Source: Flavobacterium soyangense
Lineage (GTDB): Bacteria > Bacteroidota > Bacteroidia > Flavobacteriales > Flavobacteriaceae
Direction of reading: 5' to 3'
NCBI RefSeq assembly: GCF_015277675.1
Contig: NZ_JADHEC010000010.1
Span: forward strand, 1 to 64,000
DNA length: 64,000 bases
Position numbers and translations under genes: made by a program. Each line of letters begins with the position of its first letter. The first letter of the stretch is position 1. Shown in pieces: positions 1-64,000 of the stretch. The notes beneath the pieces were generated by a model, which searched no databases, was not told where the DNA came from, and saw only the letters and a program-made list of their open reading frames with translations.

Positions 1-494
1 AAACTCTTAAATAATTTTTTATTATATTTGACATGGATATTGTTTGTTTTGCGACTTCAAGATACTGAATTTCAGTGTCTTGAGCAATATCTAATTAATA
101 TTTTTTACTTCAAATAATTACACCCAACGGGTTAAAAACTAATTACACCCAACGGGTTAAATTAAGAGAATATCAGCATTGTTTTAATCGTAATAGCTTA
201 ACAATGTTTTGTTTATGGGTTTTGCATGAAAATTAAGATAATATTTGTTGGTGTGAGCCATGGGGAGCGATAGGAATTCCGGATTTAGTTGTTATCTTTG
301 TGCCCAAAATTATTTCCTTTTTTGACTCTCTATTTTGTGAGTTGGAATGGCGAAGCCTTGTTTTTCAGTTAGCAGAATACAAAGTTCAGAAGGGGTTTGG
401 ATTAATTGTTTATTAAGTCAGAAAAGGTTAATTGTTTAATCGAATAATGTTTTGGCTACAAAATAGTTTAAAATATCATAAAAGTATTATTATC
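1..494. other. Non-coding left edge of the window
   Basis: No convincing gene is visible here. The stretch holds an imperfect hairpin at 58-82 (12-base arms, no T-run), a pair of direct repeats at 116-161, a TATCTTTG box at 293-300 that fits the flavobacterial -7 consensus TANNTTTG, and a degenerate GTTAATTGTTTAAT-type repeat just before fcl. An in-frame ATG at 432 would extend Fcl by 21 residues, but the added residues do not resemble the family, so the start at 495 is preferred. Confidence 0.5.
116..161. repeat. Two direct copies of an AACGGGTT-containing repeat
   Basis: A 21-base unit containing CACCCAACGGGTTAAA occurs at 116-136 and again at 141-161. Its core ACCCAACGGGTT is a near-palindrome. 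No coding role is visible. Confidence 0.75.
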
Positions 495-1445
495 ATGAAC
501 TTAGACTCAAAAATTTACATAGCAGGGCACAACGGCATGGTAGGTAGTGCCATCTGGAGAGCCTTGACAGCCAAAGGGTATACCAATCTTATAGGCGTTT
601 CCAGTGCCGAACTGGATTTGCGACATCAACAGGCGGTTAAGGATTTTATTTCTACTGAAAACCCGGAAGTAATTATTGATGCGGCAGCAAGAGTGGGTGG
701 AATTTTGGCCAACTCGAATTATCCCTATCAATTTATCATGGAAAACCTGCAAATCCAGAATAATCTAATAGATTCTGCTTTACAAGCGGGTGTTGCGAAG
801 TTTATTTTCCTGGGCAGTTCTTGCATCTATCCCAAATTAGCTCCGCAACCTTTAAAAGAAGACTATTTGCTTACCGGCGAGTTGGAACCAACAAATGAAT
901 GGTATGCCATTGCAAAAATCACGGGAGTAAAAGCCTGCCAGGCTATTCGGAAACAATTCAATAAAGATTACGTCAGCCTGATGCCAACGAATTTATATGG
1001 TATACATGATAATTTTGATCTTAACAGCTCGCATGTCTTGCCGGCTGTGATGCGAAAATTTCATGAGGCTAAGGAAAATAACAATGCTCCAGTCACGCTT
1101 TGGGGTAGCGGAACTCCTATGCGGGAATTCCTGTTTGTAGATGATATGGCGCAAGCCGTGGTCTTTGCACTTGAAAATACGTTGCCGGATTACTTGTATA
1201 ACATAGGGACGGGAGAAGATTTAACTATCAAAGAACTGGCCGAAACCATTCAGAAAATTACAGGACATCAGGGCGAAATCATTTGGGATGCCACTAAACC
1301 CGACGGTACACCCAGAAAACTAATGGACATTTCTAAAATGCATGCTTTGGGCTGGAAACATCAGGTAACTCTTGAAGAAGGGATTCAAAAAACCTATGAC
1401 TGGTTTTTGGATAATATACATCGCTTTAAGGAAGTGAAAATGTAG
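495..1445 (+). CDS. fcl: GDP-L-fucose synthase
   Basis: Predicted cytosolic NADPH-dependent 3,5-epimerase/4-reductase that converts GDP-4-keto-6-deoxy-D-mannose to GDP-L-fucose. The 316-residue protein is of normal family length. It starts with a Rossmann GHNGMVGS motif at residues 11-18, has the GSSCIYP segment near residues 107-113, and the SDR Tyr/Lys pair as YAIAK (about Y137 and K141). The ATG at 495 is chosen because the family begins a few residues before the dinucleotide-binding loop. It works with gmd at 2297, although repeats and a broken gene separate the two. The stop is followed directly by degenerate heptamer-like repeats. Family assignment is firm; the end glycan is unknown. 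Confidence 0.95.
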   Translation: MNLDSKIYIAGHNGMVGSAIWRALTAKGYTNLIGVSSAELDLRHQQAVKDFISTENPEVIIDAAARVGGILANSNYPYQFIMENLQIQNNLIDSALQAGVAKFIFLGSSCIYPKLAPQPLKEDYLLTGELEPTNEWYAIAKITGVKACQAIRKQFNKDYVSLMPTNLYGIHDNFDLNSSHVLPAVMRKFHEAKENNNAPVTLWGSGTPMREFLFVDDMAQAVVFALENTLPDYLYNIGTGEDLTIKELAETIQKITGHQGEIIWDATKPDGTPRKLMDISKMHALGWKHQVTLEEGIQKTYDWFLDNIHRFKEVKM

Positions 1446-1665
1446 TTTTTAAGGTTAACGGTTTAATCGATTAGAAAAAGTTTAACTGTTTAGGAAGAGG
1501 TTAACTGTTTAGGAAAAGTTTAACTGTTTAAAAAGGGTTAATCGGTTAAGAAAAGTTTAATCGTTTAATTGTTTAGGAAAAGTTTAATGGTATATTCAAA
1601 ATGTAAAATGTTAAAATCGATTAACCATTTAGCCACTTAACGGATTAACCAAAAAAACTTTACCT
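1446..1665. repeat. Degenerate 7-bp-periodic repeat block, GTTTAACTG type
   Basis: Reads as recurring variants of GGTTAAC, TGTTTAG and GAAAAGG with a mostly 7-base period. It turns into the complementary-sense form (ATTAACCATTTAGCC) after about 1610. No reading frame of note is present. The same sequence style recurs at 2061-2296 and in many other intergenic gaps of the window. Confidence 0.7.
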
Positions 1666-2060
1666 ATGAAATACAATATTTATTCTTTCGAAAAATTAGA
1701 AGTTTATCAGCTCTAGCCAGAAAGTTTAAAATTGATATAAAGTTGATGAGTCAGTCATTTCCAAAAGAAGAGCGATTTGATTTAATTAGTCAAATCAATA
1801 GGGCATCAGCCAGTATCTCTGCTAATTTGGCAGAGGGTTCGGGAAGATTTTCTAATTTTGATCAGGCACATTTTACAAATATGTCCTATTCAACAGGGCT
1901 GGAAACAATAGATCATTTGAATACCGCATTGGATATGAAGTATATTACTGAAGAAAAATATACCGAACTTAGAATAAAATTAGATGCTATTCTTAATAAA
2001 CTCAATTCACTTTATAAATATCAAATCAATAATAAGGAGACATTGAAGAAAAAAGTTTAA
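1666..2060 (+). pseudogene. Four-helix-bundle (S23/IVP-type) protein gene, frameshifted
   Basis: The ATG at 1666 opens a frame reading MKYNIYSFEKLEVYQL and stops at 1714-1716. The family match then continues in the next frame from about 1710 (ALARKFKIDIK, then SQSFPKEERFDLISQI and NLAEGSGR) to the stop at 2058-2060. The two pieces together look like the roughly 120-residue four-helix-bundle proteins related to the 23S rRNA intervening-sequence protein. The shift lies near 1705-1712. A shortened product from TTG 1743 or ATG 1746 would keep helices 2-4. The gene sits inside repeat DNA between fcl and gmd. A sequencing error is the alternative explanation; the cellular role of the family is not established. 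Confidence 0.75.
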
Positions 2061-2296
2061 AAAGGGTTAATCGGTTAGGAAAGGTTAACTGTTTAAATGG
2101 TTAAAAGGTTAACTGATAAGTAAGAGGTTAACTGTTTAATTGTTTAGGAAAAGGGTTAACTGGTTAGGAAAGGTTAACTGTTTAAATGGTTAAAAGGTTA
2201 ATCGTTTAGGAAAAGTATAAAAAAATAAAAACAATTAGTTAATCGAGAGGCAAAACAATTAAGCAAATAATCGATTAACCGTTTAAGCTAAAAAAT
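2061..2296. repeat. Degenerate heptamer-like block with a 40-bp internal duplication
   Basis: Same GGTTAACTGTTTAA style as 1446-1665. A 40-base segment starting GGTTAGGAAAGGTTAACTG is present at 2073-2112 and repeated at 2162-2201, 89 bases apart. No gene is visible. Confidence 0.75.
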
Positions 2297-3382
2297 ATGA
2301 GCACACCACAAAAAGTAGCACTAGTAACAGGAATTACTGGTCAAGACGGATCTTATTTGGCAGAGTTATTATTAGAAAAAGGATATATGGTTCATGGTGT
2401 TAAGCGCCGCGCTTCTTCTTTTAATACGCAACGTATCGATCATATCTATCAAGACCAGCATGAAGCCCATGTTGATTTTAAATTGCATTATGGAGATTTG
2501 ACTGACTCTACGAATATCATACGAATCATTCAGGAAGTACAGCCAGATGAAATTTATAATTTAGGAGCGATGTCCCATGTTAAGGTTTCTTTTGATTCAC
2601 CTGAATATGTTGCAAATGTGGATGGGATAGGAACTTTAAGAATCCTTGAAGCAGTTCGAATATTAGGTTTGGCAAAGAAAACCAGAGTGTATCAGGCTTC
2701 CACTTCTGAACTGTACGGCGGTTTAGCAGAGAATAAAAATGCACAAGGATTTTATGACGAAAACTCGGCGTTTTATCCGCGTTCTCCGTATGGAGCGGCT
2801 AAGATTTATGGTTTTTGGATTACTAAAAACTACCGTGAGGCTTATGATATGTTTGCCTGTAATGGTATTCTTTTCAATCATGAATCTCCAAGACGTGGTG
2901 AAACGTTCGTAACGCGTAAAATCACCATGGCAGTAGCGGCTATCGCTAATGGAAAACAAGATTGTTTGTACTTAGGTAACCTGAATTCTCAAAGAGACTG
3001 GGGGCATGCTAAGGATTATGTAGAGGCCATGTGGCGTATTTTACAGCAAGATATCCCTGAAGACTATATAATTGCAACGGGTGTTACCACTTATATTAGA
3101 GATTTTGTTCGTATGGCCTTTGCTGAGGTTGGTGTGGAACTCGCATTTGAAGGGGAGCAAGAATGTGAAATCGCGAAAGTGGCTGCGTGCAACAATCCTT
3201 TATACCAGTTAGAAATTGGTACCGTGGTTGTGCGTGTAGATCCTGAGTATTATCGTCCAACAGAAGTTGATTTGTTAATTGGGGACCCTACCAAATCTAA
3301 AACACAATTGGGCTGGAAACCACAATATGATTTGGCTGCTTTGGTTAAAGAGATGGTGGCGAGTGATTTGAAATTGTATTAG
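2297..3382 (+). CDS. gmd: GDP-mannose 4,6-dehydratase, C-terminal tail lost by frameshift
   Basis: Predicted to convert GDP-D-mannose to GDP-4-keto-6-deoxy-D-mannose, the substrate of Fcl. The 361-residue SDR protein has GITGQDG at residues 12-18, STSELYG at 135-141 and the catalytic YGAAK (Y165, K169). The frame ends ...SDLKLY. The expected tail, ending DGGYTTLNYFE, continues in another frame downstream to 3438. Aligned with the second gmd 3' end at 4994-5173, this copy has two extra bases just before its stop. About 20 C-terminal residues are therefore missing, but the catalytic core is complete and activity is plausible. A sequencing error cannot be excluded. Confidence 0.93.
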
Positions 3383-3438
3383 TTAAAGAGTTGTATCTGA
3401 AAGATGGTGGTTATACGACTCTGAATTATTTTGAGTAG
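3383..3438 (+). pseudogene. Out-of-frame 3' tail of gmd
   Basis: Directly after the gmd stop, another frame reads [19 protein letters not shown] and then TAG at 3436-3438. This matches the intact tail encoded at about 5110-5173. It marks where the gmd reading frame originally ended. Confidence 0.8.
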
Positions 3439-3545
3439 TTATCTGTTATCTGTTATCTGTTTTGGGTTAATTGTTTATCCCCTAACCCCATATAAAGGTA
3501 AAAAGGAAGTATAGTTGGTTTAGAAAGAGTTATTTGGTCTTTTTA

Positions 3546-3597
3546 GGATTTGAATCCGTAAAAGTAACAACTTTTCGGGATTTGAATCCGTAAAAGT
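3546..3597 (+). promoter_or_regulatory. Paired 5-2-5 dyads upstream of ATPase A
   Basis: The 20-base sequence GGATTTGAATCCGTAAAAGT occurs at 3546-3565 and 3578-3597, 32 bases start to start. Each copy begins with the palindrome GGATT-TG-AATCC (5-base arms, 2-base centre). CCGTAAAAGT and ACTTTTCGG form an inverted repeat between the two dyads. The position just before a -7-like box suggests operator sites, possibly autoregulatory. ATPase B has the same layout with another sequence. Confidence 0.6.
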
Positions 3598-3599
3598 TG

Positions 3600-3607
3600 T
3601 ATATTTG
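3600..3607 (+). promoter_or_regulatory. Candidate -7 box for ATPase A
   Basis: TATATTTG matches the Flavobacteriia consensus TANNTTTG and lies 18 bases before the ATG at 3626. No -33 TTG at the usual spacing is clear. Confidence 0.4.
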
Positions 3608-3625
3608 TTCTTTATTGTCTCTGTT

Positions 3626-4747
3626 ATGATTGAAAGAATACTTGAAAAAACACTTAAAAGTAAGCTCCATACTGGGAAAGCCATAGTTTTGCTGGGTGCT
3701 CGACAAGTTGGAAAAACTACTTTATTGAAAATGCTTTTTGGTACTTCTAGCGATGTATTATGGATGAATGGAGATGAAATAGATGTACAAGCCCTATTTG
3801 CAACCGTTTCCGCTACGCGATTAAAAGCAATTTTTGGAAATAAGAAAATAATTATTATTGATGAGGCACAACGCATCCAAGATATAGGATTGCGAATGAA
3901 ACTCATCACCGACCAAATTCCAGAAGTTCAATTAGTTGTTACTGGGAGTTCTTCCTTTGAATTGGCTAATAAACTCAACGAACCCTTAACAGGACGTAAG
4001 TGGGAGTACAAAATGTATCCGTTGTCTTTTGGAGAAATGGTCGCTCATCATGGGTTATTGGAAGAAAAGAGACTCTTGGCTCACCGAATGGTTTATGGGT
4101 ATTACCCCGATGTGGTAAATACTGTAGGCGTTGAAAAAGAAATATTAAAACAGTTGTCCAATAGTTATTTATATAAAGATGTACTGTTGCTGGAACAAAT
4201 CAAAAAGCCAGAAGGACTTATTAAATTATTGCAGGGCTTGGCCTATCAAGTTGGTTCCCAAGTTTCGTATAATGAATTGTCTCAGCTTACTAGTCTTGAT
4301 GCTAAAACCGTAGAAAAATATATTGAAGTATTAGAGCAGACTTATATTATATTCCGATTAGGTTCCTTTAGTAGAAACCTTCGGTCGGAACTCAAAAAAA
4401 GCAGAAAAATTTATTTTTACGACAATGGAATTAGAAATGCTTTGATTGCTAATTTTAATCAAGTAGAAAATCGGACAGATGTAGGGGCTTTATGGGAAAA
4501 TTTCATGGTTTCTGAACGAGTGAAATACGCTCAGTATTCTCAGAAATGGGCTAATTCTTGGTATTGGCGTACTAAAGAACAAAAAGAAATTGATTATATC
4601 GAAGAACAAGATGGCGTTTTGACTGCTTATGAATTCAAATGGAATCCTGATGCTAAACATAAAATGCCTAAGTTGTTTCTAGAAACCTATGCCGGAAGTG
4701 AATTTAAAGTTATTCATAGAGATAATTTTGAGGATTTTTTGATGTAG
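3626..4747 (+). CDS. AAA ATPase with DUF4143 domain (ATPase A)
   Basis: A 373-residue protein with an N-terminal AAA_14-type ATPase domain: Walker A GARQVGKTT at about residues 24-32, Walker B IIIIDEAQ with D79/E80, and a VTGSSSFEL sensor-like segment. The C-terminal DUF4143 region ends with a PD-(D/E)XK-like pattern, EIDYIEEQDG then AYEFK (about D323, E336, K338). The ATG at 3626 is preferred over a TTG at 3605. The family is widespread and patchy in Bacteroidota and archaea, and its function is not established. It has no obvious role in sugar metabolism and interrupts the gmd-flippase junction. It is bracketed by two copies of the gmd 3' end, which suggests it arrived as a cassette. Confidence 0.9.
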   Translation: MIERILEKTLKSKLHTGKAIVLLGARQVGKTTLLKMLFGTSSDVLWMNGDEIDVQALFATVSATRLKAIFGNKKIIIIDEAQRIQDIGLRMKLITDQIPEVQLVVTGSSSFELANKLNEPLTGRKWEYKMYPLSFGEMVAHHGLLEEKRLLAHRMVYGYYPDVVNTVGVEKEILKQLSNSYLYKDVLLLEQIKKPEGLIKLLQGLAYQVGSQVSYNELSQLTSLDAKTVEKYIEVLEQTYIIFRLGSFSRNLRSELKKSRKIYFYDNGIRNALIANFNQVENRTDVGALWENFMVSERVKYAQYSQKWANSWYWRTKEQKEIDYIEEQDGVLTAYEFKWNPDAKHKMPKLFLETYAGSEFKVIHRDNFEDFLM

Positions 4748-4993
4748 GAGTGTGTTAATCGTTTACCCCTTAATGGGGAATAGGAAGGGGTTAATTGGTT
4801 AGTAAAAGGTTAACTGTTTGCCCCCTAACCCCCTAAAGGGGGGATAAGGAAAAAGGATATTGTTAAACCTAATCATAATGGTATATTGAAAACCAATTAA
4901 ACGATGATCCGGCTGCAATTCCCCTCTTGAAACCCTTTAGGTTCAACGCATCCAAAAAAATAGACTTGAGTTATAGAGCTTGTCCCGTTTTTT
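4748..4993. repeat. Repeat-rich spacer: C/G palindromes and a partial MITE-like repeat
   Basis: Contains CCCCTTAATGGGG (4766-4778), a longer C-run/G-run palindrome of the type common in this phylum (4821-4843), and from about 4918 to 4993 a partial copy of the palindromic repeat family found at 52.3-53.8 kb (TTCCCCTCTTGAAA near its start, GAGCTTGTCCCGTTTTTTAG at its end). The partial repeat ends exactly where the second gmd 3' remnant begins. Confidence 0.7.
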
Positions 4994-5173
4994 AGACCTA
5001 CCGAAGTTGATTTGCTAATTGGTGATCCAAGTAAGTCTAAAAAATTAGGCTGGAAACCGCAATATGATTTAGCGGCATTGGTTAAAGATATGATGCAAAG
5101 CGATTTAAAATTAATGAAGAAAGAACAATATTTGAAAGACGGTGGGTATACGACTTTGAATTATTTTGAATAA
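4994..5173 (+). pseudogene. 3' remnant of a second gmd copy
   Basis: Sixty in-frame codons including the stop encode the last 59 residues of a GDP-mannose dehydratase, from [17 protein letters not shown] to DGGYTTLNYFE. It is clearly homologous to, but diverged from, codons for the same region at 3254-3438. No start codon or upstream domain is present. The left edge coincides with a truncated palindromic repeat. It could be the end of the original gmd left after recombination placed another gmd plus ATPase A upstream. Confidence 0.9.
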
Positions 5174-5237
5174 ATTGTAACAAATAGTACCTCAATTTTC
5201 CGATTAACACAGCTAAACTTTATAAATAAAACACTTA

Positions 5238-6767
5238 ATGCCCAATACCACAAATAATAAACGCATAGCTAAAAACACATTTATTCTCTACATAAGAATG
5301 TTTTTTACAATGGGGGTAAGTCTTTATACTTCGAGAGTGGTATTAAATACTTTAGGAATCGTAGATTATGGGGTTTATAGTATTGTTGGGGGGATTGTAA
5401 CTTTATTTAGCTTCTTTAATGGCGCCATGACTTCGGCAACCCAGCGTTTTTTAGCGTTTGATATAGGGAAAAATGATTTAGTAAAATTAAAAAAAACCTT
5501 TAATGCCACACTTAATATTCACATGGCCATAGCTATTTTGGTTTTGGTGTTAGCAGAGACATTAGGGTTGTGGTTTGTAAATCATAAATTGAATTTACCT
5601 TTAGATAGGATGGTAGCAGTTAATTGGGTGTATCAGTTCTCTGTTTTTACTTTTCTTTTGGGAATCATACAAGTTCCTTATGACGCCTTGATTGTCGCCA
5701 GAGAAAAGATGGATATTTATGCCTATATGGCCATTGTGGAGGTGTTTTTGAAATTGATAATTGTGTATCTTTTAGTTGTGTTTTCTTATGATAAATTAAT
5801 ACTCTATGCTGGTTTGTTATTTTTAGTATCCTTTATTGTTAGAACCGCACATAAACAGTATTGCAAATGGCAATATGAAGAAAGTAAATACGAATTCTAT
5901 TTTGATAAATCATTTTATAAAGAATTATTGTCCTATTCAGGATGGAGCTTATTTGGCAATATAGCGGCAGTAGCAAGAGGACAAGGGTCTAATATTTTAT
6001 TAAATCTTTTTTTTGGAACTGTTTTAAATGCTGCTTATGGAATAAGCCTGCAGGTACAAACAACAGTGCAGGGCTTTGTGCTTAATTTTCAGATGGCGGT
6101 AAATCCTCAAATTATTAAACAGTATGCAGCAGGGAATAAAGAACAATGTTTAAAGCTAATCTTTCAGAGTGCTAAATTCTCTTATTTCTTAATGTTTATT
6201 ATTACCTGCCCCATCCTTTTTAATATCGATTTTATTTTAGAATTATGGTTGAAAAAACCACCTAAATATACTTCTGTTTTTGTAATGTTAAGCCTAGTTA
6301 GTATGTTAATAGAATGTATTTCAGGGCCACTAATGATTGGAGCCCAAGCTACAGGAAATATAAAATGGTATCAAATTGTTATTGGGACTTTAATTTTTCT
6401 AAACCTTCCTATTTCATATATATTATTAAAAATATATAAAAGCCCGGAGTTAATTTATTATTCAAGTATAATAATTTCATTACTTAGTTTGGTTTTTAGA
6501 TTGTTTTTCTTAAAGAATATTATGAAATTTCCAGTAAAATTTTTTTTCTATAGCGTACTATTGAGAATAGTTTTCGTTTCAGTTTTTGTGATTCTACTAC
6601 ATCACTTTTTCTTTCAATTGATAATAATAAGAAATAGTATGGTGTATTTTTTTGTAAATATTTCGGTAATATTCTTTTCTACCATAGTGATAATATATAC
6701 GATAGGTATTAATTCTGAAGAAAAAAAATCAATTAAAATGTTAATTTTAAACAAGATAAAAAAATGA
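5238..6767 (+). CDS. Polysaccharide flippase, Wzx/MATE-like (set 1)
   Basis: A 509-residue polytopic inner-membrane protein predicted to move undecaprenyl-linked repeat units across the membrane. The N-terminus has the flippase feel of TFILYIRMFFTMGVSLYTSR followed by repeated hydrophobic segments throughout, about 12-14. It belongs to the group of lipopolysaccharide/oligosaccharide flippases common in Bacteroidota capsule loci. It is the first gene after the gmd remnant and overlaps the next gene by 4 bases (ATGA), implying co-transcription. Base composition is strongly AT-rich like the rest of this module. Substrate is unknown. Confidence 0.88.
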   Translation: MPNTTNNKRIAKNTFILYIRMFFTMGVSLYTSRVVLNTLGIVDYGVYSIVGGIVTLFSFFNGAMTSATQRFLAFDIGKNDLVKLKKTFNATLNIHMAIAILVLVLAETLGLWFVNHKLNLPLDRMVAVNWVYQFSVFTFLLGIIQVPYDALIVAREKMDIYAYMAIVEVFLKLIIVYLLVVFSYDKLILYAGLLFLVSFIVRTAHKQYCKWQYEESKYEFYFDKSFYKELLSYSGWSLFGNIAAVARGQGSNILLNLFFGTVLNAAYGISLQVQTTVQGFVLNFQMAVNPQIIKQYAAGNKEQCLKLIFQSAKFSYFLMFIITCPILFNIDFILELWLKKPPKYTSVFVMLSLVSMLIECISGPLMIGAQATGNIKWYQIVIGTLIFLNLPISYILLKIYKSPELIYYSSIIISLLSLVFRLFFLKNIMKFPVKFFFYSVLLRIVFVSVFVILLHHFFFQLIIIRNSMVYFFVNISVIFFSTIVIIYTIGINSEEKKSIKMLILNKIKK

Positions 6768-7786
6768 TTAAGAATATACTTAAAAGAATAATAAGTTTAA
6801 TGATTGGAGAAAAGAAGGTATCAAAACTTGGAGACTTAAAATTTTTAGCCTTAAATTATTTTCAGGATTTAAAACTATTTTATATTCATTCAAATGCTTT
6901 TAGAATAGACTCTTTTAAAAAAATCGAAGCAATAATAATATTAGATTATCACTCAATAGAAAAAGGTCTTTTATTTAATAATTTGAAACCTGGTTTTGCG
7001 GAATATAAAATAAAAAATTTACATCAAAACTTAAATAAAGATGTTGTTAAATCTAATATCACCTCATCTCAAATAAATGTAGCCTTTCAAATAATGTGTC
7101 AATATTATGAATTACATCAAAAAATAAATTTTGATATTTCAAATTTTTTTACGCTAGAGCAGTATGGTTTTTATAAAGATTCCCTTAAGGAATCATATTC
7201 TTCTATTTTCGCAGGTGCCGTTGAGTATCAACAAGACGATTTCTACAAAGATAACCAGCAAAATTTCGAAATATTTTCACAATCTAGAAAAAGCATTAGA
7301 AACTTTACTGGAGAAAAAATTGATATTTCAATAATTATAAAAGCTGTTAAATTATCTTTAAATACTCCTTCGGTATGTAACCGTCAAAGCTCTAAAGTTT
7401 ATTTATTAGAGAACAAACAGTTAGTTGATCAAGTATTAACTATTCAAGGTGGTATGTCAGGGTTTACAAAAAATATTAATCAACTACTGATTTTGACCAC
7501 CAATAGAAGTTCTTTTTATAATGTCGGAGAAAGAAATCAAATGTTTATCGATGGTGGTCTATTTTTGATGAACTTATTATATTCCTTACATTTTTATAAA
7601 ATTGCTAATTGTCCTGCAAATTGGGGCAAAACAATAAATGAAGAAAAAATGTTGGAGCAATATTTTAAAATTGCAGAATCTGAGAAAATTATTTGTATAA
7701 TTCCAATTGGAGTAGCTGAAGATAATTTTAGAGTCGCTTTGTCGCGCCGAAGAGAAGTTAATGAAATTTTTGAAATAATAAAATAA
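6764..7786 (+). CDS. Nitroreductase-family protein
   Basis: A 340-residue protein whose C-terminal half is an FMN-dependent nitroreductase-like domain, starting at SRKSIRNFTGEKI (about residue 174), with NTPSVCNRQS and a late GGLFLMNLLYSLH segment. The first 170 residues are a helical extension typical of family members found in polysaccharide clusters. The role in glycan synthesis is unknown. In Bacteroidota such genes often stand beside F420-dehydrogenase-like and pyruvyltransferase genes. Here the stop overlaps, as TAATG, the start of a truncated pyruvyltransferase-like ORF, suggesting that the usual partners were deleted. Confidence 0.82.
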   Translation: MIKNILKRIISLMIGEKKVSKLGDLKFLALNYFQDLKLFYIHSNAFRIDSFKKIEAIIILDYHSIEKGLLFNNLKPGFAEYKIKNLHQNLNKDVVKSNITSSQINVAFQIMCQYYELHQKINFDISNFFTLEQYGFYKDSLKESYSSIFAGAVEYQQDDFYKDNQQNFEIFSQSRKSIRNFTGEKIDISIIIKAVKLSLNTPSVCNRQSSKVYLLENKQLVDQVLTIQGGMSGFTKNINQLLILTTNRSSFYNVGERNQMFIDGGLFLMNLLYSLHFYKIANCPANWGKTINEEKMLEQYFKIAESEKIICIIPIGVAEDNFRVALSRRREVNEIFEIIK

Positions 7787-7845
7787 TGAAAAAAATAGGG
7801 ATTTTAACATTATCACTGCATACAAATTACGTAAGCATATTATGA
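7786..7845 (+). pseudogene. 5' stump of a polysaccharide pyruvyltransferase-family gene
   Basis: A 19-codon ORF reads MKKIGILTLSLHTNY and then diverges (VSIL, stop). The first 15 residues are the typical start of polysaccharide pyruvyltransferase proteins (usually followed by GG and L/Q-rich residues). Its ATG overlaps the nitroreductase stop and its TGA overlaps the next ATG at 7842. It looks like the left edge of a deletion or replacement at about 7830. Homology is inferred from a short segment only. Confidence 0.6.
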
Positions 7846-9221
7846 ATTACATCAAAAAAATAATTTTTATTCTTTCATCCTCAATTCTAATAATAACTCT
7901 TCTTTATTGTTTTTCGGCAAATGGAGTTAATTTTAATGGAAGTGGTGTAAATCTAAATAAAAGAATAAATTTTAAAAAATCCAATACTTTAATTTCATCT
8001 AAGTTAGGATTATCTAACCAAATTTGTTCTGGTATTAATATTCATTTTGTGACAGGGCATGAAAAAGACTTAGATATGATTGCTGCTGCCGGATTTAATT
8101 TCATTCGTATGGATTTAGTCTGGCAATCTACCGAGCTCGTAAAAGGAAATTACTCTTGGGAAGCTTATGATGAATTGATTTCAAATCTTGAAAAACGGGG
8201 ATTGCGTGCCATTTTTATTTTAGATTATTCAAATACACTTTATGAACCTTTGCTTATATATAAAGATACAATTAGTGGAAAGGAGAAAAGGGGAATGATT
8301 CCGCCTAAACACATGGAGAGCATCAATGGATTTGCAAATTGGGCAGCAGCAGCGGCTCAACATTTCAAAAATAAAAATATAATTTGGGAAATCTGGAATG
8401 AACCCAATATAATTTCATTTTGGTTACCACAACCTAATGTAGTTAATTACTCTGATTTGGCTTACGCTACTTCTAAAGCTATTAAAAATGTTGAACCTAA
8501 CGCAATAGTTATTGCACCTGGACTTGCAGGAACGACCTCGCCATTTCTGGAAACATTCTTGGCTACAGGTATAATGGGATATATTGATGCTGTTAGCGTT
8601 CATCCTTACAGAGATTCTAGTCCCGAAACTGTTGACGCAGAATACAGTAAAATAAGAGATTTAATAAATCGTAATTCAGTATCCAAAAAAAATATAGCTA
8701 TAATTTCTGGTGAGTGGGGTTATTCAACATATGACAAGGGTATTTCTTTGAACTATCAAGCAGCTTATATTGTCCGAATGCAAATACATAATTTGATTTC
8801 AGGCATTCCCCTCTCAATCTGGTATGATTGGAAAAATGATGGGACTAATTTTGCAGAAAGAGAACATAACTTTGGAATAGTAATGTCAGATTTGAATTTA
8901 AAACCAGCATACACCGCCATTAAGACAATGAACCAACAATTAAAAGGTTTTAGTGTTGTAAGCAGGATAGATTCTATGAACAATAAAGATTATATCTTAC
9001 TTTTTAGAAATCGTCAAGGTAAATGCAAGATAGTAGCGTGGACATCAGAGAGTGCCCATTCCGTTGTGATAGATAATAAAATATCAAAAAAGGATGCTTT
9101 AACTGCAATTAATGGCATGGGCGGTATCTTAAAATTAAAAATGGAAAATAAAAAGTTAGTTTTGGATTTAAATGAATTACCGCAATACATTAATATTCCA
9201 GTTAGGGTTCTGAAAGAATGA
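7842..9221 (+). CDS. Glycoside hydrolase, GH39/PslG-like (clan GH-A)
   Basis: A 459-residue protein with an N-terminal hydrophobic segment (about 7-23) that is a signal peptide or anchor, so it likely acts in the periplasm or on the outer surface. The TIM-barrel has the clan GH-A signatures: acid/base Glu in IWNEPN (about E187), HPYRD near 254, and nucleophile Glu in SGEWGYS (about E291). A short beta-type C-terminal domain follows. PslG-type hydrolases trim or release the glycan encoded by the same locus. By analogy this enzyme may cut the polymer of this module. The exact GH family (GH39 versus GH5-like) is uncertain. It occupies the place where a pyruvyltransferase-like gene was lost. Confidence 0.82.
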   Translation: MNYIKKIIFILSSSILIITLLYCFSANGVNFNGSGVNLNKRINFKKSNTLISSKLGLSNQICSGINIHFVTGHEKDLDMIAAAGFNFIRMDLVWQSTELVKGNYSWEAYDELISNLEKRGLRAIFILDYSNTLYEPLLIYKDTISGKEKRGMIPPKHMESINGFANWAAAAAQHFKNKNIIWEIWNEPNIISFWLPQPNVVNYSDLAYATSKAIKNVEPNAIVIAPGLAGTTSPFLETFLATGIMGYIDAVSVHPYRDSSPETVDAEYSKIRDLINRNSVSKKNIAIISGEWGYSTYDKGISLNYQAAYIVRMQIHNLISGIPLSIWYDWKNDGTNFAEREHNFGIVMSDLNLKPAYTAIKTMNQQLKGFSVVSRIDSMNNKDYILLFRNRQGKCKIVAWTSESAHSVVIDNKISKKDALTAINGMGGILKLKMENKKLVLDLNELPQYINIPVRVLKE

Positions 9222-9373
9222 ATTAAATCATAGTAATAATTTTAGCTGAATTACAAGAATTTTTTTGAATCAATGAATTGAGGAAATAATTTTAAAATTA
9301 ACATTTACTAAGTATACAAAACAAATAGAATACAAGAACGAAACTACAAAATAAAAAACTAATATAGTACATT

Positions 9374-10282
9374 ATGAGCAAGAAACTAAACGTATATTAC
9401 TGGAAATTAAAGACCAACCATGGAAACTTTGGAGATGAATTAAATCATTACATTATTTCGCATTTATCAGGCTGTAAAATTAATCAAATTATTATACCTC
9501 TTTCGGGTTTCAATTATATCGTTACTTCATTAAGATCAATTTATCATCGTGAGATTCCAATAAAGAAAATTCCATTGATTATCAAACAATTTTTTATAAA
9601 TGATTTTATTGTTGGTATTGGTAGTATTATAAGAATTCCTGACAGCCATCGTTGTAAAGTTTGGGGTTCGGGTATAATTAGTAAAAATGAAGTAATACAT
9701 CCCGCTATCTTTTGTGCTGTTCGAGGTAAATATACTCAAAATAGATTGCGAGAATTAAATCTATCTGTTCCGGAAGCAATAGGCGATCCCGCTCTTTTAT
9801 TGCCCTTAATATATAAATCTAAGGTGTCAAAGAAATTTAAACTAGGAGTTATACCACACTTTTTGCATTTTGAAGATTTTAAAAAAATGTTTAAAGATGA
9901 TGATGTAATTGTAATAGATCTTACAGAACCTATTGAAATAGTAATTGATCAAATTAACTCATGTGAATATACAATTGCAACATCTCTTCACGGTCTAATC
10001 GTATCACATATTTATAATATTAAGTCAATATGGTATGAGTATTGTGAAATGCCACTTTCAGATGATGATGTTAAATTTCTAGATTATTTTTCCTCTGTTA
10101 ATATTCCAGAATACAAACCATTTAATATTGCATTATTAAAAGATATGAAAACAATCGACATTGTGAATTTAATTATAAATAGTGAGGATATAAATAAAAT
10201 TAATATTGATATTAGAATTTTGCAAAAACAATTAATAGATATAGCACCATTTCCTATAAAGTATGAATATATTCTAAATTAA
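9374..10282 (+). CDS. Polysaccharide pyruvyltransferase-family protein
   Basis: A 302-residue cytosolic protein of the PS_pyruv_trans family, expected to add ketal-linked pyruvate to a glycan or to act as a GT-B-like transferase. Visible marks are GNFGDELNHYI near residue 19, VWGSGI near 100, IGDPALLLPL near 136, GVIPHF near 160 and the conserved SLHG near 220. There is a 152-base gap before it without a visible gene. The following 154 bases are non-coding and then a stump of an acetyltransferase occurs, so this gene sits at a module edge. Acceptor sugar is unknown. Confidence 0.82.
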   Translation: MSKKLNVYYWKLKTNHGNFGDELNHYIISHLSGCKINQIIIPLSGFNYIVTSLRSIYHREIPIKKIPLIIKQFFINDFIVGIGSIIRIPDSHRCKVWGSGIISKNEVIHPAIFCAVRGKYTQNRLRELNLSVPEAIGDPALLLPLIYKSKVSKKFKLGVIPHFLHFEDFKKMFKDDDVIVIDLTEPIEIVIDQINSCEYTIATSLHGLIVSHIYNIKSIWYEYCEMPLSDDDVKFLDYFSSVNIPEYKPFNIALLKDMKTIDIVNLIINSEDINKINIDIRILQKQLIDIAPFPIKYEYILN

Positions 10283-10436
10283 AATATTATTATGTTGAGA
10301 TATAATTTTATTATAAGTTTATGAATTTAAATTAAATTAGGTAAATGATATAATTAATATATAGATTTTATTTATGATGCTGATATTAGTATACGACTCA
10401 TTCGTATAAGCCTGTAGTTATAGTTAATCTCATTAG

Positions 10437-10604
10437 GATAGCACCTCTTCTACTGTAATAAAAAGCGTTAAAAATCAAGATTATGTAAAAATTGGCTCAA
10501 ATTCCATGGTTAACAAAGATATTCCTGCTGCTACATTGGCTGTGGGTATACCTGCGAGAGTTGTAAAGCAAAACATTCATTGGACACGTGAAACCCTTTT
10601 TTAA
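10437..10604 (+). pseudogene. 3' remnant of a hexapeptide-repeat acetyltransferase
   Basis: An open segment following an in-frame stop encodes VKIGSNSMVNKDIPAATLA, then VGIPARVVKQN, and ends at TAA 10602-10604. This is the standard C-terminus of WbbJ/maltose-acetyltransferase-like left-handed beta-helix proteins (the VGIPARVVK signature). No start or upstream coils remain. The 150 bases before it (10283-10436) hold nothing recognisable. It is debris at a boundary between exchanged glycosyltransferase modules. Confidence 0.8.
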
Positions 10605-10621
10605 TGAGACACCAATAAAAT

Positions 10622-11569
10622 ATGCTAATGCCTAAAGTTTCAATAATAGTACCAATTTATAATGCAGAGAAGCACCTTAGACGTTGCATAGATAGTATTT
10701 TATCTCAAAAATATGAGGATTTTGAATTGATTCTTGTCAATGACGGTAGCAAGGATTCTTCAGGGTTTATTTGCGAAGAATATGGACTTAGAGACAAGCG
10801 TATAAAAGTTATTCTAAAGGAGAATGGCGGTGCATCTTCAGCAAGAAATGTTGGCTTGAATACAGCAATTGGTGAATATACAGCATTCTCAGATTCAGAC
10901 GATTGGATGGAGGAAGAATGGCTTTCTGCCATGATGGAGAATATCGGTAACACCGATTTGGTAATAGCTGGATATGTTAATCACGAAGGTGATGAGGTTG
11001 TCAATAAACCCCTGCCATTGGTTACTTATTCTGAAGGTGAAATTGGGGATGCCTGTTTCACTTTGCTAAACTCTTTCCAGATGGGATTTCTTTGGTCTAT
11101 GCTTTTCCGTTCTTCCATTATTAAATCCAACCACATTATAATGGATGAGAATATGACTTTTCAAGAGGATCTTGATTTTATTCTCCGATTTTTAACTTAT
11201 TCCAACTCGTTTAAAACTATTGATAGTTGCCAATATCATTATTATTACACAAATAAAGTTTCCTATCGATTTACAGTTTATGGAGTGGTGAAGATAATGA
11301 ATTCATTAAAAATCATTCTAGATGAGTCGGGTTACAATCACTGGCGTGACATTTACGGTGACTCAGTCCTACTTATACCTTTGCAGAACAATACTAATAT
11401 TTCTATGAAAGAAATAAAAAGCTATATCGCTCAATATGGAACTTATCACTATAGCGCAACAGCCTCTGTATTTTTAAAGATTGAGACTCTATTACCAACA
11501 TTTCTGGCTGTTTTTTTTGCTAGAATTGCTAAATTTATGCTGCGAAAAATGAATAAAATTAATTATTAA
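10622..11569 (+). CDS. Glycosyltransferase family 2
   Basis: A 315-residue GT-A enzyme. The start reads PKVSIIVPIYNAEKHLRRCI, followed by LVNDGSKDSSG, GGASSARNVG and the metal-binding DSDDW near residue 100. The last 30 residues contain a hydrophobic stretch and basic residues, suggesting membrane association. ATG at 10622 or 10628 are both possible; no Shine-Dalgarno helps, as is normal in this phylum. It probably adds one sugar to the lipid-linked repeat unit of module 1. Donor and linkage cannot be read from the sequence. Confidence 0.9.
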   Translation: MLMPKVSIIVPIYNAEKHLRRCIDSILSQKYEDFELILVNDGSKDSSGFICEEYGLRDKRIKVILKENGGASSARNVGLNTAIGEYTAFSDSDDWMEEEWLSAMMENIGNTDLVIAGYVNHEGDEVVNKPLPLVTYSEGEIGDACFTLLNSFQMGFLWSMLFRSSIIKSNHIIMDENMTFQEDLDFILRFLTYSNSFKTIDSCQYHYYYTNKVSYRFTVYGVVKIMNSLKIILDESGYNHWRDIYGDSVLLIPLQNNTNISMKEIKSYIAQYGTYHYSATASVFLKIETLLPTFLAVFFARIAKFMLRKMNKINY

Positions 11570-11580
11570 GATTTCACAAT

Positions 11581-12699
11581 TTGACACCTTATATTTTATT
11601 ATTAGTTTTAACAACGTTGTTCGCTTACTTTGCGGATTTACTATTTAAAAAACATCACTCGCAGAGCATTGTTTTTATTATAGGTATAGTTGTTGTTTAT
11701 ACAGTTATTGCGGGCTTACGTGATTTTGGAATTGGTATTGATACAAATGTTTACATTGAAGATTATTTTGACACAGCTAAATCATTAGTTAGTATAAAAG
11801 ACTTCCTTACAATAGAGTCAATGGACAAAGGATTCTTGTTTATTTGTTGGATATCATCTCTTATAAGCAGCGATAAGCAAGTAGTACTTGTTGTGGTGGA
11901 ATTCTGGATAATAGCTTTCACAATGCACGGAGTCTATATGCTGAAGAAAAATCACGGTGTAAAATTATGGATTTTTGTATTTTTGTATTTTTTCATGTTT
12001 TTTGGTTACTCCATAAATTTAATGCGTCAGTTCTGTGCAATGTCATTACTCTTTTGGGGGTTTGCTTGGCTCAGAAAAGGCAATTGGAAGGTTTATGCTT
12101 TAACACAAGTGGTAGCATATTATTTTCATAGTTCATCAGTTGTTTTCTTAATTGTACCTATTGTATATTTTCTATCATCTATAAAAAATGTACGTTTTAG
12201 AAATTATATAACTATAGCAAGTTTAATTGTTTTCATTTTTATAATGTCTTCTTTTATTTATTTCCTTACTTTGTTCGGTGATTTCAAAATAGTTTCTGAC
12301 GTATATACAGATAGGTACGGTCAAAATTCTGATTTTAACACTACAGCAGGTTCCAGTAATATACTGTTATTGAGTTATATGTTTGAATTTTTTTTACTTT
12401 ACATTGCATCAATAAATAAGAGAATGCCAGTTTCTTATAAATATATATTAGTTACCCTTTATTGTATCAATTTTTTGCTTATTCAACTTCATTTTATTAC
12501 TGCTTACCTAGATCGTCTTTCCTATTACATTGGCTTAGTTTACATGACTTATCTTGTATACGTTTTAGAGGATAAGCGTATAAATCCGTTATTAAGAGTT
12601 ACTGTTGTATGCTTTACTATATTTTTTTCCTATCGAATTTTTATAGAGAATGGAGGAGCAGAAATTTATCCATATACATCAAAAATTTTGGGAATTTAA
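11581..12699 (+). CDS. EpsG-family polysaccharide polymerase (Wzy-like, set 1)
   Basis: A 372-residue polytopic membrane protein with about ten hydrophobic segments. It has EpsG-type landmarks: AGLRDFGIGIDTNVY after the second helix, then RQFCAMSLLFWGFAWLRKG and YYFHSSSVVFL. Such proteins polymerise undecaprenyl-linked repeats at the periplasmic face. The reading frame opens with TTG at 11581, 12 bases after the previous stop; no ATG is better placed. It pairs logically with the flippase at 5238. A similar polymerase at 40712 belongs to the second set. Confidence 0.85.
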   Translation: MTPYILLLVLTTLFAYFADLLFKKHHSQSIVFIIGIVVVYTVIAGLRDFGIGIDTNVYIEDYFDTAKSLVSIKDFLTIESMDKGFLFICWISSLISSDKQVVLVVVEFWIIAFTMHGVYMLKKNHGVKLWIFVFLYFFMFFGYSINLMRQFCAMSLLFWGFAWLRKGNWKVYALTQVVAYYFHSSSVVFLIVPIVYFLSSIKNVRFRNYITIASLIVFIFIMSSFIYFLTLFGDFKIVSDVYTDRYGQNSDFNTTAGSSNILLLSYMFEFFLLYIASINKRMPVSYKYILVTLYCINFLLIQLHFITAYLDRLSYYIGLVYMTYLVYVLEDKRINPLLRVTVVCFTIFFSYRIFIENGGAEIYPYTSKILGI

Positions 12700-12717
12700 T
12701 AAAGAAATAGTAATAAC

Positions 12718-12801
12718 ATGTGCATGTTTAAAAAACTACTTTTTACTTTTATTTACTTATGTTCAACAGTACTTTGTCAATTAAAAATATTCAATAGATA
12801 A
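12718..12801 (+). pseudogene. Short signal-peptide-like ORF, probably a gene stump
   Basis: Twenty-seven codons from ATG 12718 read MCMFKKLLFTFIYLCSTVLC and then QLKIFNR before a stop. Basic residues followed by a hydrophobic run look like the start of a secreted protein whose remainder is gone. It lies in the gap between the polymerase and the next GT2 gene. It could also be chance. Confidence 0.35.
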
Positions 12802-12807
12802 ATTAAT

Positions 12808-13701
12808 ATGGAAGTATCGATTATTATAGTAAATTACAACACACTAGCACTTACGCAATCTTGTATTAATAGTGTATTTGAATATACATTAGATGTTTCT
12901 TTCGAGATTATTGTAATAGATAATAATTCACATGATGGAAGTCAGGCGATTTTGGCTCTAGATAATCGTATAACATTTATAGAATCAGACCTAAACCTTG
13001 GTTTTGGTAAGGCAAATAATTTAGGGATTAACGTGTCTAAAGGGAATTATGTATTTTTCCTTAATTCTGATACATATCTTTTAAATGATGCAATTTCGAA
13101 GTTGTGGAAATTTTGTGAAGAACGAAAAAATGAATTTATTGGGGCTGTTGGTTGTTTACTTATTGGGGATGATGGTCAACGCTGTCATTCTTATGCAAAG
13201 CTCCCATCAGCTTTTGACATTTTAAAGTCCTATGCTATAGCCCCATTTGCATCAAATAAAGCAAAACAAATTTTAGGTATTGATAATTCTAAAAACGAAT
13301 CTGAATTAAGTTTTGAAGTTGGTTATGTTACAGGTGCTGATTTATTTTTACATAAATCAGTACTAGATAATTGCGGACAATTCGATTCAGATTTTTTTAT
13401 GTATTCTGAGGAAGTTGAGTTGCAATGGCGTTTTAAATCAGCGGGTTATAAAAATGTTATAATTAACGGCCCTCAAATTGTGCATCTGGAAGGAGCAAGC
13501 ATGAAAGTATCAGAAAAGATTTCAATGAATAAGATTATTATGATACAAAAGAGTTTGTTTCTCCTAATAACTAAGACTTCTTCATTGTTAACATATTATA
13601 TTTTTCGATACCTTTTTGCTGTAATTAGAATTCCATTCTTGATATTGTCAAATTATTCATTTAAAGATAAAACAAAATATTTGTCACTACTATTTTCTTA
13701 A
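12808..13701 (+). CDS. Glycosyltransferase family 2, rhamnosyltransferase-like
   Basis: A 297-residue GT-A protein: MEVSIIIVNYNTLALTQSCI, VIDNNSHDGS, ESDLNLGFGKANNLGI, and FFLNSDTYL as the metal site. The FDSDFFMYSEEVELQWRF segment is typical of WbbL-like rhamnosyltransferases and relatives. A hydrophobic C-terminus (about 245-290) suggests membrane attachment. dTDP-L-rhamnose can be supplied by rfbABCD in this window, so rhamnose is a reasonable but unproven donor. The gene is 12 bases upstream of the next glycosyltransferase, probably in one operon. Confidence 0.88.
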   Translation: MEVSIIIVNYNTLALTQSCINSVFEYTLDVSFEIIVIDNNSHDGSQAILALDNRITFIESDLNLGFGKANNLGINVSKGNYVFFLNSDTYLLNDAISKLWKFCEERKNEFIGAVGCLLIGDDGQRCHSYAKLPSAFDILKSYAIAPFASNKAKQILGIDNSKNESELSFEVGYVTGADLFLHKSVLDNCGQFDSDFFMYSEEVELQWRFKSAGYKNVIINGPQIVHLEGASMKVSEKISMNKIIMIQKSLFLLITKTSSLLTYYIFRYLFAVIRIPFLILSNYSFKDKTKYLSLLFS

Positions 13702-13713
13702 ACAGTTGTAAAA

Positions 13714-14829
13714 ATGAAATTAATTATCGAGTGCAGAAGCTTACTAAAAACGCCAACAGGAATTGGATTATTTACTAAAGATTTAATAAATGCCTTATCT
13801 CAAACTAGTCCTGACTGGGATATTTATTTATTGACACCAACTAATTTTCATTTATCCATTGAAATAAATAAATCGAGCAACATACACATTATAAATTCTC
13901 CTATAAGTTGGTGGAGATTTGCTCCAAGAATTATTTGGTATTTATTAAAGGTACCTATACTTACACGAAAGATCAAGCCAGACTTTTTCTTATCTCCCAT
14001 GTCTTATTTTCCATTCGGTTTACCAAGAAGTGTAAAAACAGTCAATGTAATACATGATGTTGTTAATATTGAGTTTAAGGAAACAATGACTATTGCCAAT
14101 AGAATTTATAACCAATTATTATTTAACAAATCAGTAAACAATTCTAATTATATTTGGTGTAATTCTAATTACACTAAAGAAAGAATTTCACATTATTTCC
14201 CAACTAGAAAATGTAAAAACATATTTGTTGGACTTTCAATTGACACAGCTTTTCAAAAAATAGAAATTCCTACAGATAGAAAATTATTGGTATATAAAAA
14301 TTTTGAAATTGTTGATCCTTTCATTTTATTTGTAGGTTCGCTGGAACCTCGAAAAAATTTAGAGTTCCTTTTAAAATTGACACCAATACTTTATAAAAAA
14401 CATAAAATAAAAACAATAATTATAGGGGCAAAAGGTTGGAAAAATTCATCAATATACAAAATTATTAGTGATCCATCTTATCCCAAAGAAGCAACACATT
14501 TTGGGGGATATGTTACTGATTTTGAATTAGTTGATTTATATAATCTTGCATCGTGTTATGTGTCTACTTCCCTAAATGAGGGGTTCGGTATGCCTCAGTT
14601 AGAAGCATTATTTTGTGGCTGCCCTGTTGTTACAGCGAATAATTCTGGCATGACTGAAGTGGTATCAGGAAGAGGAACTTTAGTTGATGGTTGGGATGAA
14701 GAAGAATGGATCAAACAAATTGTAGAGACAGTTAGAAAAGGTAGAAACATGGAAACGAACTTCGATTTAACAGAATATGATTGGGTAAATATTACAAATA
14801 GATTTAGACAATATTTAAATTTAAAATAA
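13714..14829 (+). CDS. Glycosyltransferase family 4
   Basis: A 371-residue GT-B enzyme, WbaZ/mannosyltransferase-like. The N-terminal half has CRSLLKTPTGIGLFTKDLI and NVIHDVV. The C-terminal half has FVGSLEPRKN (about residue 206) and the retaining GT4 pattern SLNEGFGMPQLEALFCGCPV near residue 289, with the conserved EX7E. It is cytosolic and presumably extends the repeat unit of module 1. Donor sugar is not predictable from the motifs. Confidence 0.9.
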   Translation: MKLIIECRSLLKTPTGIGLFTKDLINALSQTSPDWDIYLLTPTNFHLSIEINKSSNIHIINSPISWWRFAPRIIWYLLKVPILTRKIKPDFFLSPMSYFPFGLPRSVKTVNVIHDVVNIEFKETMTIANRIYNQLLFNKSVNNSNYIWCNSNYTKERISHYFPTRKCKNIFVGLSIDTAFQKIEIPTDRKLLVYKNFEIVDPFILFVGSLEPRKNLEFLLKLTPILYKKHKIKTIIIGAKGWKNSSIYKIISDPSYPKEATHFGGYVTDFELVDLYNLASCYVSTSLNEGFGMPQLEALFCGCPVVTANNSGMTEVVSGRGTLVDGWDEEEWIKQIVETVRKGRNMETNFDLTEYDWVNITNRFRQYLNLK

Positions 14830-14899
14830 TATTCCAATAAAAATTTTATGTTAGAATACTTTCAAAAACACACACAATACTGACATAAATTTTTAAACT

Positions 14900-15940
14900 A
14901 TGAAAATCTATATAAACGCTCGTTTTTTAACTCAGCCCATATCTGGAGTTCAACGTTTTGCTATTGAAATTTCTAAAGAACTAAAAAAAAGTAATTTATC
15001 TTTAGTTTTTTTAGCTCCCAAAAACATTATACACCATGAATTGGCTGAGGAATTAGGCGTAACTGTTCTTGGAAATTTAAAAGGACACCTTTGGGAACAA
15101 ATAGAATTACAAACCTATGTTTTAAAAAATAATGCTTTATTAATTTCATTTTGCAATACAGCTCCTTTATTTATTAAAAATCAAATTGTGACTATTCATG
15201 ATTTATGTTTTAGAGTTCACCCAGAGTGGTTTTCAAAAAGTTTCGCATTCTTTTATAATTTTTTAATACCACAATTGGTAAGAGTATCAAAAGGAATTAT
15301 AACAGTCAGTAATGTTTCAAAACAAGAACTGATTAAAGAACTCAATGTTCCTGAAGACAAGATTACTGTTATTTATAATGCAGTAGCATCTGTTTTTGAG
15401 ATAGTTAATAGTTTTAAATTATCTAAGAGTGAATCCCCAATTCCTTTTGACTACATTTTATCTGTTTCCTCCCATCACCCCAGGAAAAATTTTGAAAGAC
15501 TCGTAAAAGCCTTCAAACTAATTAAGCAGGATAATCTTAAATTGTGTATAATAGGGAATATGAATAAAAATTTTAATTCAACTGAATTAGAAATTGAAGA
15601 TAATGTTATTTACTTACAAAACATTAGTGATTGCGAATTGATTGAATATTATAAACATTCAAAATTATTTGTTTTTGCAAGTATTTATGAAGGTTTTGGA
15701 ATACCAATAATTGAAGCACTTAAGGTCGGAGTACCTATTTGTATTTCTGATATTCCTGTTTTTCATGAAATTTGTCAAGAAAGTGCATTATACTTTGATC
15801 CATATAATATCAATGATATTAAAGATAAAATTATTGAATCGTTAAGTGATTCTTCTCGGTCAAATGATATTGATTTTAAAAGGTTTTCTTGGAAAGATGG
15901 AGCTTCAAAAATTTTAAAATTGATAAATGAAAATTTTTAA
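14900..15940 (+). CDS. Glycosyltransferase family 4
   Basis: A 346-residue GT-B enzyme starting MKIYINARFLTQPISGVQRF, with TIHDLCFRVHPEWFSK, ITVSNVSKQEL, SVSSHHPRKNFERL in the middle and the EGFGIPIIEALKVGVPI donor-site pattern near residue 274. It resembles mannosyl- or rhamnosyltransferases of capsule clusters. Seventy bases of AT-rich DNA separate it from the previous gene; the next gene follows after 29 bases. The exact specificity is unknown. Confidence 0.9.
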   Translation: MKIYINARFLTQPISGVQRFAIEISKELKKSNLSLVFLAPKNIIHHELAEELGVTVLGNLKGHLWEQIELQTYVLKNNALLISFCNTAPLFIKNQIVTIHDLCFRVHPEWFSKSFAFFYNFLIPQLVRVSKGIITVSNVSKQELIKELNVPEDKITVIYNAVASVFEIVNSFKLSKSESPIPFDYILSVSSHHPRKNFERLVKAFKLIKQDNLKLCIIGNMNKNFNSTELEIEDNVIYLQNISDCELIEYYKHSKLFVFASIYEGFGIPIIEALKVGVPICISDIPVFHEICQESALYFDPYNINDIKDKIIESLSDSSRSNDIDFKRFSWKDGASKILKLINENF

Positions 15941-15969
15941 AATTGCCAATTAAAATAATTATTTAAAAT

Positions 15970-17079
15970 ATGAAAAAAGCATTTATAACGGATTGGCTAG
16001 ATAAATACGGAGGAGCGGAACGTGTTGTTAGTGCCATCAATGAGATTTATGAATTTGATTATTATTATGCTTATGTGAATAAGATGACCCTTGAACTTCA
16101 AAAGAAAACTTTTGGAAATCGAGATGTAAATGTAATAAGTTCTAGAATTATGTCCTTGTTTAAGTATAAATTTAGAATACTAATGCCTTTTTTTCCTTAT
16201 ATTATTAAAAAATTTAATAAGCAAACTAAGCAAAATGAGATTGACTTGGTTATAAGTTCTTCTTGGACTATGTCAAAGGGTTATAGGTCTGGAAATGAAT
16301 TGCATATTTGTTATCTTCAAGCACGTAATTTTAAATATGTATGGGAAGAGGCAGACTTATACTTTAAAGGTCCTCTGAAATTAGTTTCGTTTGTCAAAGG
16401 GTATCTTCAACGATTTGATATTGAATCTGCACGTAATCCTGATTATTTAATTTCTAATTCTGTTTTTGTACAAAATTGGGTAAAAGAAAGATATAAAAGA
16501 GATTCTGTAGTTATTTATCCACCAGTAGACGTTGAAGATTTTTATATTTCAGATACTACAGATGATTATTATGTTACTGTAGGGAGATTAGAGCCATATA
16601 AACGTTTTGATATCGTTGTTGAAGCGTTCACACAAAATAAAAAGAAATTAGTAGTTATTGGTGATGGCACACAATCAAAATATTTAAAGTCTATTGCTGG
16701 AGTTAATATTGAGTTTACAGGATATTTGGAAAAAACGAAAATAAAGGATTATTTATCAAAATCAAAAGCATTTGTTTTTGCAGGAGTGGAAGATTTTGGG
16801 ATAGTAATAGTTGAAGCTCATGCTTCTGGAGTGCCAACAATTGTTTTTTCAGGAGGTGCTGCTAATGAGATTGTTACTCCAGAAAATGGCTTGTGTTACA
16901 ATATACAGAATGCTGAATCTTTAAACAGTAAACTAATAGATTTTGAAAATCAGTATTTAAGCTATAATAAAAATAAAATAAGAGAATCATCTTTAAAATT
17001 TTCAAAAGAAAGATTTAAAAATGAAATAAGAACTTACGTTGAATCCTTAAAAGTAAAGTGTTTGCCGCATTTGAATTAA
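15970..17079 (+). CDS. Glycosyltransferase family 4, WbaZ-like
   Basis: A 369-residue GT-B enzyme. The N-terminal DWLDKYGGAERV motif, CYLQARNFKYVWEE and IYPPVDVEDFY are features of WbaZ/WcaC-like mannosyltransferases. The C-terminal half has VGRLEPYKRFDIVVEAF and EDFGIVIVEAHASGVP with the EX7E pair. It is the last intact glycosyltransferase of module 1. The DNA after it contains tails of lost genes. Specificity is inferred only by resemblance. Confidence 0.9.
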   Translation: MKKAFITDWLDKYGGAERVVSAINEIYEFDYYYAYVNKMTLELQKKTFGNRDVNVISSRIMSLFKYKFRILMPFFPYIIKKFNKQTKQNEIDLVISSSWTMSKGYRSGNELHICYLQARNFKYVWEEADLYFKGPLKLVSFVKGYLQRFDIESARNPDYLISNSVFVQNWVKERYKRDSVVIYPPVDVEDFYISDTTDDYYVTVGRLEPYKRFDIVVEAFTQNKKKLVVIGDGTQSKYLKSIAGVNIEFTGYLEKTKIKDYLSKSKAFVFAGVEDFGIVIVEAHASGVPTIVFSGGAANEIVTPENGLCYNIQNAESLNSKLIDFENQYLSYNKNKIRESSLKFSKERFKNEIRTYVESLKVKCLPHLN

Positions 17080-17087
17080 CGAATTGA

Positions 17088-17231
17088 ATATCTGGCTTTA
17101 AAAAAAAATCTATTGTAAAATTTAATTTAAAAGAAGGAAGATTTTCTGTACGGGAAACCTCTCTTTATGCAAATGATATAAATTATTTTGCAAACAAAAT
17201 AGTAATTCTAATAGATAATCCTAAACTATAA
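17088..17231 (+). pseudogene. Orphan 3' coding fragment, family unknown
   Basis: An open segment of 47 codons with protein-like composition (VKFNLKEGRFSVRETSLYAN then IVILIDNPKL) ends in TAA at 17229-17231. It has no start codon and begins 9 bases after the stop of the preceding glycosyltransferase. It reads like the end of a lost gene; the family is not recognised. Confidence 0.4.
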
Positions 17232-17273
17232 AATAAAAGAGGTAAATTATGGTTACGATAGAGTGATAAATGA

Positions 17274-17339
17274 ATGATCGTGGATTATGAGTCTGAAAAA
17301 TTAATTAAATTTTATGAAAAGGTACTTGCGGGTAGTTAA
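17274..17339 (+). pseudogene. Possible 3' tail of a lost glycosyltransferase
   Basis: A short frame reads IVDYESEKLIKFYEKVLAGS and stops at 17337-17339. This resembles the helical ends of GT4/GT-B glycosyltransferases. It is too short for a firm call. Together with the fragment at 17088 it marks a deletion scar. Confidence 0.35.
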
Positions 17340-17605
17340 AAAAAAATTAAAAACGATTTATTCATGCTTTTAAAGAGCTATTTGACTCTAAGAACTCCGC
17401 CGCATTTGGAAACAATACCTCTATTATGATTCCTTGTTTAGTGGTTTGATTTTGAGAGAGAAGTTTAATCGTTTAACGAATAAAAACAAAGAATTTTTTC
17501 ATTAAATGAAAAGAGAAGCAATGGACACAATTAACCCCATAACCAATTAACCATTCACACAATATTTAATTAACAAAAAACACCCCAAAAGTCCCCAAAA
17601 TCTAT
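17340..17605. other. AT-rich spacer before the WcaJ-like gene
   Basis: Holds GTTTAATCGTTTAAC-type degenerate heptamers near 17465 and the complementary form near 17530-17570. No gene, clear promoter or terminator is seen. Confidence 0.5.
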
Positions 17606-19030
17606 ATGTCACTTTTAAAAATATTTTCTACCTACCATTTTTCCCGTTATTACAAGCTGGGTCTCGTTGTTTGGGACATCGTGCTGCTGAATGTAGCCAT
17701 AGCACTCTCCTTTTTGTTCCGATATGGAAATTTTGACTTAGCAGATGATAGAGGGAAACGAACTGTTTCTTTACTATCGAACGTATTCTGGATTTTCTTA
17801 TTATTATTTAAGGATTCCTATAGAATCATCCGGATAGAACGAATTGATACTATTCTGATGCGAACATTTCGTTTGTTATTGATTCATTTTGCTTTTATTG
17901 CGGTATTCATTATTGTTCTGAACTATGATGAAATATCACGGTTGAGGATGATTTATTTCTATACAACCTTTTTTATCTTTCTTATCGTTTTCCGAATAGT
18001 ATTTATGAAAACCCTAAAATACGTTCGCACAAAAGGATATAATTATAGAAGGGTAGTCATAGTAGGCGCCAATGCAACAGGGGAGCGTATGAACAGAATA
18101 CTCTCCAAAGACCTTACTTATGGGTATCGTGTGATGGGATTTTTTGATGATGAAACAGATTCGGATACACAGCTAATGGCTCCAATCTTAGGTGGATTTG
18201 AGGATATTGAAGACTATATTCTCACTGAAAAAGTTACAGAAATGTATGTTGCCCTCCACATCAGCAAAATTGAAGTTATCAATAGTCTTACCTTACTTTG
18301 TGAGCGACATATGGTTCGCATTAAGTTTATTCCTGATTTTCAGCAATACACTAAGACTAATAGGGTTGAAATAACTTTTTACGGAAATGGCAATGTTCCC
18401 GTTTTGATGCTGCGCAAAGAACCTCTTGAAATAACGCTCCATCGTTTGATTAAGAAACTATTTGACCTTTGTTTTTCCTTGTTTGTAATAGTATTTCTCT
18501 TTCCGTGGTTGTTTCCTATCCTGATGCTACTGATTAAATTAAATTCTAAAGGACCTGTCTTTTTTGTGCAACAACGCTCGGGCAGGGACAATCAATCGTT
18601 TCCTTGTTATAAATTCAGAACAATGCGCATCAACAAGGATTCCGATAAAATACAGGCCACGCAAGACGATATACGTATAACCAAAATAGGAGCCTTTCTA
18701 CGTAGAACCAGTATGGATGAATTGCCGCAATTTTTTAATGTATTAATAGGAAATATGTCGGTGGTGGGGCCTCGTCCGCATATGTTGTCACATACAGAAC
18801 AATATTCAGAATTAATCAGCAACTTTCTTGTTCGGCATTATGCTAAACCAGGCATAACCGGCTGGGCTCAGGTAAATGGCTTTCGGGGTGAAACTAAGGA
18901 ACTTGCCGATATGAAGAACCGAGTGGAACACGATATATGGTATATCGAAAACTGGAGTTTGCTATTGGACATCAAGATTATGTGGAATACAGTAGCGGGT
19001 GTATTTAAAGGAGATAAAAATGCTTTTTAG
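17606..19030 (+). CDS. Undecaprenyl-phosphate glycosyl-1-phosphate transferase, WcaJ-like
   Basis: A 474-residue membrane protein that should start repeat-unit synthesis by moving a hexose-1-phosphate, typically glucose, to undecaprenyl phosphate. It has four N-terminal hydrophobic segments, a CoA-binding-like Rossmann domain (VVIVGANATGERMNRIL near 152), a fifth helix at about 290-312, and the catalytic PGT domain with RSGRDNQSFPCYKFRTM, TSMDELPQFFNVLIGNMSVV, GPRP and PGITGWAQVNGFRG. It stands 500 bases downstream of module 1 and is followed by the Wza/Wzc genes. A second, shorter PGT is at 44651, so at least two glycans may start differently. Confidence 0.93.
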   Translation: MSLLKIFSTYHFSRYYKLGLVVWDIVLLNVAIALSFLFRYGNFDLADDRGKRTVSLLSNVFWIFLLLFKDSYRIIRIERIDTILMRTFRLLLIHFAFIAVFIIVLNYDEISRLRMIYFYTTFFIFLIVFRIVFMKTLKYVRTKGYNYRRVVIVGANATGERMNRILSKDLTYGYRVMGFFDDETDSDTQLMAPILGGFEDIEDYILTEKVTEMYVALHISKIEVINSLTLLCERHMVRIKFIPDFQQYTKTNRVEITFYGNGNVPVLMLRKEPLEITLHRLIKKLFDLCFSLFVIVFLFPWLFPILMLLIKLNSKGPVFFVQQRSGRDNQSFPCYKFRTMRINKDSDKIQATQDDIRITKIGAFLRRTSMDELPQFFNVLIGNMSVVGPRPHMLSHTEQYSELISNFLVRHYAKPGITGWAQVNGFRGETKELADMKNRVEHDIWYIENWSLLLDIKIMWNTVAGVFKGDKNAF

Positions 19031-19443
19031 TTTGGGGGTTGTCGGGTTGTCCCCTTCTAAAGCGGAAGCTAGCTGCAGAGGAATTTATTTATAGAGAATC
19101 GCAATAGGTTTTTTTCTTCACCCTTTAGGGCTGGGAGAAAAAAAACGAATCTAAGAGGAAGAGCTTCAGCACATGATTTATTCCATCGAATTAGAAACGG
19201 AAAGTGGATTCCTTTTGTAATTAGGGCAAATTGTAAGTTTGCATTGCTTATCTTTGCCATTCTGATAATTTTTTTTTTTTTGGCCAATTAAAAAAGTAGG
19301 CTGTTTTATGCAAACTGATGAATGCAAAAGACTGTTACTACCGTGCAAAACAAAGCATTGGACAACAACAATGAGGGTGTCTTTAAAAAAATCCCCATTT
19401 TCTCCCGAAGCATCGGGACTAACAAATAACAAATAATACTTAC
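19031..19443. other. Intergenic region before the first Wza-like gene
   Basis: No gene is supported. It contains a TATCTTTG -7-like box at 19249-19256, a long T-run near 19270, and a short palindrome CCCGAAGCATCGGGA near 19407. This could be where an operon of export genes begins, but no -33 element is clear. Confidence 0.45.
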
Positions 19444-20238
19444 ATGAAAGTTATCTATTTATTAAAAAAATCAATTCCCTTTCTTTTTGCCGTCTTATTT
19501 TTTTCCTGCGCCCCTAAAAAAGAGGTGGTCTATTATCAGAATATTGACGGACTGGCCCATACCGAAAAAGCAAATTCCTATGAGATTAAAATACAGCCTG
19601 ATGATTTGCTGATGATTATCGTTTCGGCCGAGGATCCAGAAACAGCCATTCCTTTTAATTTGAGTTCTATTAGTGTGGCTCCTTCCAACAATCTAAGTTC
19701 GATAAGAGGACAGGAAGTTATGCAATCTTATTTGGTTAGCGCTAACGGAACTATTGATTTTCCGGTTTTGGGAAAACTCCAACTGGGAGGACTAACCCGT
19801 ACCGAAGTCATGCAACTGTTGCAAGGCAAAATTGCTAAATACATCAAAAACCCTATTATTAACTTGCGTCTCATGAACTTTAAAGTCTCGGTGCAGGGTG
19901 AGGTTACTCTACCGGGCAACTACAATGTGGCTTCGGAACGTATTACACTGATAGAGGCTTTGACATTGGCCAAAGATCTGACCATCTACGGCAGAAGAGA
20001 CAATATCCTGATTATTAGAGAAACTAACGGCGTGAAATCCTATAACCGCGTTGATATTACCAAGGCTGATTTTATTAACTCCCCTTTTTATTACCTGACT
20101 CAGAATGATGTGGTCTATGTGGAACCCAACAAAGTCAAAATCAACGGGGCAGCGGTGGGGGCCAATACCGGGGTGATTATCTCCATTACTTCTCTACTCA
20201 TTACCTTAATTACACTAATCGTTACTACCACCAATTAA
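19444..20238 (+). CDS. Polysaccharide export lipoprotein, Wza-like (copy 1)
   Basis: A 264-residue outer-membrane lipoprotein with signal peptide and lipobox LFFSC (Cys22). The Poly_export domain begins at YEIKIQPDDLLMIIVSAEDP (about residue 46). An SLBB-type domain follows around VQGEVTLPGNYNV, and the protein ends with a hydrophobic segment (about 240-260). It would form or help form the outer-membrane exit channel for the polymer and acts with the BY-kinase encoded 7 bases downstream. It is shorter than E. coli Wza, as is usual for this phylum. A paralogue is at 23657. Confidence 0.9.
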   Translation: MKVIYLLKKSIPFLFAVLFFSCAPKKEVVYYQNIDGLAHTEKANSYEIKIQPDDLLMIIVSAEDPETAIPFNLSSISVAPSNNLSSIRGQEVMQSYLVSANGTIDFPVLGKLQLGGLTRTEVMQLLQGKIAKYIKNPIINLRLMNFKVSVQGEVTLPGNYNVASERITLIEALTLAKDLTIYGRRDNILIIRETNGVKSYNRVDITKADFINSPFYYLTQNDVVYVEPNKVKINGAAVGANTGVIISITSLLITLITLIVTTTN

Positions 20239-20245
20239 TTTTTTC

Positions 20246-22663
20246 ATGGAAGATAATTTTATGTCAGACGAATATCAGGAAGACGATATTCATTTAAGAA
20301 CTATTTTAGACAAGTATCTCGTCCATTGGCGATGGTTTGTAGTGGCAGTGGCCGCCTGCCTTTTTGCAGCCTATGGATACCTGCGTTATACAATTCCCCG
20401 ATACAATGCAGTTACCACCATTCTGGTAAAAGATGAGAAGAAAGGCGGTATTCTTTCGGAACTTTCTGCTTTTTCCGATCTGGGAATAGGTTCGGGTGTG
20501 AAAAATAATGTGGACAATGAAATCGAAATATTAAAGTCGAGAACCCTTGTCGAAAGCGTTGTCCGAAAACTGAGCCTTAACACCAGCATAGTGGTGAAAG
20601 GAAAAATTGTTGACAACGAAATTTATAAAGTAACGCCAATTACCGTCAATTTCAGCAATGCCAAACCGGATTTTGATACCGAAGGAATGAGGCTTAAATT
20701 CACCGAGTTAACACCCAATACGTTTAGCTTAAAAAGTGAATCGAATACAGATACGGTATCAGTAATTTTAAAGAATAAAAAAGAGTTCCGCTTTGGGGAA
20801 GTCATTGCCTTGAGGAATGCCAATCTGGTTATTACCTCTTTGAACGGCAATGGATTCAGGTATAAAAATAACAATAAATCGGTTGACATCGTGGTCAGCC
20901 CTTTTGAAAATGTAGTGTCGAATTTTCTGGAAAAACTCGAAGTGACTTCCATCAGTAAAACGAGTAGTGTGGTGTCTATTTCACTAAACGATGCCGTGGT
21001 GAATAAAGCAGAGGATTTTCTAAACAATCTGATTCAGATTTACAATGAGGATGCCGCTGCCGACAAGAATTTTATCTCCGAAAGCACCTCAAAATTCATT
21101 GCAAACCGACTGATTTTGATTACCCAGGAACTGGATGGGGTGGAGCAGGACGTGCAAAGTTTTAAAACCTCGAACCAGCTGACCGATATCGAATCCGAAG
21201 CCAAATTGTTTATCGAAGGATCCAATGATTACAATAAAAAATTAGCCGAGACCGAAATACAAATAAATGTGGTTACTTCGATGCTCGATTACATGAAAAA
21301 AAGTGGTAATGCAGATTTGTTGCCCTCCAATATTATTGCAGGTCAGGATGAAGCAACCGGACTGATAAGTGCCTACAATGGATTGGTTTTGCAACGCAAC
21401 AGAATCCTGAAATCAGCTACTGTGGCGAATCCTTCAGTGATTAAATTAGACGAGCAGATTACTTCCCTGAAAGCTAATGTAGTGGCCAGTCTAAACCGCC
21501 TACAGTCCACTTTGGCTATTCAAAAAAGAGATTTAAACGGCCGTGAAGGGCTGATGAATTCTAAAATTGGTAAAATTCCGGTTCAGGAACGTCAGTTTAG
21601 GGTCATTGCCAGACAACAAAAGGTAAAAGAAGAATTATACTTGTATTTATTGCAAAAAAGAGAAGAAACCGCCATTACGCTTGCCGCAACTCAGCCTAAT
21701 GCTAGAGTTATTGACACTGCCAAAGCTTCTAAAAATCCAGTTTCTCCCAAAAAAAATATCATTTATCTAGCTGCCTTATTGTTGGGGTTACTGATTCCGT
21801 ATTTAATTCTATACCTAATGGATCTTTTAGATACCAAGGTAAAAAGTCAAAAGGATATGGTAGGAAAAACACAGATTCCTTTTATTGGAGACCTGCCCAA
21901 TTCTGAATCCCCTTCTAAATTGATAGAGTCAGAAAGCCGAACAAGTACAGCCGAAGCATTGCGAATTATCAGAACCAATCTTGACTTTATGCTGAATGAG
22001 GTGCCAGATGGCATGGCCAAAACCATCATGATGACATCAACCATTCCCGGAGAAGGAAAAACGTTTATCACCGTTAACCTAGCGGCTATCTTTGCCCTTT
22101 CCGGCAAAAAGGTGCTGTTGATAGGAATGGACATCAGAAATCCGAAGCTGTCTGATTATTTCGATGTGCCAATTAAACATGGTCTGACAAATTATCTGTC
22201 TTCTAAAAATGTTTCGATTGCCGATTATATCACAAAAGCAGAAGGCTTTGATAGTCTCTATGTCCTTCCCACAGGAATTATACCTCCGAATCCGGTGGAG
22301 TTACTGATGAATAAAAAGGTTGATGAACTCTTTGCCCAACTGAAAAAAGAATACGACTATATTATTGTTGATACGGCTCCGGTGAGTTTAGTGACTGACA
22401 CCCTGATTGTGGCAAAACATGCGGATACTACCGTTTATGTGGTGCGTGCCAACCATCTGGATAAAAGAATGCTTCCCATTCCCGAAAGACTGTACAAAGA
22501 AAATAAACTGCCCAATATGGCTTTGTTGCTCAATGATACACAAACCAAAAAAGGGTATGGATATGGCTATGGTTACGGCTATGGAGGCTATGGCTATGGA
22601 GGCTATGGTTACGGTGTCAAGGTTGAAAAAAAGCCGTGGTACAAGAAGATTTTTAATAAATAA
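20246..22663 (+). CDS. Wzc-like co-polymerase and BY-kinase (copy 1)
   Basis: An 805-residue inner-membrane protein: Wzz domain with a first helix at about 32-50, a long coiled periplasmic domain, a second helix near 508-527, and a cytoplasmic tyrosine autokinase. Kinase marks are IPGEGKTFITVN (Walker A, about 600-611), LLIGMDIRNPK (Walker A') and YIIVDTAP (Walker B). The tail is a Tyr/Gly cluster of GYGYGYGYGG type at about 771-791, the likely autophosphorylation site. It controls chain length and export together with the Wza-like protein encoded just upstream. The PHP phosphatase at 51447 is the likely antagonist. A hairpin terminator follows directly. Confidence 0.93.
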   Translation: MEDNFMSDEYQEDDIHLRTILDKYLVHWRWFVVAVAACLFAAYGYLRYTIPRYNAVTTILVKDEKKGGILSELSAFSDLGIGSGVKNNVDNEIEILKSRTLVESVVRKLSLNTSIVVKGKIVDNEIYKVTPITVNFSNAKPDFDTEGMRLKFTELTPNTFSLKSESNTDTVSVILKNKKEFRFGEVIALRNANLVITSLNGNGFRYKNNNKSVDIVVSPFENVVSNFLEKLEVTSISKTSSVVSISLNDAVVNKAEDFLNNLIQIYNEDAAADKNFISESTSKFIANRLILITQELDGVEQDVQSFKTSNQLTDIESEAKLFIEGSNDYNKKLAETEIQINVVTSMLDYMKKSGNADLLPSNIIAGQDEATGLISAYNGLVLQRNRILKSATVANPSVIKLDEQITSLKANVVASLNRLQSTLAIQKRDLNGREGLMNSKIGKIPVQERQFRVIARQQKVKEELYLYLLQKREETAITLAATQPNARVIDTAKASKNPVSPKKNIIYLAALLLGLLIPYLILYLMDLLDTKVKSQKDMVGKTQIPFIGDLPNSESPSKLIESESRTSTAEALRIIRTNLDFMLNEVPDGMAKTIMMTSTIPGEGKTFITVNLAAIFALSGKKVLLIGMDIRNPKLSDYFDVPIKHGLTNYLSSKNVSIADYITKAEGFDSLYVLPTGIIPPNPVELLMNKKVDELFAQLKKEYDYIIVDTAPVSLVTDTLIVAKHADTTVYVVRANHLDKRMLPIPERLYKENKLPNMALLLNDTQTKKGYGYGYGYGYGGYGYGGYGYGVKVEKKPWYKKIFNK

Positions 22664-22666
22664 AAA

Positions 22667-22688
22667 AGAGGCGAAAGCCTCTTTTTTT
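22667..22688 (+). terminator. Rho-independent terminator after the first wza-wzc pair
   Basis: AGAGGC-GAAA-GCCTCT is a perfect 6-bp stem with a GNRA-type loop, followed by a run of seven T. It starts 4 bases after the stop of the BY-kinase gene. Confidence 0.9.
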
Positions 22689-22717
22689 GTGGGTTGATGG
22701 TTTTTTGTTATGGGTTA

Positions 22718-22740
22718 CCCCCTGACCCTCTAAGGGGGGA
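22718..22740. repeat. C-run/G-run palindrome
   Basis: CCCCCTGACCCTCTAAGG followed by more G residues is a member of the dispersed CCCCTAACCCC...GGGG palindrome family also seen at 4821, 28034 and 32750. Confidence 0.7.
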
Positions 22741-22875
22741 TTGGAAAATTTGCCAGTTATTGGTTGGCAGGCTATTTGTTAATTTGGAGTACAACTTTTG
22801 ATTTAACCGATACCCATATCCTAACCGATTCACCAAATAACCAGTTCACCAAATAACCCATTCCAAACAAATCAC

Positions 22876-22883
22876 TACATTTG
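22876..22883 (+). promoter_or_regulatory. Candidate -7 box of recR
   Basis: TACATTTG fits TANNTTTG and lies only 5 bases before the ATG. If used, transcription would start at or next to the start codon (leaderless mRNA). No clear -33 TTG is present. Confidence 0.45.
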
Positions 22884-22888
22884 TCTTT

Positions 22889-23506
22889 ATGGAATTTTCA
22901 TCAAAACTTTTAGAAAAAGCAGTCAACGAAATGGCGCAGTTACCGGGGATAGGTAAAAGAACTTCTTTGCGGCTGGTGTTGCATTTATTGAAGCAGCCCA
23001 AAGAACATACCGGTTTTCTGGTGCAGGCTCTGACGAGCATGCGTGAAGAAGTGAAGTTTTGTGTGAGCTGCCATAATATTTCGGATGTGGCCGTTTGCGA
23101 GATTTGTTCGAACACTAAGAGAGACCATCAGATAATTTGTGTGGTCGAAGATATTCGCGATGTAATGGCTATCGAAAACACCGGGCAATTTAGAGGGATT
23201 TATCACGTTTTAGGTGGAAAGATTTCGCCTATAGATGGTGTGGGCCCTAGTCAACTGAACATCAATTCTCTGGTCGAAAAAGTAAAAACAGGTAATGTCA
23301 GCGAGATTATTTTTGCTTTAAGCTCCACAATGGAAGGGGATACCACCAATTTTTATATCTTTAAGCAAATACAGGATTGCGACATCATCACCTCTACCAT
23401 TGCCCGTGGAATATCTGTAGGAGATGAACTGGAATATGCAGATGAGGTCACATTAGGAAGGAGTATTTTGCAGCGGGTGCCGTTTGAAAAGTCTTTTAAG
23501 GGTTAG
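22889..23506 (+). CDS. recR: Recombination protein RecR
   Basis: A 205-residue housekeeping protein of the RecFOR pathway that helps load RecA on gapped DNA. It has the helix-hairpin-helix LPGIGKRTS at residues 18-26, a zinc finger with C58, C61, C70 and C73, and a Toprim domain starting at [11 protein letters not shown] (about 82), followed by [12 protein letters not shown]. Length is normal. It sits between two Wza/Wzc pairs, after a terminator and with its own candidate promoter, so it is probably transcribed separately. Its last glycine and stop codon (GGTTAG) are the first unit of a heptamer repeat. Confidence 0.98.
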
Positions 23507-23542
23507 GGGTTTTAGGTTTTGAGTTCTGGGTTTTAGGTTGTT
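23501..23542. repeat. Six heptamers of GGTTTTA type at the recR 3' end
   Basis: Six consecutive 7-base units (GGTTAGG, GGTTTTA, GGTTTTG, AGTTCTG, GGTTTTA, GGTTGTT). The recR stop codon lies inside the first unit. Confidence 0.75.
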
Positions 23543-23631
23543 TTTTCGAAATATTCTTATTGTGTGGGCAAGCCAAAAATAAATAATTCATATAAAGAAT
23601 GGTGTTACTTTTAAATTATTAAATGAAACTC

Positions 23632-23639
23632 TATATTTG
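23632..23639 (+). promoter_or_regulatory. Candidate -7 box of the second wza-wzc pair
   Basis: TATATTTG matches TANNTTTG and lies 17 bases before the ATG at 23657, in an AT-rich gap after recR. Confidence 0.45.
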
Positions 23640-23656
23640 TTATCTAAAATATAAAA

Positions 23657-24445
23657 ATGAACAAATCCGTACTCTATATATTGCTGGGAATTAGTCTGTT
23701 TTTTACTTCTTGCATTCCTGTCAAAGACTTGGTTTATCTCCAAAATAAAAGCGGAACCCCCGCCGATGTCCCAATTTCGGAGGTGATGTTAAAACCCTAC
23801 CGACTTCAGGTGAATGATGTTTTGAGTATCACCATTAAAGCCGATGATCCCAAACTAGTTTCTATTTTTAACCCTACCAACAAAGGCGAAACCGATAATG
23901 CAGGTTCTTCTTTGTATTTTTCCGGTTACACAGTAGACGATCACGGGAATATCCGCATTCCGGTTTTGGGTGAAATCAATGCCATTGGTTTTACGGTGGA
24001 AGAGTTGCGACTGAAAATTGAGAAACAACTTCTTGATGACTATTTTAAAAAAGAAGCCAATATTTTTGTCATTGTGCGATTGGCAGGATTCAAATACACC
24101 ATTAATGGGGAAGTGGGCAGTGTAGGGACCAAGTTTTTATTTCAGGATCACGTCAACATTATGGAAGCCGTAGCCAATTCAGGGGATATTACCATTACAG
24201 GAAACCGTAAAGCTGTTACAATCATTCGACAGTTGCCTTCCGGAACCGAAATGCATGATATTGATTTAACCGATATTAACGTAATGCGGTCACCTTATTA
24301 TAATTTGCAGCCCAATGATTACATTTATGTGAAACCGCTCAAACAAAAAACATGGGGAACAGGTAAAACAGGCATAGAATCTATAGGCACCATCATCACC
24401 CTGATTTCATTATTTACGACCAGCTTAGTACTATTAAAATTATAA
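23657..24445 (+). CDS. Polysaccharide export lipoprotein, Wza-like (copy 2)
   Basis: A 262-residue outer-membrane lipoprotein, paralogue of the one at 19444. Lipobox LFFTSC gives Cys19. The Poly_export domain starts at YRLQVNDVLSITIKADDP (about residue 49). The SLBB part includes YTINGEVGSVGTKFL, and a C-terminal hydrophobic segment closes the protein. It is followed after 12 bases by its own Wzc-like partner. Divergence between the two lipoproteins suggests separate export machines rather than a recent duplication. Confidence 0.9.
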   Translation: MNKSVLYILLGISLFFTSCIPVKDLVYLQNKSGTPADVPISEVMLKPYRLQVNDVLSITIKADDPKLVSIFNPTNKGETDNAGSSLYFSGYTVDDHGNIRIPVLGEINAIGFTVEELRLKIEKQLLDDYFKKEANIFVIVRLAGFKYTINGEVGSVGTKFLFQDHVNIMEAVANSGDITITGNRKAVTIIRQLPSGTEMHDIDLTDINVMRSPYYNLQPNDYIYVKPLKQKTWGTGKTGIESIGTIITLISLFTTSLVLLKL

Positions 24446-24457
24446 TAAAAGTCAAAA

Positions 24458-26926
24458 ATGTTAGATATAAAAGATTTTTCTATTTTTGAAGCCGACTCCG
24501 GATTTGATTTTAAGGGATTCCTAATCAAGATTGGAAGTTACTGGAGATGGTTTATACTGAGTCTGGCCATTACCTTCACCATAGCCTATCAGGTAAATAT
24601 CCGTAAGGAAAAGATTTATGCCATGGAGTCTCTGATTTCCGTGAAAGAAGAAAGCAATCCGCTGTTTACTTCTACTACCAGTCTGGTTTTCAATTGGGGA
24701 GGCACTTCTGATCAGGTACAAACGGTAGCTACCACGCTTCAATCCCGCTCTCATAATGAGTTGGTTGTCGATAAACTGCAATATTACATTGGATATCTCG
24801 CACAGGGAAAATACAATTTGGTCGATGCTTATGGTGCCGTGCCTTTTTATGTCAACATCGATAAATCCAAAGGGCAACTTGCAGGAACCCTCATTGGTAT
24901 TAAATTTCTGAGTGAAAGCGAATATGAAATCCGAATTCCTTTTGCGGGTAATTCGGTTTCTCTTATAACCTATGCGGACAATTCTTATAGCAACACTGCT
25001 GTTGCACCAGGTAATTTTATCAAAAGATACAAAGTGGGAGCTCTGGTGAGATTGCCTTTTTTGAATTGGAAACTCCAGATAAAAGACAATCCCGGTTTTT
25101 ATAAAGGAAACGAATATTTTGTCCAATTCAATGATTTTGACGGGACTGTTTCGGGTTACAGAGGAATCAATGTAAAGTCGGATGATAAAGGAGGATCCAT
25201 TATTACACTGGGAATGCAGGGAACTAATAAAGCCCGAATGGTGGAATACCTGAATTCAACGGTTCAAATGTTAATTAAAAGACAATTGGACGGCAAAAAC
25301 CAATTTGCAACCAACACCATCCAGTTCATTGACAGCACGCTTGTGGCCATGGAGTCGCAACTCAAAGAAACAACTAATGAACTGAAAAACTTCCGTAAAG
25401 ACAAAAACATCTATAACATTGAAGGAGACGGATCTAAATTTTCGGATAAAGCACTGGAATACGATGTAAAGAAAGATGAGATTAGCCGAAAAATAGCGTA
25501 TTATAATTCCTTAAAATCCTATTTAAAAAGCAGTGACGATTATGCCAAGCTTCCGGCGCCATCGGTTGCAGGAATTGAAGATCCCAATATTGTCGTGAAT
25601 GTTTCGAAATTAATTTCTCTTTCTACCCAAAGATCCGAGCTGGCCTATGCCGTAAAAAGCGAGAAGATATTCAGGGATTTTGACAATCAGATGGAAGCCG
25701 TAAAAAAGGTGTTACTCGAAAATATTGCCACAGCTAAATCTTCCTTGCAGTTTGATCTGGCTATGGTCACCAGTAAAATCAATGAAACCGAAAGCACCAT
25801 CAAGCAACTTCCTGAAGACCAACAAGAGTTGATTAAAATCAAAAGAAAATATGATTTAAGCGACAATATTTACAGTACTTTTCTTCAAAAACGAAGTGAA
25901 GCCGATATTGTGAAAGCAGCATCACTGTCAGACATTCACTTTATCGATCCTGCAAAAGATATTGGTGGCGGACTCATTGGTCCGAAAACATCCGTCAACT
26001 ATGTGCTGGCTTTATTCCTAGGATTATTGATTCCCCTGCTTTTTGTTTTTGCCATTTTCTTCATCAACAATTCCATTCAAAACACAGAGGATATCAATAA
26101 ACTAACCAAGATTCCGTTGATAGGAGTCATTGGATTAAGTAAGGATAACACCAATTTAGCGGTTTTTGAAAAACCAAAATCGGCTTTATCCGAATCCTTT
26201 AGAGCCATTCGGTCTTCGCTTCAGTTTTTGTACAAACAGCAAAAAGTGGATGGAGCAAAAACGCTGATGATTACCTCCTCTGTCAGTGGGGAAGGAAAGA
26301 CATTCTGCTCTCTGAACATAGCCACGGTATTTGCCTTAAGCGAAAAAAAGACCGTTATTATTGGGTTGGATTTGAGAAAACCCAAAATGTTTGAAGAGTT
26401 TAATATATCGAATGAGATTGGTGTGGTAAATTACCTCATTAAACAAAAAACGCTAGAGGAAATCATAATTCCCACTCACATTCCTTTTCTGGATGTTATT
26501 GTTTCCGGACCCATTCCGCCTAATCCTGCCGAGATGATTATGAGCGACGGAATGAAGGAAATGATTGAAGAGTTAAAGAGAACCTACGATTATATCATTT
26601 TGGATACACCACCTGTTGGTTTAGTTTCGGATGCCCTGGAACTGGCTCAATATTGTGATGTTACCTTATACATCGTAAGACAGAACTTCACCAAAAAAGA
26701 CATGATTACCTTACTCAACAACAGGGTAAAACGGGGTGAACTCAACAATACCAGTATTATTTTGAACGGATTCCAGAACAAAGCTAAGTACGGAGCCGGT
26801 TATGGCTATGGCTATGGCTACGGTTACGGAAGCACGACCTACTCGAACGGATACAATGATGACGATAAACCAAAAAGTATTTTCGAAAAGATTATGGGTC
26901 AATTTAGAAGGAAACAAATACGATAA
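24458..26926 (+). CDS. Wzc-like co-polymerase and BY-kinase (copy 2)
   Basis: An 822-residue inner-membrane protein with helices at about 28-45 and 513-532 around a large coiled periplasmic region (FIDSTLVAMESQLKETTNEL). The kinase domain has SSVSGEGKTFCSLN (Walker A, about 607-620), IIGLDLRKPK (Walker A') and YIILDTPP (Walker B). The Tyr/Gly tail AGYGYGYGYGYGS is at about 779-791, followed by further Tyr and acidic residues. It pairs with the lipoprotein encoded just upstream. Same predicted role as the kinase at 20246, but clearly diverged. Confidence 0.93.
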   Translation: MLDIKDFSIFEADSGFDFKGFLIKIGSYWRWFILSLAITFTIAYQVNIRKEKIYAMESLISVKEESNPLFTSTTSLVFNWGGTSDQVQTVATTLQSRSHNELVVDKLQYYIGYLAQGKYNLVDAYGAVPFYVNIDKSKGQLAGTLIGIKFLSESEYEIRIPFAGNSVSLITYADNSYSNTAVAPGNFIKRYKVGALVRLPFLNWKLQIKDNPGFYKGNEYFVQFNDFDGTVSGYRGINVKSDDKGGSIITLGMQGTNKARMVEYLNSTVQMLIKRQLDGKNQFATNTIQFIDSTLVAMESQLKETTNELKNFRKDKNIYNIEGDGSKFSDKALEYDVKKDEISRKIAYYNSLKSYLKSSDDYAKLPAPSVAGIEDPNIVVNVSKLISLSTQRSELAYAVKSEKIFRDFDNQMEAVKKVLLENIATAKSSLQFDLAMVTSKINETESTIKQLPEDQQELIKIKRKYDLSDNIYSTFLQKRSEADIVKAASLSDIHFIDPAKDIGGGLIGPKTSVNYVLALFLGLLIPLLFVFAIFFINNSIQNTEDINKLTKIPLIGVIGLSKDNTNLAVFEKPKSALSESFRAIRSSLQFLYKQQKVDGAKTLMITSSVSGEGKTFCSLNIATVFALSEKKTVIIGLDLRKPKMFEEFNISNEIGVVNYLIKQKTLEEIIIPTHIPFLDVIVSGPIPPNPAEMIMSDGMKEMIEELKRTYDYIILDTPPVGLVSDALELAQYCDVTLYIVRQNFTKKDMITLLNNRVKRGELNNTSIILNGFQNKAKYGAGYGYGYGYGYGSTTYSNGYNDDDKPKSIFEKIMGQFRRKQIR

Positions 26927-27006
26927 CCCGTTTGTTTTAATGTAAAAGAATGAGACGCCCAAGACAATCGTCATTAACACGCAGAAAAACGGTTATAGGC
27001 GTTCCA

Positions 27007-27026
27007 CCTGCCTGTCGGCAGACAGG
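27007..27026. repeat. CCTGCCTG...CAGACAGG inverted repeat
   Basis: Arms of 8 bases with one mismatch around TCGG. No T-run follows, so it is not a clear terminator. It lies between the BY-kinase and the epimerase gene. Confidence 0.6.
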
Positions 27027-27057
27027 TCTTCAAATAAAAAACAGATATTATAAACAG

Positions 27058-28041
27058 ATGAAAGAAGGAAAAAGCACGATATTAATTACGGGTGGAGCGG
27101 GTTTTATTGGGTCCAATTTATGTGAGTATTTTTTATCCAAAGGGCATCCCGTAGTTTGTTTGGATAATTTTGCCACAGGACATAAGCACAATCTAAAGGA
27201 CTTCATTACCAACGAAAATTTCCGACTGATAGAAGGTGATATTCGGAATTTAGCAGATTGCCAGAATGCAGTTCAGAATGTGGATTATGTTATGCATCAA
27301 GCCGCTTTGGGTTCGGTGCCTCGTTCCATTAATGATCCCATTACCACCAACGACGTGAATGTCTCCGGTTTTTTAAATATGCTTGTGGCTTCCCGCGATG
27401 CTAAGGTGAAGCGATTTGTGTATGCCGCCAGCTCTTCGACTTACGGAGATTCAGAAGGATTGCCTAAAGTAGAGGAGGTGATTGGGAAACCACTTTCACC
27501 TTATGCCATCACTAAATATGTCAACGAACTCTATGCTGAAATATTTAGCCGAACGTATGGATTAGAAACCATAGGGTTGCGCTATTTCAATGTTTTTGGA
27601 CGCAAACAAGATCCCCAGGGAGCTTATGCTGCCGTTATACCAAAATTTGTCATGCAACTGATGCAACTCGAAAGCCCAAAAATAAACGGGGATGGAAACT
27701 ATTCACGTGATTTTACCTATATTGACAATGTGATTCAAATGAATGAACTGGCGATGACCACCCAAAATCCGGCAGCCGTCAATACAGTTTATAATACGGC
27801 ATACGGAGACCGAAACACCCTGAACAATTTAGTGGACTATTTAAAAAAATATTTGGCGGAATACGATCCTCGTATTGCCGATGTCGCTATCGAATATGGC
27901 CCTAATCGGGCAGGAGATATTCCCCATTCTCTGGCCAGTATCGAAAAGGCGAAAGCCCTATTGGGGTATGACCCACAATTTTCTTTGCAAGAAGGCTTGA
28001 AGGAGGCGGTAAGTTGGTATTGGGAGCATTTGGCCCCCTAA
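27058..28041 (+). CDS. UDP-N-acetylglucosamine 4-epimerase-like SDR (WbpP/TviC type)
   Basis: A 327-residue NAD-dependent extended SDR predicted to interconvert UDP-GlcNAc/UDP-GalNAc or their uronic acids. It has [14 protein letters not shown] at about 7-20, [15 protein letters not shown] around 121-135, and YAITK with Y149/K153. [16 protein letters not shown] is characteristic of the WbpP/TviC group. The ATG at 27058 is chosen over an upstream ATG at 26950 because the extra residues include a palindromic repeat and are not family-like. The TviB/WbpO-like dehydrogenase at 29791 would complete a route to UDP-GalNAcA. The last codons and the stop lie in a C-run repeat. Confidence 0.88.
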
Positions 28042-28055
28042 CCCACTAAAGGGGG
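28034..28055. repeat. C-run/G-run palindrome supplying a stop codon
   Basis: CCCCCTAACCCACTAAAGGG plus GG. Its CCCCCTAA gives the final Pro and the stop of the epimerase gene. Confidence 0.75.
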
Positions 28056-28060
28056 AATTG

Positions 28061-28147
28061 CAGATTAGAGATGGCAGGTTTCAGGTAGCAGAATGCAGAT
28101 TTCAGGTAGCAGAATGCAGGTTTCAGGTAGCAGAATGCAGATTTCAG
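28061..28147. repeat. 21-bp (3 x 7) tandem repeat before ugd
   Basis: About 3.5 copies of a 21-base unit containing TTTCAGGTAGCAGAATG (units at 28075, 28096, 28117, 28138), preceded by two related heptamers. Each 21-mer is three heptamers. The block is open in the ugd frame and would encode a repeated RFQVAEC, but this upstream extension is considered an artefact. Confidence 0.85.
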
Positions 28148-28210
28148 AAAATAGAGAAAATAGAGAAAAGAAGAGAAAAGAAAAAAGGAATAGAAAAAAG
28201 AAAACAGAAA

Positions 28211-29602
28211 ATGAAAATTACAAAAATTTGTTGCATTGGGGCTGGATATGTTGGTGGGCCAACTATGGCGATTATTGCGCAAAAATGCCCACACATTCAG
28301 GTTACGGTTGTGGATTTGAATGCCGAACGCATTGCCGCCTGGAACGATGAAGACCAGAATAATATTCCAATATACGAACCGGGATTAAGCGACATTGTTG
28401 CCGAAGCCAGAGGGCGAAACCTGTTTTTTTCGACCGATGTGGATAAAGCAATTGATGAAGCCCAAATCATTTTTATATCAGTAAACACTCCAACAAAAAC
28501 ATACGGTAAAGGCAAAGGAATGGCTGCCGATTTGAAATATATCGAATTGTGTGCCAGACAAATTGCCAAAATTGCCAAAGACGATAAAATTGTGGTTGAG
28601 AAATCGACTCTGCCTGTACGTACAGCCGAAGCCATCAAAAGTATTCTGGACAATACCGGGAATCACGTAAAGTTTCAAATTTTGTCCAATCCTGAGTTTC
28701 TTGCCGAGGGAACAGCTGTCCAGGATTTATTGAATCCCGATCGCATACTGATTGGCGGAGATCCGTCGGCTGAAGGACAGGAAGCGATTCAGGCCCTGGT
28801 GGAGGTTTATTCTAACTGGGTGGCTCCTGAAAAAATACTGACTACCAATGTGTGGTCATCTGAATTATCAAAACTGACAGCCAATGCTTTTTTAGCACAA
28901 AGAATATCCTCCATCAATGCCTTGTCAGAACTTTGTGAAAAAACGGGTGCCGACATCAATGAAGTAGCCAGGGCCATAGGAACGGACAGCAGAATAGGAC
29001 CTAAGTTCCTTAAAGCTTCAGTTGGTTTTGGAGGTTCCTGTTTTCAGAAAGACATCCTGAATTTGGTTTACATCGCTAAATCCTATGGATTAAACGAAGT
29101 GGCCGATTATTGGGAACAGGTAATTATCATGAACGACCATCAGAAAAAGCGGTTTGCCAATAAAATTGTGCAGACCCTTTACAATACTGTTTCCGATAAG
29201 AAAATTGCATTTTTGGGATGGGCTTTCAAGAAAGACACTAACGACACCAGGGAATCAGCGGCGATTTATGTAGCCAATGATTTAATTAACGAACACGCAC
29301 AAATTGCGGTTTATGACCCAAAAGTGTCCCATAAAAAAGTGCTGAATGATTTGGATTATTTAGAAAGCAGAACGGCTGAAAAAAATGCGAATGCCATCAG
29401 TTCCTTTGACAGTCCGTATGAAGCCTGCAAGGATGCTCACGCAATTGCCGTACTGACGGAATGGGATGAATTTGTGCACTATGACTGGCAAAAAATATAT
29501 GATAGCATGCAAAAACCAGCCTTTGTGTTTGATGGAAGAAATATTCTGGACAAGAAAGCATTGGAGACTATTGGATTTGTATATCAGGGGATAGGGAGTT
29601 AG
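28211..29602 (+). CDS. ugd: UDP-glucose 6-dehydrogenase
   Basis: A 463-residue cytosolic enzyme that oxidises UDP-glucose to UDP-glucuronate. The start at 28211 ([17 protein letters not shown]) puts the Rossmann GAGYVG at 9-14; an upstream extension would consist of tandem repeat residues. The catalytic cysteine lies in [10 protein letters not shown] (C277). VSTPT-like [20 protein letters not shown] and the overall length resemble the animal/plant-type UGDH subgroup more than the short bacterial type. It supplies UDP-GlcA for acidic glycans. It is followed by a heptamer repeat block. Confidence 0.93.
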
Positions 29603-29603
29603 G

Positions 29604-29701
29604 GGTTGTCGGTTGTCAGTTATGGGTTATCGGTTATGGGTCGTCAGTTGACGGTTGTGAGTTATTGGTTATGAGTTGTCGGTTAACTGTTTAATCGTTG
29701 T
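29604..29701. repeat. Fourteen consecutive heptamers, GGTTATG/GGTTGTC type
   Basis: Starting at 29604 the DNA divides cleanly into 7-base units such as GGTTGTC, AGTTATG, GGTTATC and AGTTGAC. It drifts into GGTTAAC and TGTTTAA, the type seen near 1446 and 2061. This links the different repeat styles into one family. Confidence 0.8.
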
Positions 29702-29790
29702 GAATAATCAAAGATCAAAGGGATGGCTTCTATATAAAAAAGGAATAAGAAAACCAGGTTTCAATCATTAGAAACAAAAGAAATAAAAAA

Positions 29791-31074
29791 TTGAAAACAG
29801 ATATAAAAATTGCCGTAATAGGTTTGGGATACGTAGGCTTGCCCTTGGCACGTTTGTTTGCCACCCAATATTCAGTGGTGGGATTTGACATCAATCAGTC
29901 CAGAATCGATGCGCTTAAACAAGGGAATGACAGTACACTCGAGATAGATTCTGTCAGCTTGCAGCAGGTATTAGTTGAAACTTCAACCAATGCCATTGGT
30001 TTGTTTTGCACTTCAACCCTTTCTGAAATAGCGGATTGTAACTATTTTATCGTAACGGTTCCCACCCCAGTGGATAAAAACAATCGTCCTGATTTAACCC
30101 CTTTGTACAAGTCCAGTGAGACGGTGGGCAAAGTATTGAAAAAAGGCGATATTGTCATTTATGAGTCTACCGTTTATCCCGGGGTTACTGAGGAGGAATG
30201 TGTACCTGTTTTGGAAAGAATTTCTGGTCTAACGTTCAATGTTGATTTTTTTGCGGGGTATTCACCCGAAAGGATTAATCCGGGAGACAAAGAGCATACC
30301 GTGGATAAAATTCTGAAAGTCACTTCGGGTTCCACTCCTGAAATCGGACAGAAAGTCAATCAATTGTACCAATCGGTAATTACGGCCGGAACGCATCTTG
30401 CACCTTCGATAAAAGTGGCGGAAGCTGCCAAGGTAATCGAAAATTCTCAGCGTGACATCAACATTGCCTTTGTCAACGAATTGGCCAAGATATTCAATAT
30501 TTTAGAAATCGATACGCATGCCGTGCTGGAAGCAGCGGGAACCAAATGGAATTTCCTTCCGTTTAAACCTGGTTTAGTTGGCGGACACTGCATTGGAGTA
30601 GACCCTTATTATTTGGCTCAAAAAGCACAGGAAATGGGTTATCATCCTGAAATTATTCTGGCAGGACGCCGTTTGAATGACAGTATGGGAGAGTATGTGG
30701 CTTCGCAGGTGGTCAAGCTGATGATTAAAAAAGGAGTCACCATAAACGGAGCGAGTCTGCTGATGCTGGGCATTACTTTTAAGGAAAATTGCCCCGATGT
30801 TCGCAATACTAAAATTGTCGATGTCATCAGGGCTTTGGAAGATTATGGAATTCATGTGAGCCTCTATGATCCCTGGGCTAATCCAGCTGAGGTCTTGCAC
30901 GAATATGGATTATCCGCCAGCAATCAGCCACCAACAATCACTTTTGATGCTGTGGTTTTAGGCGTGGCACATCAGGAATTTTTAAGCTTAGACTTTGATG
31001 TGCTCCGGAATCAGAACAGTGTTCTTTATGATGTAAAAGGAGTTTTAGGCGATGGTGTTGACGGGAAGCTATAG
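29791..31074 (+). CDS. Nucleotide-sugar dehydrogenase, TviB/WbpO type
   Basis: A 427-residue enzyme predicted to oxidise UDP-GlcNAc or UDP-GalNAc to the uronic acid. It has AVIGLGYVGLPLA at about 8-20, VTVPTPVDKNNRPDLTPL, ESTVYPGVTEE and the catalytic Cys in GGHCIGVDPYYL (C267). The start codon is TTG at 29791; the protein begins normally there and no ATG fits. With the WbpP/TviC-like epimerase upstream it forms the known pair for UDP-GalNAcA. The two dehydrogenases in this block provide two different acidic sugars. Confidence 0.9.
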   Translation: MKTDIKIAVIGLGYVGLPLARLFATQYSVVGFDINQSRIDALKQGNDSTLEIDSVSLQQVLVETSTNAIGLFCTSTLSEIADCNYFIVTVPTPVDKNNRPDLTPLYKSSETVGKVLKKGDIVIYESTVYPGVTEEECVPVLERISGLTFNVDFFAGYSPERINPGDKEHTVDKILKVTSGSTPEIGQKVNQLYQSVITAGTHLAPSIKVAEAAKVIENSQRDINIAFVNELAKIFNILEIDTHAVLEAAGTKWNFLPFKPGLVGGHCIGVDPYYLAQKAQEMGYHPEIILAGRRLNDSMGEYVASQVVKLMIKKGVTINGASLLMLGITFKENCPDVRNTKIVDVIRALEDYGIHVSLYDPWANPAEVLHEYGLSASNQPPTITFDAVVLGVAHQEFLSLDFDVLRNQNSVLYDVKGVLGDGVDGKL

Positions 31075-31157
31075 GGGGTTTTGGTTGGGTTGTAGGTTGT
31101 TAGTATTGCCTGACCTTAGAGGAAAAGAGAATAAAGTAAAACAAAAACAAAAATAAA

Positions 31158-32204
31158 ATGAAAAACATATTAATCACCGGTGGTGCAGGATTTATAGGTT
31201 CGCATGTGGTGCGGCTTTTTGTCCAAAAATATCCAAAATACCATATTTATAATTTGGATGCCCTTACTTATGCGGGGAATCTGGAAAATATAACTGATAT
31301 CGAAAAGGAGTCCAATTATACATTTGTAAAAGGGGATATTACTAACGAGGCTTTTATTGCCCAATTGTTTCAGGAGCATCAGTTTGACGGCGTCATTCAT
31401 TTGGCTGCCGAATCGCATGTGGATCGTTCCATTGAAGATCCGATGGCTTTTGTAAAAACGAATGTGATTGGAACCGTGAATTTACTTAATGTGGCTCGAA
31501 AACAATGGGCAAATAACAGTGAAGGCAAACGTTTTTACCACGTTAGCACTGATGAGGTATATGGTTCTTTGGGAGCTGAAGGTTTGTTTACAGAAACGAC
31601 ACCTTACGATCCCAATTCTCCGTATTCGGCTTCCAAAGCCAGTTCAGACCATTTTGTCAGAGCTTATGGCGAGACTTATGGTTTACCATTTGTACTGACC
31701 AACTGTTCCAATAATTACGGGCCCAACCATTTTCCTGAAAAATTAATTCCCTTGTTTATCAATAATATTATCAATAACAAGCCTTTACCCGTTTATGGGG
31801 ATGGAAATTATACCAGAGATTGGCTGTTTGTAAAGGATCATGCCGTGGCTATTGATTTGGTTTTTCACCAAGGAATGAATCACGAAACTTATAATATTGG
31901 CGGTTTTAACGAATGGAAAAATATTGATTTGGTTAAAGTATTATGCCAAATTATGGACAAAAAGTTGGGCAGAGAGTCAGGTCAATCGGCAAAACTTATT
32001 ACTTATGTCAAAGACAGACCGGGACATGATTTGCGTTACGCCATTGATGCCGGTAAAATAAACAGGGAATTGGGATGGAAACCCTCAGTCACTTTCGAAC
32101 AAGGGCTGGAAATTACCATCGATTGGTACTTGAATAATCAGGAATGGTTGAACAATGTGACTTCGGGAGATTATGAAGGGTATTATGAGAAGATGTATTC
32201 GTGA
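31158..32204 (+). CDS. rfbB: dTDP-glucose 4,6-dehydratase
   Basis: A 348-residue extended SDR, second step of dTDP-L-rhamnose synthesis. It has [15 protein letters not shown] at 4-18, LAAESHVDRSIEDP, HVSTDEVYGSLG and YSASK (about Y156, K160), then NCSNNYGPNHFPEKLIPL. These are diagnostic for RfbB/RmlB. Its partners rfbC, rfbD and rfbA are 14 kb downstream, so the rhamnose pathway is split. The 70-unit heptamer tract begins 10 bases after the stop. Confidence 0.96.
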   Translation: MKNILITGGAGFIGSHVVRLFVQKYPKYHIYNLDALTYAGNLENITDIEKESNYTFVKGDITNEAFIAQLFQEHQFDGVIHLAAESHVDRSIEDPMAFVKTNVIGTVNLLNVARKQWANNSEGKRFYHVSTDEVYGSLGAEGLFTETTPYDPNSPYSASKASSDHFVRAYGETYGLPFVLTNCSNNYGPNHFPEKLIPLFINNIINNKPLPVYGDGNYTRDWLFVKDHAVAIDLVFHQGMNHETYNIGGFNEWKNIDLVKVLCQIMDKKLGRESGQSAKLITYVKDRPGHDLRYAIDAGKINRELGWKPSVTFEQGLEITIDWYLNNQEWLNNVTSGDYEGYYEKMYS

Positions 32205-32213
32205 GGAGAGGTA

Positions 32214-32703
32214 TGGGTTATGAATTATGAGTTATGAATTATGAGTTATGGGTTATGAGTTATGGGTTATGAATTATGAGTTATGAATTATGAGTTATGG
32301 GTTATGGGTTATGAGTTATGAGTTATGAATTATGAGTTATGAGTTATGAGTTATGGGTTATGAGTTATCGGTTATGGGTTATGAGTTATCGGTTATGGGT
32401 TATGAGTTATGAATTATGGGTTATGAGTTATGGATTATGAGTTTTGAGTTATGAGTTATGGGTTATGAGTTATGAGCTATGAATTATGAGTTATGAATTA
32501 TGAGTTATGAGTTATGAATTATGGGTTATGGGTTATGAATTATGAGTTATGGGTTATGAATTATGAATTATGAGTTATGAATTATGGGTTATGAGTTATG
32601 GATTATGAGTTTTGAGTTATGAATTATGAATTATGAGTTATGAATTATGAGTTATGGGTTATGAGTTATGAATTATGAGTTATGAATTATGGGTTATGGG
32701 TTA
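32214..32703. repeat. Seventy tandem heptamers, consensus TGRRTTA
   Basis: From 32214 to 32703 (490 bases) the sequence is exactly 70 units of TGAGTTA, TGAATTA, TGGGTTA and rarer variants (TCGGTTA, TGGATTA, TGAGTTT, TGAGCTA) with no phase slip. A variant block TGGATTATGAGTTT occurs at 32431 and again at 32599, 168 bases (24 units) apart, so a higher-order repeat exists. Stops occur in every frame, so it is not coding. It separates rfbB from the antiterminator gene. A C-run/G-run palindrome follows at 32750-32762. Confidence 0.95.
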
Positions 32704-32830
32704 TGGGTAATCGGTTGGAAAAAATTAGAAGTGGGAGGTTGACCGTCTACCCCCTAAAGGGGAACAGGGAAGTTAAAAGTATTTGGGTCGAACAAAAAAA
32801 AATGAGCTTAGAAAAACGAATTTAAAGACT

Positions 32831-33301
32831 ATGAATTGGTATGTAGTGTACACCAAACCCAAGTGGGAAAAGAAGGTAGCGGAGCGATTGAATGAAATTG
32901 GGGTGGTGACGTATTGTCCTTTGGTTACAAAAGAGAACCAATGGTCTGATCGAAAAAAAATTGTAAGTGTGCCTTTGTTTAATTCCTATATATTTGTGCA
33001 GATTGAAGAAAAGCAACGGAACCGCATCTTTGAAGTGACAGGTGCCATACGTTATTTGTTTTGGTTGGCAAAACCTGCAATAGTTAAGGATTCAGAAATT
33101 GAAGCTATCAGAAATTGGCTTTCCGTACCGGACGTCTATGAAGTTTCTTTGGAACAATGGAAAAAAGGAGATAAAATTGTGCTGGAATCGGGACCGTTTG
33201 TAAGTCAGTCTGCCATCATTCAGGAGGTCAATCAGAATCACTATATTTTGATTTTAGAATCTATGGGTTGCGTGCTTCGAGTGGATAAAAAAGAGCTTTA
33301 A
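32831..33301 (+). CDS. NusG-like antiterminator, UpxY/RfaH-type
   Basis: A 156-residue NusG paralogue. It starts MNWYVVYTKPKWEKKVAERL (NGN domain), continues with YCPLVTKENQWSDRKK and PLFNSYIFVQ, and ends with a KOW-like part from KGDKIVLESGPF. In Bacteroides, UpxY proteins at the head of capsule operons prevent early termination in the 5' leader of their own operon; the same role is likely for the operon from 33680. The ATG at 32831 is preferred over an upstream alternative start at 32783 because the NGN domain begins there. It stands between the heptamer tract and a 378-base leader-like gap. Confidence 0.88.
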   Translation: MNWYVVYTKPKWEKKVAERLNEIGVVTYCPLVTKENQWSDRKKIVSVPLFNSYIFVQIEEKQRNRIFEVTGAIRYLFWLAKPAIVKDSEIEAIRNWLSVPDVYEVSLEQWKKGDKIVLESGPFVSQSAIIQEVNQNHYILILESMGCVLRVDKKEL

Positions 33302-33679
33302 TTTTTTATTTTTAGAATTTATATTAAATAAGAATTGAATTTAGTAGTGGGGTTTGTAAATTAAGTTGCTTGTTTCTAATGCATTAAGTGTAAGAAATAA
33401 CCTTATTTTTTATAATATTCAGCTTACCATATAATACTGATAAAAGGACATCAATCCTTTTAATTTGCATAAATTTGTAATCGTTTGAAATTTTGGTGAA
33501 CCCGTTGTGGGAGTCACTGAGGCGAAGCTGTTGAAAGATTTCAGATTTCAGATGGCAGGTTTTTGTTATATTTAGTGCATACAACATTAAAACAGCCGAA
33601 ATCGACTACTTTTTAACAATAATACCAAAAGGGTTTTGTTTCATTTTTTAAGATTTTTAATATTAATTACTTTAGCATT
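33302..33679. other. Leader-like gap between the antiterminator and the SLBB gene
   Basis: No gene is supported. It contains a TAAATTTG -7-like box at 33470-33477 and a short GATTTCAGATTTCAGATGG heptamer block near 33536. By analogy with UpxY systems this is where a pause/antitermination element would be expected, but no defined motif or terminator is visible. Confidence 0.45.
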
Positions 33680-36100
33680 ATGAGAAAAATATTTACTGTT
33701 ATTTTATTTTTGTTTGTACTTTTTCAATCAGGAACACTGATGGCTCAAGATCTGTTTAAAGGCTCTGATTTGAGTACTTTGAAAGTGGATTATTTATCAG
33801 ACACCGATATTGCTAAAATAAAATCACAGTTGCAAGCGAACAACACCACTATAGAGCAGGTGGAGCCAATTGCATTAGCCAAAGGGATGTCGGCAACAGA
33901 GTTTGCCAAATTAAAAGTTCGATTAGGAGTGCCGACTACTACGACGGCAGTACCAAAAAAAGAGAATGTGGAAGAGAATACAGAAGAACTGACTCGAAAG
34001 CAAGATAAAATCGTCAACAAAAAGGTGAAAGACACCCTGAATTCGTTGGTTTTTGGATCGGAGTTGTTTGATAATCCCACCTTGAACTTTGAGCCCAATT
34101 TAAAATTAGCCACCCCGGTAAATTATATTTTAGGTCCCGGAGATGAATTGCAAATCAGTGTTTATGGAGTGCAGGAGTTTAATGCCAGTATTCCCGTAAC
34201 AATGGAAGGTAAGGTTACTATTCAAAATGTAGGCCAAATTTCGGTTTCAGGAATGACTATTGAGGCAGCCTCCCAGAAAATAAAAGGCGCTATCGCCAGA
34301 GTTTATAGCACAGTACAATCAGGTCAATCCCAAGTGGGAATTAGCCTGAGTCGCATTAGAACCATTAAAGTAACCCTAATAGGCAGTAAACAACCCGGAA
34401 ACTATTCCATTTCTTCTTTAGCAACCGTATACAATGCCTTGTTTTTAGGAGGTGGACCCGGAAAAAACGGAAGTTACAGAAACATCGAGTTGTTAAGAAA
34501 CAATAAAGTATACAAGAAAATAGATATTTACAATTTTTTGGTCAACGGGAATCAATCGGATAATGTGGGGTTGAAAGACAACGATGTCATTCGGATTCCA
34601 GTTTACACACAAAGAGTTACTGTAGAAGGTCAAGTAAAGCGTCCCGGTATTTTCGAGATGAAAGCAGGGGAGACTTTTAAAGATTTACTGACTTTTGCTT
34701 CCGGATTCAATGAGTTTGCCTATACGGCTTCGGTTAATGTACTCCAAAAAACAAGCAAAGATTTTAAGGTAAAAGATATACAAGCGGCTGAATACAATAT
34801 CTATAAACCACTTGCAGGTGATGTGTATCGTGTTTCTAAGATTTTAAACCGTTTTGAGAATCGTATTAAAATTGAAGGGGCGGTTTTCAGACCCGATGTC
34901 TATTCCTTTTATGAGGGAATGCGTATAGCTGATCTAGTTGCTCAAGCCGATGGACTGAAAGAAGATGCCTATACCAAGAGAGCCACCATTGTTCGATTGA
35001 AAGCCGATCTGACTACTGAAGTAACCAATGTGAATCTGGCCAAAGCCTTGGCAGGAGATTCCGATGCCAATATCAGTCTGAAAAAAGAAGACATTGTAAC
35101 GGTCTATTCCATTTTAGATTTCAAGGAGGACTATAAAATCACCATAGACGGGGAGATTAAAAAACCTGCTGTTTATGAGTATCACGAGAACCTGACTTTA
35201 AATGATTTATTGGTTCAGGCAGGCGGATTAACAGGTTCAGCATCCAAAAGAGTGGAGATAGCCCGAATGATCAAATCGGATGAAATTGACGATGCTAATC
35301 CTAACAGAGTACAATTGTTTAATCTGGAGATTACAGCAGAGAGCAATGAGCAAATCAAAAACTTTGAACTGCAACCTTTTGACGTAGTCAATATTCGCAG
35401 AATGGCTGTTTATGAAAAACCGGAGGTCGTTACCATTAGTGGAGCAGTAAATTATTCCGGAAAATATGTTTTGGCCAATAAAAAGGAGAAGATATATGAT
35501 ATTATCCAAAGAGCGGGAGGATTGAAATCGGTAGCCAATTTAGATGGAGTAAAAATCAAACGCCCTATTCAGGCGAAACAAATTGAAGAAATAGAAAATG
35601 TGGACCTGAATTTAGGAAAGAAAGACTCCATTCAAAATAAACTGACCAAAAAATTAAAAGAAGATTTAAAATATTCTACTATTCCGGTTGAGTGGAGAAA
35701 AATAGTTAAAGATCCAAGTGACAATACGAATGTTACCTTATTTCCCGGTGATGAAATTGAAGTTTCTGTGTACAATGAAAGCGTGAAAGTAACAGGTAGT
35801 GTGCTTTTGACTTCAGAGATACCTTATGAAAAAGGTAAAGGATTTAGTTATTATATAGGAGCTGTTGGAGGAACTGATGCCAAGGGCTGGAAGAAAAAAG
35901 CCTATATCATTTATCCCAATGGTAAGGCAGCAGTCTCCAGTACTTTCTTTTTCATACGATCGTACCCTAAGGTTTTACCGGGTTCTCAAATTGTAGTTCC
36001 TGAAAAACCGGAAGGCAAAAGAATGAGTACAGGCGAATGGGTAAGTATAGGCAGTGTCATCACCAGTATTGCTTTATTGATTGTGACGGCGTTTAAATAG
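33680..36100 (+). CDS. Large polysaccharide export protein with several SLBB domains
   Basis: An 806-residue secreted protein with signal peptide MRKIFTVILFLFVLFQSGTL and a likely cleavage after MAQ. The Poly_export domain starts at YILGPGDELQISVYG (about residue 150). At least four SLBB-like units follow (VTLIGSKQPGNYSI, VTVEGQVKRPGIFEM, ITIDGEIKKPAVYEY, VTISGAVNYSGKY). A C-terminal hydrophobic segment (about 788-804) may anchor it in a membrane. It is larger than the Wza lipoproteins at 19444 and 23657 and is probably the outer-membrane channel of the second polymerase-type operon. It is followed by a Wzz-like gene rather than a BY-kinase. Confidence 0.9.
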   Translation: MRKIFTVILFLFVLFQSGTLMAQDLFKGSDLSTLKVDYLSDTDIAKIKSQLQANNTTIEQVEPIALAKGMSATEFAKLKVRLGVPTTTTAVPKKENVEENTEELTRKQDKIVNKKVKDTLNSLVFGSELFDNPTLNFEPNLKLATPVNYILGPGDELQISVYGVQEFNASIPVTMEGKVTIQNVGQISVSGMTIEAASQKIKGAIARVYSTVQSGQSQVGISLSRIRTIKVTLIGSKQPGNYSISSLATVYNALFLGGGPGKNGSYRNIELLRNNKVYKKIDIYNFLVNGNQSDNVGLKDNDVIRIPVYTQRVTVEGQVKRPGIFEMKAGETFKDLLTFASGFNEFAYTASVNVLQKTSKDFKVKDIQAAEYNIYKPLAGDVYRVSKILNRFENRIKIEGAVFRPDVYSFYEGMRIADLVAQADGLKEDAYTKRATIVRLKADLTTEVTNVNLAKALAGDSDANISLKKEDIVTVYSILDFKEDYKITIDGEIKKPAVYEYHENLTLNDLLVQAGGLTGSASKRVEIARMIKSDEIDDANPNRVQLFNLEITAESNEQIKNFELQPFDVVNIRRMAVYEKPEVVTISGAVNYSGKYVLANKKEKIYDIIQRAGGLKSVANLDGVKIKRPIQAKQIEEIENVDLNLGKKDSIQNKLTKKLKEDLKYSTIPVEWRKIVKDPSDNTNVTLFPGDEIEVSVYNESVKVTGSVLLTSEIPYEKGKGFSYYIGAVGGTDAKGWKKKAYIIYPNGKAAVSSTFFFIRSYPKVLPGSQIVVPEKPEGKRMSTGEWVSIGSVITSIALLIVTAFK

Positions 36101-36170
36101 TACAATAGCGATACAAGCACAACCGCCTACCTATTTCAGAACAAATATAATTACAACAAATAGTTAAAAA

Positions 36171-37226
36171 ATGGCAAATGAAGCAAAAGTCAAAGAAGAA
36201 ATATCTTTAAAAGAATTAATTGAAATAGGCAAAGAATGGTTTGTTTATTTACTTTCTCAATGGAAAATTATTATAATAGCAGGAGTATTTGGAGCTGTTT
36301 TAGGGCTGACCTATTCTTTGGTTATAAAACCAGTTTATACCGCTAGTTTATCTTTTGCACTTGAAAGTGAAAAATCTGGAGGAATAGGAGGTGTCTTAGG
36401 TCTGGCTAGTTCTTTTGGGTTTGATTTAGGAGGAGGAGGAGGAGGAATATTTGAGGGTTCTAATTTAATAGAACTTTTTAAGTCTAGAAAGATGGTTGAA
36501 CAAACTTTATTAACCCCTGTTATCATAAACAATAAGACTATTTCTTTAGCAGAAATGTATATTCAAATTAATGAATGGAGAGATAATAAACCAAAACTAT
36601 CTAAAATACAATTTTCTCCTGATACTAAAAGAAAATATTTTACTAGAGTACACGATAGCATTTTGGGGTTGATTTATGAGGATTTGTTAAGAACATCTTT
36701 ATACATTGGTCAAAAAGATAAAAAAATTGACATTATTTCCTTGGAAGTCACCTCAAAGAATGAATTATTTGCTAAGTATTTTTGTGAAGGATTAGCAATT
36801 CAAGTAGGTCGTTTTTACGTAGCAACTAAAACAAAAAAAGCCAAAGCGAATATGGCTATTTTGCAAAGACAGACCGATTCTATTCGTGGCGAATTAAATA
36901 ATTCTATTACAGGTGTAGCAGTGGCTAATGATAATACTTTTGCATTAAATCCTGCCTTAAATGTTCGAAGAGTTCCATCTGCTAAACGCCAAGTTGATGT
37001 ACAAGCCAACTCAGCCATATTAACTGAACTAGTGAAACAATCAGAGTTGGCTAAAGTATCATTAAGACGAGAAACACCATTGATTCAGGTTATAGATAAA
37101 CCTATTTTGCCTTTGAAAAAAGAAAAAGTCGGTAAAGCAAATGGAATTTTTTTGGGTGGGATTTTGGGTGGGATCTTAGTAATTCTTTATTTAATTTTTA
37201 CAAAAAAAATAAAAGAATTAGATTGA
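36171..37226 (+). CDS. Wzz-like chain-length determinant without kinase domain
   Basis: A 351-residue inner-membrane protein with two helices, at about 31-50 and 325-343, around a periplasmic domain. The Wzz start YTASLSFALESEKSGG is followed by a glycine-rich DLGGGGGGIFEG. A coiled region near residues 215-300 and a proline-rich element before the second helix (IDKPILPLKKEK) are typical. There is no Walker motif, so it regulates chain length without autophosphorylation. It pairs with the SLBB protein encoded upstream, 70 bases away. Confidence 0.87.
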   Translation: MANEAKVKEEISLKELIEIGKEWFVYLLSQWKIIIIAGVFGAVLGLTYSLVIKPVYTASLSFALESEKSGGIGGVLGLASSFGFDLGGGGGGIFEGSNLIELFKSRKMVEQTLLTPVIINNKTISLAEMYIQINEWRDNKPKLSKIQFSPDTKRKYFTRVHDSILGLIYEDLLRTSLYIGQKDKKIDIISLEVTSKNELFAKYFCEGLAIQVGRFYVATKTKKAKANMAILQRQTDSIRGELNNSITGVAVANDNTFALNPALNVRRVPSAKRQVDVQANSAILTELVKQSELAKVSLRRETPLIQVIDKPILPLKKEKVGKANGIFLGGILGGILVILYLIFTKKIKELD

Positions 37227-37370
37227 GTTTTAAAGATGTGATCATTAATAAAAGCACTCATTTTTAATTAATAATTATACTGATAGTCAAAGTATTAAAA
37301 TGAAGTCTTTAAAAGGTAATTATTATGAAAATGTCCTACAACTATTTTTGTATTAGTTAATTGGTAAAAT

Positions 37371-38807
37371 ATGAGTTTAATAAAAAATTACTTTTACAAT
37401 ACATTATTATTAGTTACTAATGTTTTATACCCTTTAATAACATTTCCATATATTGCAAGAGTTATAGGGCCAGAAGGTACGGGAAAATTAGCATTTATAA
37501 TGTCAATTGTACAGTATTTTGTAATTGTTGCTGCACTTGGGATACCTGCTTATGGAGTTAGAGAAATAGCAAGATTACGCGATAATAAAGAAAAACGCGA
37601 TAAACTATTTAATGAACTAGTAACTATCAACATTATAAACTCGGTAGTTCTCTCTTTTTTTTATTTATTGCTGTTGTTTTTAGTTCCAAAGCTCGAAGTT
37701 GACTTTAAATATTTTTTAATTTCTATTTTATTTGTATTATTTAGTTTTACGAATGTAGACTGGTTCTTTACTGGAATTGAGGAATTTAGATTGATTACGA
37801 TCCGGAATGTTATAGTTAAATTGCTTTCAATAGTATTATTATTTATTTTTGTAAATAGCAAAGCTGATTTTGGTATTTATTTTGGATTAACCTTTCTTGG
37901 CCTTTTTATTAACAATTTTATTAATTTTTATTATTTAAAAGATAAAATAAAATTTTCGTTTACAATAAATTACTCTTTACATTCAAAACCCTTATTACTT
38001 CTCTTTGCAACAATTTTTGCTACAAGTATTTATGTATTAATGGATACTATAATACTTGGTTTTCTAACAAATAGTCTTTATGTAGGTTATTATAATGCAT
38101 CGATGAGGCTTTATAAGGCAGCTTTGCCAATAGTGACTAGTTTGGGAGTGGTTATGCTTCCAAGGATGTCAATTGCACTTGAAAAAAATGATATGCCTGA
38201 GTATAATAAATTAATTGAAAAATCAATTTCATTCCATTTTTTTGTTTCATTGCCAATTTCATTATTTATAGGTCTTTTTTCGTCTGAATTAATTATGCTA
38301 TTTGCTGGTAAACAATTTATTGCTTCGATACCCACCACTCAAATTTTAGCTCCTTTGATTATCATTGTTGGATTATCAAATATTCTAATACTTCAAATTT
38401 TAAATACAATGAGAATGGAAAAATACATGCTTTTTTCTGTTTTAATTGGATCTATAACTAGTTTGGTTTTTAACTTTATACTCATTCCTTTTTTATATCA
38501 AAATGGTGCTGCTTGGGCTACTTTTATAACTGAAGTAGTAGTTTGTTTGATGTTGGGATATTATGTTTTTTTTAAAACTTCGATTCGTATTTGTCTAACT
38601 GCTTTTTGGCAAGGTAGTATTTCATTAATTCCATTTATTTTTTTTTATTTTTTGTTCCATGATTTCTTTTTAAATATGTTTCTTAGATTAGGCATTATAA
38701 GTATTCTTGGGATGACTTTTTACATACTAATATTGCATAAATTATTTAAAAATGAATTTATTATAGCCATGTATAATCTCTATTTATTTAAATTTAGATT
38801 AAGATGA
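37371..38807 (+). CDS. Oligosaccharide flippase, Wzx-like (set 2)
   Basis: A 478-residue polytopic membrane protein of the RfbX/Wzx family. The N-terminus has NTLLLVTNVLYPLITFPYIA and VIGPEGTGKLAFIMS, the classic flippase opening, followed by about 12 helices. It moves the lipid-linked repeat unit made by the neighbouring glycosyltransferases. The ATG of the next gene overlaps its stop by 4 bases. The coding DNA is very AT-rich, unlike the export genes before it, which suggests a separately acquired module. Confidence 0.93.
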   Translation: MSLIKNYFYNTLLLVTNVLYPLITFPYIARVIGPEGTGKLAFIMSIVQYFVIVAALGIPAYGVREIARLRDNKEKRDKLFNELVTINIINSVVLSFFYLLLLFLVPKLEVDFKYFLISILFVLFSFTNVDWFFTGIEEFRLITIRNVIVKLLSIVLLFIFVNSKADFGIYFGLTFLGLFINNFINFYYLKDKIKFSFTINYSLHSKPLLLLFATIFATSIYVLMDTIILGFLTNSLYVGYYNASMRLYKAALPIVTSLGVVMLPRMSIALEKNDMPEYNKLIEKSISFHFFVSLPISLFIGLFSSELIMLFAGKQFIASIPTTQILAPLIIIVGLSNILILQILNTMRMEKYMLFSVLIGSITSLVFNFILIPFLYQNGAAWATFITEVVVCLMLGYYVFFKTSIRICLTAFWQGSISLIPFIFFYFLFHDFFLNMFLRLGIISILGMTFYILILHKLFKNEFIIAMYNLYLFKFRLR

Positions 38808-39547
38808 ATAAAACCTGTTTAATAATCACTTCTTGCATCTATCCTTTTTCAAGTTTTGTGGAACTAAAAAATCCAAAGGAGCGTGAACATTTACATATTT
38901 TAGCATTAAAGAGATGGCTTAATGAATCTAATTTCAAAAGTATAATTATATGTGATAATTCTGCTTATACCTATTCAAATGAACTAGTAAATTTAGCGTT
39001 AACTAAAGGTAAAAATTTAGAGATTCTCTCTTTTAATGGAGATAGAGAGAAAACATTTCTTTATGGTAAAGGATATGGTGAAGGTGAGTTAATGCAATAT
39101 GTATTTTCAAATAGTGAATTACTTAAAGAGCATGACAGCTTTTTCAAAGTCACTGGAAAGTTATTTGTTGAAAATTATTTTGTTTACAATAAAACTAATA
39201 ATTCTGATTTCATTTTTTCGTATCCAATTAATTTTATTTTTGTAAAAAAAGCTTTAGATCGGATTTTTACGGATTTTTATTATGCAAAGATCACGAGTTA
39301 TAAATTGTATCTAGGTCAGGCCTACCATAAAGTTAGAGATAATGAGGGTTTGTTTTTAGAGCATGTTTTTGCATTAAGATTAAACGAACTTAAATTTAAA
39401 AACGAAAAAATTAAAATAAATACTATGTACCCATTTCCTAAAATTACGGGTAAAGGAGGCTCTATAGGGACTGTATATGAGCTTAATCCTATTAGAAATT
39501 GTATTAAGAACTTTTTACTACGCACTCCTTTTGTTAAGAAGGTGTAA
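38804..39547 (+). CDS. Uncharacterised glycosyltransferase-like protein
   Basis: A 247-residue soluble protein that I do not recognise with certainty. It has a conserved-looking start (CLIITSCIYPFSSFVELKNP), SIIICDNSAY, GKGYGEGELMQY and FFKVTGKLFVENY. The last resembles the K-(V/L)-(T/S)-G-(K/R) element of several little-studied glycosyltransferases of capsule loci. Its place between a flippase and a GT4 gene, with a 4-base overlap, supports a role in repeat-unit assembly. Enzymatic activity is inferred, not shown. Confidence 0.55.
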   Translation: MNKTCLIITSCIYPFSSFVELKNPKEREHLHILALKRWLNESNFKSIIICDNSAYTYSNELVNLALTKGKNLEILSFNGDREKTFLYGKGYGEGELMQYVFSNSELLKEHDSFFKVTGKLFVENYFVYNKTNNSDFIFSYPINFIFVKKALDRIFTDFYYAKITSYKLYLGQAYHKVRDNEGLFLEHVFALRLNELKFKNEKIKINTMYPFPKITGKGGSIGTVYELNPIRNCIKNFLLRTPFVKKV

Positions 39548-39564
39548 TCTTAATAAAATATTTA

Positions 39565-40698
39565 ATGAAAAAAACTTTAATTTTTGACGAACAAATAGCT
39601 GGACATCATTTAGAATACATTCATCATTTATATATGGGTGGATTGGAGAAAATAAATGAAGATTTTGTTTTTTTTCTTTCTCCTGATTTTAAAAAAGTTT
39701 CCACGAATTTAGTTTGGCCTACTGCTCCAAATATTACAATTAAATACATTGCTGATGCAGATATTTCAAAATTAAACAAGAACAAATTGCTAAAATCTTT
39801 ATATTTAAGTAAAATATTAAGGAGAATTAGTAGGGAGTATTCCATTTCACATATTTTTCTTGTATCCCTGATACAGTTTCTTCCGTTTCTGCCTCTTGTT
39901 TTAAATAAAAGAATAAGGGTTTCGGGTATTGTTTATTTAATTTACTTATACAGGTGGAAAAAATCGTCTTTTCTTGTGCGAGTAAGCGATTTATTGAAAT
40001 ATTTGTTGTTATCAAGATTTAAAATTTTTGAAAATATTTATTTGTTAAACGATTCAGTAGCTCCAGTTTATTTGAATAAAAAATATAAAACATCCGTTTT
40101 TAAATATTTGCCAGATCCCTTTGTTCCTGTTTCTGTTGATTCAATTAAAAATTTGAGAGAAGAATTAAGGATACCTTTAGATAAAATTGTTTTGCTTCAT
40201 TTTGGAGCACTTTCAGATCGGAAAGGAACAATTAACATTTTAAAAGCTATCGCTATTGCTAATGAAAATATTTTAAGTCACTGCTGTTTTATTTTTGCAG
40301 GTAAAGTATTTGACGATATAAAAGAATCCTTCTATTCGCTAACCAATGATTTAGAGAAACACACACAAATTGTCATATTTGATACATTTTGTTCCTACGA
40401 TTACATAGGATCCCTTTGTTTAACAAGTAATTACATATTAATGCCTTATAAAGATTCTGAACAGAGTAGTGGGGTCATAGGATATGCTGCCCAATTTAAA
40501 GTGCCAGTAGTAGGCCCAAGCGTGGGGTTATTAGGAAAGCTTATTAAGAAGTATAAATTAGGGTTGTTACTTGAAAATTGTTCAGAAATAAAATTGAAAG
40601 ATTTTATTAATGGTATTTATGATATAGACTTCAAAGTAAAGACGAGTTATACCGAAGAAAAAACAGTTTTACTTTTTATTAATACAATTTTCAGATAA
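39565..40698 (+). CDS. Glycosyltransferase, GT4-like
   Basis: A 377-residue GT-B-type protein. The N-terminal domain begins KTLIFDEQIAGHHLEYIHHL. The C-terminal domain has LHFGALSDRKGTINILKAI (about residue 212) and MPYKDSEQSSGVIGYAAQFK (about 294), which corresponds to the donor-binding EX7E region in altered form. It is more diverged than the GT4 enzymes of module 1. It probably acts on the second glycan. Donor is unknown. Confidence 0.78.
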   Translation: MKKTLIFDEQIAGHHLEYIHHLYMGGLEKINEDFVFFLSPDFKKVSTNLVWPTAPNITIKYIADADISKLNKNKLLKSLYLSKILRRISREYSISHIFLVSLIQFLPFLPLVLNKRIRVSGIVYLIYLYRWKKSSFLVRVSDLLKYLLLSRFKIFENIYLLNDSVAPVYLNKKYKTSVFKYLPDPFVPVSVDSIKNLREELRIPLDKIVLLHFGALSDRKGTINILKAIAIANENILSHCCFIFAGKVFDDIKESFYSLTNDLEKHTQIVIFDTFCSYDYIGSLCLTSNYILMPYKDSEQSSGVIGYAAQFKVPVVGPSVGLLGKLIKKYKLGLLLENCSEIKLKDFINGIYDIDFKVKTSYTEEKTVLLFINTIFR

Positions 40699-40711
40699 AT
40701 TTTGTTTTGAC

Positions 40712-41800
40712 ATGGAGTATGTATTTTCGTTTGTTGATTTGTGGCCTTATATTCTTATTGCATTACTATTTATTTTATGTTATTACTATAAAATTCAAGA
40801 AAGTTCTAAAATAATTTATTTTACTTTACTACTTTTTAGTTGTTTACGTTATGATGTTGGATGGGATTATGATATGTATGTATGGGAAATAGGGAAAGGA
40901 TATGATTTACTTATAGAAGGGAGATTTGAGCCGTTAAGTAAGGTGATTTTTATAATAGCGAGCGAACTAAACTTTTATCCAATTGCTTTTATTTTTTTTG
41001 CTTGGTTAACCTTGAGATTAGTATCGTTATCAATTGATAAATATTCTGTAAATCCAACGATTTCTTGGTTAGTATTTTATTCTTTTCCCCTTTTCTTTTT
41101 TGCATCATTATCTACCATAAGGCAATCTTTAGCTACAGCGTTAATATTGTATTCTTACCAATTTGCAGTAGAACGAAAGATTGTAAAATTTTTATTAATT
41201 ATTATGGTTGCCTTTTTATTTCATACGTCGGCTATATCGGGCTTGATTATTTTACCATTGCTGTATTTGAATGTAAGTAAAAAAGGCAACTATATTTTAT
41301 TTATCTCTTCTTTTTTCCTTTCTATTATTATAAAAAAAATAATTTTATCAAGTTTTATTAACGAGTTATCGGTTATATCTCGTTTGCAAGAGTTTTATAT
41401 TGATGCAGATACTGCCAGTCCCACCAAACTTCAATATTTGTATTATATAATTGCTGTGGTTAATTTGATTTATTATGATAAATTAGTTGCTTTAAATAGT
41501 TTGAATAAACAAATTATCTCGATTACTACTTTTGGGATATTTTTTTTCAATGTATTTTCTTTTGAGCCAATATCTGCTTCACGAATTAGTGCTTTCTTCT
41601 TATTATTTTGGATTTACCTCATACCTTATTACAGCAAAATATTTTCGATTAGATATGGGAAGATTATTCAGCATATTATTTTTACTCTTTTATTATCATT
41701 ATCTTTTTATTATTTATCTATGTATGTAAGTTCTTATCAAAATAATATTCAAGAAAAAGTATCCTTTTTGCCATACAAATTTTGGTTTTTTAATCTTTAA
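40712..41800 (+). CDS. EpsG-family polysaccharide polymerase (Wzy-like, set 2)
   Basis: A 362-residue membrane protein with about ten hydrophobic segments and the EpsG-type SCLRYDVGWDYDMYVWEIG motif after the second helix. It continues with FASLSTIRQSLATALILYSY and FLFHTSAISGLIILPL. It corresponds to the polymerase at 11581 in topology but is strongly diverged. With the flippase at 37371 it forms the second flippase/polymerase set. It is flanked by glycosyltransferase genes with gaps below 20 bases, consistent with one operon. Confidence 0.85.
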   Translation: MEYVFSFVDLWPYILIALLFILCYYYKIQESSKIIYFTLLLFSCLRYDVGWDYDMYVWEIGKGYDLLIEGRFEPLSKVIFIIASELNFYPIAFIFFAWLTLRLVSLSIDKYSVNPTISWLVFYSFPLFFFASLSTIRQSLATALILYSYQFAVERKIVKFLLIIMVAFLFHTSAISGLIILPLLYLNVSKKGNYILFISSFFLSIIIKKIILSSFINELSVISRLQEFYIDADTASPTKLQYLYYIIAVVNLIYYDKLVALNSLNKQIISITTFGIFFFNVFSFEPISASRISAFFLLFWIYLIPYYSKIFSIRYGKIIQHIIFTLLLSLSFYYLSMYVSSYQNNIQEKVSFLPYKFWFFNL

Positions 41801-41818
41801 ATTGTATAAATTTAAAAA

Positions 41819-42898
41819 ATGAAAATTGCTATCATTATACCCAATATTATTGATTCTACTCCCTATGTCAAAAATTTCACTGATGTTTTTGATAGAATTG
41901 GAGCGGAATATGAATTCATTTGCTGGAATAGAAATGAATTAAAAATTGTTTCAAAAGAGAAAGAAAAAAAGTATGTTTTTAACCATCCTGGACCTGAATC
42001 AAATTCACTTTGGAGAAAGATGTATGATTACTGGTTATTTTCACGGTTTGTGATTAAATGTTTGAGTAATACACAATATGATTATTTGACAGTTCATACC
42101 ATAGTATGTGGTTTTTTTTTAAATAATTTTTTGAAAAATAATTTTGAAGGACGTTATGTATTTGATATCAGAGACTACTCACCAATAACTCCTTTTATAA
42201 ATAAGCAAATCGAAAAACTTATTTACAACTCTTCATTTTCTGTCATTTCGTCAAATGGATATAAAAAGTGGTTGCCTCAAAAATATGATTACATTTTGGG
42301 TCATAATGTTAGAAAAAAACTTATCGAAAATTCAATAAATGATCAGCGAGATGACGATATTTTGCCATTATTTGACGAAATTAGAATTCTTACCATTGGT
42401 CAAATTAGAGATTTTGAATCTAATTCAAGAATAATAGATTCATTTGGTAATAAAAACAAAATCAAACTGATTTTTGCAGGTAGTGGTTTAGAAAAAGAAA
42501 AATTAGAAAAATTTTCTAAAGAACGATATTCAAATATTTATTTTACTGGCAGATATCAAAAAAATGAAGAAAAAAAAATTGTAGAAAATTCTGATTTTAT
42601 TAATATCGTTTTGCCATCTTCGAGTTTATTTAGAACCCAGATGAGTAATAGATTTTATTTGTCTTTAGTCAGCAGAAAACCGATGATAGTAAACTCGGAA
42701 AGTATTCAAGCCGGATTCGTTAAAAAATACAAATTAGGTATTGTAGTAAATTCAACCGATGACATTTATGATAAATTGACGGAATATATTAGAGAATTTG
42801 ACAAGAATGTATTTGATAACGGATGTGAAGAAATGATTGCAAAGATTTTTCAGGATATAAATAATTTTGAAGGCGAGATCATAAAGCGTTTTGTTTAA
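41819..42898 (+). CDS. Glycosyltransferase, GT-B type
   Basis: A 359-residue protein that looks like a GT4/GT1-type glycosyltransferase: KIAIIIPNIIDSTPYVKNF at the start, YVFDIRDYSPITPF in the acceptor domain, ILTIGQIRDFESNSRII as the domain linker (about residue 186), IFAGSGLEKEKLEKF and YFTGRYQKNEE in the donor domain. The usual EX7E block is weak. The 89-base gap after it contains nothing notable. Substrates unknown. Confidence 0.78.
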   Translation: MKIAIIIPNIIDSTPYVKNFTDVFDRIGAEYEFICWNRNELKIVSKEKEKKYVFNHPGPESNSLWRKMYDYWLFSRFVIKCLSNTQYDYLTVHTIVCGFFLNNFLKNNFEGRYVFDIRDYSPITPFINKQIEKLIYNSSFSVISSNGYKKWLPQKYDYILGHNVRKKLIENSINDQRDDDILPLFDEIRILTIGQIRDFESNSRIIDSFGNKNKIKLIFAGSGLEKEKLEKFSKERYSNIYFTGRYQKNEEKKIVENSDFINIVLPSSSLFRTQMSNRFYLSLVSRKPMIVNSESIQAGFVKKYKLGIVVNSTDDIYDKLTEYIREFDKNVFDNGCEEMIAKIFQDINNFEGEIIKRFV

Positions 42899-42987
42899 AT
42901 GATTTGTGGTTTTTGTTTTTTTCAATCACTCCAATTTAATGTTTTTAATATCTTAGAAGGGTTAGAATTTACTAATAATAATTTTGA

Positions 42988-43734
42988 ATGAAAATCTCCA
43001 TCATAACAGTTTGTTATAATAGTTCTTCTACTATTATAGATTCTATTGAATCTGTTCTTAATCAATCGTATCCGAATATCGAGTATGTAATTATTGATGG
43101 GAACTCGAAGGATAATACCGTTTCAATAATTGAGGAATACAAAAACAGATTGGGTTATTTTATATCCGAGCCTGATAAAGGTTTGTATGATGCTATGAAT
43201 AAAGGGATACAAGCTGCGACAGGTGATGTCATAGGGATATTAAATTCAGACGATTTGTATCAAGATTTGGATGTTATTAATGATGTTATGCAACAATTTA
43301 ATAATGATCCAGAGTTGGAAATATTATATGGAGATTTGGTCTATGTAAAGAGTGATGATACCAATAAAATAGTTCGAAATTGGAAATCAAAAAGTTATTA
43401 CAATAATTTTTTTGAGAATGCCAATGTTCCTCCACACCCTTCATTATTTGTTAGGGCTAAAGTGTTTAAAGAAGCAGGTTTATTTAATTTATATTACAAA
43501 CTAGCTGCGGATTATGAGTTTATGCTTCGGGTATTTAAAAAGCACCATTTTAAACCTAAATACATTAATAGATTGATAATTAAAATGAGATTGGGTGGCG
43601 CTACAAATCAAAGTTTTTCAAACATAGTTAATCAAAACAAAGAGATACTCAAAGCATGGAAAAATAATGGATTAAAAGCTCCATTTTACTTAATGCCATT
43701 GAGAATATTTAAACGTTTGGTTCAATTTATTTAG
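42988..43734 (+). CDS. Glycosyltransferase family 2
   Basis: A 248-residue GT-A enzyme of the WcaE/WcaA type: MKISIITVCYNSSSTIIDSI, VIIDGNSKDNTV, ISEPDKGLYDAMNKGIQAA and LNSDDLY as metal site, with AADYEFMLRVFKKH later. It lies at the end of the second glycosyltransferase module, 20 bases before a reductase/epimerase gene. Similar in layout to the GT2 gene at 62788. The sugar transferred cannot be told. Confidence 0.92.
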   Translation: MKISIITVCYNSSSTIIDSIESVLNQSYPNIEYVIIDGNSKDNTVSIIEEYKNRLGYFISEPDKGLYDAMNKGIQAATGDVIGILNSDDLYQDLDVINDVMQQFNNDPELEILYGDLVYVKSDDTNKIVRNWKSKSYYNNFFENANVPPHPSLFVRAKVFKEAGLFNLYYKLAADYEFMLRVFKKHHFKPKYINRLIIKMRLGGATNQSFSNIVNQNKEILKAWKNNGLKAPFYLMPLRIFKRLVQFI

Positions 43735-43754
43735 TTGATTAAAGTATTTATTAA

Positions 43755-44648
43755 ATGGAAATTTTATTGACAGGTGCAAATGGGTTTTTAGGAAAATCTA
43801 TTGTAAAAGAATTAGCAAGTAGTTATAATCTAATTAGTTTGTCTAGAACTTCTGGAGATTACAAGGTTTCTTTAGAAAAGGAAATTCCTGAATTTTTCCA
43901 AAAGTTCGACTTGGTTATTCATTCTGCCGGGAAAGCCCATAGTGTTCCCAAAACGGATATTGAAAAACAATCTTTTTTTGAGGTAAATGTTAAAGGAACA
44001 GAAAACCTGTTAAAAGGTCTCGAGAATGCCGGTTTGCCCAAACAATTTGTTTTCATTAGTTCGGTCAGCGTTTATGGGGTCATATCGGGAAATCAAATAA
44101 ATGAAGAGCAACCTTTGATGGCCATAGATCCCTATGGGAAAAGTAAGATTTTGGCCGAAAAATTAGTCCAGGATTGGTGTGCGAAAAACAATATTATTTG
44201 TACTATTTTGCGATTACCCTTAGTGGTTGGCAAAAATCCTCCGGGTAATTTGGGTGCCATGATTAATGGAATAAGAAAGGGGTTTTATTTTAATATTGCA
44301 GGAGGAAATGCTAAAAAGAGTATGGTATTGGCGGATGATATTAGCAGAGTTTTATTAAAAGTAGCCGAAGTAGGAGGAATTTATAATTTAACAGATGGGT
44401 ATCACCCCAATTTTTATGAAATAAGTCTTCTTATCAGTAAGCAATTGGGCAAAGGCAAAGTAAATAATATGCCCATTTGGATTGCTGAAATTTTCGCTTT
44501 TTTTGGTGATATTATAGGTTCCAGGTTTCCCATTAACTCGGATAAATTAAATAAATTAAATGCTACTTTGACTTTTGATGACTTAAAGGCAAGGCGAGCA
44601 TTCGGATGGAATCCACAAGCGGTATTAAAAGAATTTAAAATTAATTAA
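43755..44648 (+). CDS. NAD-dependent epimerase/reductase, WbpV/WreQ-like
   Basis: A 297-residue extended SDR with ILLTGANGFLGKSIV at 3-17, SSVSVYGVISGNQINEEQP and YGKSK as the catalytic pair. Members of this group found next to a small sugar transferase reduce UDP-4-keto-6-deoxy-HexNAc to UDP-QuiNAc or UDP-FucNAc. Here a PglC-like transferase follows after 2 bases and a WbpM/PglF-like 4,6-dehydratase is at 49417, so this assignment fits. A simple 4-epimerase role is the alternative. Confidence 0.75.
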   Translation: MEILLTGANGFLGKSIVKELASSYNLISLSRTSGDYKVSLEKEIPEFFQKFDLVIHSAGKAHSVPKTDIEKQSFFEVNVKGTENLLKGLENAGLPKQFVFISSVSVYGVISGNQINEEQPLMAIDPYGKSKILAEKLVQDWCAKNNIICTILRLPLVVGKNPPGNLGAMINGIRKGFYFNIAGGNAKKSMVLADDISRVLLKVAEVGGIYNLTDGYHPNFYEISLLISKQLGKGKVNNMPIWIAEIFAFFGDIIGSRFPINSDKLNKLNATLTFDDLKARRAFGWNPQAVLKEFKIN

Positions 44649-44650
44649 CA

Positions 44651-45202
44651 ATGCTCAATAGATTATTCGGTTTATTCCTGCTTATTAGTCTTTTACCCCT
44701 TTTTGTCATTGTGGGTTTAATCATTTCATTGGAAGATGGTTTCCCAATTTTTTTCAAACAGAAACGCGTAGGTGTCAACTATACTTTTTTCGAAATATAC
44801 AAGTTTCGGAGTATGAGAAAAGACACCCCAAATGTGGCTACCCATTTATTGGGGAATCCTGAGAAATATTTACTAAAAATAGGAGGCTTGATTCGAAAAC
44901 TGAGTTTAGACGAATTGCCTAACCTTATTAATATCATCAAAGGAGAAATGGTATTTGTAGGACCTCGTCCCGCCTTGTACAATCAGGATGATTTAATGGT
45001 ACTACGTGTGGCAAAAGGGGTTGATACCCTTATTCCAGGCATTACCGGCTGGGCACAAGTCAATGGTCGTGATGAATTATCCTTAATAGAAAAAGTGAAG
45101 TATGAAAAAGAGTATTTAGATCGTAAATCTTTTGCATTTGATTTAAAAATTATTGCAATGACCTTTACCAAAGTTTTAGCAAAACAAGGAGTAAGCCATT
45201 GA
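44651..45202 (+). CDS. Initiating phosphoglycosyltransferase, PglC/WbpL-context type
   Basis: A 183-residue monotopic membrane enzyme consisting of one N-terminal helix (about 5-27) and the bacterial sugar transferase domain: FKQKRVGVNYTFFEIYKFRS, LSLDELPNLINIIKGEM, VGPRPALYNQDDL and PGITGWAQVNGRDELSL. It should transfer a HexNAc-derivative-1-phosphate to undecaprenyl phosphate. It differs from the five-helix WcaJ-like enzyme at 17606. The aminotransferase at 45259 and dehydratase at 49417 may make its substrate, a 4-amino or 6-deoxy HexNAc. Confidence 0.93.
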   Translation: MLNRLFGLFLLISLLPLFVIVGLIISLEDGFPIFFKQKRVGVNYTFFEIYKFRSMRKDTPNVATHLLGNPEKYLLKIGGLIRKLSLDELPNLINIIKGEMVFVGPRPALYNQDDLMVLRVAKGVDTLIPGITGWAQVNGRDELSLIEKVKYEKEYLDRKSFAFDLKIIAMTFTKVLAKQGVSH

Positions 45203-45258
45203 TTAAATAATGTTTTTAATTAAGCGATTCGTCTGAAAATTAAAGAATAATTCAAAAT

Positions 45259-46404
45259 TTGAAACCATCTAAAATTTACTTATCTCAACCTCATATGAGT
45301 GGTCATGAACAAAATTATGTTCAGGAAGCCTTTGATGCCAATTTACTTGCTTCGGAGGGCTCCAATCTTAATAGTTTTGAACAGGATTTAGAAAAGTATT
45401 TAGGAAATCAATCTCACGTTGGCGCTTTAAGTTCAGGAACATCCGCCATTCATTTAGGACTAATCCTGTTAGGTGTTCAGGCAGGAGATGCCGTAATTTG
45501 TCAGAGTATGACTTTTTCGGCTTCAGCCAATCCGATACTCTATCTTGGGGCCACACCCATTTTTATTGACAGTGAATCGGAAACCTGGAATCTTTGTCCC
45601 ATCGCTCTTGAAGAAGCCATCACAGACAGCATTGCCAAGGGTCGAAAACCAAAAGCCATCATTGCAGTGCATTTGTACGGTGTTCCGTATCAGATCGAAG
45701 CCGTACGAGCTGTTGCCAATCAATATGGTATTCCTATTCTAGAAGACAGTGCCGAAGGATTAGGAAGCAGTTACAAAGGACAACGTTGTGGCACTTTTGG
45801 AGACATTGGAGTTTTGTCTTTTAACGGTAACAAGATTATCACTACTTCGGGAGGTGGTGCCATTGTTACCAAAACCAAAGCGCTTAAAGACAAAGCCCTG
45901 TTTTTTGCGACCCAATCCAGAGATAATGCACCCCATTACCAGCATAGTGAAATAGGATATAATTATAGAATGAGCAACATTTGTGCGGGAATTGGCCGGG
46001 GTCAGATGGAAGTTTTAGATACTCATGTTGCCTTACGCAGAACCATGCATGATTTTTATGTAGATTTATTTGCAGCTATTGCCAGTGTGACGGTTTTTAC
46101 CGCACCCAACGAAGATTATTTTGCCAATTACTGGTTGAGTACTATTGTTGTGGAACCTCAATTGACTAAGGGAATTGACAGAGAATCGATGCGATTGGCA
46201 TTTGAAGCTGAAAACATTGAATGCCGCCCTTTGTGGAAACCCATGCATTTGCAGCCCATTTTTGAGAAATATCCTTATTATGGGAAAAGAGTAGCTGAAA
46301 CCCTATTCGAAAAAGGATTATGTTTGCCTTCTGGTTCCAACTTGACTGATGAGAATAGAGCCAGAATCAGAGAGGTAGTCCTAAAATTGTTTCAAAATAA
46401 TTAG
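45259..46404 (+). CDS. DegT/DnrJ/EryC1/StrS aminotransferase, PglE-like
   Basis: A 381-residue PLP-dependent enzyme expected to aminate a UDP-4-keto-6-deoxy sugar. The family opening KIYLSQPHMSGHEQNYVQEA lies right after a TTG start codon, and a later ATG would cut into it. SSGTSAIHLGL, VHLYGVPYQI, EDSAEGLGSSYKG and the PLP lysine in LSFNGNKIITTSGGG are all present. It resembles PglE of the diNAcBac pathway, with PglF-like and PglC-like proteins nearby. No PglD-like acetyltransferase gene is seen in this window. Confidence 0.9.
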   Translation: MKPSKIYLSQPHMSGHEQNYVQEAFDANLLASEGSNLNSFEQDLEKYLGNQSHVGALSSGTSAIHLGLILLGVQAGDAVICQSMTFSASANPILYLGATPIFIDSESETWNLCPIALEEAITDSIAKGRKPKAIIAVHLYGVPYQIEAVRAVANQYGIPILEDSAEGLGSSYKGQRCGTFGDIGVLSFNGNKIITTSGGGAIVTKTKALKDKALFFATQSRDNAPHYQHSEIGYNYRMSNICAGIGRGQMEVLDTHVALRRTMHDFYVDLFAAIASVTVFTAPNEDYFANYWLSTIVVEPQLTKGIDRESMRLAFEAENIECRPLWKPMHLQPIFEKYPYYGKRVAETLFEKGLCLPSGSNLTDENRARIREVVLKLFQNN

Positions 46405-46452
46405 ATTCATAAATAAAATTCAAGTAAACTTGCCACTTTATTATAAAATACA

Positions 46453-47001
46453 ATGAACATAGAACAGACCCCAATATCCGATTTAGTAATAATTAACCCT
46501 GCAGTTTTTGAAGACTCAAGGGGTTATTTTTTTGAGTCCTACAACAAAAGCAAGTTAGCCGATTTAGGAATAATCATCGATTTTGTACAGGACAATCAGT
46601 CTTTTTCCAAGAGAGGAACTTTAAGAGGGCTACATTATCAAAATCCGCCTTTTGCACAGACTAAATTGGTTCGTGTGTTGCAGGGTGAGATTATGGATGT
46701 AGCAGTTGATTTGCGAAAGAATTCACCCACTTTTGGCAAACACTTCGGAATCGTATTATCGGCCGAGAACAAAAAACAATTGCTGATTCCGCATGGATTT
46801 GCTCATGGCTTTTCAGTTTTGAGTGAAACTGCCGTGGTGCTTTATAAATGCGATCAATATTATAACAAGCTAAGCGAAGGCGGCATACGATATGATGATG
46901 CCACTTTAGATATTGATTGGGGGATGGATTTATCCACTGCCATTGTTTCTGAAAAAGATACCATTTTGCCTAATTTAGATAATTGTAATTCCCAATTTTA
47001 A
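46453..47001 (+). CDS. rfbC: dTDP-4-dehydrorhamnose 3,5-epimerase
   Basis: A 182-residue cupin-fold enzyme, third step of dTDP-L-rhamnose synthesis. It has FFESYNKSKLADLG, the family core RGTLRGLHYQNPPFAQTKLV with catalytic His61, and PHGFAHGFSVLSE. Length is normal. Its TAA overlaps the ATG of rfbD by one base, indicating coupled translation. Confidence 0.97.
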   Translation: MNIEQTPISDLVIINPAVFEDSRGYFFESYNKSKLADLGIIIDFVQDNQSFSKRGTLRGLHYQNPPFAQTKLVRVLQGEIMDVAVDLRKNSPTFGKHFGIVLSAENKKQLLIPHGFAHGFSVLSETAVVLYKCDQYYNKLSEGGIRYDDATLDIDWGMDLSTAIVSEKDTILPNLDNCNSQF

Positions 47002-47870
47002 TGAAAAAAATACTAGTTACCGGAGCCAATGGGCAATTGGGCTCTGAAATAAAAGAATTAGCCTCCCATTATCCCAATTTTGATTTTATTTTTACTGATA
47101 TTGATGATTTCCCATTGGATAAAGCACAGGAAATCATTACTAATTTTAATCGTATTCAGCCTGAGATTGTGATTAATTGTGCTGCCTATACCGCTGTTGA
47201 TAAAGCGGAACAAGATCAGGAAGTAGCTGATGCCATCAACCATCAGGCCATTGCCACCTTGGCCACCTTGTGCCATGATTCAGGAGCAAAACTGGTCCAT
47301 GTTTCCACAGATTATGTTTTTGACGGCACTTCTCCAGTAGCTTATTCAGAGGAAGACCAACCCAATCCCCAAAGCGTTTATGGGGTTACAAAATTAGCAG
47401 GCGAAAAAGCGTGTTTAAAAAATTGTCCGGAAAGTATTATTATAAGAACAGCTTGGGTTTACTCAGAATTTGGCAATAATTTTGTAAAAACGATGTTGCG
47501 TTTGATGACCGAAAGAGATACCTTGAGTGTGGTAAACGATCAGATTGGCTCTCCCACTTATGCTGCTGATTTGGCTCAGGTTATTTTAACTATTTTGGAT
47601 AGTCCTAAATGGGAACCAGGCATTTATCATTATTCGAATGCAGGATCCATCAGTTGGTATGAATTTGCACTGGACATTAAAGAGATTGGAAATAAAAGCT
47701 GTGATATCAAAGGAATTCCGGCATCAGCTTATCCAACGCCTGCCGAAAGACCTGCTTATTCTTTATTGGATAAATCCAAAATTGCAGCGGTTTACGGAAT
47801 TGAGCCTGTTGATTATAAAACAAGTTTGAAGAGAATGATGTACCAATTGCAGGCGGCAGGTGGTAGATAG
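47001..47870 (+). CDS. rfbD: dTDP-4-dehydrorhamnose reductase
   Basis: A 289-residue SDR, last step of dTDP-L-rhamnose synthesis. Visible are ILVTGANGQLGSEIKEL at 4-20, INCAAYTAVDKAEQD, VSTDYVFDGTSP and YGVTK (Y127, K131). The family part ends about at MMYQLQ. The last residues AAGGR and the stop codon come from a 26-unit heptamer array that begins at 47849, inside the gene. This suggests the repeat replaced the natural 3' end without harming the core. Confidence 0.96.
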   Translation: MKKILVTGANGQLGSEIKELASHYPNFDFIFTDIDDFPLDKAQEIITNFNRIQPEIVINCAAYTAVDKAEQDQEVADAINHQAIATLATLCHDSGAKLVHVSTDYVFDGTSPVAYSEEDQPNPQSVYGVTKLAGEKACLKNCPESIIIRTAWVYSEFGNNFVKTMLRLMTERDTLSVVNDQIGSPTYAADLAQVILTILDSPKWEPGIYHYSNAGSISWYEFALDIKEIGNKSCDIKGIPASAYPTPAERPAYSLLDKSKIAAVYGIEPVDYKTSLKRMMYQLQAAGGR

Positions 47871-48030
47871 CAGGTGGTAGATAGCAGATAGCAGGAGGCA
47901 GATAGCAGGTGGCAGGTTGCAGATAGCAGGTTGCAGATAGCAGGTGGCAGGAGGCAGATAGCAGGAGGCAGATAGCAGGTTGCAGATTGCAGGTTGCAGA
48001 TTGCAGGTTGCAGATAGCAGGCGGCAGATT
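47849..48030. repeat. Twenty-six tandem heptamers, consensus GCAGRNN
   Basis: 182 bases divide into exactly 26 units (GCAGATA, GCAGGTG, GCAGGTT, GCAGGAG, GTAGATA and similar) with no phase slip. The first three units overlap the rfbD 3' end and contain its stop. An A-rich stretch follows up to the rfbA promoter area. Confidence 0.95.
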
Positions 48031-48102
48031 AAAAAAGAAAGAGGAAAGAATAAAGAATAAAGAAGCAAGATACAGATCTATTGAAACTGTTATTATAAAA
48101 TT

Positions 48103-48972
48103 ATGAAAGGAATTATATTAGCCGGTGGATCCGGTACCCGATTACACCCATTGACTTTGGCCATGAGCAAACAAATGATGCCAGTCTATGACAAACCTAT
48201 GATTTATTATCCATTGTCTACGCTGATGACAGCCGGGATTAACGAGATATTAATTATTTCGACACCCCACGATTTGCCTAATTTCAAGAAATTATTGGGA
48301 GACGGATCGGCTATTGGCTGTCAATTCAGTTATGCTGAGCAGGTCATTCCCAATGGACTGGCGCAGGCTTTTGTGATAGGAGAAGAATTTATCGGAAAAG
48401 ACAGTGTTGCTTTGGTTTTGGGTGATAATATTTTTTTTGGTTCTGATATGGATGAGTTGCTAAAGTCGAATTCGCATCCTGAGGGAGGAGTAGTTTTTGC
48501 CTATCATGTTTCGGATCCGGAGCGCTATGGAGTGGTGGAATTTGACGAAAACTTAAAAGCCCTTTCCATAGAAGAAAAGCCACTGGAACCCAAATCAAAT
48601 TATGCTGTTCCCGGTTTGTATTTCTATGACAATTCAGTAGTGGAAATCGCCAAGAACATTCAGCCCAGTGCCCGAGGAGAATATGAAATCACCGATGTGA
48701 ATAAGGTTTATCTGGAAAAAGGATCTTTAAAAGTGGGGATTTTAAACCGAGGTACAGCTTGGCTGGATACGGGTACTTTCAATAGTCTGATGCAGGCCGG
48801 TCAGTTTGTCCAGGTTTTAGAAGAGCGTCAGGGATTGAAGGTGGGTTGTATAGAAGAAATTGCCTGGAGTCAGGGATTTATAAGCAGTGAGCAACTTAAG
48901 AGTTTAGCGGAACCTTTGATTAAATCGGGTTATGGTGATTATTTACTCCAATTGTTAAAACATAAAAAATAG
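48103..48972 (+). CDS. rfbA: Glucose-1-phosphate thymidylyltransferase
   Basis: A 289-residue nucleotidyltransferase making dTDP-glucose, first step of the rhamnose pathway. It starts [20 protein letters not shown] with the GGxGTRL pyrophosphorylase loop, then [51 protein letters not shown] and [11 protein letters not shown]. All are diagnostic for RmlA. A strong hairpin terminator follows 7 bases after the stop, closing the rfbCDA group. Confidence 0.97.
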
Positions 48973-48979
48973 ATTTGTA

Positions 48980-49005
48980 TCCCGGTCACGACCGGGATTT
49001 TTTTT
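48980..49005 (+). terminator. Rho-independent terminator after rfbA
   Basis: TCCCGGT-CACG-ACCGGGA is a perfect 7-bp stem with a 4-base loop, followed by eight T. Confidence 0.9.
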
Positions 49006-49416
49006 ACAACTGTATAAAATACCTTTTTGAAAAGCCTATACATATTAAAAATAAAAACTTTTGTTGAAGTCGAGTTTTATAAAAGTATAGCAATTAAGCA
49101 GATACGTATCTTTGTCGAGTTTATTTGCTTTTTATCGGTAAAGACACAATGTTTTATGGAGAATATTACATACTAAAAGATTAATTTGTATTTTTGTTTG
49201 TTTTTAAGATAATTAGTATGAAATAAAAATTTGTGAATATGCTTTTGAAGTTTAATTCAGTTCCCGGAATCACAACGCAAATTATTTTCAGTACCGGAGT
49301 AACATTTTATGAATTTTGAAGTACTTTGTTCAATGGCTTCAAATAATCAATTGCATACAGGATTTAAACGAAGAACCCATACTACTTTATATGGATAAAA
49401 AATACTCGAACTAAGG
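49006..49416. other. Promoter-containing gap before the WbpM/PglF-like gene
   Basis: Lies between a terminator and the next gene, so a promoter is expected. TATCTTTG at 49107-49114 fits the -7 consensus and would give a leader of about 300 bases. A 26-codon ORF at 49238 is not supported. Nothing else is visible. Confidence 0.5.
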
Positions 49417-51366
49417 ATGAAAGACAATAATTTCGGTAGTTATTTTTCAAGTGCCAACTTAAGATTCAATATTCATAATTTAAGCTATTTGCCCAGATGG
49501 ATTATTGTATTGATTGATTTCACTATTTTAGTATTGGCATTTTTCCTCACTTATTTAATTTACAATAGGGCAGGATTGGAGTATGTTTCCACCACGCACA
49601 AAGTCATTTATATTAGTTCTTTATTTGGAATTAATATTTTTTTCTTTTGGTTATTTCGGACTTATTCCGGAATTATCCGTCATTCCTCTTATATTGATGC
49701 CGTTAAGCTTTTGTTTTCGCAAACGGCTGTTTTAGTTTTTCTTTTGTTTTTCAATTTTTTATTTGAGATGCTTTACCATGAGAAAATCTTTCTAAATTCA
49801 GGTCTTTTCATCAACATAGTGTTATCTTTTTGTGGGTTGTTTGTTTATCGTATAATTGTAAAACAAACTTTCGAACTTTATTTTACGGGAAGAAATGACA
49901 GTAAATTAATAAAAGCGATTATTTATGGTACAGATGCCAATGCGATATCAGTTGCCAATGCGTTGAACTTTGAAACACCTTCAAGATTTAAAATTATTGG
50001 TTTTGTCGATAAAAACAATCAGAATGCTTCGAAGCGAATGTTAGATTTGCCCATCTATGTCCTAAGAAAAAAATTACCTACATTAATGCGTTCCATTGAT
50101 GCTGAGGCTGTTGTTATAGCAGACCGAAGTTTGACCAAAGAAAAGCAATTGGATATTGTTGATCAATGTCTGGAATTTAATTACAAAGTATATACCTTAC
50201 CTTCGGTATCCGATTGGGAAAATCAAAAAGAGATTTCCCAAAAAGTAAAAAACATCCAAATTGAAGACTTGCTCGAAAGGGAACCCATTGTCCTGGACAA
50301 CATTTCTATTTCTAAACAGTTAATGGATAATACCGTTTTAATTACCGGGGCAGCCGGATCTATAGGCAGCGAAATCGTAAGGCAGGTTTTGAGTTTCAAG
50401 CCTAAAAAAGTAATTATATTAGATCAGGCCGAGACGCCACTGCATCATATCAGCTTAGAAGTTAGGGGTATCCAGACTGATGCCATAATTCGTACCCTTA
50501 TTGTAGATATAAGAAGCCGGGCTGCTTTAGAAAAAGTTTTTAAATTATACCGCCCTCAAATGGTATATCATGCTGCAGCCTATAAGCATGTGCCTTTGAT
50601 GGAAGAAAATCCGTCCCAGGCCATTTTGACGAATGTGGAAGGAACAAAAAACCTAGCCGACTTAGCTTGCGAATACGGGGTCAAGAAATTTGTGATGATC
50701 TCTACAGACAAAGCCGTAAACCCCAGCAATGTTATGGGAGCGAGCAAAAGAATCGCCGAAAAGTATGTGCAGTCTTTGCATTTAAAATGCCAAGAGCGTA
50801 ACGACGGCTTGTATGCCACTAAATTTATTACCACCCGTTTCGGAAATGTATTAGGATCCAATGGTTCCGTAGTACCTTTATTCTCCAAACAAATAGCTGA
50901 AGGAGGGCCAATTACCATTACACATCCTGACATTATTCGGTATTTTATGACCATCCCTGAAGCCTGCCAATTAGTTTTGGAAGCAGGTTCCATGGGAAAC
51001 GGAGGCGAGATTTATATTTTTGATATGGGAAAACCAGTCAAGATTATCGATTTGGCCCGAAAAATGATTCGTTTGGCAGGATACGTTCCGGATCGCGACA
51101 TCAAAATAAAGATTGTAGGATTGCGTCCCGGAGAAAAACTATATGAAGAACTGCTCAATGACACTTCTAAAACCCTACCTACCTATCACGAAAAAATTAT
51201 GATTGCACAGGAAATTCAGGAAGGATTTGAAGATTTGCATATCGAAATCGTAGATCTCATCGGTATTGCCAGTTTCTTTGATAATGATGATATCGTGGCC
51301 AAGATGAAAAAAATTGTTCCTGAGTTTATCAGTATGAATTCTACCTTCGCCGTATTGGATAAATAA
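49417..51366 (+). CDS. UDP-GlcNAc 4,6-dehydratase, membrane-bound WbpM/PglF type
   Basis: A 649-residue protein with four N-terminal helices (to about residue 150), a CoA-binding-like domain (AIIYGTDANAISVANAL) and a C-terminal SDR dehydratase domain: VLITGAAGSIGSEIVRQVL (about 305-323), HAAAYKHVPLMEENP, and STDKAVNPSNVMGASKRIAE with the altered catalytic Met-Lys arrangement of this group. It should make UDP-4-keto-6-deoxy-HexNAc, the branch point to QuiNAc/FucNAc (reductase at 43755) or 4-amino sugars (aminotransferase at 45259). It converges with the phosphatase gene on the other strand. Confidence 0.92.
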   Translation: MKDNNFGSYFSSANLRFNIHNLSYLPRWIIVLIDFTILVLAFFLTYLIYNRAGLEYVSTTHKVIYISSLFGINIFFFWLFRTYSGIIRHSSYIDAVKLLFSQTAVLVFLLFFNFLFEMLYHEKIFLNSGLFINIVLSFCGLFVYRIIVKQTFELYFTGRNDSKLIKAIIYGTDANAISVANALNFETPSRFKIIGFVDKNNQNASKRMLDLPIYVLRKKLPTLMRSIDAEAVVIADRSLTKEKQLDIVDQCLEFNYKVYTLPSVSDWENQKEISQKVKNIQIEDLLEREPIVLDNISISKQLMDNTVLITGAAGSIGSEIVRQVLSFKPKKVIILDQAETPLHHISLEVRGIQTDAIIRTLIVDIRSRAALEKVFKLYRPQMVYHAAAYKHVPLMEENPSQAILTNVEGTKNLADLACEYGVKKFVMISTDKAVNPSNVMGASKRIAEKYVQSLHLKCQERNDGLYATKFITTRFGNVLGSNGSVVPLFSKQIAEGGPITITHPDIIRYFMTIPEACQLVLEAGSMGNGGEIYIFDMGKPVKIIDLARKMIRLAGYVPDRDIKIKIVGLRPGEKLYEELLNDTSKTLPTYHEKIMIAQEIQEGFEDLHIEIVDLIGIASFFDNDDIVAKMKKIVPEFISMNSTFAVLDK

Positions 51367-51388
51367 GCAACCCCACTATCTCAGCAAT

Positions 51389-51432
51389 AAAAAAGTTTAC
51401 AAAAGTAATTAAAGTGTTTTGTGAACTTTTTT
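51389..51432. terminator. Bidirectional hairpin between convergent genes
   Basis: AAAAAAGTTTACAAAA and TTTTGTGAACTTTTTT form a 16-base stem with one mismatch and a 12-base loop. The outer A and T tracts allow it to serve both the + strand dehydratase gene and the - strand phosphatase gene. Confidence 0.8.
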
Positions 51433-51446
51433 AGTTATAGCCAAAT

Positions 51447-52187
51447 CTACTCGAGTCTAAAAAACTGATTGTTTGCCATAGCCTCCGTTAAGGGTAGCAG
51501 GTCTTTTAGTTTTACTTTTCGGTCAAAGGCTGCAATGTGGTTGTCATGATGCACATCGGATCCCACAAAACTATACATGCCTTTCTGGAGTAATTTTTCG
51601 GCAATTTTAGTCACCGTTAGTCCGTAATAGCCCACTGCGGATAACAAATTTAACTGAAACAGGCAGCCTGATCGTTTTAGTTTGTTGTATTCTTCCAAAT
51701 TTTGGTGATAAAACAAATAGCGTTCCGGGTGTGCCAAAACTGGAATGTAGCCTGCAACCTGTAGATCAAATAATATGCTATACAATTGGATAGGCGGATT
51801 GATATAAGACATTTCGACCAGCACATAATTTTTTTTGAGAGTCAAGAGATTTCCGGATCGAAGAAGACTCACAAAGGAATCATCCATCATATATTCTGCG
51901 GCTGCCCGAAAGGGAAGGGTAATTTGGTGTGTGCTTAATTCCTTTAGGACACCTGCTTCTTTTTCGGTAATAATCTCGGGGGTATTATCCCAAAAATGTT
52001 CTATAATGTGGGGTGTGGTAATGAATTGTGAAGTTCCAAAACTTTGAAGTGCCCTTGTGAGTCGCAACGTATCCTCAAATTTTTGGGCACCATCGTCTAT
52101 TCCCGGTAAAAGATGGGAATGGATGTCGATATAATTATCCGGAATTAAATCTTTGAGAACAGGTTTTGATTTTAATAGTGACAGCAT
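51447..52187 (-). CDS. Tyrosine-protein phosphatase of the CpsB/CapC PHP family
   Basis: A 246-residue metal-dependent phosphatase predicted to dephosphorylate the Tyr-rich tails of BY-kinases. PHP motifs are in order: YIDIHSHLLPGIDDGA (about 19-34), ITTPH near 59, AAEYMMDD near 97, LAHPERY near 157, and GSDVHHDNH near 214. It is the only gene on the - strand and has its own TACCTTTG box. Its likely substrates are the kinases encoded at 20246 and 24458. Family assignment is strong; substrate is inferred from context. Confidence 0.93.
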   Translation of the reverse strand: MLSLLKSKPVLKDLIPDNYIDIHSHLLPGIDDGAQKFEDTLRLTRALQSFGTSQFITTPHIIEHFWDNTPEIITEKEAGVLKELSTHQITLPFRAAAEYMMDDSFVSLLRSGNLLTLKKNYVLVEMSYINPPIQLYSILFDLQVAGYIPVLAHPERYLFYHQNLEEYNKLKRSGCLFQLNLLSAVGYYGLTVTKIAEKLLQKGMYSFVGSDVHHDNHIAAFDRKVKLKDLLPLTEAMANNQFFRLE

Positions 52188-52191
52188 GTTG

Positions 52192-52199
52192 CAAAGGTA
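52192..52199 (-). promoter_or_regulatory. Candidate -7 box of the phosphatase gene
   Basis: On the - strand TACCTTTG stands 4 bases before the ATG (TACCTTTG-CAAC-ATG). This matches the TANNTTTG consensus and predicts a leaderless transcript. Confidence 0.5.
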
Positions 52200-52359
52200 G
52201 TTAATTTGTAATTAGAGATTAATAGGGTTAATTGTTTAATTAGTTAACCCATAACCTTATATTTTCTTTAATGACTTATATGGTAAAAAAAGATTAAACC
52301 ATATAAGGGATTTGAGTTCATATGAGAAACACACCCTCAACCTTGTGTTGTAAAGATTG

Positions 52360-52497
52360 ACACACCCCCTACCCCTCTCAAGAGGGGAGTTAGGAGTGCA
52401 ACTAATTAAGTTAGGGTAGATAAAATTATTTAGATTAATCCAAAAATTATTATCAGCAGGGTTCAGTTCCCCTCTTGAGAGGGGCTAGGGGTGTGTT
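52360..52497. repeat. MITE-like palindromic element, unit A
   Basis: A 138-base element with long imperfect inverted ends: left end ACACACCCCCTACCCCTCTC, right end reading the complement (AGAGGGGCTAGGGGTGTGTT). Each end also contains the small palindrome CCCCTCTCAAGAGGGG or its relative. About 70 AT-rich bases lie between. It is the intact upstream flank of the DUF559 gene. The rest of 52188-52611 holds a short GGTTAATTGTTTAAT block and a fragment of the same element near 52322. Confidence 0.85.
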
Positions 52498-52611
52498 CTT
52501 GGATTACTTCAATAACAAGGTTTTAACAACGATTAAAGCAGGCGGTATTTTATTTAATAAAACAAGTTAAAATAGTTACTTTTAATTCCTCAATAAGGCA
52601 AAACAAGCTAT

Positions 52612-53010
52612 ATGGCTAAAAGAAAAATAATCCCTTACAATCCACGACTAAAAGAGTTTGCGCGCCAACTTCGGAATGATTCCACTAGAACCGAGATTTT
52701 TATTTGGTTAAAGTTGAAAGGCAAACAAATGTATGGGTATGATTTTCATCGTCAAAAACCGATTGATCTGTATATATTAGATTTCTTTTGTCAGGAATTG
52801 ATGCTAGGTATAGAAGTGGATGGATATTCTCATGAATTTCTGGAAGTTTATAATAGAGATGAGGTTAATGAAAAGAGAATGAATGAATTGGAAATTACTA
52901 TTTTGCGATTTAGTGATGAACAAGTTTTAAAAGATATGGAGAATGTAATTAGGGCGATTGAGTTTTTTATTTTTGAATATGAGAAACACACCCCCGATCT
53001 CCCGTTCTAA
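52612..53010 (+). CDS. DUF559 domain protein (Vsr-like nuclease fold)
   Basis: A 132-residue protein of a family related to very-short-patch-repair-type endonucleases. It has NPRLKEFARQLRNDSTRTEI, WLKLKGKQMYGYDFHRQKP, DFFCQELMLGIEVDGYSH (the acidic nuclease-like core, D and E) and a late RFSDEQVLKDMENVI. Function is not established. The gene stands alone within palindromic repeats. Its last residues KHTPDLPF and stop lie inside the left end of the next repeat copy. This close coupling suggests that gene and repeats travel together. Confidence 0.85.
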   Translation: MAKRKIIPYNPRLKEFARQLRNDSTRTEIFIWLKLKGKQMYGYDFHRQKPIDLYILDFFCQELMLGIEVDGYSHEFLEVYNRDEVNEKRMNELEITILRFSDEQVLKDMENVIRAIEFFIFEYEKHTPDLPF

Positions 53011-53830
53011 AAACGGGATAAGCTCCCTCAAGAGGGGAGTTAGGAGTGCAAATAAATACATTTTTATAAGTGAAATCATTTAGTTTAATTCTTAAGGCTA
53101 CTATTAGCAGTTTTCTGTTCCCCTCTTGAAATCGAAGATTCAACGACTCCAAAACAAATATAAACTAGAATTATAGAACTTGTCCCTTTGTAAAGATTTA
53201 CACACCCCCAGCCTCCCGTTCTAAAAACGGGACAAGCTCTCTCAAGAGGGGAGTTAGGAGTGCTAGTGATTACGTTAGTGTAAATAAAAATATTCCGTTT
53301 AATCCTAAAGGTAACTATTAGCAGGGTTATATTCCCCTCTTGAGAGGGGCTAGGGGTGTGTTATTTAGTTTAATAGTAAAAGTTATTAAAAGCAGTTTTC
53401 CGTTCCTCTCTTGAAATCGAAGATTCAACGACTCCAAAACAAATATAAACTAGAGTTATAGAACTTGTCCCTTTGTAAAGATTTACACACCCCCAGCCCC
53501 TCTCAAGAGGGGAGTTAGGAGTGCAAATAAATACGTTTCCATAATTGAAATTATTTAGTTTAATCCTAAAGATAACTATTAGCGAGATGCTGTTCCCCTC
53601 TCAATAGGGGAGTTAGGAGTGCTAGTGATTACGTTAGTGTAAATAAAAATATTCCGTTTAATCCTAAAGGTAACTATTAGCAGTTTTTTGTTCCCCTCTT
53701 GAGAGGGGCTAGGGGTGTGTTGTTTGTCTTATTTAATTCTTAATAGTACTTTTAACAGAGTCAAATTCCTCTCTTGAGGGAGTTTGTCCCGTTTTTAGAA
53801 CGAGAGGCTCTGTATATGTCCGGAATTTTA
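52985..53830. repeat. Array of MITE-like palindromic elements, units B to F
   Basis: At least five further full or partial copies of the family of unit A: 52985 to about 53190, 53200-53362 (most complete), 53363-53484 (right part only), 53485-53721 (compound, with an internal extra half) and about 53722-53830. Shared pieces are ACACACCCCC, CTCTCAAGAGGGGAGTTAGG, an AT-rich middle with TTTAATCCTAAAG, and CCCCTCTTGAGAGGGG. Units at 52985 and 53200 carry an extra CCCGTTCTAAAAACGGG hairpin. No gene is seen from 53011 to 54006. Confidence 0.85.
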
Positions 53831-53916
53831 AAAACCACTTTTTTTGATTTTCATTCCTCATTTATAATCATCCAAAAATCAAAATTTTTATCCCGCAGTT
53901 CTAATCGATAAATTAT

Positions 53917-53924
53917 TATATTTG
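53917..53924 (+). promoter_or_regulatory. Candidate -7 box of the wzm operon
   Basis: TATATTTG fits TANNTTTG and lies about 80 bases before the wzm ATG. No convincing -33 element is seen. Confidence 0.4.
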
Positions 53925-54006
53925 CGCTGAAGCATATAGTGTCCCTATAATTTTATAAAAAAATGTTTCACCGCTTTGCTCAAAAGAGTGCATATAGCCG
54001 ATACCA

Positions 54007-54876
54007 ATGAACAAAATAGAAAATATAGAAAATGACTGGCTGTTTGAGATAACACCCAAAAATAAATTCTTTTCGCTGAACCTCAAAGAAGTCTGGCAAT
54101 ACCGAGATTTGTTGTTGCTGTTTGTAAAAAGAGACGTGGTTACCGTATACAAACAAACCATTTTGGGGCCTTTATGGTACCTGATTCAGCCCTTGTTTAC
54201 TTCGATTACGTTTACTATTATTTTCAATACCGTGGCGGGAATAGATACCGGAACCGTACCTCCCTTTTTGTTTAATTTGGCCGGAATCACGGTATGGAAT
54301 TATTTTACGGCCTGTCTTAATGATACCTCGGACACCTTCAAGAAAAATGCGGCCATATTTGGCAAAGTCTATTTTCCTCGGATCATCATGCCACTTTCGG
54401 TGGTGATTTCCAACTTGTTGAAATTTGGAATTCAATTTATGATTTTCGTGGCTTTTTATATCTTTTATTATTTGCAGGGAGCAGCCATTTCCATCAACGA
54501 ATCCTTATTGTTTTTTCCTTTACTGGTAGCCCTGATGGGGATTTTAGGACTCGGACTGGGAATGATTATTTCCTCCCTGGTGACGAAGTATCGGGATTTC
54601 ACTTATCTCATTGGCTTCGGAGTGCAATTGCTAATGTACCTCTCGGCGGTAATGTATCCTATGGCATTAATCAAAGAAAAATTACCTGCTTACGGATGGC
54701 TGGTGCAATACAATCCACTGGCGTATATTATAGAGACCACCCGGTATATGTTGTTGGGCATAGGACACATATCCTTTTTGGGATTGGGCTATACTTTTGC
54801 CGTGACTGCCATTGTGTTTTTGGTTGGCGTGTTGATTTTTAATAAGACCGAGAAGAGTTTTATCGACACAGTTTAG
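54007..54876 (+). CDS. wzm: ABC-2 type polysaccharide exporter, permease subunit
   Basis: A 289-residue inner-membrane protein with about six helices. It carries the family opening WQYRDLLLLFVKRDVVTVYK and ILGPLWYLIQPLFTSITFTI, and a YNPLAYIIETTRYML segment before the last helix. It forms the channel for a complete lipid-linked polymer, powered by Wzt (58591). The two genes, normally adjacent, are separated here by 3.7 kb of accessory DNA. The final 16 codons are duplicated at about 56417-56467. Confidence 0.94.
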   Translation: MNKIENIENDWLFEITPKNKFFSLNLKEVWQYRDLLLLFVKRDVVTVYKQTILGPLWYLIQPLFTSITFTIIFNTVAGIDTGTVPPFLFNLAGITVWNYFTACLNDTSDTFKKNAAIFGKVYFPRIIMPLSVVISNLLKFGIQFMIFVAFYIFYYLQGAAISINESLLFFPLLVALMGILGLGLGMIISSLVTKYRDFTYLIGFGVQLLMYLSAVMYPMALIKEKLPAYGWLVQYNPLAYIIETTRYMLLGIGHISFLGLGYTFAVTAIVFLVGVLIFNKTEKSFIDTV

Positions 54877-54904
54877 GTTTGCTTCGCCTGTTCGAGCGGA
54901 GCTC
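54877..54904. repeat. Repeat copy after wzm (second copy at 56501-56528)
   Basis: GTTTGCTTCGCCTGTTCGAG and the following CGGAGCTC recur at 56501-56528 with two base changes. This extends the similarity between the two sides of the ATPase B cassette beyond the wzm coding end. A five-unit heptamer block with TGCAATC and TGTAACC follows at about 54918-54952. Confidence 0.7.
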
Positions 54905-55001
54905 TCGGGTTGGGTTTTCTGCTACCTGCAATCTGTAACCTGCAATCTGCAAGTGCTAAACAAACTACTATTTAATCAATCCAAAAAAAAAGCAATAAAT
55001 G

Positions 55002-55049
55002 TCAATGTATTGATGTAAAATAATAACAAAAACATCAGTGTGTTGATAT
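55002..55049 (+). promoter_or_regulatory. Paired 5-2-5 dyad-like boxes upstream of ATPase B
   Basis: TCAATGTATTGATGT at 55002-55016 and TCAGTGTGTTGATAT at 55035-55049 are 33 bases apart start to start. The first has the perfect palindrome TCAAT-GT-ATTGA, the second a partial one. TGATGT and ACATCA form an inverted repeat between them. Spacing, arm length and position mirror the paired dyads before ATPase A although the sequences differ. A likely role is an operator. Confidence 0.55.
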
Positions 55050-55078
55050 TTTTTATTATTTTAGCCAAAAAGTAAAAG

Positions 55079-56269
55079 ATGCAAAGATTATACAGTCAAT
55101 TTTACGAAAAATACGCAGTTGTGCAAACGCAACAAGTGAGGGACTTTATGCATACTATTGATTGGGACAATCGATTTATAGGTATAAAAGGGAGTAGAGG
55201 TATAGGAAAAACAACGCTTCTGCTGCAGTATATTCGGCTAAATTTTAAACCAGACAAAAGTGTTTTGTATGTAAGTTTAGACCATTTATATTTTCTTGAA
55301 AACACCTTATACGATTTAGTAAGTGATTTTTATAAAAAAGGAGGCTTGTTTATAGCTATCGATGAAGTTCATAAATATCCAAACTGGGCAATTGAAATAA
55401 AAAATATGTATGACGATATGCCCCATTTAAGATTAGTTTTCACGGGTTCCTCTTTACTTCATATACAGCAGGCAAAAGCAGATTTAAGCAGGCGCGTGGT
55501 GGTTTATTCTATGCCGGGTTTGTCTTTTAGGGAGTTTCTTCAATTTGAAACAAAGATAAATTTGGATACTTATACACTAAAAGATATAGTAGCCAATCAT
55601 ATAGCCATCAGTATTGCTATTACCCAAAAAATAAAACCTTTACATTACTTTGATGAGTACTTGAATTATGGCTATTATCCTTTTTATATCGAAAATAAAA
55701 AAGCATTTCATCAAAAATTAAGCGAGATTTTACTAACAGTTTTAGAAGTCGACATACCGCAATATGCTTCCATTCAGGTTTCTAATATTGTAATGCTAAA
55801 AAAATTATTGGCAGTCATTAGCAATTCAGTGCCTTTCAAACCTAATATGAACAGCATAAGCGAACGCACGGGAATAAGTCTCAATACCATGAAAAACTAT
55901 TTAAATCTTTTGAATGACGCACAACTTTTACAGCTTTTGTATGTAGAAGACAAAGGAATTAATAGTTTAGGCAAACCAGAAAAAATTTATTTGAATAACC
56001 CTAATTTAATGTTTAATTTGGTCAAAGAAGTCGATAAAGGAAACCTAAGAGAAACCTTCTTTTTTAACCAACTCAACTATAAGAACACTGTTTTTGCTTC
56101 ACAAAGTGCCGATTTTAAAGTTGCTGGTGTATATGAATTTGAATTGGGAGGTAGAAATAAAAAGCAAAAGCAAATTAAAGATAGTAAGAATGCATTTATT
56201 GTAAAAGATCATATCGAGATAGGAACTGATATAAATATTCCCTTGTGGTTGTTTGGTTTTTTGTATTAA
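55079..56269 (+). CDS. AAA ATPase with DUF4143-like C-terminus (ATPase B)
   Basis: A 396-residue protein with Walker A KGSRGIGKTTLL (about 37-48), Walker B FIAIDEVHKYPNW (D95, E96), and LVFTGSSLLHI sensor-like segment (about 119-129). Residues 260-320 contain a winged-helix-like part (ISERTGISLNTMKNYLNLL). The C-terminus has a weak nuclease-like pattern (DFKVAGVYEFELGG) in which the usual ExK lysine is replaced. Same broad family as the ATPase at 3626 but a distant subgroup. It lies between wzm and a duplicated wzm end, has no link to glycan synthesis, and looks like an inserted cassette. Confidence 0.88.
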   Translation: MQRLYSQFYEKYAVVQTQQVRDFMHTIDWDNRFIGIKGSRGIGKTTLLLQYIRLNFKPDKSVLYVSLDHLYFLENTLYDLVSDFYKKGGLFIAIDEVHKYPNWAIEIKNMYDDMPHLRLVFTGSSLLHIQQAKADLSRRVVVYSMPGLSFREFLQFETKINLDTYTLKDIVANHIAISIAITQKIKPLHYFDEYLNYGYYPFYIENKKAFHQKLSEILLTVLEVDIPQYASIQVSNIVMLKKLLAVISNSVPFKPNMNSISERTGISLNTMKNYLNLLNDAQLLQLLYVEDKGINSLGKPEKIYLNNPNLMFNLVKEVDKGNLRETFFFNQLNYKNTVFASQSADFKVAGVYEFELGGRNKKQKQIKDSKNAFIVKDHIEIGTDINIPLWLFGFLY

Positions 56270-56403
56270 TTTGCCTTAAGGGTTAACAAACCACGAATGG
56301 TTGGGTTTCACTGTTTAACACATAACCTACCACTTTATGGTAAAAAAAAATTAAACCACATAAGGCATGTATGATTCATATAAGAAAAAAAACTTTGTGC
56401 CTT

Positions 56404-56467
56404 ATTGTTTTTTGTTGGAGTGTTGATTTTTAATAAGACCGAGAAGAGTTTTATCGATACAGTTTAG
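56404..56467 (+). pseudogene. Duplicated 3' end of wzm
   Basis: The last 15-16 codons of wzm (GVLIFNKTEKSFIDTV and stop) are repeated almost base for base, with one change in the final 50 bases; similarity fades upstream of 56404. It has no start and cannot be functional alone. The distance to the first copy is 1593 bases, with ATPase B in between. Confidence 0.9.
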
Positions 56468-56709
56468 GTTGGTTTGTCTGTTGTTGGTTATCAGTTATCG
56501 GTTTGCTTCGCTTGTTCGAGCAGAGCTCAAGGTTTGAGTTAACGGTTTAATCGTTATCCGTTGTTCGTTATGGGTTAACTGGTTAATCGTTTAACTGATA
56601 AAAAATATCAATATCAATTTCAATGGTAATATCAATTTCTGTGCCTACAACCCACAACTCATAATCCCTCTATTTTTTATCTTCATGTGGTGATTAAACT
56701 TTATTTTTA
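56468..56709. other. Spacer between the wzm remnant and the Fic operators
   Basis: Holds heptamer-like DNA (TTGTTGGTTATCAGTTATCG), the repeat copy at 56501-56528, then GGTTTAATCGTTATCCGTTG-style units. No gene is supported. The 134 bases from 56270 to 56403 before the remnant are also empty. Confidence 0.55.
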
Positions 56710-56797
56710 CCGCAAAAATGCGGTTATAAATTGAAATAATCACCGCATAGTTTTTTATTTACGGTAAATAATGGTTATATTTACCGCAAAAATGCGG
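56710..56797 (+). promoter_or_regulatory. Operator-like dyads of the Fic gene
   Basis: The palindrome CCGCA-AAAA-TGCGG occurs at 56710-56723 and 56784-56797, 74 bases apart. Between them are a half site (ACCGCAT) and the palindrome TTTACGGTAAA. The second dyad overlaps a TATATTTA box right before the ATG at 56803, a position suited to repression, perhaps by the winged-helix end of the Fic protein itself. Confidence 0.7.
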
Positions 56798-56802
56798 CGT
56801 AT

Positions 56803-57891
56803 ATGTATATTCATCAAAAAAAGAATTGGCCAAAATTCACTTGGGATGCGGACCTGATTACTCCTTTACTTGGAGAAGTCAGACATCGTCAGGGCAAAAT
56901 TCTTGGAGTGATGCAAGGACTTGGTTTTCGTTTGCAAGAAGAAACTGTGCTGAATACATTGACTTTGGATGTGGTTAAGTCGAGTGAAATTGAGGGAGAA
57001 CAATTGAATCCCGAACAGGTACGTTCCTCTATTGCAAGACGTTTGGGAATTGAAATTGCTGGTGCTGTTCCTGCAGAACGCAAGGTTGAAGGTGTTGTAG
57101 AAATGCTTTTAGACGCTACACAACAATATGATGCACCTTTAAGTGAGGAACGTTTGTTTGGATGGCATGCTTCCCTTTTTCCAACAGGGCATAGTGGAAT
57201 GCATAAAATAAAGACCGCTGCTTGGCGAGGCGATGCCATACAGGTAACTTCAGGTCCAATGGGTAAAGAAAGGATTCATTTTGAAGCCCCAAGCGCAGAT
57301 CAGGTGCCCATAGCAATGATTGTTTTTTTAAAGTGGTTCAATGCCAATCAAGATATAGATCCAGTATTAAAAGCCGCTTTTGCTCATTTGTGGTTTGTTA
57401 CGATACATCCCTTTGAAGACGGAAATGGACGTATAACACGAGCTATAACCGATATGCAATTGGCCCGGGCCGACCAAAGCAAACAACGCTTTTATTCGAT
57501 GTCGACTCAGATTCAAGCAGAGCGCAGCACCTATTACGACATATTGGAAACTACCCAAAAAGGGGATTTGGATACCACAGATTGGTTGAAATGGTTTTTG
57601 GATTGCTTGTTGCATTCGATGAGACAGACCGATGAAACTATTGCAGCCATTTTAAAGCGTGCCCAATTTTGGGAAACGCATCGTACTACTGATTTTAACC
57701 CGCGTCAACAAAAAATACTGCAGCTACTTTTGGAGGATTTTTTTGGCAAGCTTACCGTTTCTAAATATGCCAAAATTACTAAAGTCTCAACGGATACTGC
57801 TCTAAGGGATATTCAAGATTTGATGGCTAAAGGTATCTTGGAAAAAGAAGGAAGTGGTAGAGGGATTTCTTATCATTTGCTTATTGTTTAA
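56803..57891 (+). CDS. Fic-family protein with DUF4172-type N-terminus
   Basis: A 362-residue predicted AMP-transferase (or related nucleotidyl/phosphoryl transferase). The inhibitory motif SSEIEG (S60...E64-G65) is N-terminal to the Fic domain (class II, self-inhibited). The active site HPFEDGNGR is complete at H202-R210. The C-terminus has a winged-helix part (KLTVSKYAKITKVSTDTALR, about 314-345). The WDADLITPLLGEVRHRQG start is typical of the DUF4172 subgroup. It stands alone in the island between wzm and wzt, preceded by strong dyads. Target is unknown; a toxin-like or regulatory role is possible. Confidence 0.93.
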   Translation: MYIHQKKNWPKFTWDADLITPLLGEVRHRQGKILGVMQGLGFRLQEETVLNTLTLDVVKSSEIEGEQLNPEQVRSSIARRLGIEIAGAVPAERKVEGVVEMLLDATQQYDAPLSEERLFGWHASLFPTGHSGMHKIKTAAWRGDAIQVTSGPMGKERIHFEAPSADQVPIAMIVFLKWFNANQDIDPVLKAAFAHLWFVTIHPFEDGNGRITRAITDMQLARADQSKQRFYSMSTQIQAERSTYYDILETTQKGDLDTTDWLKWFLDCLLHSMRQTDETIAAILKRAQFWETHRTTDFNPRQQKILQLLLEDFFGKLTVSKYAKITKVSTDTALRDIQDLMAKGILEKEGSGRGISYHLLIV

Positions 57892-58163
57892 TCGCTTAAT
57901 CGTTTAACTGTTTTATTGTTTAACCGTTTAACTCATACCCAACACCCAACACCTCAAACCTCAGGTGCCTAATATGGTAAAGAAATCCGTCCCGATGGCT
58001 ATCAGGAATATCTGTGACTTCGCTTTAGCGAATCCGTGTTCATCTGCATCCAAAAAAAACAGCATCTCACTTGTGAAGTGACAAAAAAAAAATAACTTTG
58101 TCCTTTAGCGCCTTCGTGGCAAAAATAGTTTAATCGATTAACTGTTTAAACGATTAACCCCAT
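57892..58163. other. Spacer with heptamers, no gene
   Basis: Begins with GTTTAATCGCTTAATCG-type units and CCCAACACCCAACACC, also 7-base periodic. Then come an AT-rich stretch and a TAACTTTG box near 58092. No reading frame is supported. Confidence 0.5.
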
Positions 58164-58213
58164 AACCAATTAACCTTCTCTTGAAAGACATTATCTTAAA
58201 AGCCGAAAACATC
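58164..58213 (+). repeat. Decoy copy of the wzt 5' end (50-bp perfect direct repeat)
   Basis: These 50 bases are identical to 58574-58623, which contain the leader and first 11 codons of wzt. From TTG 58181 the frame reads MKDIILKAENI and then unrelated residues to a stop at 58243. Recombination between the copies would remove 410 bases and leave wzt intact. Confidence 0.95.
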
Positions 58214-58250
58214 GCCAACGCCATACCTGTCCATAAAACATAGATTTGAT

Positions 58251-58258
58251 TACCTTTG
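58251..58258 (+). promoter_or_regulatory. Candidate -7 box of the small ORF pair
   Basis: TACCTTTG fits TANNTTTG and stands 5 bases before ATG 58264, again predicting a leaderless transcript. Confidence 0.45.
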
Positions 58259-58263
58259 TAACA

Positions 58264-58374
58264 ATGAATAAAAATCTTTATATAATCGCAGAAAAAACAT
58301 TAGAGTCTGAAATTACTATTTTGAACGAGCTCAAGTTCAATAAATTGAAAAATCAATACTATGAAAACCTATAA
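58264..58374 (+). CDS. Small ORF, 36 residues, unknown
   Basis: Reads MNKNLYIIAEKTLESEITIL and then NELKFNKLKNQYYENL. It follows a good -7 box by 5 bases and overlaps the next ORF by 14 bases. Not recognised; it may be the shortened form of a larger protein. Composition is plausible for a helical peptide. Confidence 0.4.
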   Translation: MNKNLYIIAEKTLESEITILNELKFNKLKNQYYENL

Positions 58375-58507
58375 AAGAACTCCCAATCAAACTAAAATAA
58401 TTGAAGGAATGGACAAAGTTTATGAAAAGCTGATTGAATTCAAAAAGAAAATGAATAGCGAGTTAGTAATTCTTAAAGAAGACAAAATAGTAAGAATAAA
58501 ACCTTAA
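58361..58507 (+). CDS. Small conserved-looking protein, 48 residues
   Basis: Sequence starts MKTYKRTPNQTKIIEGMDKV and ends VILKEDKIVRIKP, with a central helix YEKLIEFKKKMNSE. Short proteins of this form (helix, then a terminal hairpin with K-I-V-x-I) are familiar from Bacteroidota, but I cannot name the family or function. It shares a promoter and a 14-base overlap with the 36-residue ORF before it. The pair lies inside the 50-bp direct repeats, so the unit looks like a tiny cassette, possibly toxin-antitoxin-like. That last point is speculation. Confidence 0.5.
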   Translation: MKTYKRTPNQTKIIEGMDKVYEKLIEFKKKMNSELVILKEDKIVRIKP

Positions 58508-58590
58508 ATAGTGAGAAGCGAGAAGTAAATAGTTTCACCATTCACGCTTCATCAAATAACCAAATAAACGATTAACCAATTAACCTTCTC

Positions 58591-59853
58591 TTGAAAGACA
58601 TTATCTTAAAAGCCGAAAACATCTCTAAACAATACCGTCTTGGGCAGGTAGGAACGGGCACGCTCAGTCATGACCTGAACCGCTGGTGGCACCAGGTGCG
58701 CGGCAAGGAAAATCCCTATCTCAAAATAGGCGATACCAATGACCGCAGTACCAAAGGCGAAAGTGATTATGTATGGGCATTGCAAGACATTAATTTTGAA
58801 GTAGAGCGTGGCGAAGTTTTGGGCATTATAGGCAAAAACGGAGCGGGGAAATCTACCCTCTTAAAAATATTATCCAAGGTTACAGCGCCTACCACGGGCA
58901 GCATCAAGTCCCGAGGGCGTATTGCTTCTTTGCTGGAAGTAGGTACAGGATTTAACGGCGAAATGACGGGACGCGAAAATATCTTTTTGAACGGCGCCAT
59001 TTTGGGCATGACCAAAAAAGAAATTGCCTCTAAGATAGATGAAATCATTGAATTCTCTGGTTGTGAACGCTACATAGATACCCCCGTAAAACGCTACTCT
59101 AGCGGAATGACGGTGCGACTGGCTTTTGCCGTAGCGGCTTTTCTTGAACCTGAGATTTTGGTAATTGATGAGGTACTGGCCGTGGGAGATGCTGAGTTCC
59201 AGAAAAAAGCGATTGGCAAGATGCAGGATATTTCTCGTACTGGAGGCAGAACGGTTTTGTTTGTGAGTCATAATATGGCGGCGGTTAAACAATTGTGTAG
59301 TAAAACTATCGTTCTTGAATATGGTGCTGTAGTTTTTGAAGGCAATACTAATGAAGGGATAGAGTATTATTTACAGTCTAACCAGTACGATGGTTATATA
59401 GGGCATTATGTAAATGAAGTTGTTGTTGAATCCGGATTTGTGAGTCTTGCTCTTGTGGATAAAAACGATGCCATTAGAACCGAGTTTGGATTTGACGAAC
59501 CTATTGCCATCAAGATAAAAGTGAAAGTATCTGAAGAACACCTGAAATCTTATTTGAGTTTTAGAGTTTTAGACAGGAATGAAAGAATAATATTTACTTC
59601 TGAAATTAAATTAGCATCTGAAATAGATAAAGCTGGTTTGCATCAGTTTGAAGCAAAATTACCAAAGCAGTTTTTAGTGCCTAGCAAACTAAAACTTACC
59701 TTCGGGATGCATATTCCCAATGTCGAATTGATTGATTACCGAGAAGAATGTTTGTCTTTTGAGATTTTGGAAACTGGTACTGATTTTCATATTTATGGAA
59801 GTGCAGATTATGGCTGTGTATTAATTGATTGCAATTGGAACTTAATTAAATAA
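58591..59853 (+). CDS. wzt: ABC-type polysaccharide exporter, ATPase with Wzt C-terminal domain
   Basis: A 420-residue protein: ABC ATPase domain with GIIGKNGAGKSTLLKILSKV (about 80-99), signature RYSSGMTVRLAFA (about 168-180) and EILVIDEVLAVGD (Walker B, about 188-200). The C-terminal Wzt-type beta-sandwich (about 280-420) binds the end of the finished glycan. The start is TTG at 58591, because MKDIILKAENISKQYRLG is the family opening; no ATG precedes it. It powers Wzm (54007). A terminal-modification signal is usual for this system, and the methyltransferase gene directly downstream fits such a role. Confidence 0.95.
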   Translation: MKDIILKAENISKQYRLGQVGTGTLSHDLNRWWHQVRGKENPYLKIGDTNDRSTKGESDYVWALQDINFEVERGEVLGIIGKNGAGKSTLLKILSKVTAPTTGSIKSRGRIASLLEVGTGFNGEMTGRENIFLNGAILGMTKKEIASKIDEIIEFSGCERYIDTPVKRYSSGMTVRLAFAVAAFLEPEILVIDEVLAVGDAEFQKKAIGKMQDISRTGGRTVLFVSHNMAAVKQLCSKTIVLEYGAVVFEGNTNEGIEYYLQSNQYDGYIGHYVNEVVVESGFVSLALVDKNDAIRTEFGFDEPIAIKIKVKVSEEHLKSYLSFRVLDRNERIIFTSEIKLASEIDKAGLHQFEAKLPKQFLVPSKLKLTFGMHIPNVELIDYREECLSFEILETGTDFHIYGSADYGCVLIDCNWNLIK

Positions 59854-59856
59854 AAA

Positions 59857-60759
59857 ATGTTTAAAAAGATTATAGTAAAAGCTTTCTCTTATTTTTCAAA
59901 AAAAGAAGTTGAAGCAAAATTGCAGAAACAAAAGCAAATTGCTAATATTTTCTTAGAAAACGGACAGATTCCTTGGTCGGAAGGATACGTAAGTCATAAA
60001 GAAGAATCAATTATTGCTAGTGTTTATAGTGCAGCTGTATTAGAAAAATTTATCAAGAAAAAAGTACCTGTTAATTATGGTTATCGTTTAGATGAAAGAA
60101 TTGTAGAATACCCGTGGATTTTTGCTAACCTTAAAAAAGGAAAAACTATTTTTTTGGATGCGGGATCAACATTCAATTTTGACTATTTATTGAACAATGA
60201 ATTAATCGAAAATAAAGACAAATATATTTATACTTTCTTTCCTGAAAGCAAGAGTTACAATCAAAAAAAAATATCTTATGTCTATGGCGATTTAAGAGAT
60301 TTACCTTTTAGAGATAATTTTTTCGAAGAAATCGTTTGCCAATCGACCATTGAACATATTGATATGGATAATTCAATGTATGGGTATGATTTGAAATCAA
60401 CTTTGGAACTTGTTACAAACAAGAGTTATGAGTATTTAAAAGTTATTGAAGAATTATTGAGAGTTTTAAAAACCAATGGTCAGTTATTGTTAACCTTTCC
60501 TTACGGAAAATTTGAAAACCATGGATTCTTTCAACAGTTTGATGATGAGATGGTAGCTAGAATAATTGATAAAATGAAAGATTTAGGATGTTGTGAATTA
60601 ACTTTTTTTAAATATTTAGCAAAAGGATGGATTATTGCTTCTCAACAGGAGTGTAATGATGCGGAGTCATTTAATCCTCATACTCAAATAGGAAAAAAGG
60701 ATGATTTTGCAGCTCATAGTAGAGCTATTTGCTGTATGAAATTTATTCAAACAAAATGA
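59857..60759 (+). CDS. Class I SAM-dependent methyltransferase
   Basis: A 300-residue protein with a Rossmann methyltransferase core: TIFLDAGSTFNFDYLL as motif I (about 99-114), YGDLRDLPFRDNFFEEIVC, STIEHIDMDNSMYG and LLRVLKTNGQLLLTFPYG. It starts 3 bases after wzt. In Wzt systems with a C-terminal binding domain, a non-reducing-end modification such as methylation can act as the export and length signal. This gene is a candidate for that, or it methylates an internal sugar. Confidence 0.83.
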   Translation: MFKKIIVKAFSYFSKKEVEAKLQKQKQIANIFLENGQIPWSEGYVSHKEESIIASVYSAAVLEKFIKKKVPVNYGYRLDERIVEYPWIFANLKKGKTIFLDAGSTFNFDYLLNNELIENKDKYIYTFFPESKSYNQKKISYVYGDLRDLPFRDNFFEEIVCQSTIEHIDMDNSMYGYDLKSTLELVTNKSYEYLKVIEELLRVLKTNGQLLLTFPYGKFENHGFFQQFDDEMVARIIDKMKDLGCCELTFFKYLAKGWIIASQQECNDAESFNPHTQIGKKDDFAAHSRAICCMKFIQTK

Positions 60760-61649
60760 AAATCTTAATCATAGGTTCCAAAGGATTTATCGGCAGTCAT
60801 TGCGTAGATTATTTTACGGCAAAGGGATTCGAGGTTTTTCAGGCTGATGTAAACGAATCTTCAGAAAGCAATTTTTATAAAATAAAACGGCTAAATTCTG
60901 ATTTCTCGGCACCTTTCAAAGAAAATCAATTTGATATCTGTATCAATGCTTCGGGTTCTGCCCATGTGGGTTTCTCTTTCGAAAACCCTACCAAGGACTT
61001 TGAATTGAATGTGGTCAATGTTCAAAAAATATTGGTAGCTATCAGGGATTATAATAGTGATTGTAAGTTGATCAATTTTTCGAGTGCGGCCGTTTATGGG
61101 AATCCAAAAGTATTACCCATTATAGAAAATAGTGGTTGCAAGCCTTTGTCTCCTTATGGTTTTCATAAATTGCAAAGCGAGTTGTTGCTCACGGAATACC
61201 ACAAGTTCTTTGGGTTGAATACTTGTAGTTTGCGTGTTTTTTCGGCTTACGGGCCCCGATTAAAAAAGCAGTTGTTTTGGGATTTGTATCAAAAGGCCAA
61301 TCAAGGAGATGAGGTTTCACTTTTTGGTACAGGCAACGAAACCCGTGATTTTATATATATCGATGATTTGATGCAAATTATGGATTTGGTGATCCAGCAT
61401 TCCCCCTTTCAAGGTTCTATTTACAATGTTGGCAGTCAGGTCGAAACTACAATAGCCGAAGCTGCACAAATTTTCCTAAATGAATTTTCTCCCAAGAAAA
61501 AAGTCATTTTTACTGGAGAAGTCAAAGTGGGTGATCCCAACAATTGGCTTGCCGATATGGGAAACCTCAAAAGGTATGGCTTTAAACGCCAATATAATTT
61601 ATCTTTGGGACTTAAAAAATATGCTGAATGGCTAAGGGAAAACGAGTAG
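60756..61649 (+). CDS. NAD-dependent sugar epimerase/dehydratase-family SDR
   Basis: A 297-residue extended SDR with ILIIGSKGFIGSHCVDYF at 3-20, NFSSAAVYGNPKVLP and YGFHK as catalytic Tyr/Lys. The ATG at 60756 overlaps the stop of the methyltransferase gene (ATGA); an upstream in-frame start at 60729 would lie well inside that gene and is less likely. The reaction cannot be specified from the motifs; a 4-reductase or epimerase making a nucleotide sugar for the ABC-exported glycan is likely. Confidence 0.82.
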   Translation: MKILIIGSKGFIGSHCVDYFTAKGFEVFQADVNESSESNFYKIKRLNSDFSAPFKENQFDICINASGSAHVGFSFENPTKDFELNVVNVQKILVAIRDYNSDCKLINFSSAAVYGNPKVLPIIENSGCKPLSPYGFHKLQSELLLTEYHKFFGLNTCSLRVFSAYGPRLKKQLFWDLYQKANQGDEVSLFGTGNETRDFIYIDDLMQIMDLVIQHSPFQGSIYNVGSQVETTIAEAAQIFLNEFSPKKKVIFTGEVKVGDPNNWLADMGNLKRYGFKRQYNLSLGLKKYAEWLRENE

Positions 61650-62773
61650 GAATTATATACAGCTTCGATGAAAATTGGATTGGAGGCGCTTATTATATCC
61701 AAAATTTAATTCGTTCCTTGAATTATCTCCCAGAAAAGGAACAAATTCAATTGTATGTTTTGACCAAGGATAAGTTTCATTTTCAAGAATTACAAAAAGT
61801 GACGGGTTATCCTAAATTGAAATTTATTCAATATAAACCGCAATGCAACAAAATAGAACGGTTTGTTAATAGAGTTTCTCAAAAACTTTTTAAAAAGAAA
61901 TGGATTGTAAAAAAGATTAAGCTGGATTGGGTTTTTCCTCTTTACGGAATTCCATTAGATTTGAAACATATTAAAGAATTAATTTTTTGGATACCAGATT
62001 TTCAGGAAAAATACTTGCCAAATTTTTTTTCGCAGGAAGAGGTAATGAATCGACAATCGTATTATGAAAATATGGTAGTTTCCAACTATCCTATCGTTTT
62101 TAGCAGTCAGTCCGCTTTAAATGATTTTAATATTTTTTTTCCTGATGCAAAGAACAAAAAAAAGGTTTTACAATTTGCAGTTGTTCATCCAGATTTGAAA
62201 TCAAACGATATTGGAGAAGTAAAATTAAAGTACGGTATTGAAGAAAATTATTTTTTTTCGCCCAATCAGTTTTGGCAACATAAAAATCAGACAGCCATAT
62301 TGGAAGCGGCAAAAATACTGAAAGACAAGGGAATTGGGGTGAAAATTATTTTCACTGGCAAAGAACACGATTACAGGAATCCTGACTATACTAATGATTT
62401 GAAACAAAAAGTAAATGAGTATGGACTAGAAAATGAAATCTTGTTTTTAGGTTTTATTGATAGAATTGACCAGTTAGTGCTAATGAAAAATGCACAAGCC
62501 ATAATTCAACCCTCGTTATTTGAAGGTTGGAGTACCGTTGTAGAAGACGCGAAAGCATTGGGTCAAACCTTAATTGTTTCCAATTTAGCAGTTCATCAGG
62601 AACAATTAAGCGACAAAGGATATTATTTTTCACCAAATAATTATAATGAATTGGCAAATAAAATAGTTGAAGTAATGGAGAATCCGGTACACAAATTAAG
62701 ATATGATTTGGACTATTCGGCAAATATCAAAAAGTTTGCTTTAAATTTGAAATCACTAATAAATAATAACTAA
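61628..62773 (+). CDS. Glycosyltransferase family 4
   Basis: A 381-residue GT-B protein starting MAKGKRVGIIYSFDENWIGG. It has IFWIPDFQEKYLPNFFSQEE, FFSPNQFWQHKNQTAILEAA at the domain linker, IIFTGKEHDYRNPDYTNDL, and the donor site IQPSLFEGWSTVVEDAKALG with EX7E-type spacing. The start overlaps the previous gene by 22 bases in another frame. It presumably extends the ABC-exported polymer. Specificity unknown. Confidence 0.88.
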   Translation: MAKGKRVGIIYSFDENWIGGAYYIQNLIRSLNYLPEKEQIQLYVLTKDKFHFQELQKVTGYPKLKFIQYKPQCNKIERFVNRVSQKLFKKKWIVKKIKLDWVFPLYGIPLDLKHIKELIFWIPDFQEKYLPNFFSQEEVMNRQSYYENMVVSNYPIVFSSQSALNDFNIFFPDAKNKKKVLQFAVVHPDLKSNDIGEVKLKYGIEENYFFSPNQFWQHKNQTAILEAAKILKDKGIGVKIIFTGKEHDYRNPDYTNDLKQKVNEYGLENEILFLGFIDRIDQLVLMKNAQAIIQPSLFEGWSTVVEDAKALGQTLIVSNLAVHQEQLSDKGYYFSPNNYNELANKIVEVMENPVHKLRYDLDYSANIKKFALNLKSLINNN

Positions 62774-62776
62774 GAT

Positions 62777-62784
62777 TATCTTTG
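62777..62784 (+). promoter_or_regulatory. TATCTTTG box immediately before a GT2 gene
   Basis: Fits TANNTTTG and lies 3 bases before ATG 62788, in the 14-base gap between two genes. It could be an internal leaderless promoter or chance. Confidence 0.3.
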
Positions 62785-62787
62785 ATA

Positions 62788-63570
62788 ATGAACAAAAAGC
62801 TATCCATAATAACCATCAACTACAACAACCTCGAAGGACTTCAACGAACCATTGAGAGTGTTTTGAACCAAACTTGGAAAGAGTTTGAATATATCGTTAT
62901 TGATGGTGGTTCTACGGATGGCAGTGCAGCTTATATTGAAAGTCAAAGTGAGAATATTGATTATTGGGTAACTGAGCAAGACAACGGAATTTATAATGCC
63001 ATGAACAAAGGCATTCTAAAGGCTACTGGCGAATATTTGTTGTTTTTGAATAGTGGGGATTGTTTTTTTTCTCAAACGGTACTACAAGAAAATTATAATT
63101 TAATAGTGAATAATGATTTAATTTATTTCGATCTTCAAGTAATTGGCACAACGGAAACATTCATTAAAAAATATCCAGATGAATTGTTATTTTCATATTT
63201 CATAAACGATACTTTGCCTCATCCTGCAACTTTTATCAAAGCTTCGTTATTTGATAAAATTGGGTTGTATGATGAAAGTTTAAAAATTGTTTCCGATTGG
63301 AAATTTTTTATAGAAAGTATATGTAAATTTAATTGCTCGTATCTAAGAATAGATGAAACTTTATCTACTTTTTATTTGGATGGCTTAAGTTCAGACCCTC
63401 AAAATAAAGTTTTGATTTTTGAGGAAAAGCAGAATTTTTTAAAATCAGATTTCCAAGCATTCATTCAAGATAGAGATGAATTATTTGAATTAAAAACTAT
63501 TATCTCAAATCTCAGAAAATCAAGAAAAATTAAAATATTAGTGAAGTTCGGAATATTAAATAAATTTTAA
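62788..63570 (+). CDS. Glycosyltransferase family 2
   Basis: A 260-residue GT-A enzyme: MNKKLSIITINYNNLEGLQR, VIDGGSTDGSAAYI, TEQDNGIYNAMNKGILKATG and LNSGDCFFS as metal site (the usual DxD is reduced to SGD, as in many WcaE-like proteins). LKIVSDWKFFIES follows. ATG at 62788 is preferred over a TTG 6 bases upstream. One of a run of glycosyltransferases downstream of wzt. Confidence 0.9.
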   Translation: MNKKLSIITINYNNLEGLQRTIESVLNQTWKEFEYIVIDGGSTDGSAAYIESQSENIDYWVTEQDNGIYNAMNKGILKATGEYLLFLNSGDCFFSQTVLQENYNLIVNNDLIYFDLQVIGTTETFIKKYPDELLFSYFINDTLPHPATFIKASLFDKIGLYDESLKIVSDWKFFIESICKFNCSYLRIDETLSTFYLDGLSSDPQNKVLIFEEKQNFLKSDFQAFIQDRDELFELKTIISNLRKSRKIKILVKFGILNKF

Positions 63571-63571
63571 A

Positions 63572-64000
63572 ATGAATGCTATAGTTTCTATAATTGTTCC
63601 ATGTTACAATCAAGCCCAATACTTGGATGAGGCTTTACAATCGGTATTAGACCAAACTTATCAAAATTGGGAATGTATTATTGTAAATGATGGCAGTTCA
63701 GACAATACAGAGGAAGTTGCTCAAAAATGGGTGCAAAAAGATGTGAGATTTCAATATTTTTTTAAAAAAAATGGAGGAGTAAGCAGTACCAGAAATTTGG
63801 GTATATGTTATGCAATTGGTGAGTTTATCTTGCCTTTAGATGCAGATGATAGGATTGGGAGAACTTATATTAATTCAGCAGTAAGGGTATTTAGGCGCAA
63901 TTCTACTTTAAAACTAGTGTACAGTAAAGCCGAATATTTTGGTGATAAGACTGGATTATGGTACTTACCGTCATTTTCAATTCAAAATTTGGCACGATTT
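63572..64000 (+). CDS. Glycosyltransferase family 2, partial (runs off the window)
   Basis: The first 143 codons of a GT2 gene: MNAIVSIIVPCYNQAQYLDE, VNDGSSDNTEEVAQKW, NGGVSSTRNLGICYAIG and LPLDADDRIG (DXD metal site). It is open to the last base of the window. It begins 2 bases after the previous stop, so it belongs to the same operon. Confidence 0.92.
   Translation, partial: MNAIVSIIVPCYNQAQYLDEALQSVLDQTYQNWECIIVNDGSSDNTEEVAQKWVQKDVRFQYFFKKNGGVSSTRNLGICYAIGEFILPLDADDRIGRTYINSAVRVFRRNSTLKLVYSKAEYFGDKTGLWYLPSFSIQNLARF

Follow-up and report, generated by a model that had tools for sequence, protein, structure and literature searches.

The window, a stretch of 64,000 nucleotides from a Flavobacterium soyangense contig (NZ_JADHEC010000010.1), carries an intact gene for an ABC-2 type polysaccharide export permease, wzm (54007–54876; Pfam ABC2_membrane, E 4e-17), followed at some distance by wzt, which encodes an ABC transporter ATPase (58591–59853; Pfam ABC_tran, with a weak Wzt_C match). 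The genes, gene-end copies and 28-base elements described below for the wzm–wzt and gmd regions lie on the forward strand. wzm and wzt are adjacent in nine relatives; here, the gap after wzm holds, in order, a gene that we call ATPase B (55079–56269), a displaced copy of the wzm end, a Fic gene, a displaced copy of the wzt start and two small ORFs before wzt itself.

In a BLAST comparison of the window with itself, the 3′ end of wzm occurs twice, as a gene-attached copy (54807–54892) and as a second, displaced copy (56398–56482; reading ALLFFVGVLIFNKTEKSFIDTV*), with 88% identity over 86 nt (E 1.6e-23). The duplication spans the last 70 coding bases and 16 bases past the stop codon; 63 of the last 69 nt of the gene are identical between the copies, and the final 48 nt (54829–54876) recur at 56420–56467 with one change. 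An earlier note on this DNA had described a repeat of 16 codons: the duplication stands, but it covers about 23 codons, and base 54828, which had been counted in, differs. A 28-base element that the note had listed behind both copies (54877–54904 and 56501–56528) is indeed present there, but it is a dispersed repeat, found on five further contigs of the same genome and in four other genomes of the genus (G002, G014, G021, and G023); it therefore has no value as independent evidence, and we rejected it as a component of the inserted unit.

ATPase B (396 aa) is, as previously noted, a DUF4143-type ATPase, with both Pfam domains over the cut-off (AAA_14, 101.3 bits, E 5e-29; DUF4143, 29.0 bits vs a cut-off of 28.1, E 1e-6). 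PADLOC matches it to the candidate defence family PDC-S01 at 99.3 bits. Its fold model (mean pLDDT 77, AAA+ part) best matches the archaeal AAA+ ATPase 2fna (Z 15.1, rmsd 4.2, 261 residues), while the C-terminal part alone gave a low-confidence model (67); the top-ranking structures for it were winged-helix proteins, none better than E 0.06, and no nuclease appeared. Pfam returned AAA_14, DUF4143, and a weak NTPase match, and neither a LAGLIDADG nor a GIY-YIG domain was found in the protein. Between the wzm copies, no ORF of at least 80 aa other than the ATPase is present; no transposase was detected there, and neither ORFs nor Pfam revealed a tyrosine or serine recombinase.

Further into the gap lies the Fic gene (56803–57891; DUF4172, Fic, and HTH domains; PADLOC SoFic), a solitary neighbour preceded by repeats in which TTTACCGCAAAAATGCGG occurs twice (56689–56797, no strand assigned). 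Beyond it, 58163–58213 is identical in 51 of 51 nt to the start region of wzt (58573–58623; BLAST self-comparison)—a third gene-end scar, lying in the wzm–wzt gap and absent from the earlier note.

The same layout had been reported at gmd, and this holds true. Here, gmd (2297–3382; Pfam GDP_Man_Dehyd, E 2e-144) ends in an attached copy (3257–3437) that recurs as a displaced copy at 4997–5172, and between the two lies ATPase A (3605–4747; AAA_14 and DUF4143 by Pfam), a PDC-S01 match of 553.7 bits. At 78% in the self-comparison, the gmd copies are more diverged than the wzm pair.

To place these two cases in context, we surveyed DUF4143 loci across the genus, where Pfam detected the domain in 86 of 249 genomes. 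The sample comprised 100 listed loci (some near contig ends being left out), the window's two, and the third DUF4143 gene of this genome, 103 in total. In a gene-end test, which scored a neighbour's end recurring outside called genes across the tested gene and reached over the gap to the next called gene, 13 of 100 DUF4143 genes had a gene-end duplication, compared with 3 of the 602 other genes that these loci contain; all three of the latter adjoin a DUF4143 ATPase. Without the window's own pair the count was 11 of 98, and the genome's third DUF4143 gene showed no such duplication in this test. The earlier note had proposed a survey of this kind, and flanking duplications proved to be enriched at DUF4143 genes. 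A test based on protein similarity, reaching 700 nt, agreed (10/99 DUF4143, 2/103 adjacent, and 0/226 non-adjacent genes; Fisher p 5e-6). When several intervening genes were allowed (reach 4 kb), 894 queried genes yielded 15 matches, nine of them round the focal ATPase. Comparing flanks directly (reach 600 nt), we found repeats in 18 of 98 ATPase loci; of 161 other genes comparable in size, 6 scored, including a DUF4143, a YhcG, and a RhuM gene. The repeats round the focal ATPases measured 33 to 181 nt, that is, not a fixed short target duplication.

Within this genome, a protein-level scan of 852,690 bp (726 genes; reach 6 kb) returned scars only at gmd and wzm; at the nucleotide level, the start of wzt was recovered as well, along with three repeats of lesser clarity that have one copy inside a gene. 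A further set of 30 DUF4143 loci (reach 700 nt) gave five matches, one of them weak; it shares loci with the 100-locus set and adds no independent count. Thirty phylum-wide DUF4143 loci (reach 700 nt) gave three matches: two share one position and measure 46 nt, and the third falls in a questionable ORF. Among 20 B-type relatives, one had a clear scar (L433; 240 nt, 97%) and one more, L429, a flank repeat (66 nt, 84%). L433 stems from a Parabacteroides MAG, and its B-type ATPase is bracketed by the 3′ part of its neighbour (1103–1342 and 2787–3025).

These numbers bear on the simplest alternative, namely chance similarity or an error of assembly, the latter having been named in the earlier note as something that would undo its case. 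The assembly is a draft of 95 contigs, which leaves some room for this explanation, but the E value of the wzm repeat and the recurrence of the arrangement in many genomes speak against chance, as the note had argued. An assembly artefact is likewise unlikely, because the same type of scar recurs in many genomes, one of which is a single contig (G022, locus L466); taken together, we consider the alternative scarcely credible. Judged from the sequence, the wzm-side repeat is a genuine scar of a single-gene insertion.

The surprise is that this class of scar crosses protein families, a class that the earlier note had half seen. For RhuM genes, where our expectation set before the search was at least 2 of 30, a scar was present in 6 of 29 genus loci, four of them at the protein level. 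Fic genes had it in 4 of 28 loci (two at the protein level) and YhcG genes in 2 of 30 (one at the protein level), in addition to L075; the reach was again 700 nt, one RhuM locus (L458) and two Fic loci were skipped in these counts, and L466 and L469 are one insertion in two genomes. Among S23 genes, the single match in 30 (L195) was an artefact of an intergenic array and was not counted as real. DUF559 gave one weak match among 8 usable loci, 22 of 30 having been skipped, mostly since the domain sits in a large gene. Further cargoes were an ORF6N gene behind gmd (L409), a DUF5615 gene (L100), and an FkbM gene (L083). In the loci from these other-family searches, 2 of 123 non-adjacent genes scored, namely the ORF6N gene of L409 and gmd in L407, and 1 of 117 adjacent genes, the L195 array. 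In L407, an fcl-like tail (1085–1210) brackets gmd itself, with no candidate-defence gene present.

In PADLOC terms, the scanned proteins correspond to PDC-S01 (DUF4143), PDC-S02 (YhcG), PDC-S05 (RhuM and ORF6N), and SoFic (Fic); DUF5615 and FkbM had no PADLOC match. Our data do not bear out a special role of the ATPase: RhuM, Fic, and YhcG genes carry the same scar, and FkbM, DUF5615, and gmd are bracketed as well. Mobility restricted to the ATPases is accordingly weakened as an idea by the Fic, RhuM, YhcG, and ORF6N cases. Four RhuM genes from 84 plasmid records had no detectable scar. Three of them (L470, L472, and L473) belong to operons of restriction-modification type, where each occupies the space behind a methylase or hsdM gene and ahead of the following one; this result speaks against carrying the scar over to genes embedded in that setting.

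We also delimited the inserted unit. Related ATPases at different host genes have sequence in common from at most about –106 to +8 of the ORF; for B-type relatives, the common stretch begins between –36 and –92 and runs to the stop codon. Beyond the ORF, inserts are short, with a median of 141 nt (range 3 to 416; 18 of 27 cases at most 170). These 27 lengths, worked out from coordinates, come from 18 flank repeats—not all of them gene ends, L095 being array-like—and from five RhuM, two Fic, and two YhcG cases; L053, L061, L075, L236, L237, and L469 were left out. Such tight and repeatable limits exceed what random joining predicts and fit a mechanism specific to the element equally well; it is mainly because of them that we keep an element-encoded mechanism in view.

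The stretch upstream of the ATPases often contains two or three near-palindromic repeats, which we read as putative operators. In the window, these are TCAATGTATTGAT and TCAGTGTGTTGAT, 33 bp apart, before ATPase B (55000–55047), and GGATTTGAATCC, present twice 32 bp apart, before ATPase A (3539–3597), neither array being assigned a strand. Of 104 regions upstream of ATPases, 36 had a direct-repeat score of at least 16, as against 5 of 300 for other genes and 0 of 312 shuffles; the corresponding counts were 3/28 for Fic, 2/30 for S23, 0/30 for YhcG, and 0/30 for phylum-wide DUF4143. Most arrays were judged by eye, and the ATPase B pair itself, scoring 7 and thus below the cut, was recognised via similar pairs before genes in L420–L423.

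These arrays, which travel with the gene, would suit an account in which the ATPase is an autonomous, homing-type one-gene element, its DNA-binding and nuclease-like C-terminal part cutting insert-free gene ends and repair copying the unit together with part of the donor end; DUF4143 would be a putative nuclease in this account. The distribution over host sites points the same way in part. Grouped by common neighbour, 22 ATPase loci lie by a 707-aa gene (presumably tex, as read from the sequence), seven by an enoyl-CoA-hydratase-like gene, and four by a 533-aa gene (presumably fumA, on the same basis), such that groups of loci keep one neighbour, at least at the 707-aa and 533-aa genes. Apart from wzm, wzt, gmd, phnA (identified by its YjdM domain), and HipA_C, host gene names should be taken as presumptive. 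At the 533-aa gene, the four ATPases are 87–97% alike, and ATPases 79–89% alike occur at other genes (L113, L115, L089, and L123), where close relatives of the fumA group carry the scars of those other genes (L115 and L113). Moreover, the layout is that of fungal mobile ORFs, as described in the relevant passages of PMC3630166.

Against this account, the same scar surrounds Fic, RhuM, and ORF6N inserts, and Fic proteins are not known to be nucleases. One host gene can also take different cargoes: gmd received ATPase A here and ORF6N in L409, and rnhA received DUF4143 in L078 and YhcG in L075. (At tex, similarly, we found DUF4143 in L159 and DUF5615 in L100.) Finally, the C-terminal model is of low confidence and had no match at E 0.001 or better. 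We regard a homing-type ATPase as rather unlikely.

In L466, the RhuM ORF starts 3 nt past the preceding stop codon and ends where the scar begins; 55 of 55 nt of the end of what we take to be murG recur after RhuM, keeping the approach to the start of the following gene, presumably murC, in place (both names read from the sequence). As for phnA, the gene found past the L115 scar follows it within 82–270 nt in 10 of 29 loci of other genomes, and three nearer relatives have another gene after phnA and no scar.

Both cases in the window lie inside a polysaccharide cluster, as one would expect if the scars were by-products of recombination between diverged clusters of this kind and the ATPases coincidental. 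The fcl-like tail round gmd in L407, where no candidate-defence gene takes part, and the FkbM cargo of L083 would also fit. However, in 9 of the 13 scarred DUF4143 loci the host gene has, on our reading, no polysaccharide role (among them fumA, rnhA, phnA, and an HD-domain gene, most of these names being presumptive), and the strong enrichment round these particular families speaks against coincidence, making this explanation distinctly unlikely, more so than a homing-type ATPase.

Sequence divergence between the copies offered a view of their history. Differences at first, second, and third codon positions numbered 22/9/67 in the 13 DUF4143 cases and 20/7/40 in ten more, so that third positions account for 107 of 165 differences (65%; p 8e-5 vs one half, with cases not fully independent). 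In L115, the two phnA copies are separated by 7 differences in 108 nt, each at a third position, and the nearest of six other species compared has 8 and 9 differences from the two copies. The attached gmd copy is 84.4% identical to one species vs 80.1% to its displaced counterpart; in 3 of the 11 loci compared (of 29, one strand read), the other species came closer to it than the displaced copy did. The wzm copies, in turn, are nearest to each other, with 63 of 69 nt vs at most 56 of 69 for any of ten relatives, and a foreign origin of either wzm copy is not supported for this reason. Comparison with relatives thus supports a putative foreign end among the two copies at phnA and gmd. Since the copies differ mainly at third codon positions, some displaced or attached copies would appear to have been, until recently, functional alleles of different lineages. 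A plain target-site duplication followed by neutral drift should, by our reckoning, place no more than about half of the differences at third positions; it was rejected on these counts and on the phnA pair, which differs at third positions only. For young cases such as L466 and L164 (43 of 43 nt identical), a target-site duplication is possible.

The explanation we favour, with a probability of roughly 0.55, is that a solitary single-gene cassette was joined with duplication of a gene end, without the encoded protein needing to catalyse the event. At wzm, a cassette consisting of the operator-like array and the ATPase B ORF (about –92 to the stop codon) would have entered the wzm–wzt gap, and the joining would have duplicated the wzm 3′ end, leaving wzm intact and a displaced tail downstream. 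A new site might be reached by illegitimate joining with local duplication, either by template switching or by homology-facilitated illegitimate recombination. Of such events, only those after which both neighbours still function would persist, and it is because of this filter that the end would be found duplicated: an insertion in a gene end may be tolerated when rejoining slightly upstream restores that end, as L466 exemplifies. Spread between species could follow by homologous recombination via the common gene end, which would yield one native and one foreign copy. Several parts of the cassette reading can be seen in the sequences themselves, namely the duplication, its enrichment at single-gene PDC families, the tight inserts, and the occurrence of related ATPases at unrelated hosts. 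Several observations stand against it: 87 of 100 DUF4143 loci are without a gene-end duplication, the insert limits are tighter than random joining predicts, the wzm copies resemble each other more than any relative compared, and in a Flavobacteriaceae MAG (L420) an ATPase B relative, 88% alike, lies directly after wzm with no scar.

The closest precedent, by analogy, appears to be the mobile ORFs of fungal mitochondria. In passages of PMC3630166 on atp6 of Glomus and Allomyces, an ORF is inserted behind a gene whose C-terminal part is present twice; the two tails of Glomus atp6 are 63.5% alike, one is 91.2% like that of a relative, and a native and a foreign tail were inferred. As in those systems, a single ORF sits between intact wzm and a second copy of its end. 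Unlike there, where the ORF encodes a LAGLIDADG or GIY-YIG homing endonuclease in a mitochondrion, the present one encodes a bacterial AAA_14-DUF4143 ATPase, and the scar is common to unrelated families. Genomic islands that integrate at gene 3′ ends restore those ends, and likewise leave the 3′ end in two copies; in contrast to them, a recombinase gene is missing between the wzm copies. Homology-facilitated illegitimate recombination integrates linear DNA through one homologous and one illegitimate joint (PMC3240628), and is not linked to single-gene cassettes or gene-end scars at the start of that paper's abstract. Duplications made by transformation are described for pneumococcus, on a far larger scale, in the abstract of PMC3784515. 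In the literature searched, preprints being outside its scope, we found no account of a gene-end scar round such genes, and no listed paper that names RhuM.

The observations also touch on how these families came to be regarded as defences. PDC-S01, to which ATPases A and B both belong by PADLOC, is given in the pertinent passages of PMC12988326 as the fourth most common defence across prokaryotes, found by embedding ('guilt by embedding'); these passages treat PDCs as putative defences, with validation pending for most, and do not mention an insertion scar. Our data hint that single candidate-defence genes may spread as one-gene inserts that spare their neighbours. Should they be dispersed in this promiscuous way, their embedding in operons would be weaker evidence of defence than assumed. 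A bolder version, which we consider possible if doubtful, would have PDC-S01, -S02, -S05, and SoFic be one-gene mobile units that insert at gene ends with a duplication of roughly 30–180 bp by which both neighbours are spared, as bacterial counterparts of the fungal mobile ORFs; were this true, their lying inside operons, the very feature that nominated PDCs as defences, would reflect their mode of insertion. In practical terms, the scar is a simple tracer of single-gene gains and shows the entry of a gene into a tight operon, as with the RhuM gene of L466 between the presumed murG and murC, neither of which is broken.

The window also contains repeats of other kinds. Intergenic arrays with a 7-base unit lie at 28043–28190, 29582–29700, 32089–32770, and 47825–48062; arrays of a similar kind lie on either side of S23 genes in the wzm–wzt interval of the relatives L010 and L011, and adjoin wzm in L420. 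Upstream of wzm, a DUF559 gene (52612–53010) sits amid intergenic repeats of 100–140 bp that are 80–95% alike (52372–53725).
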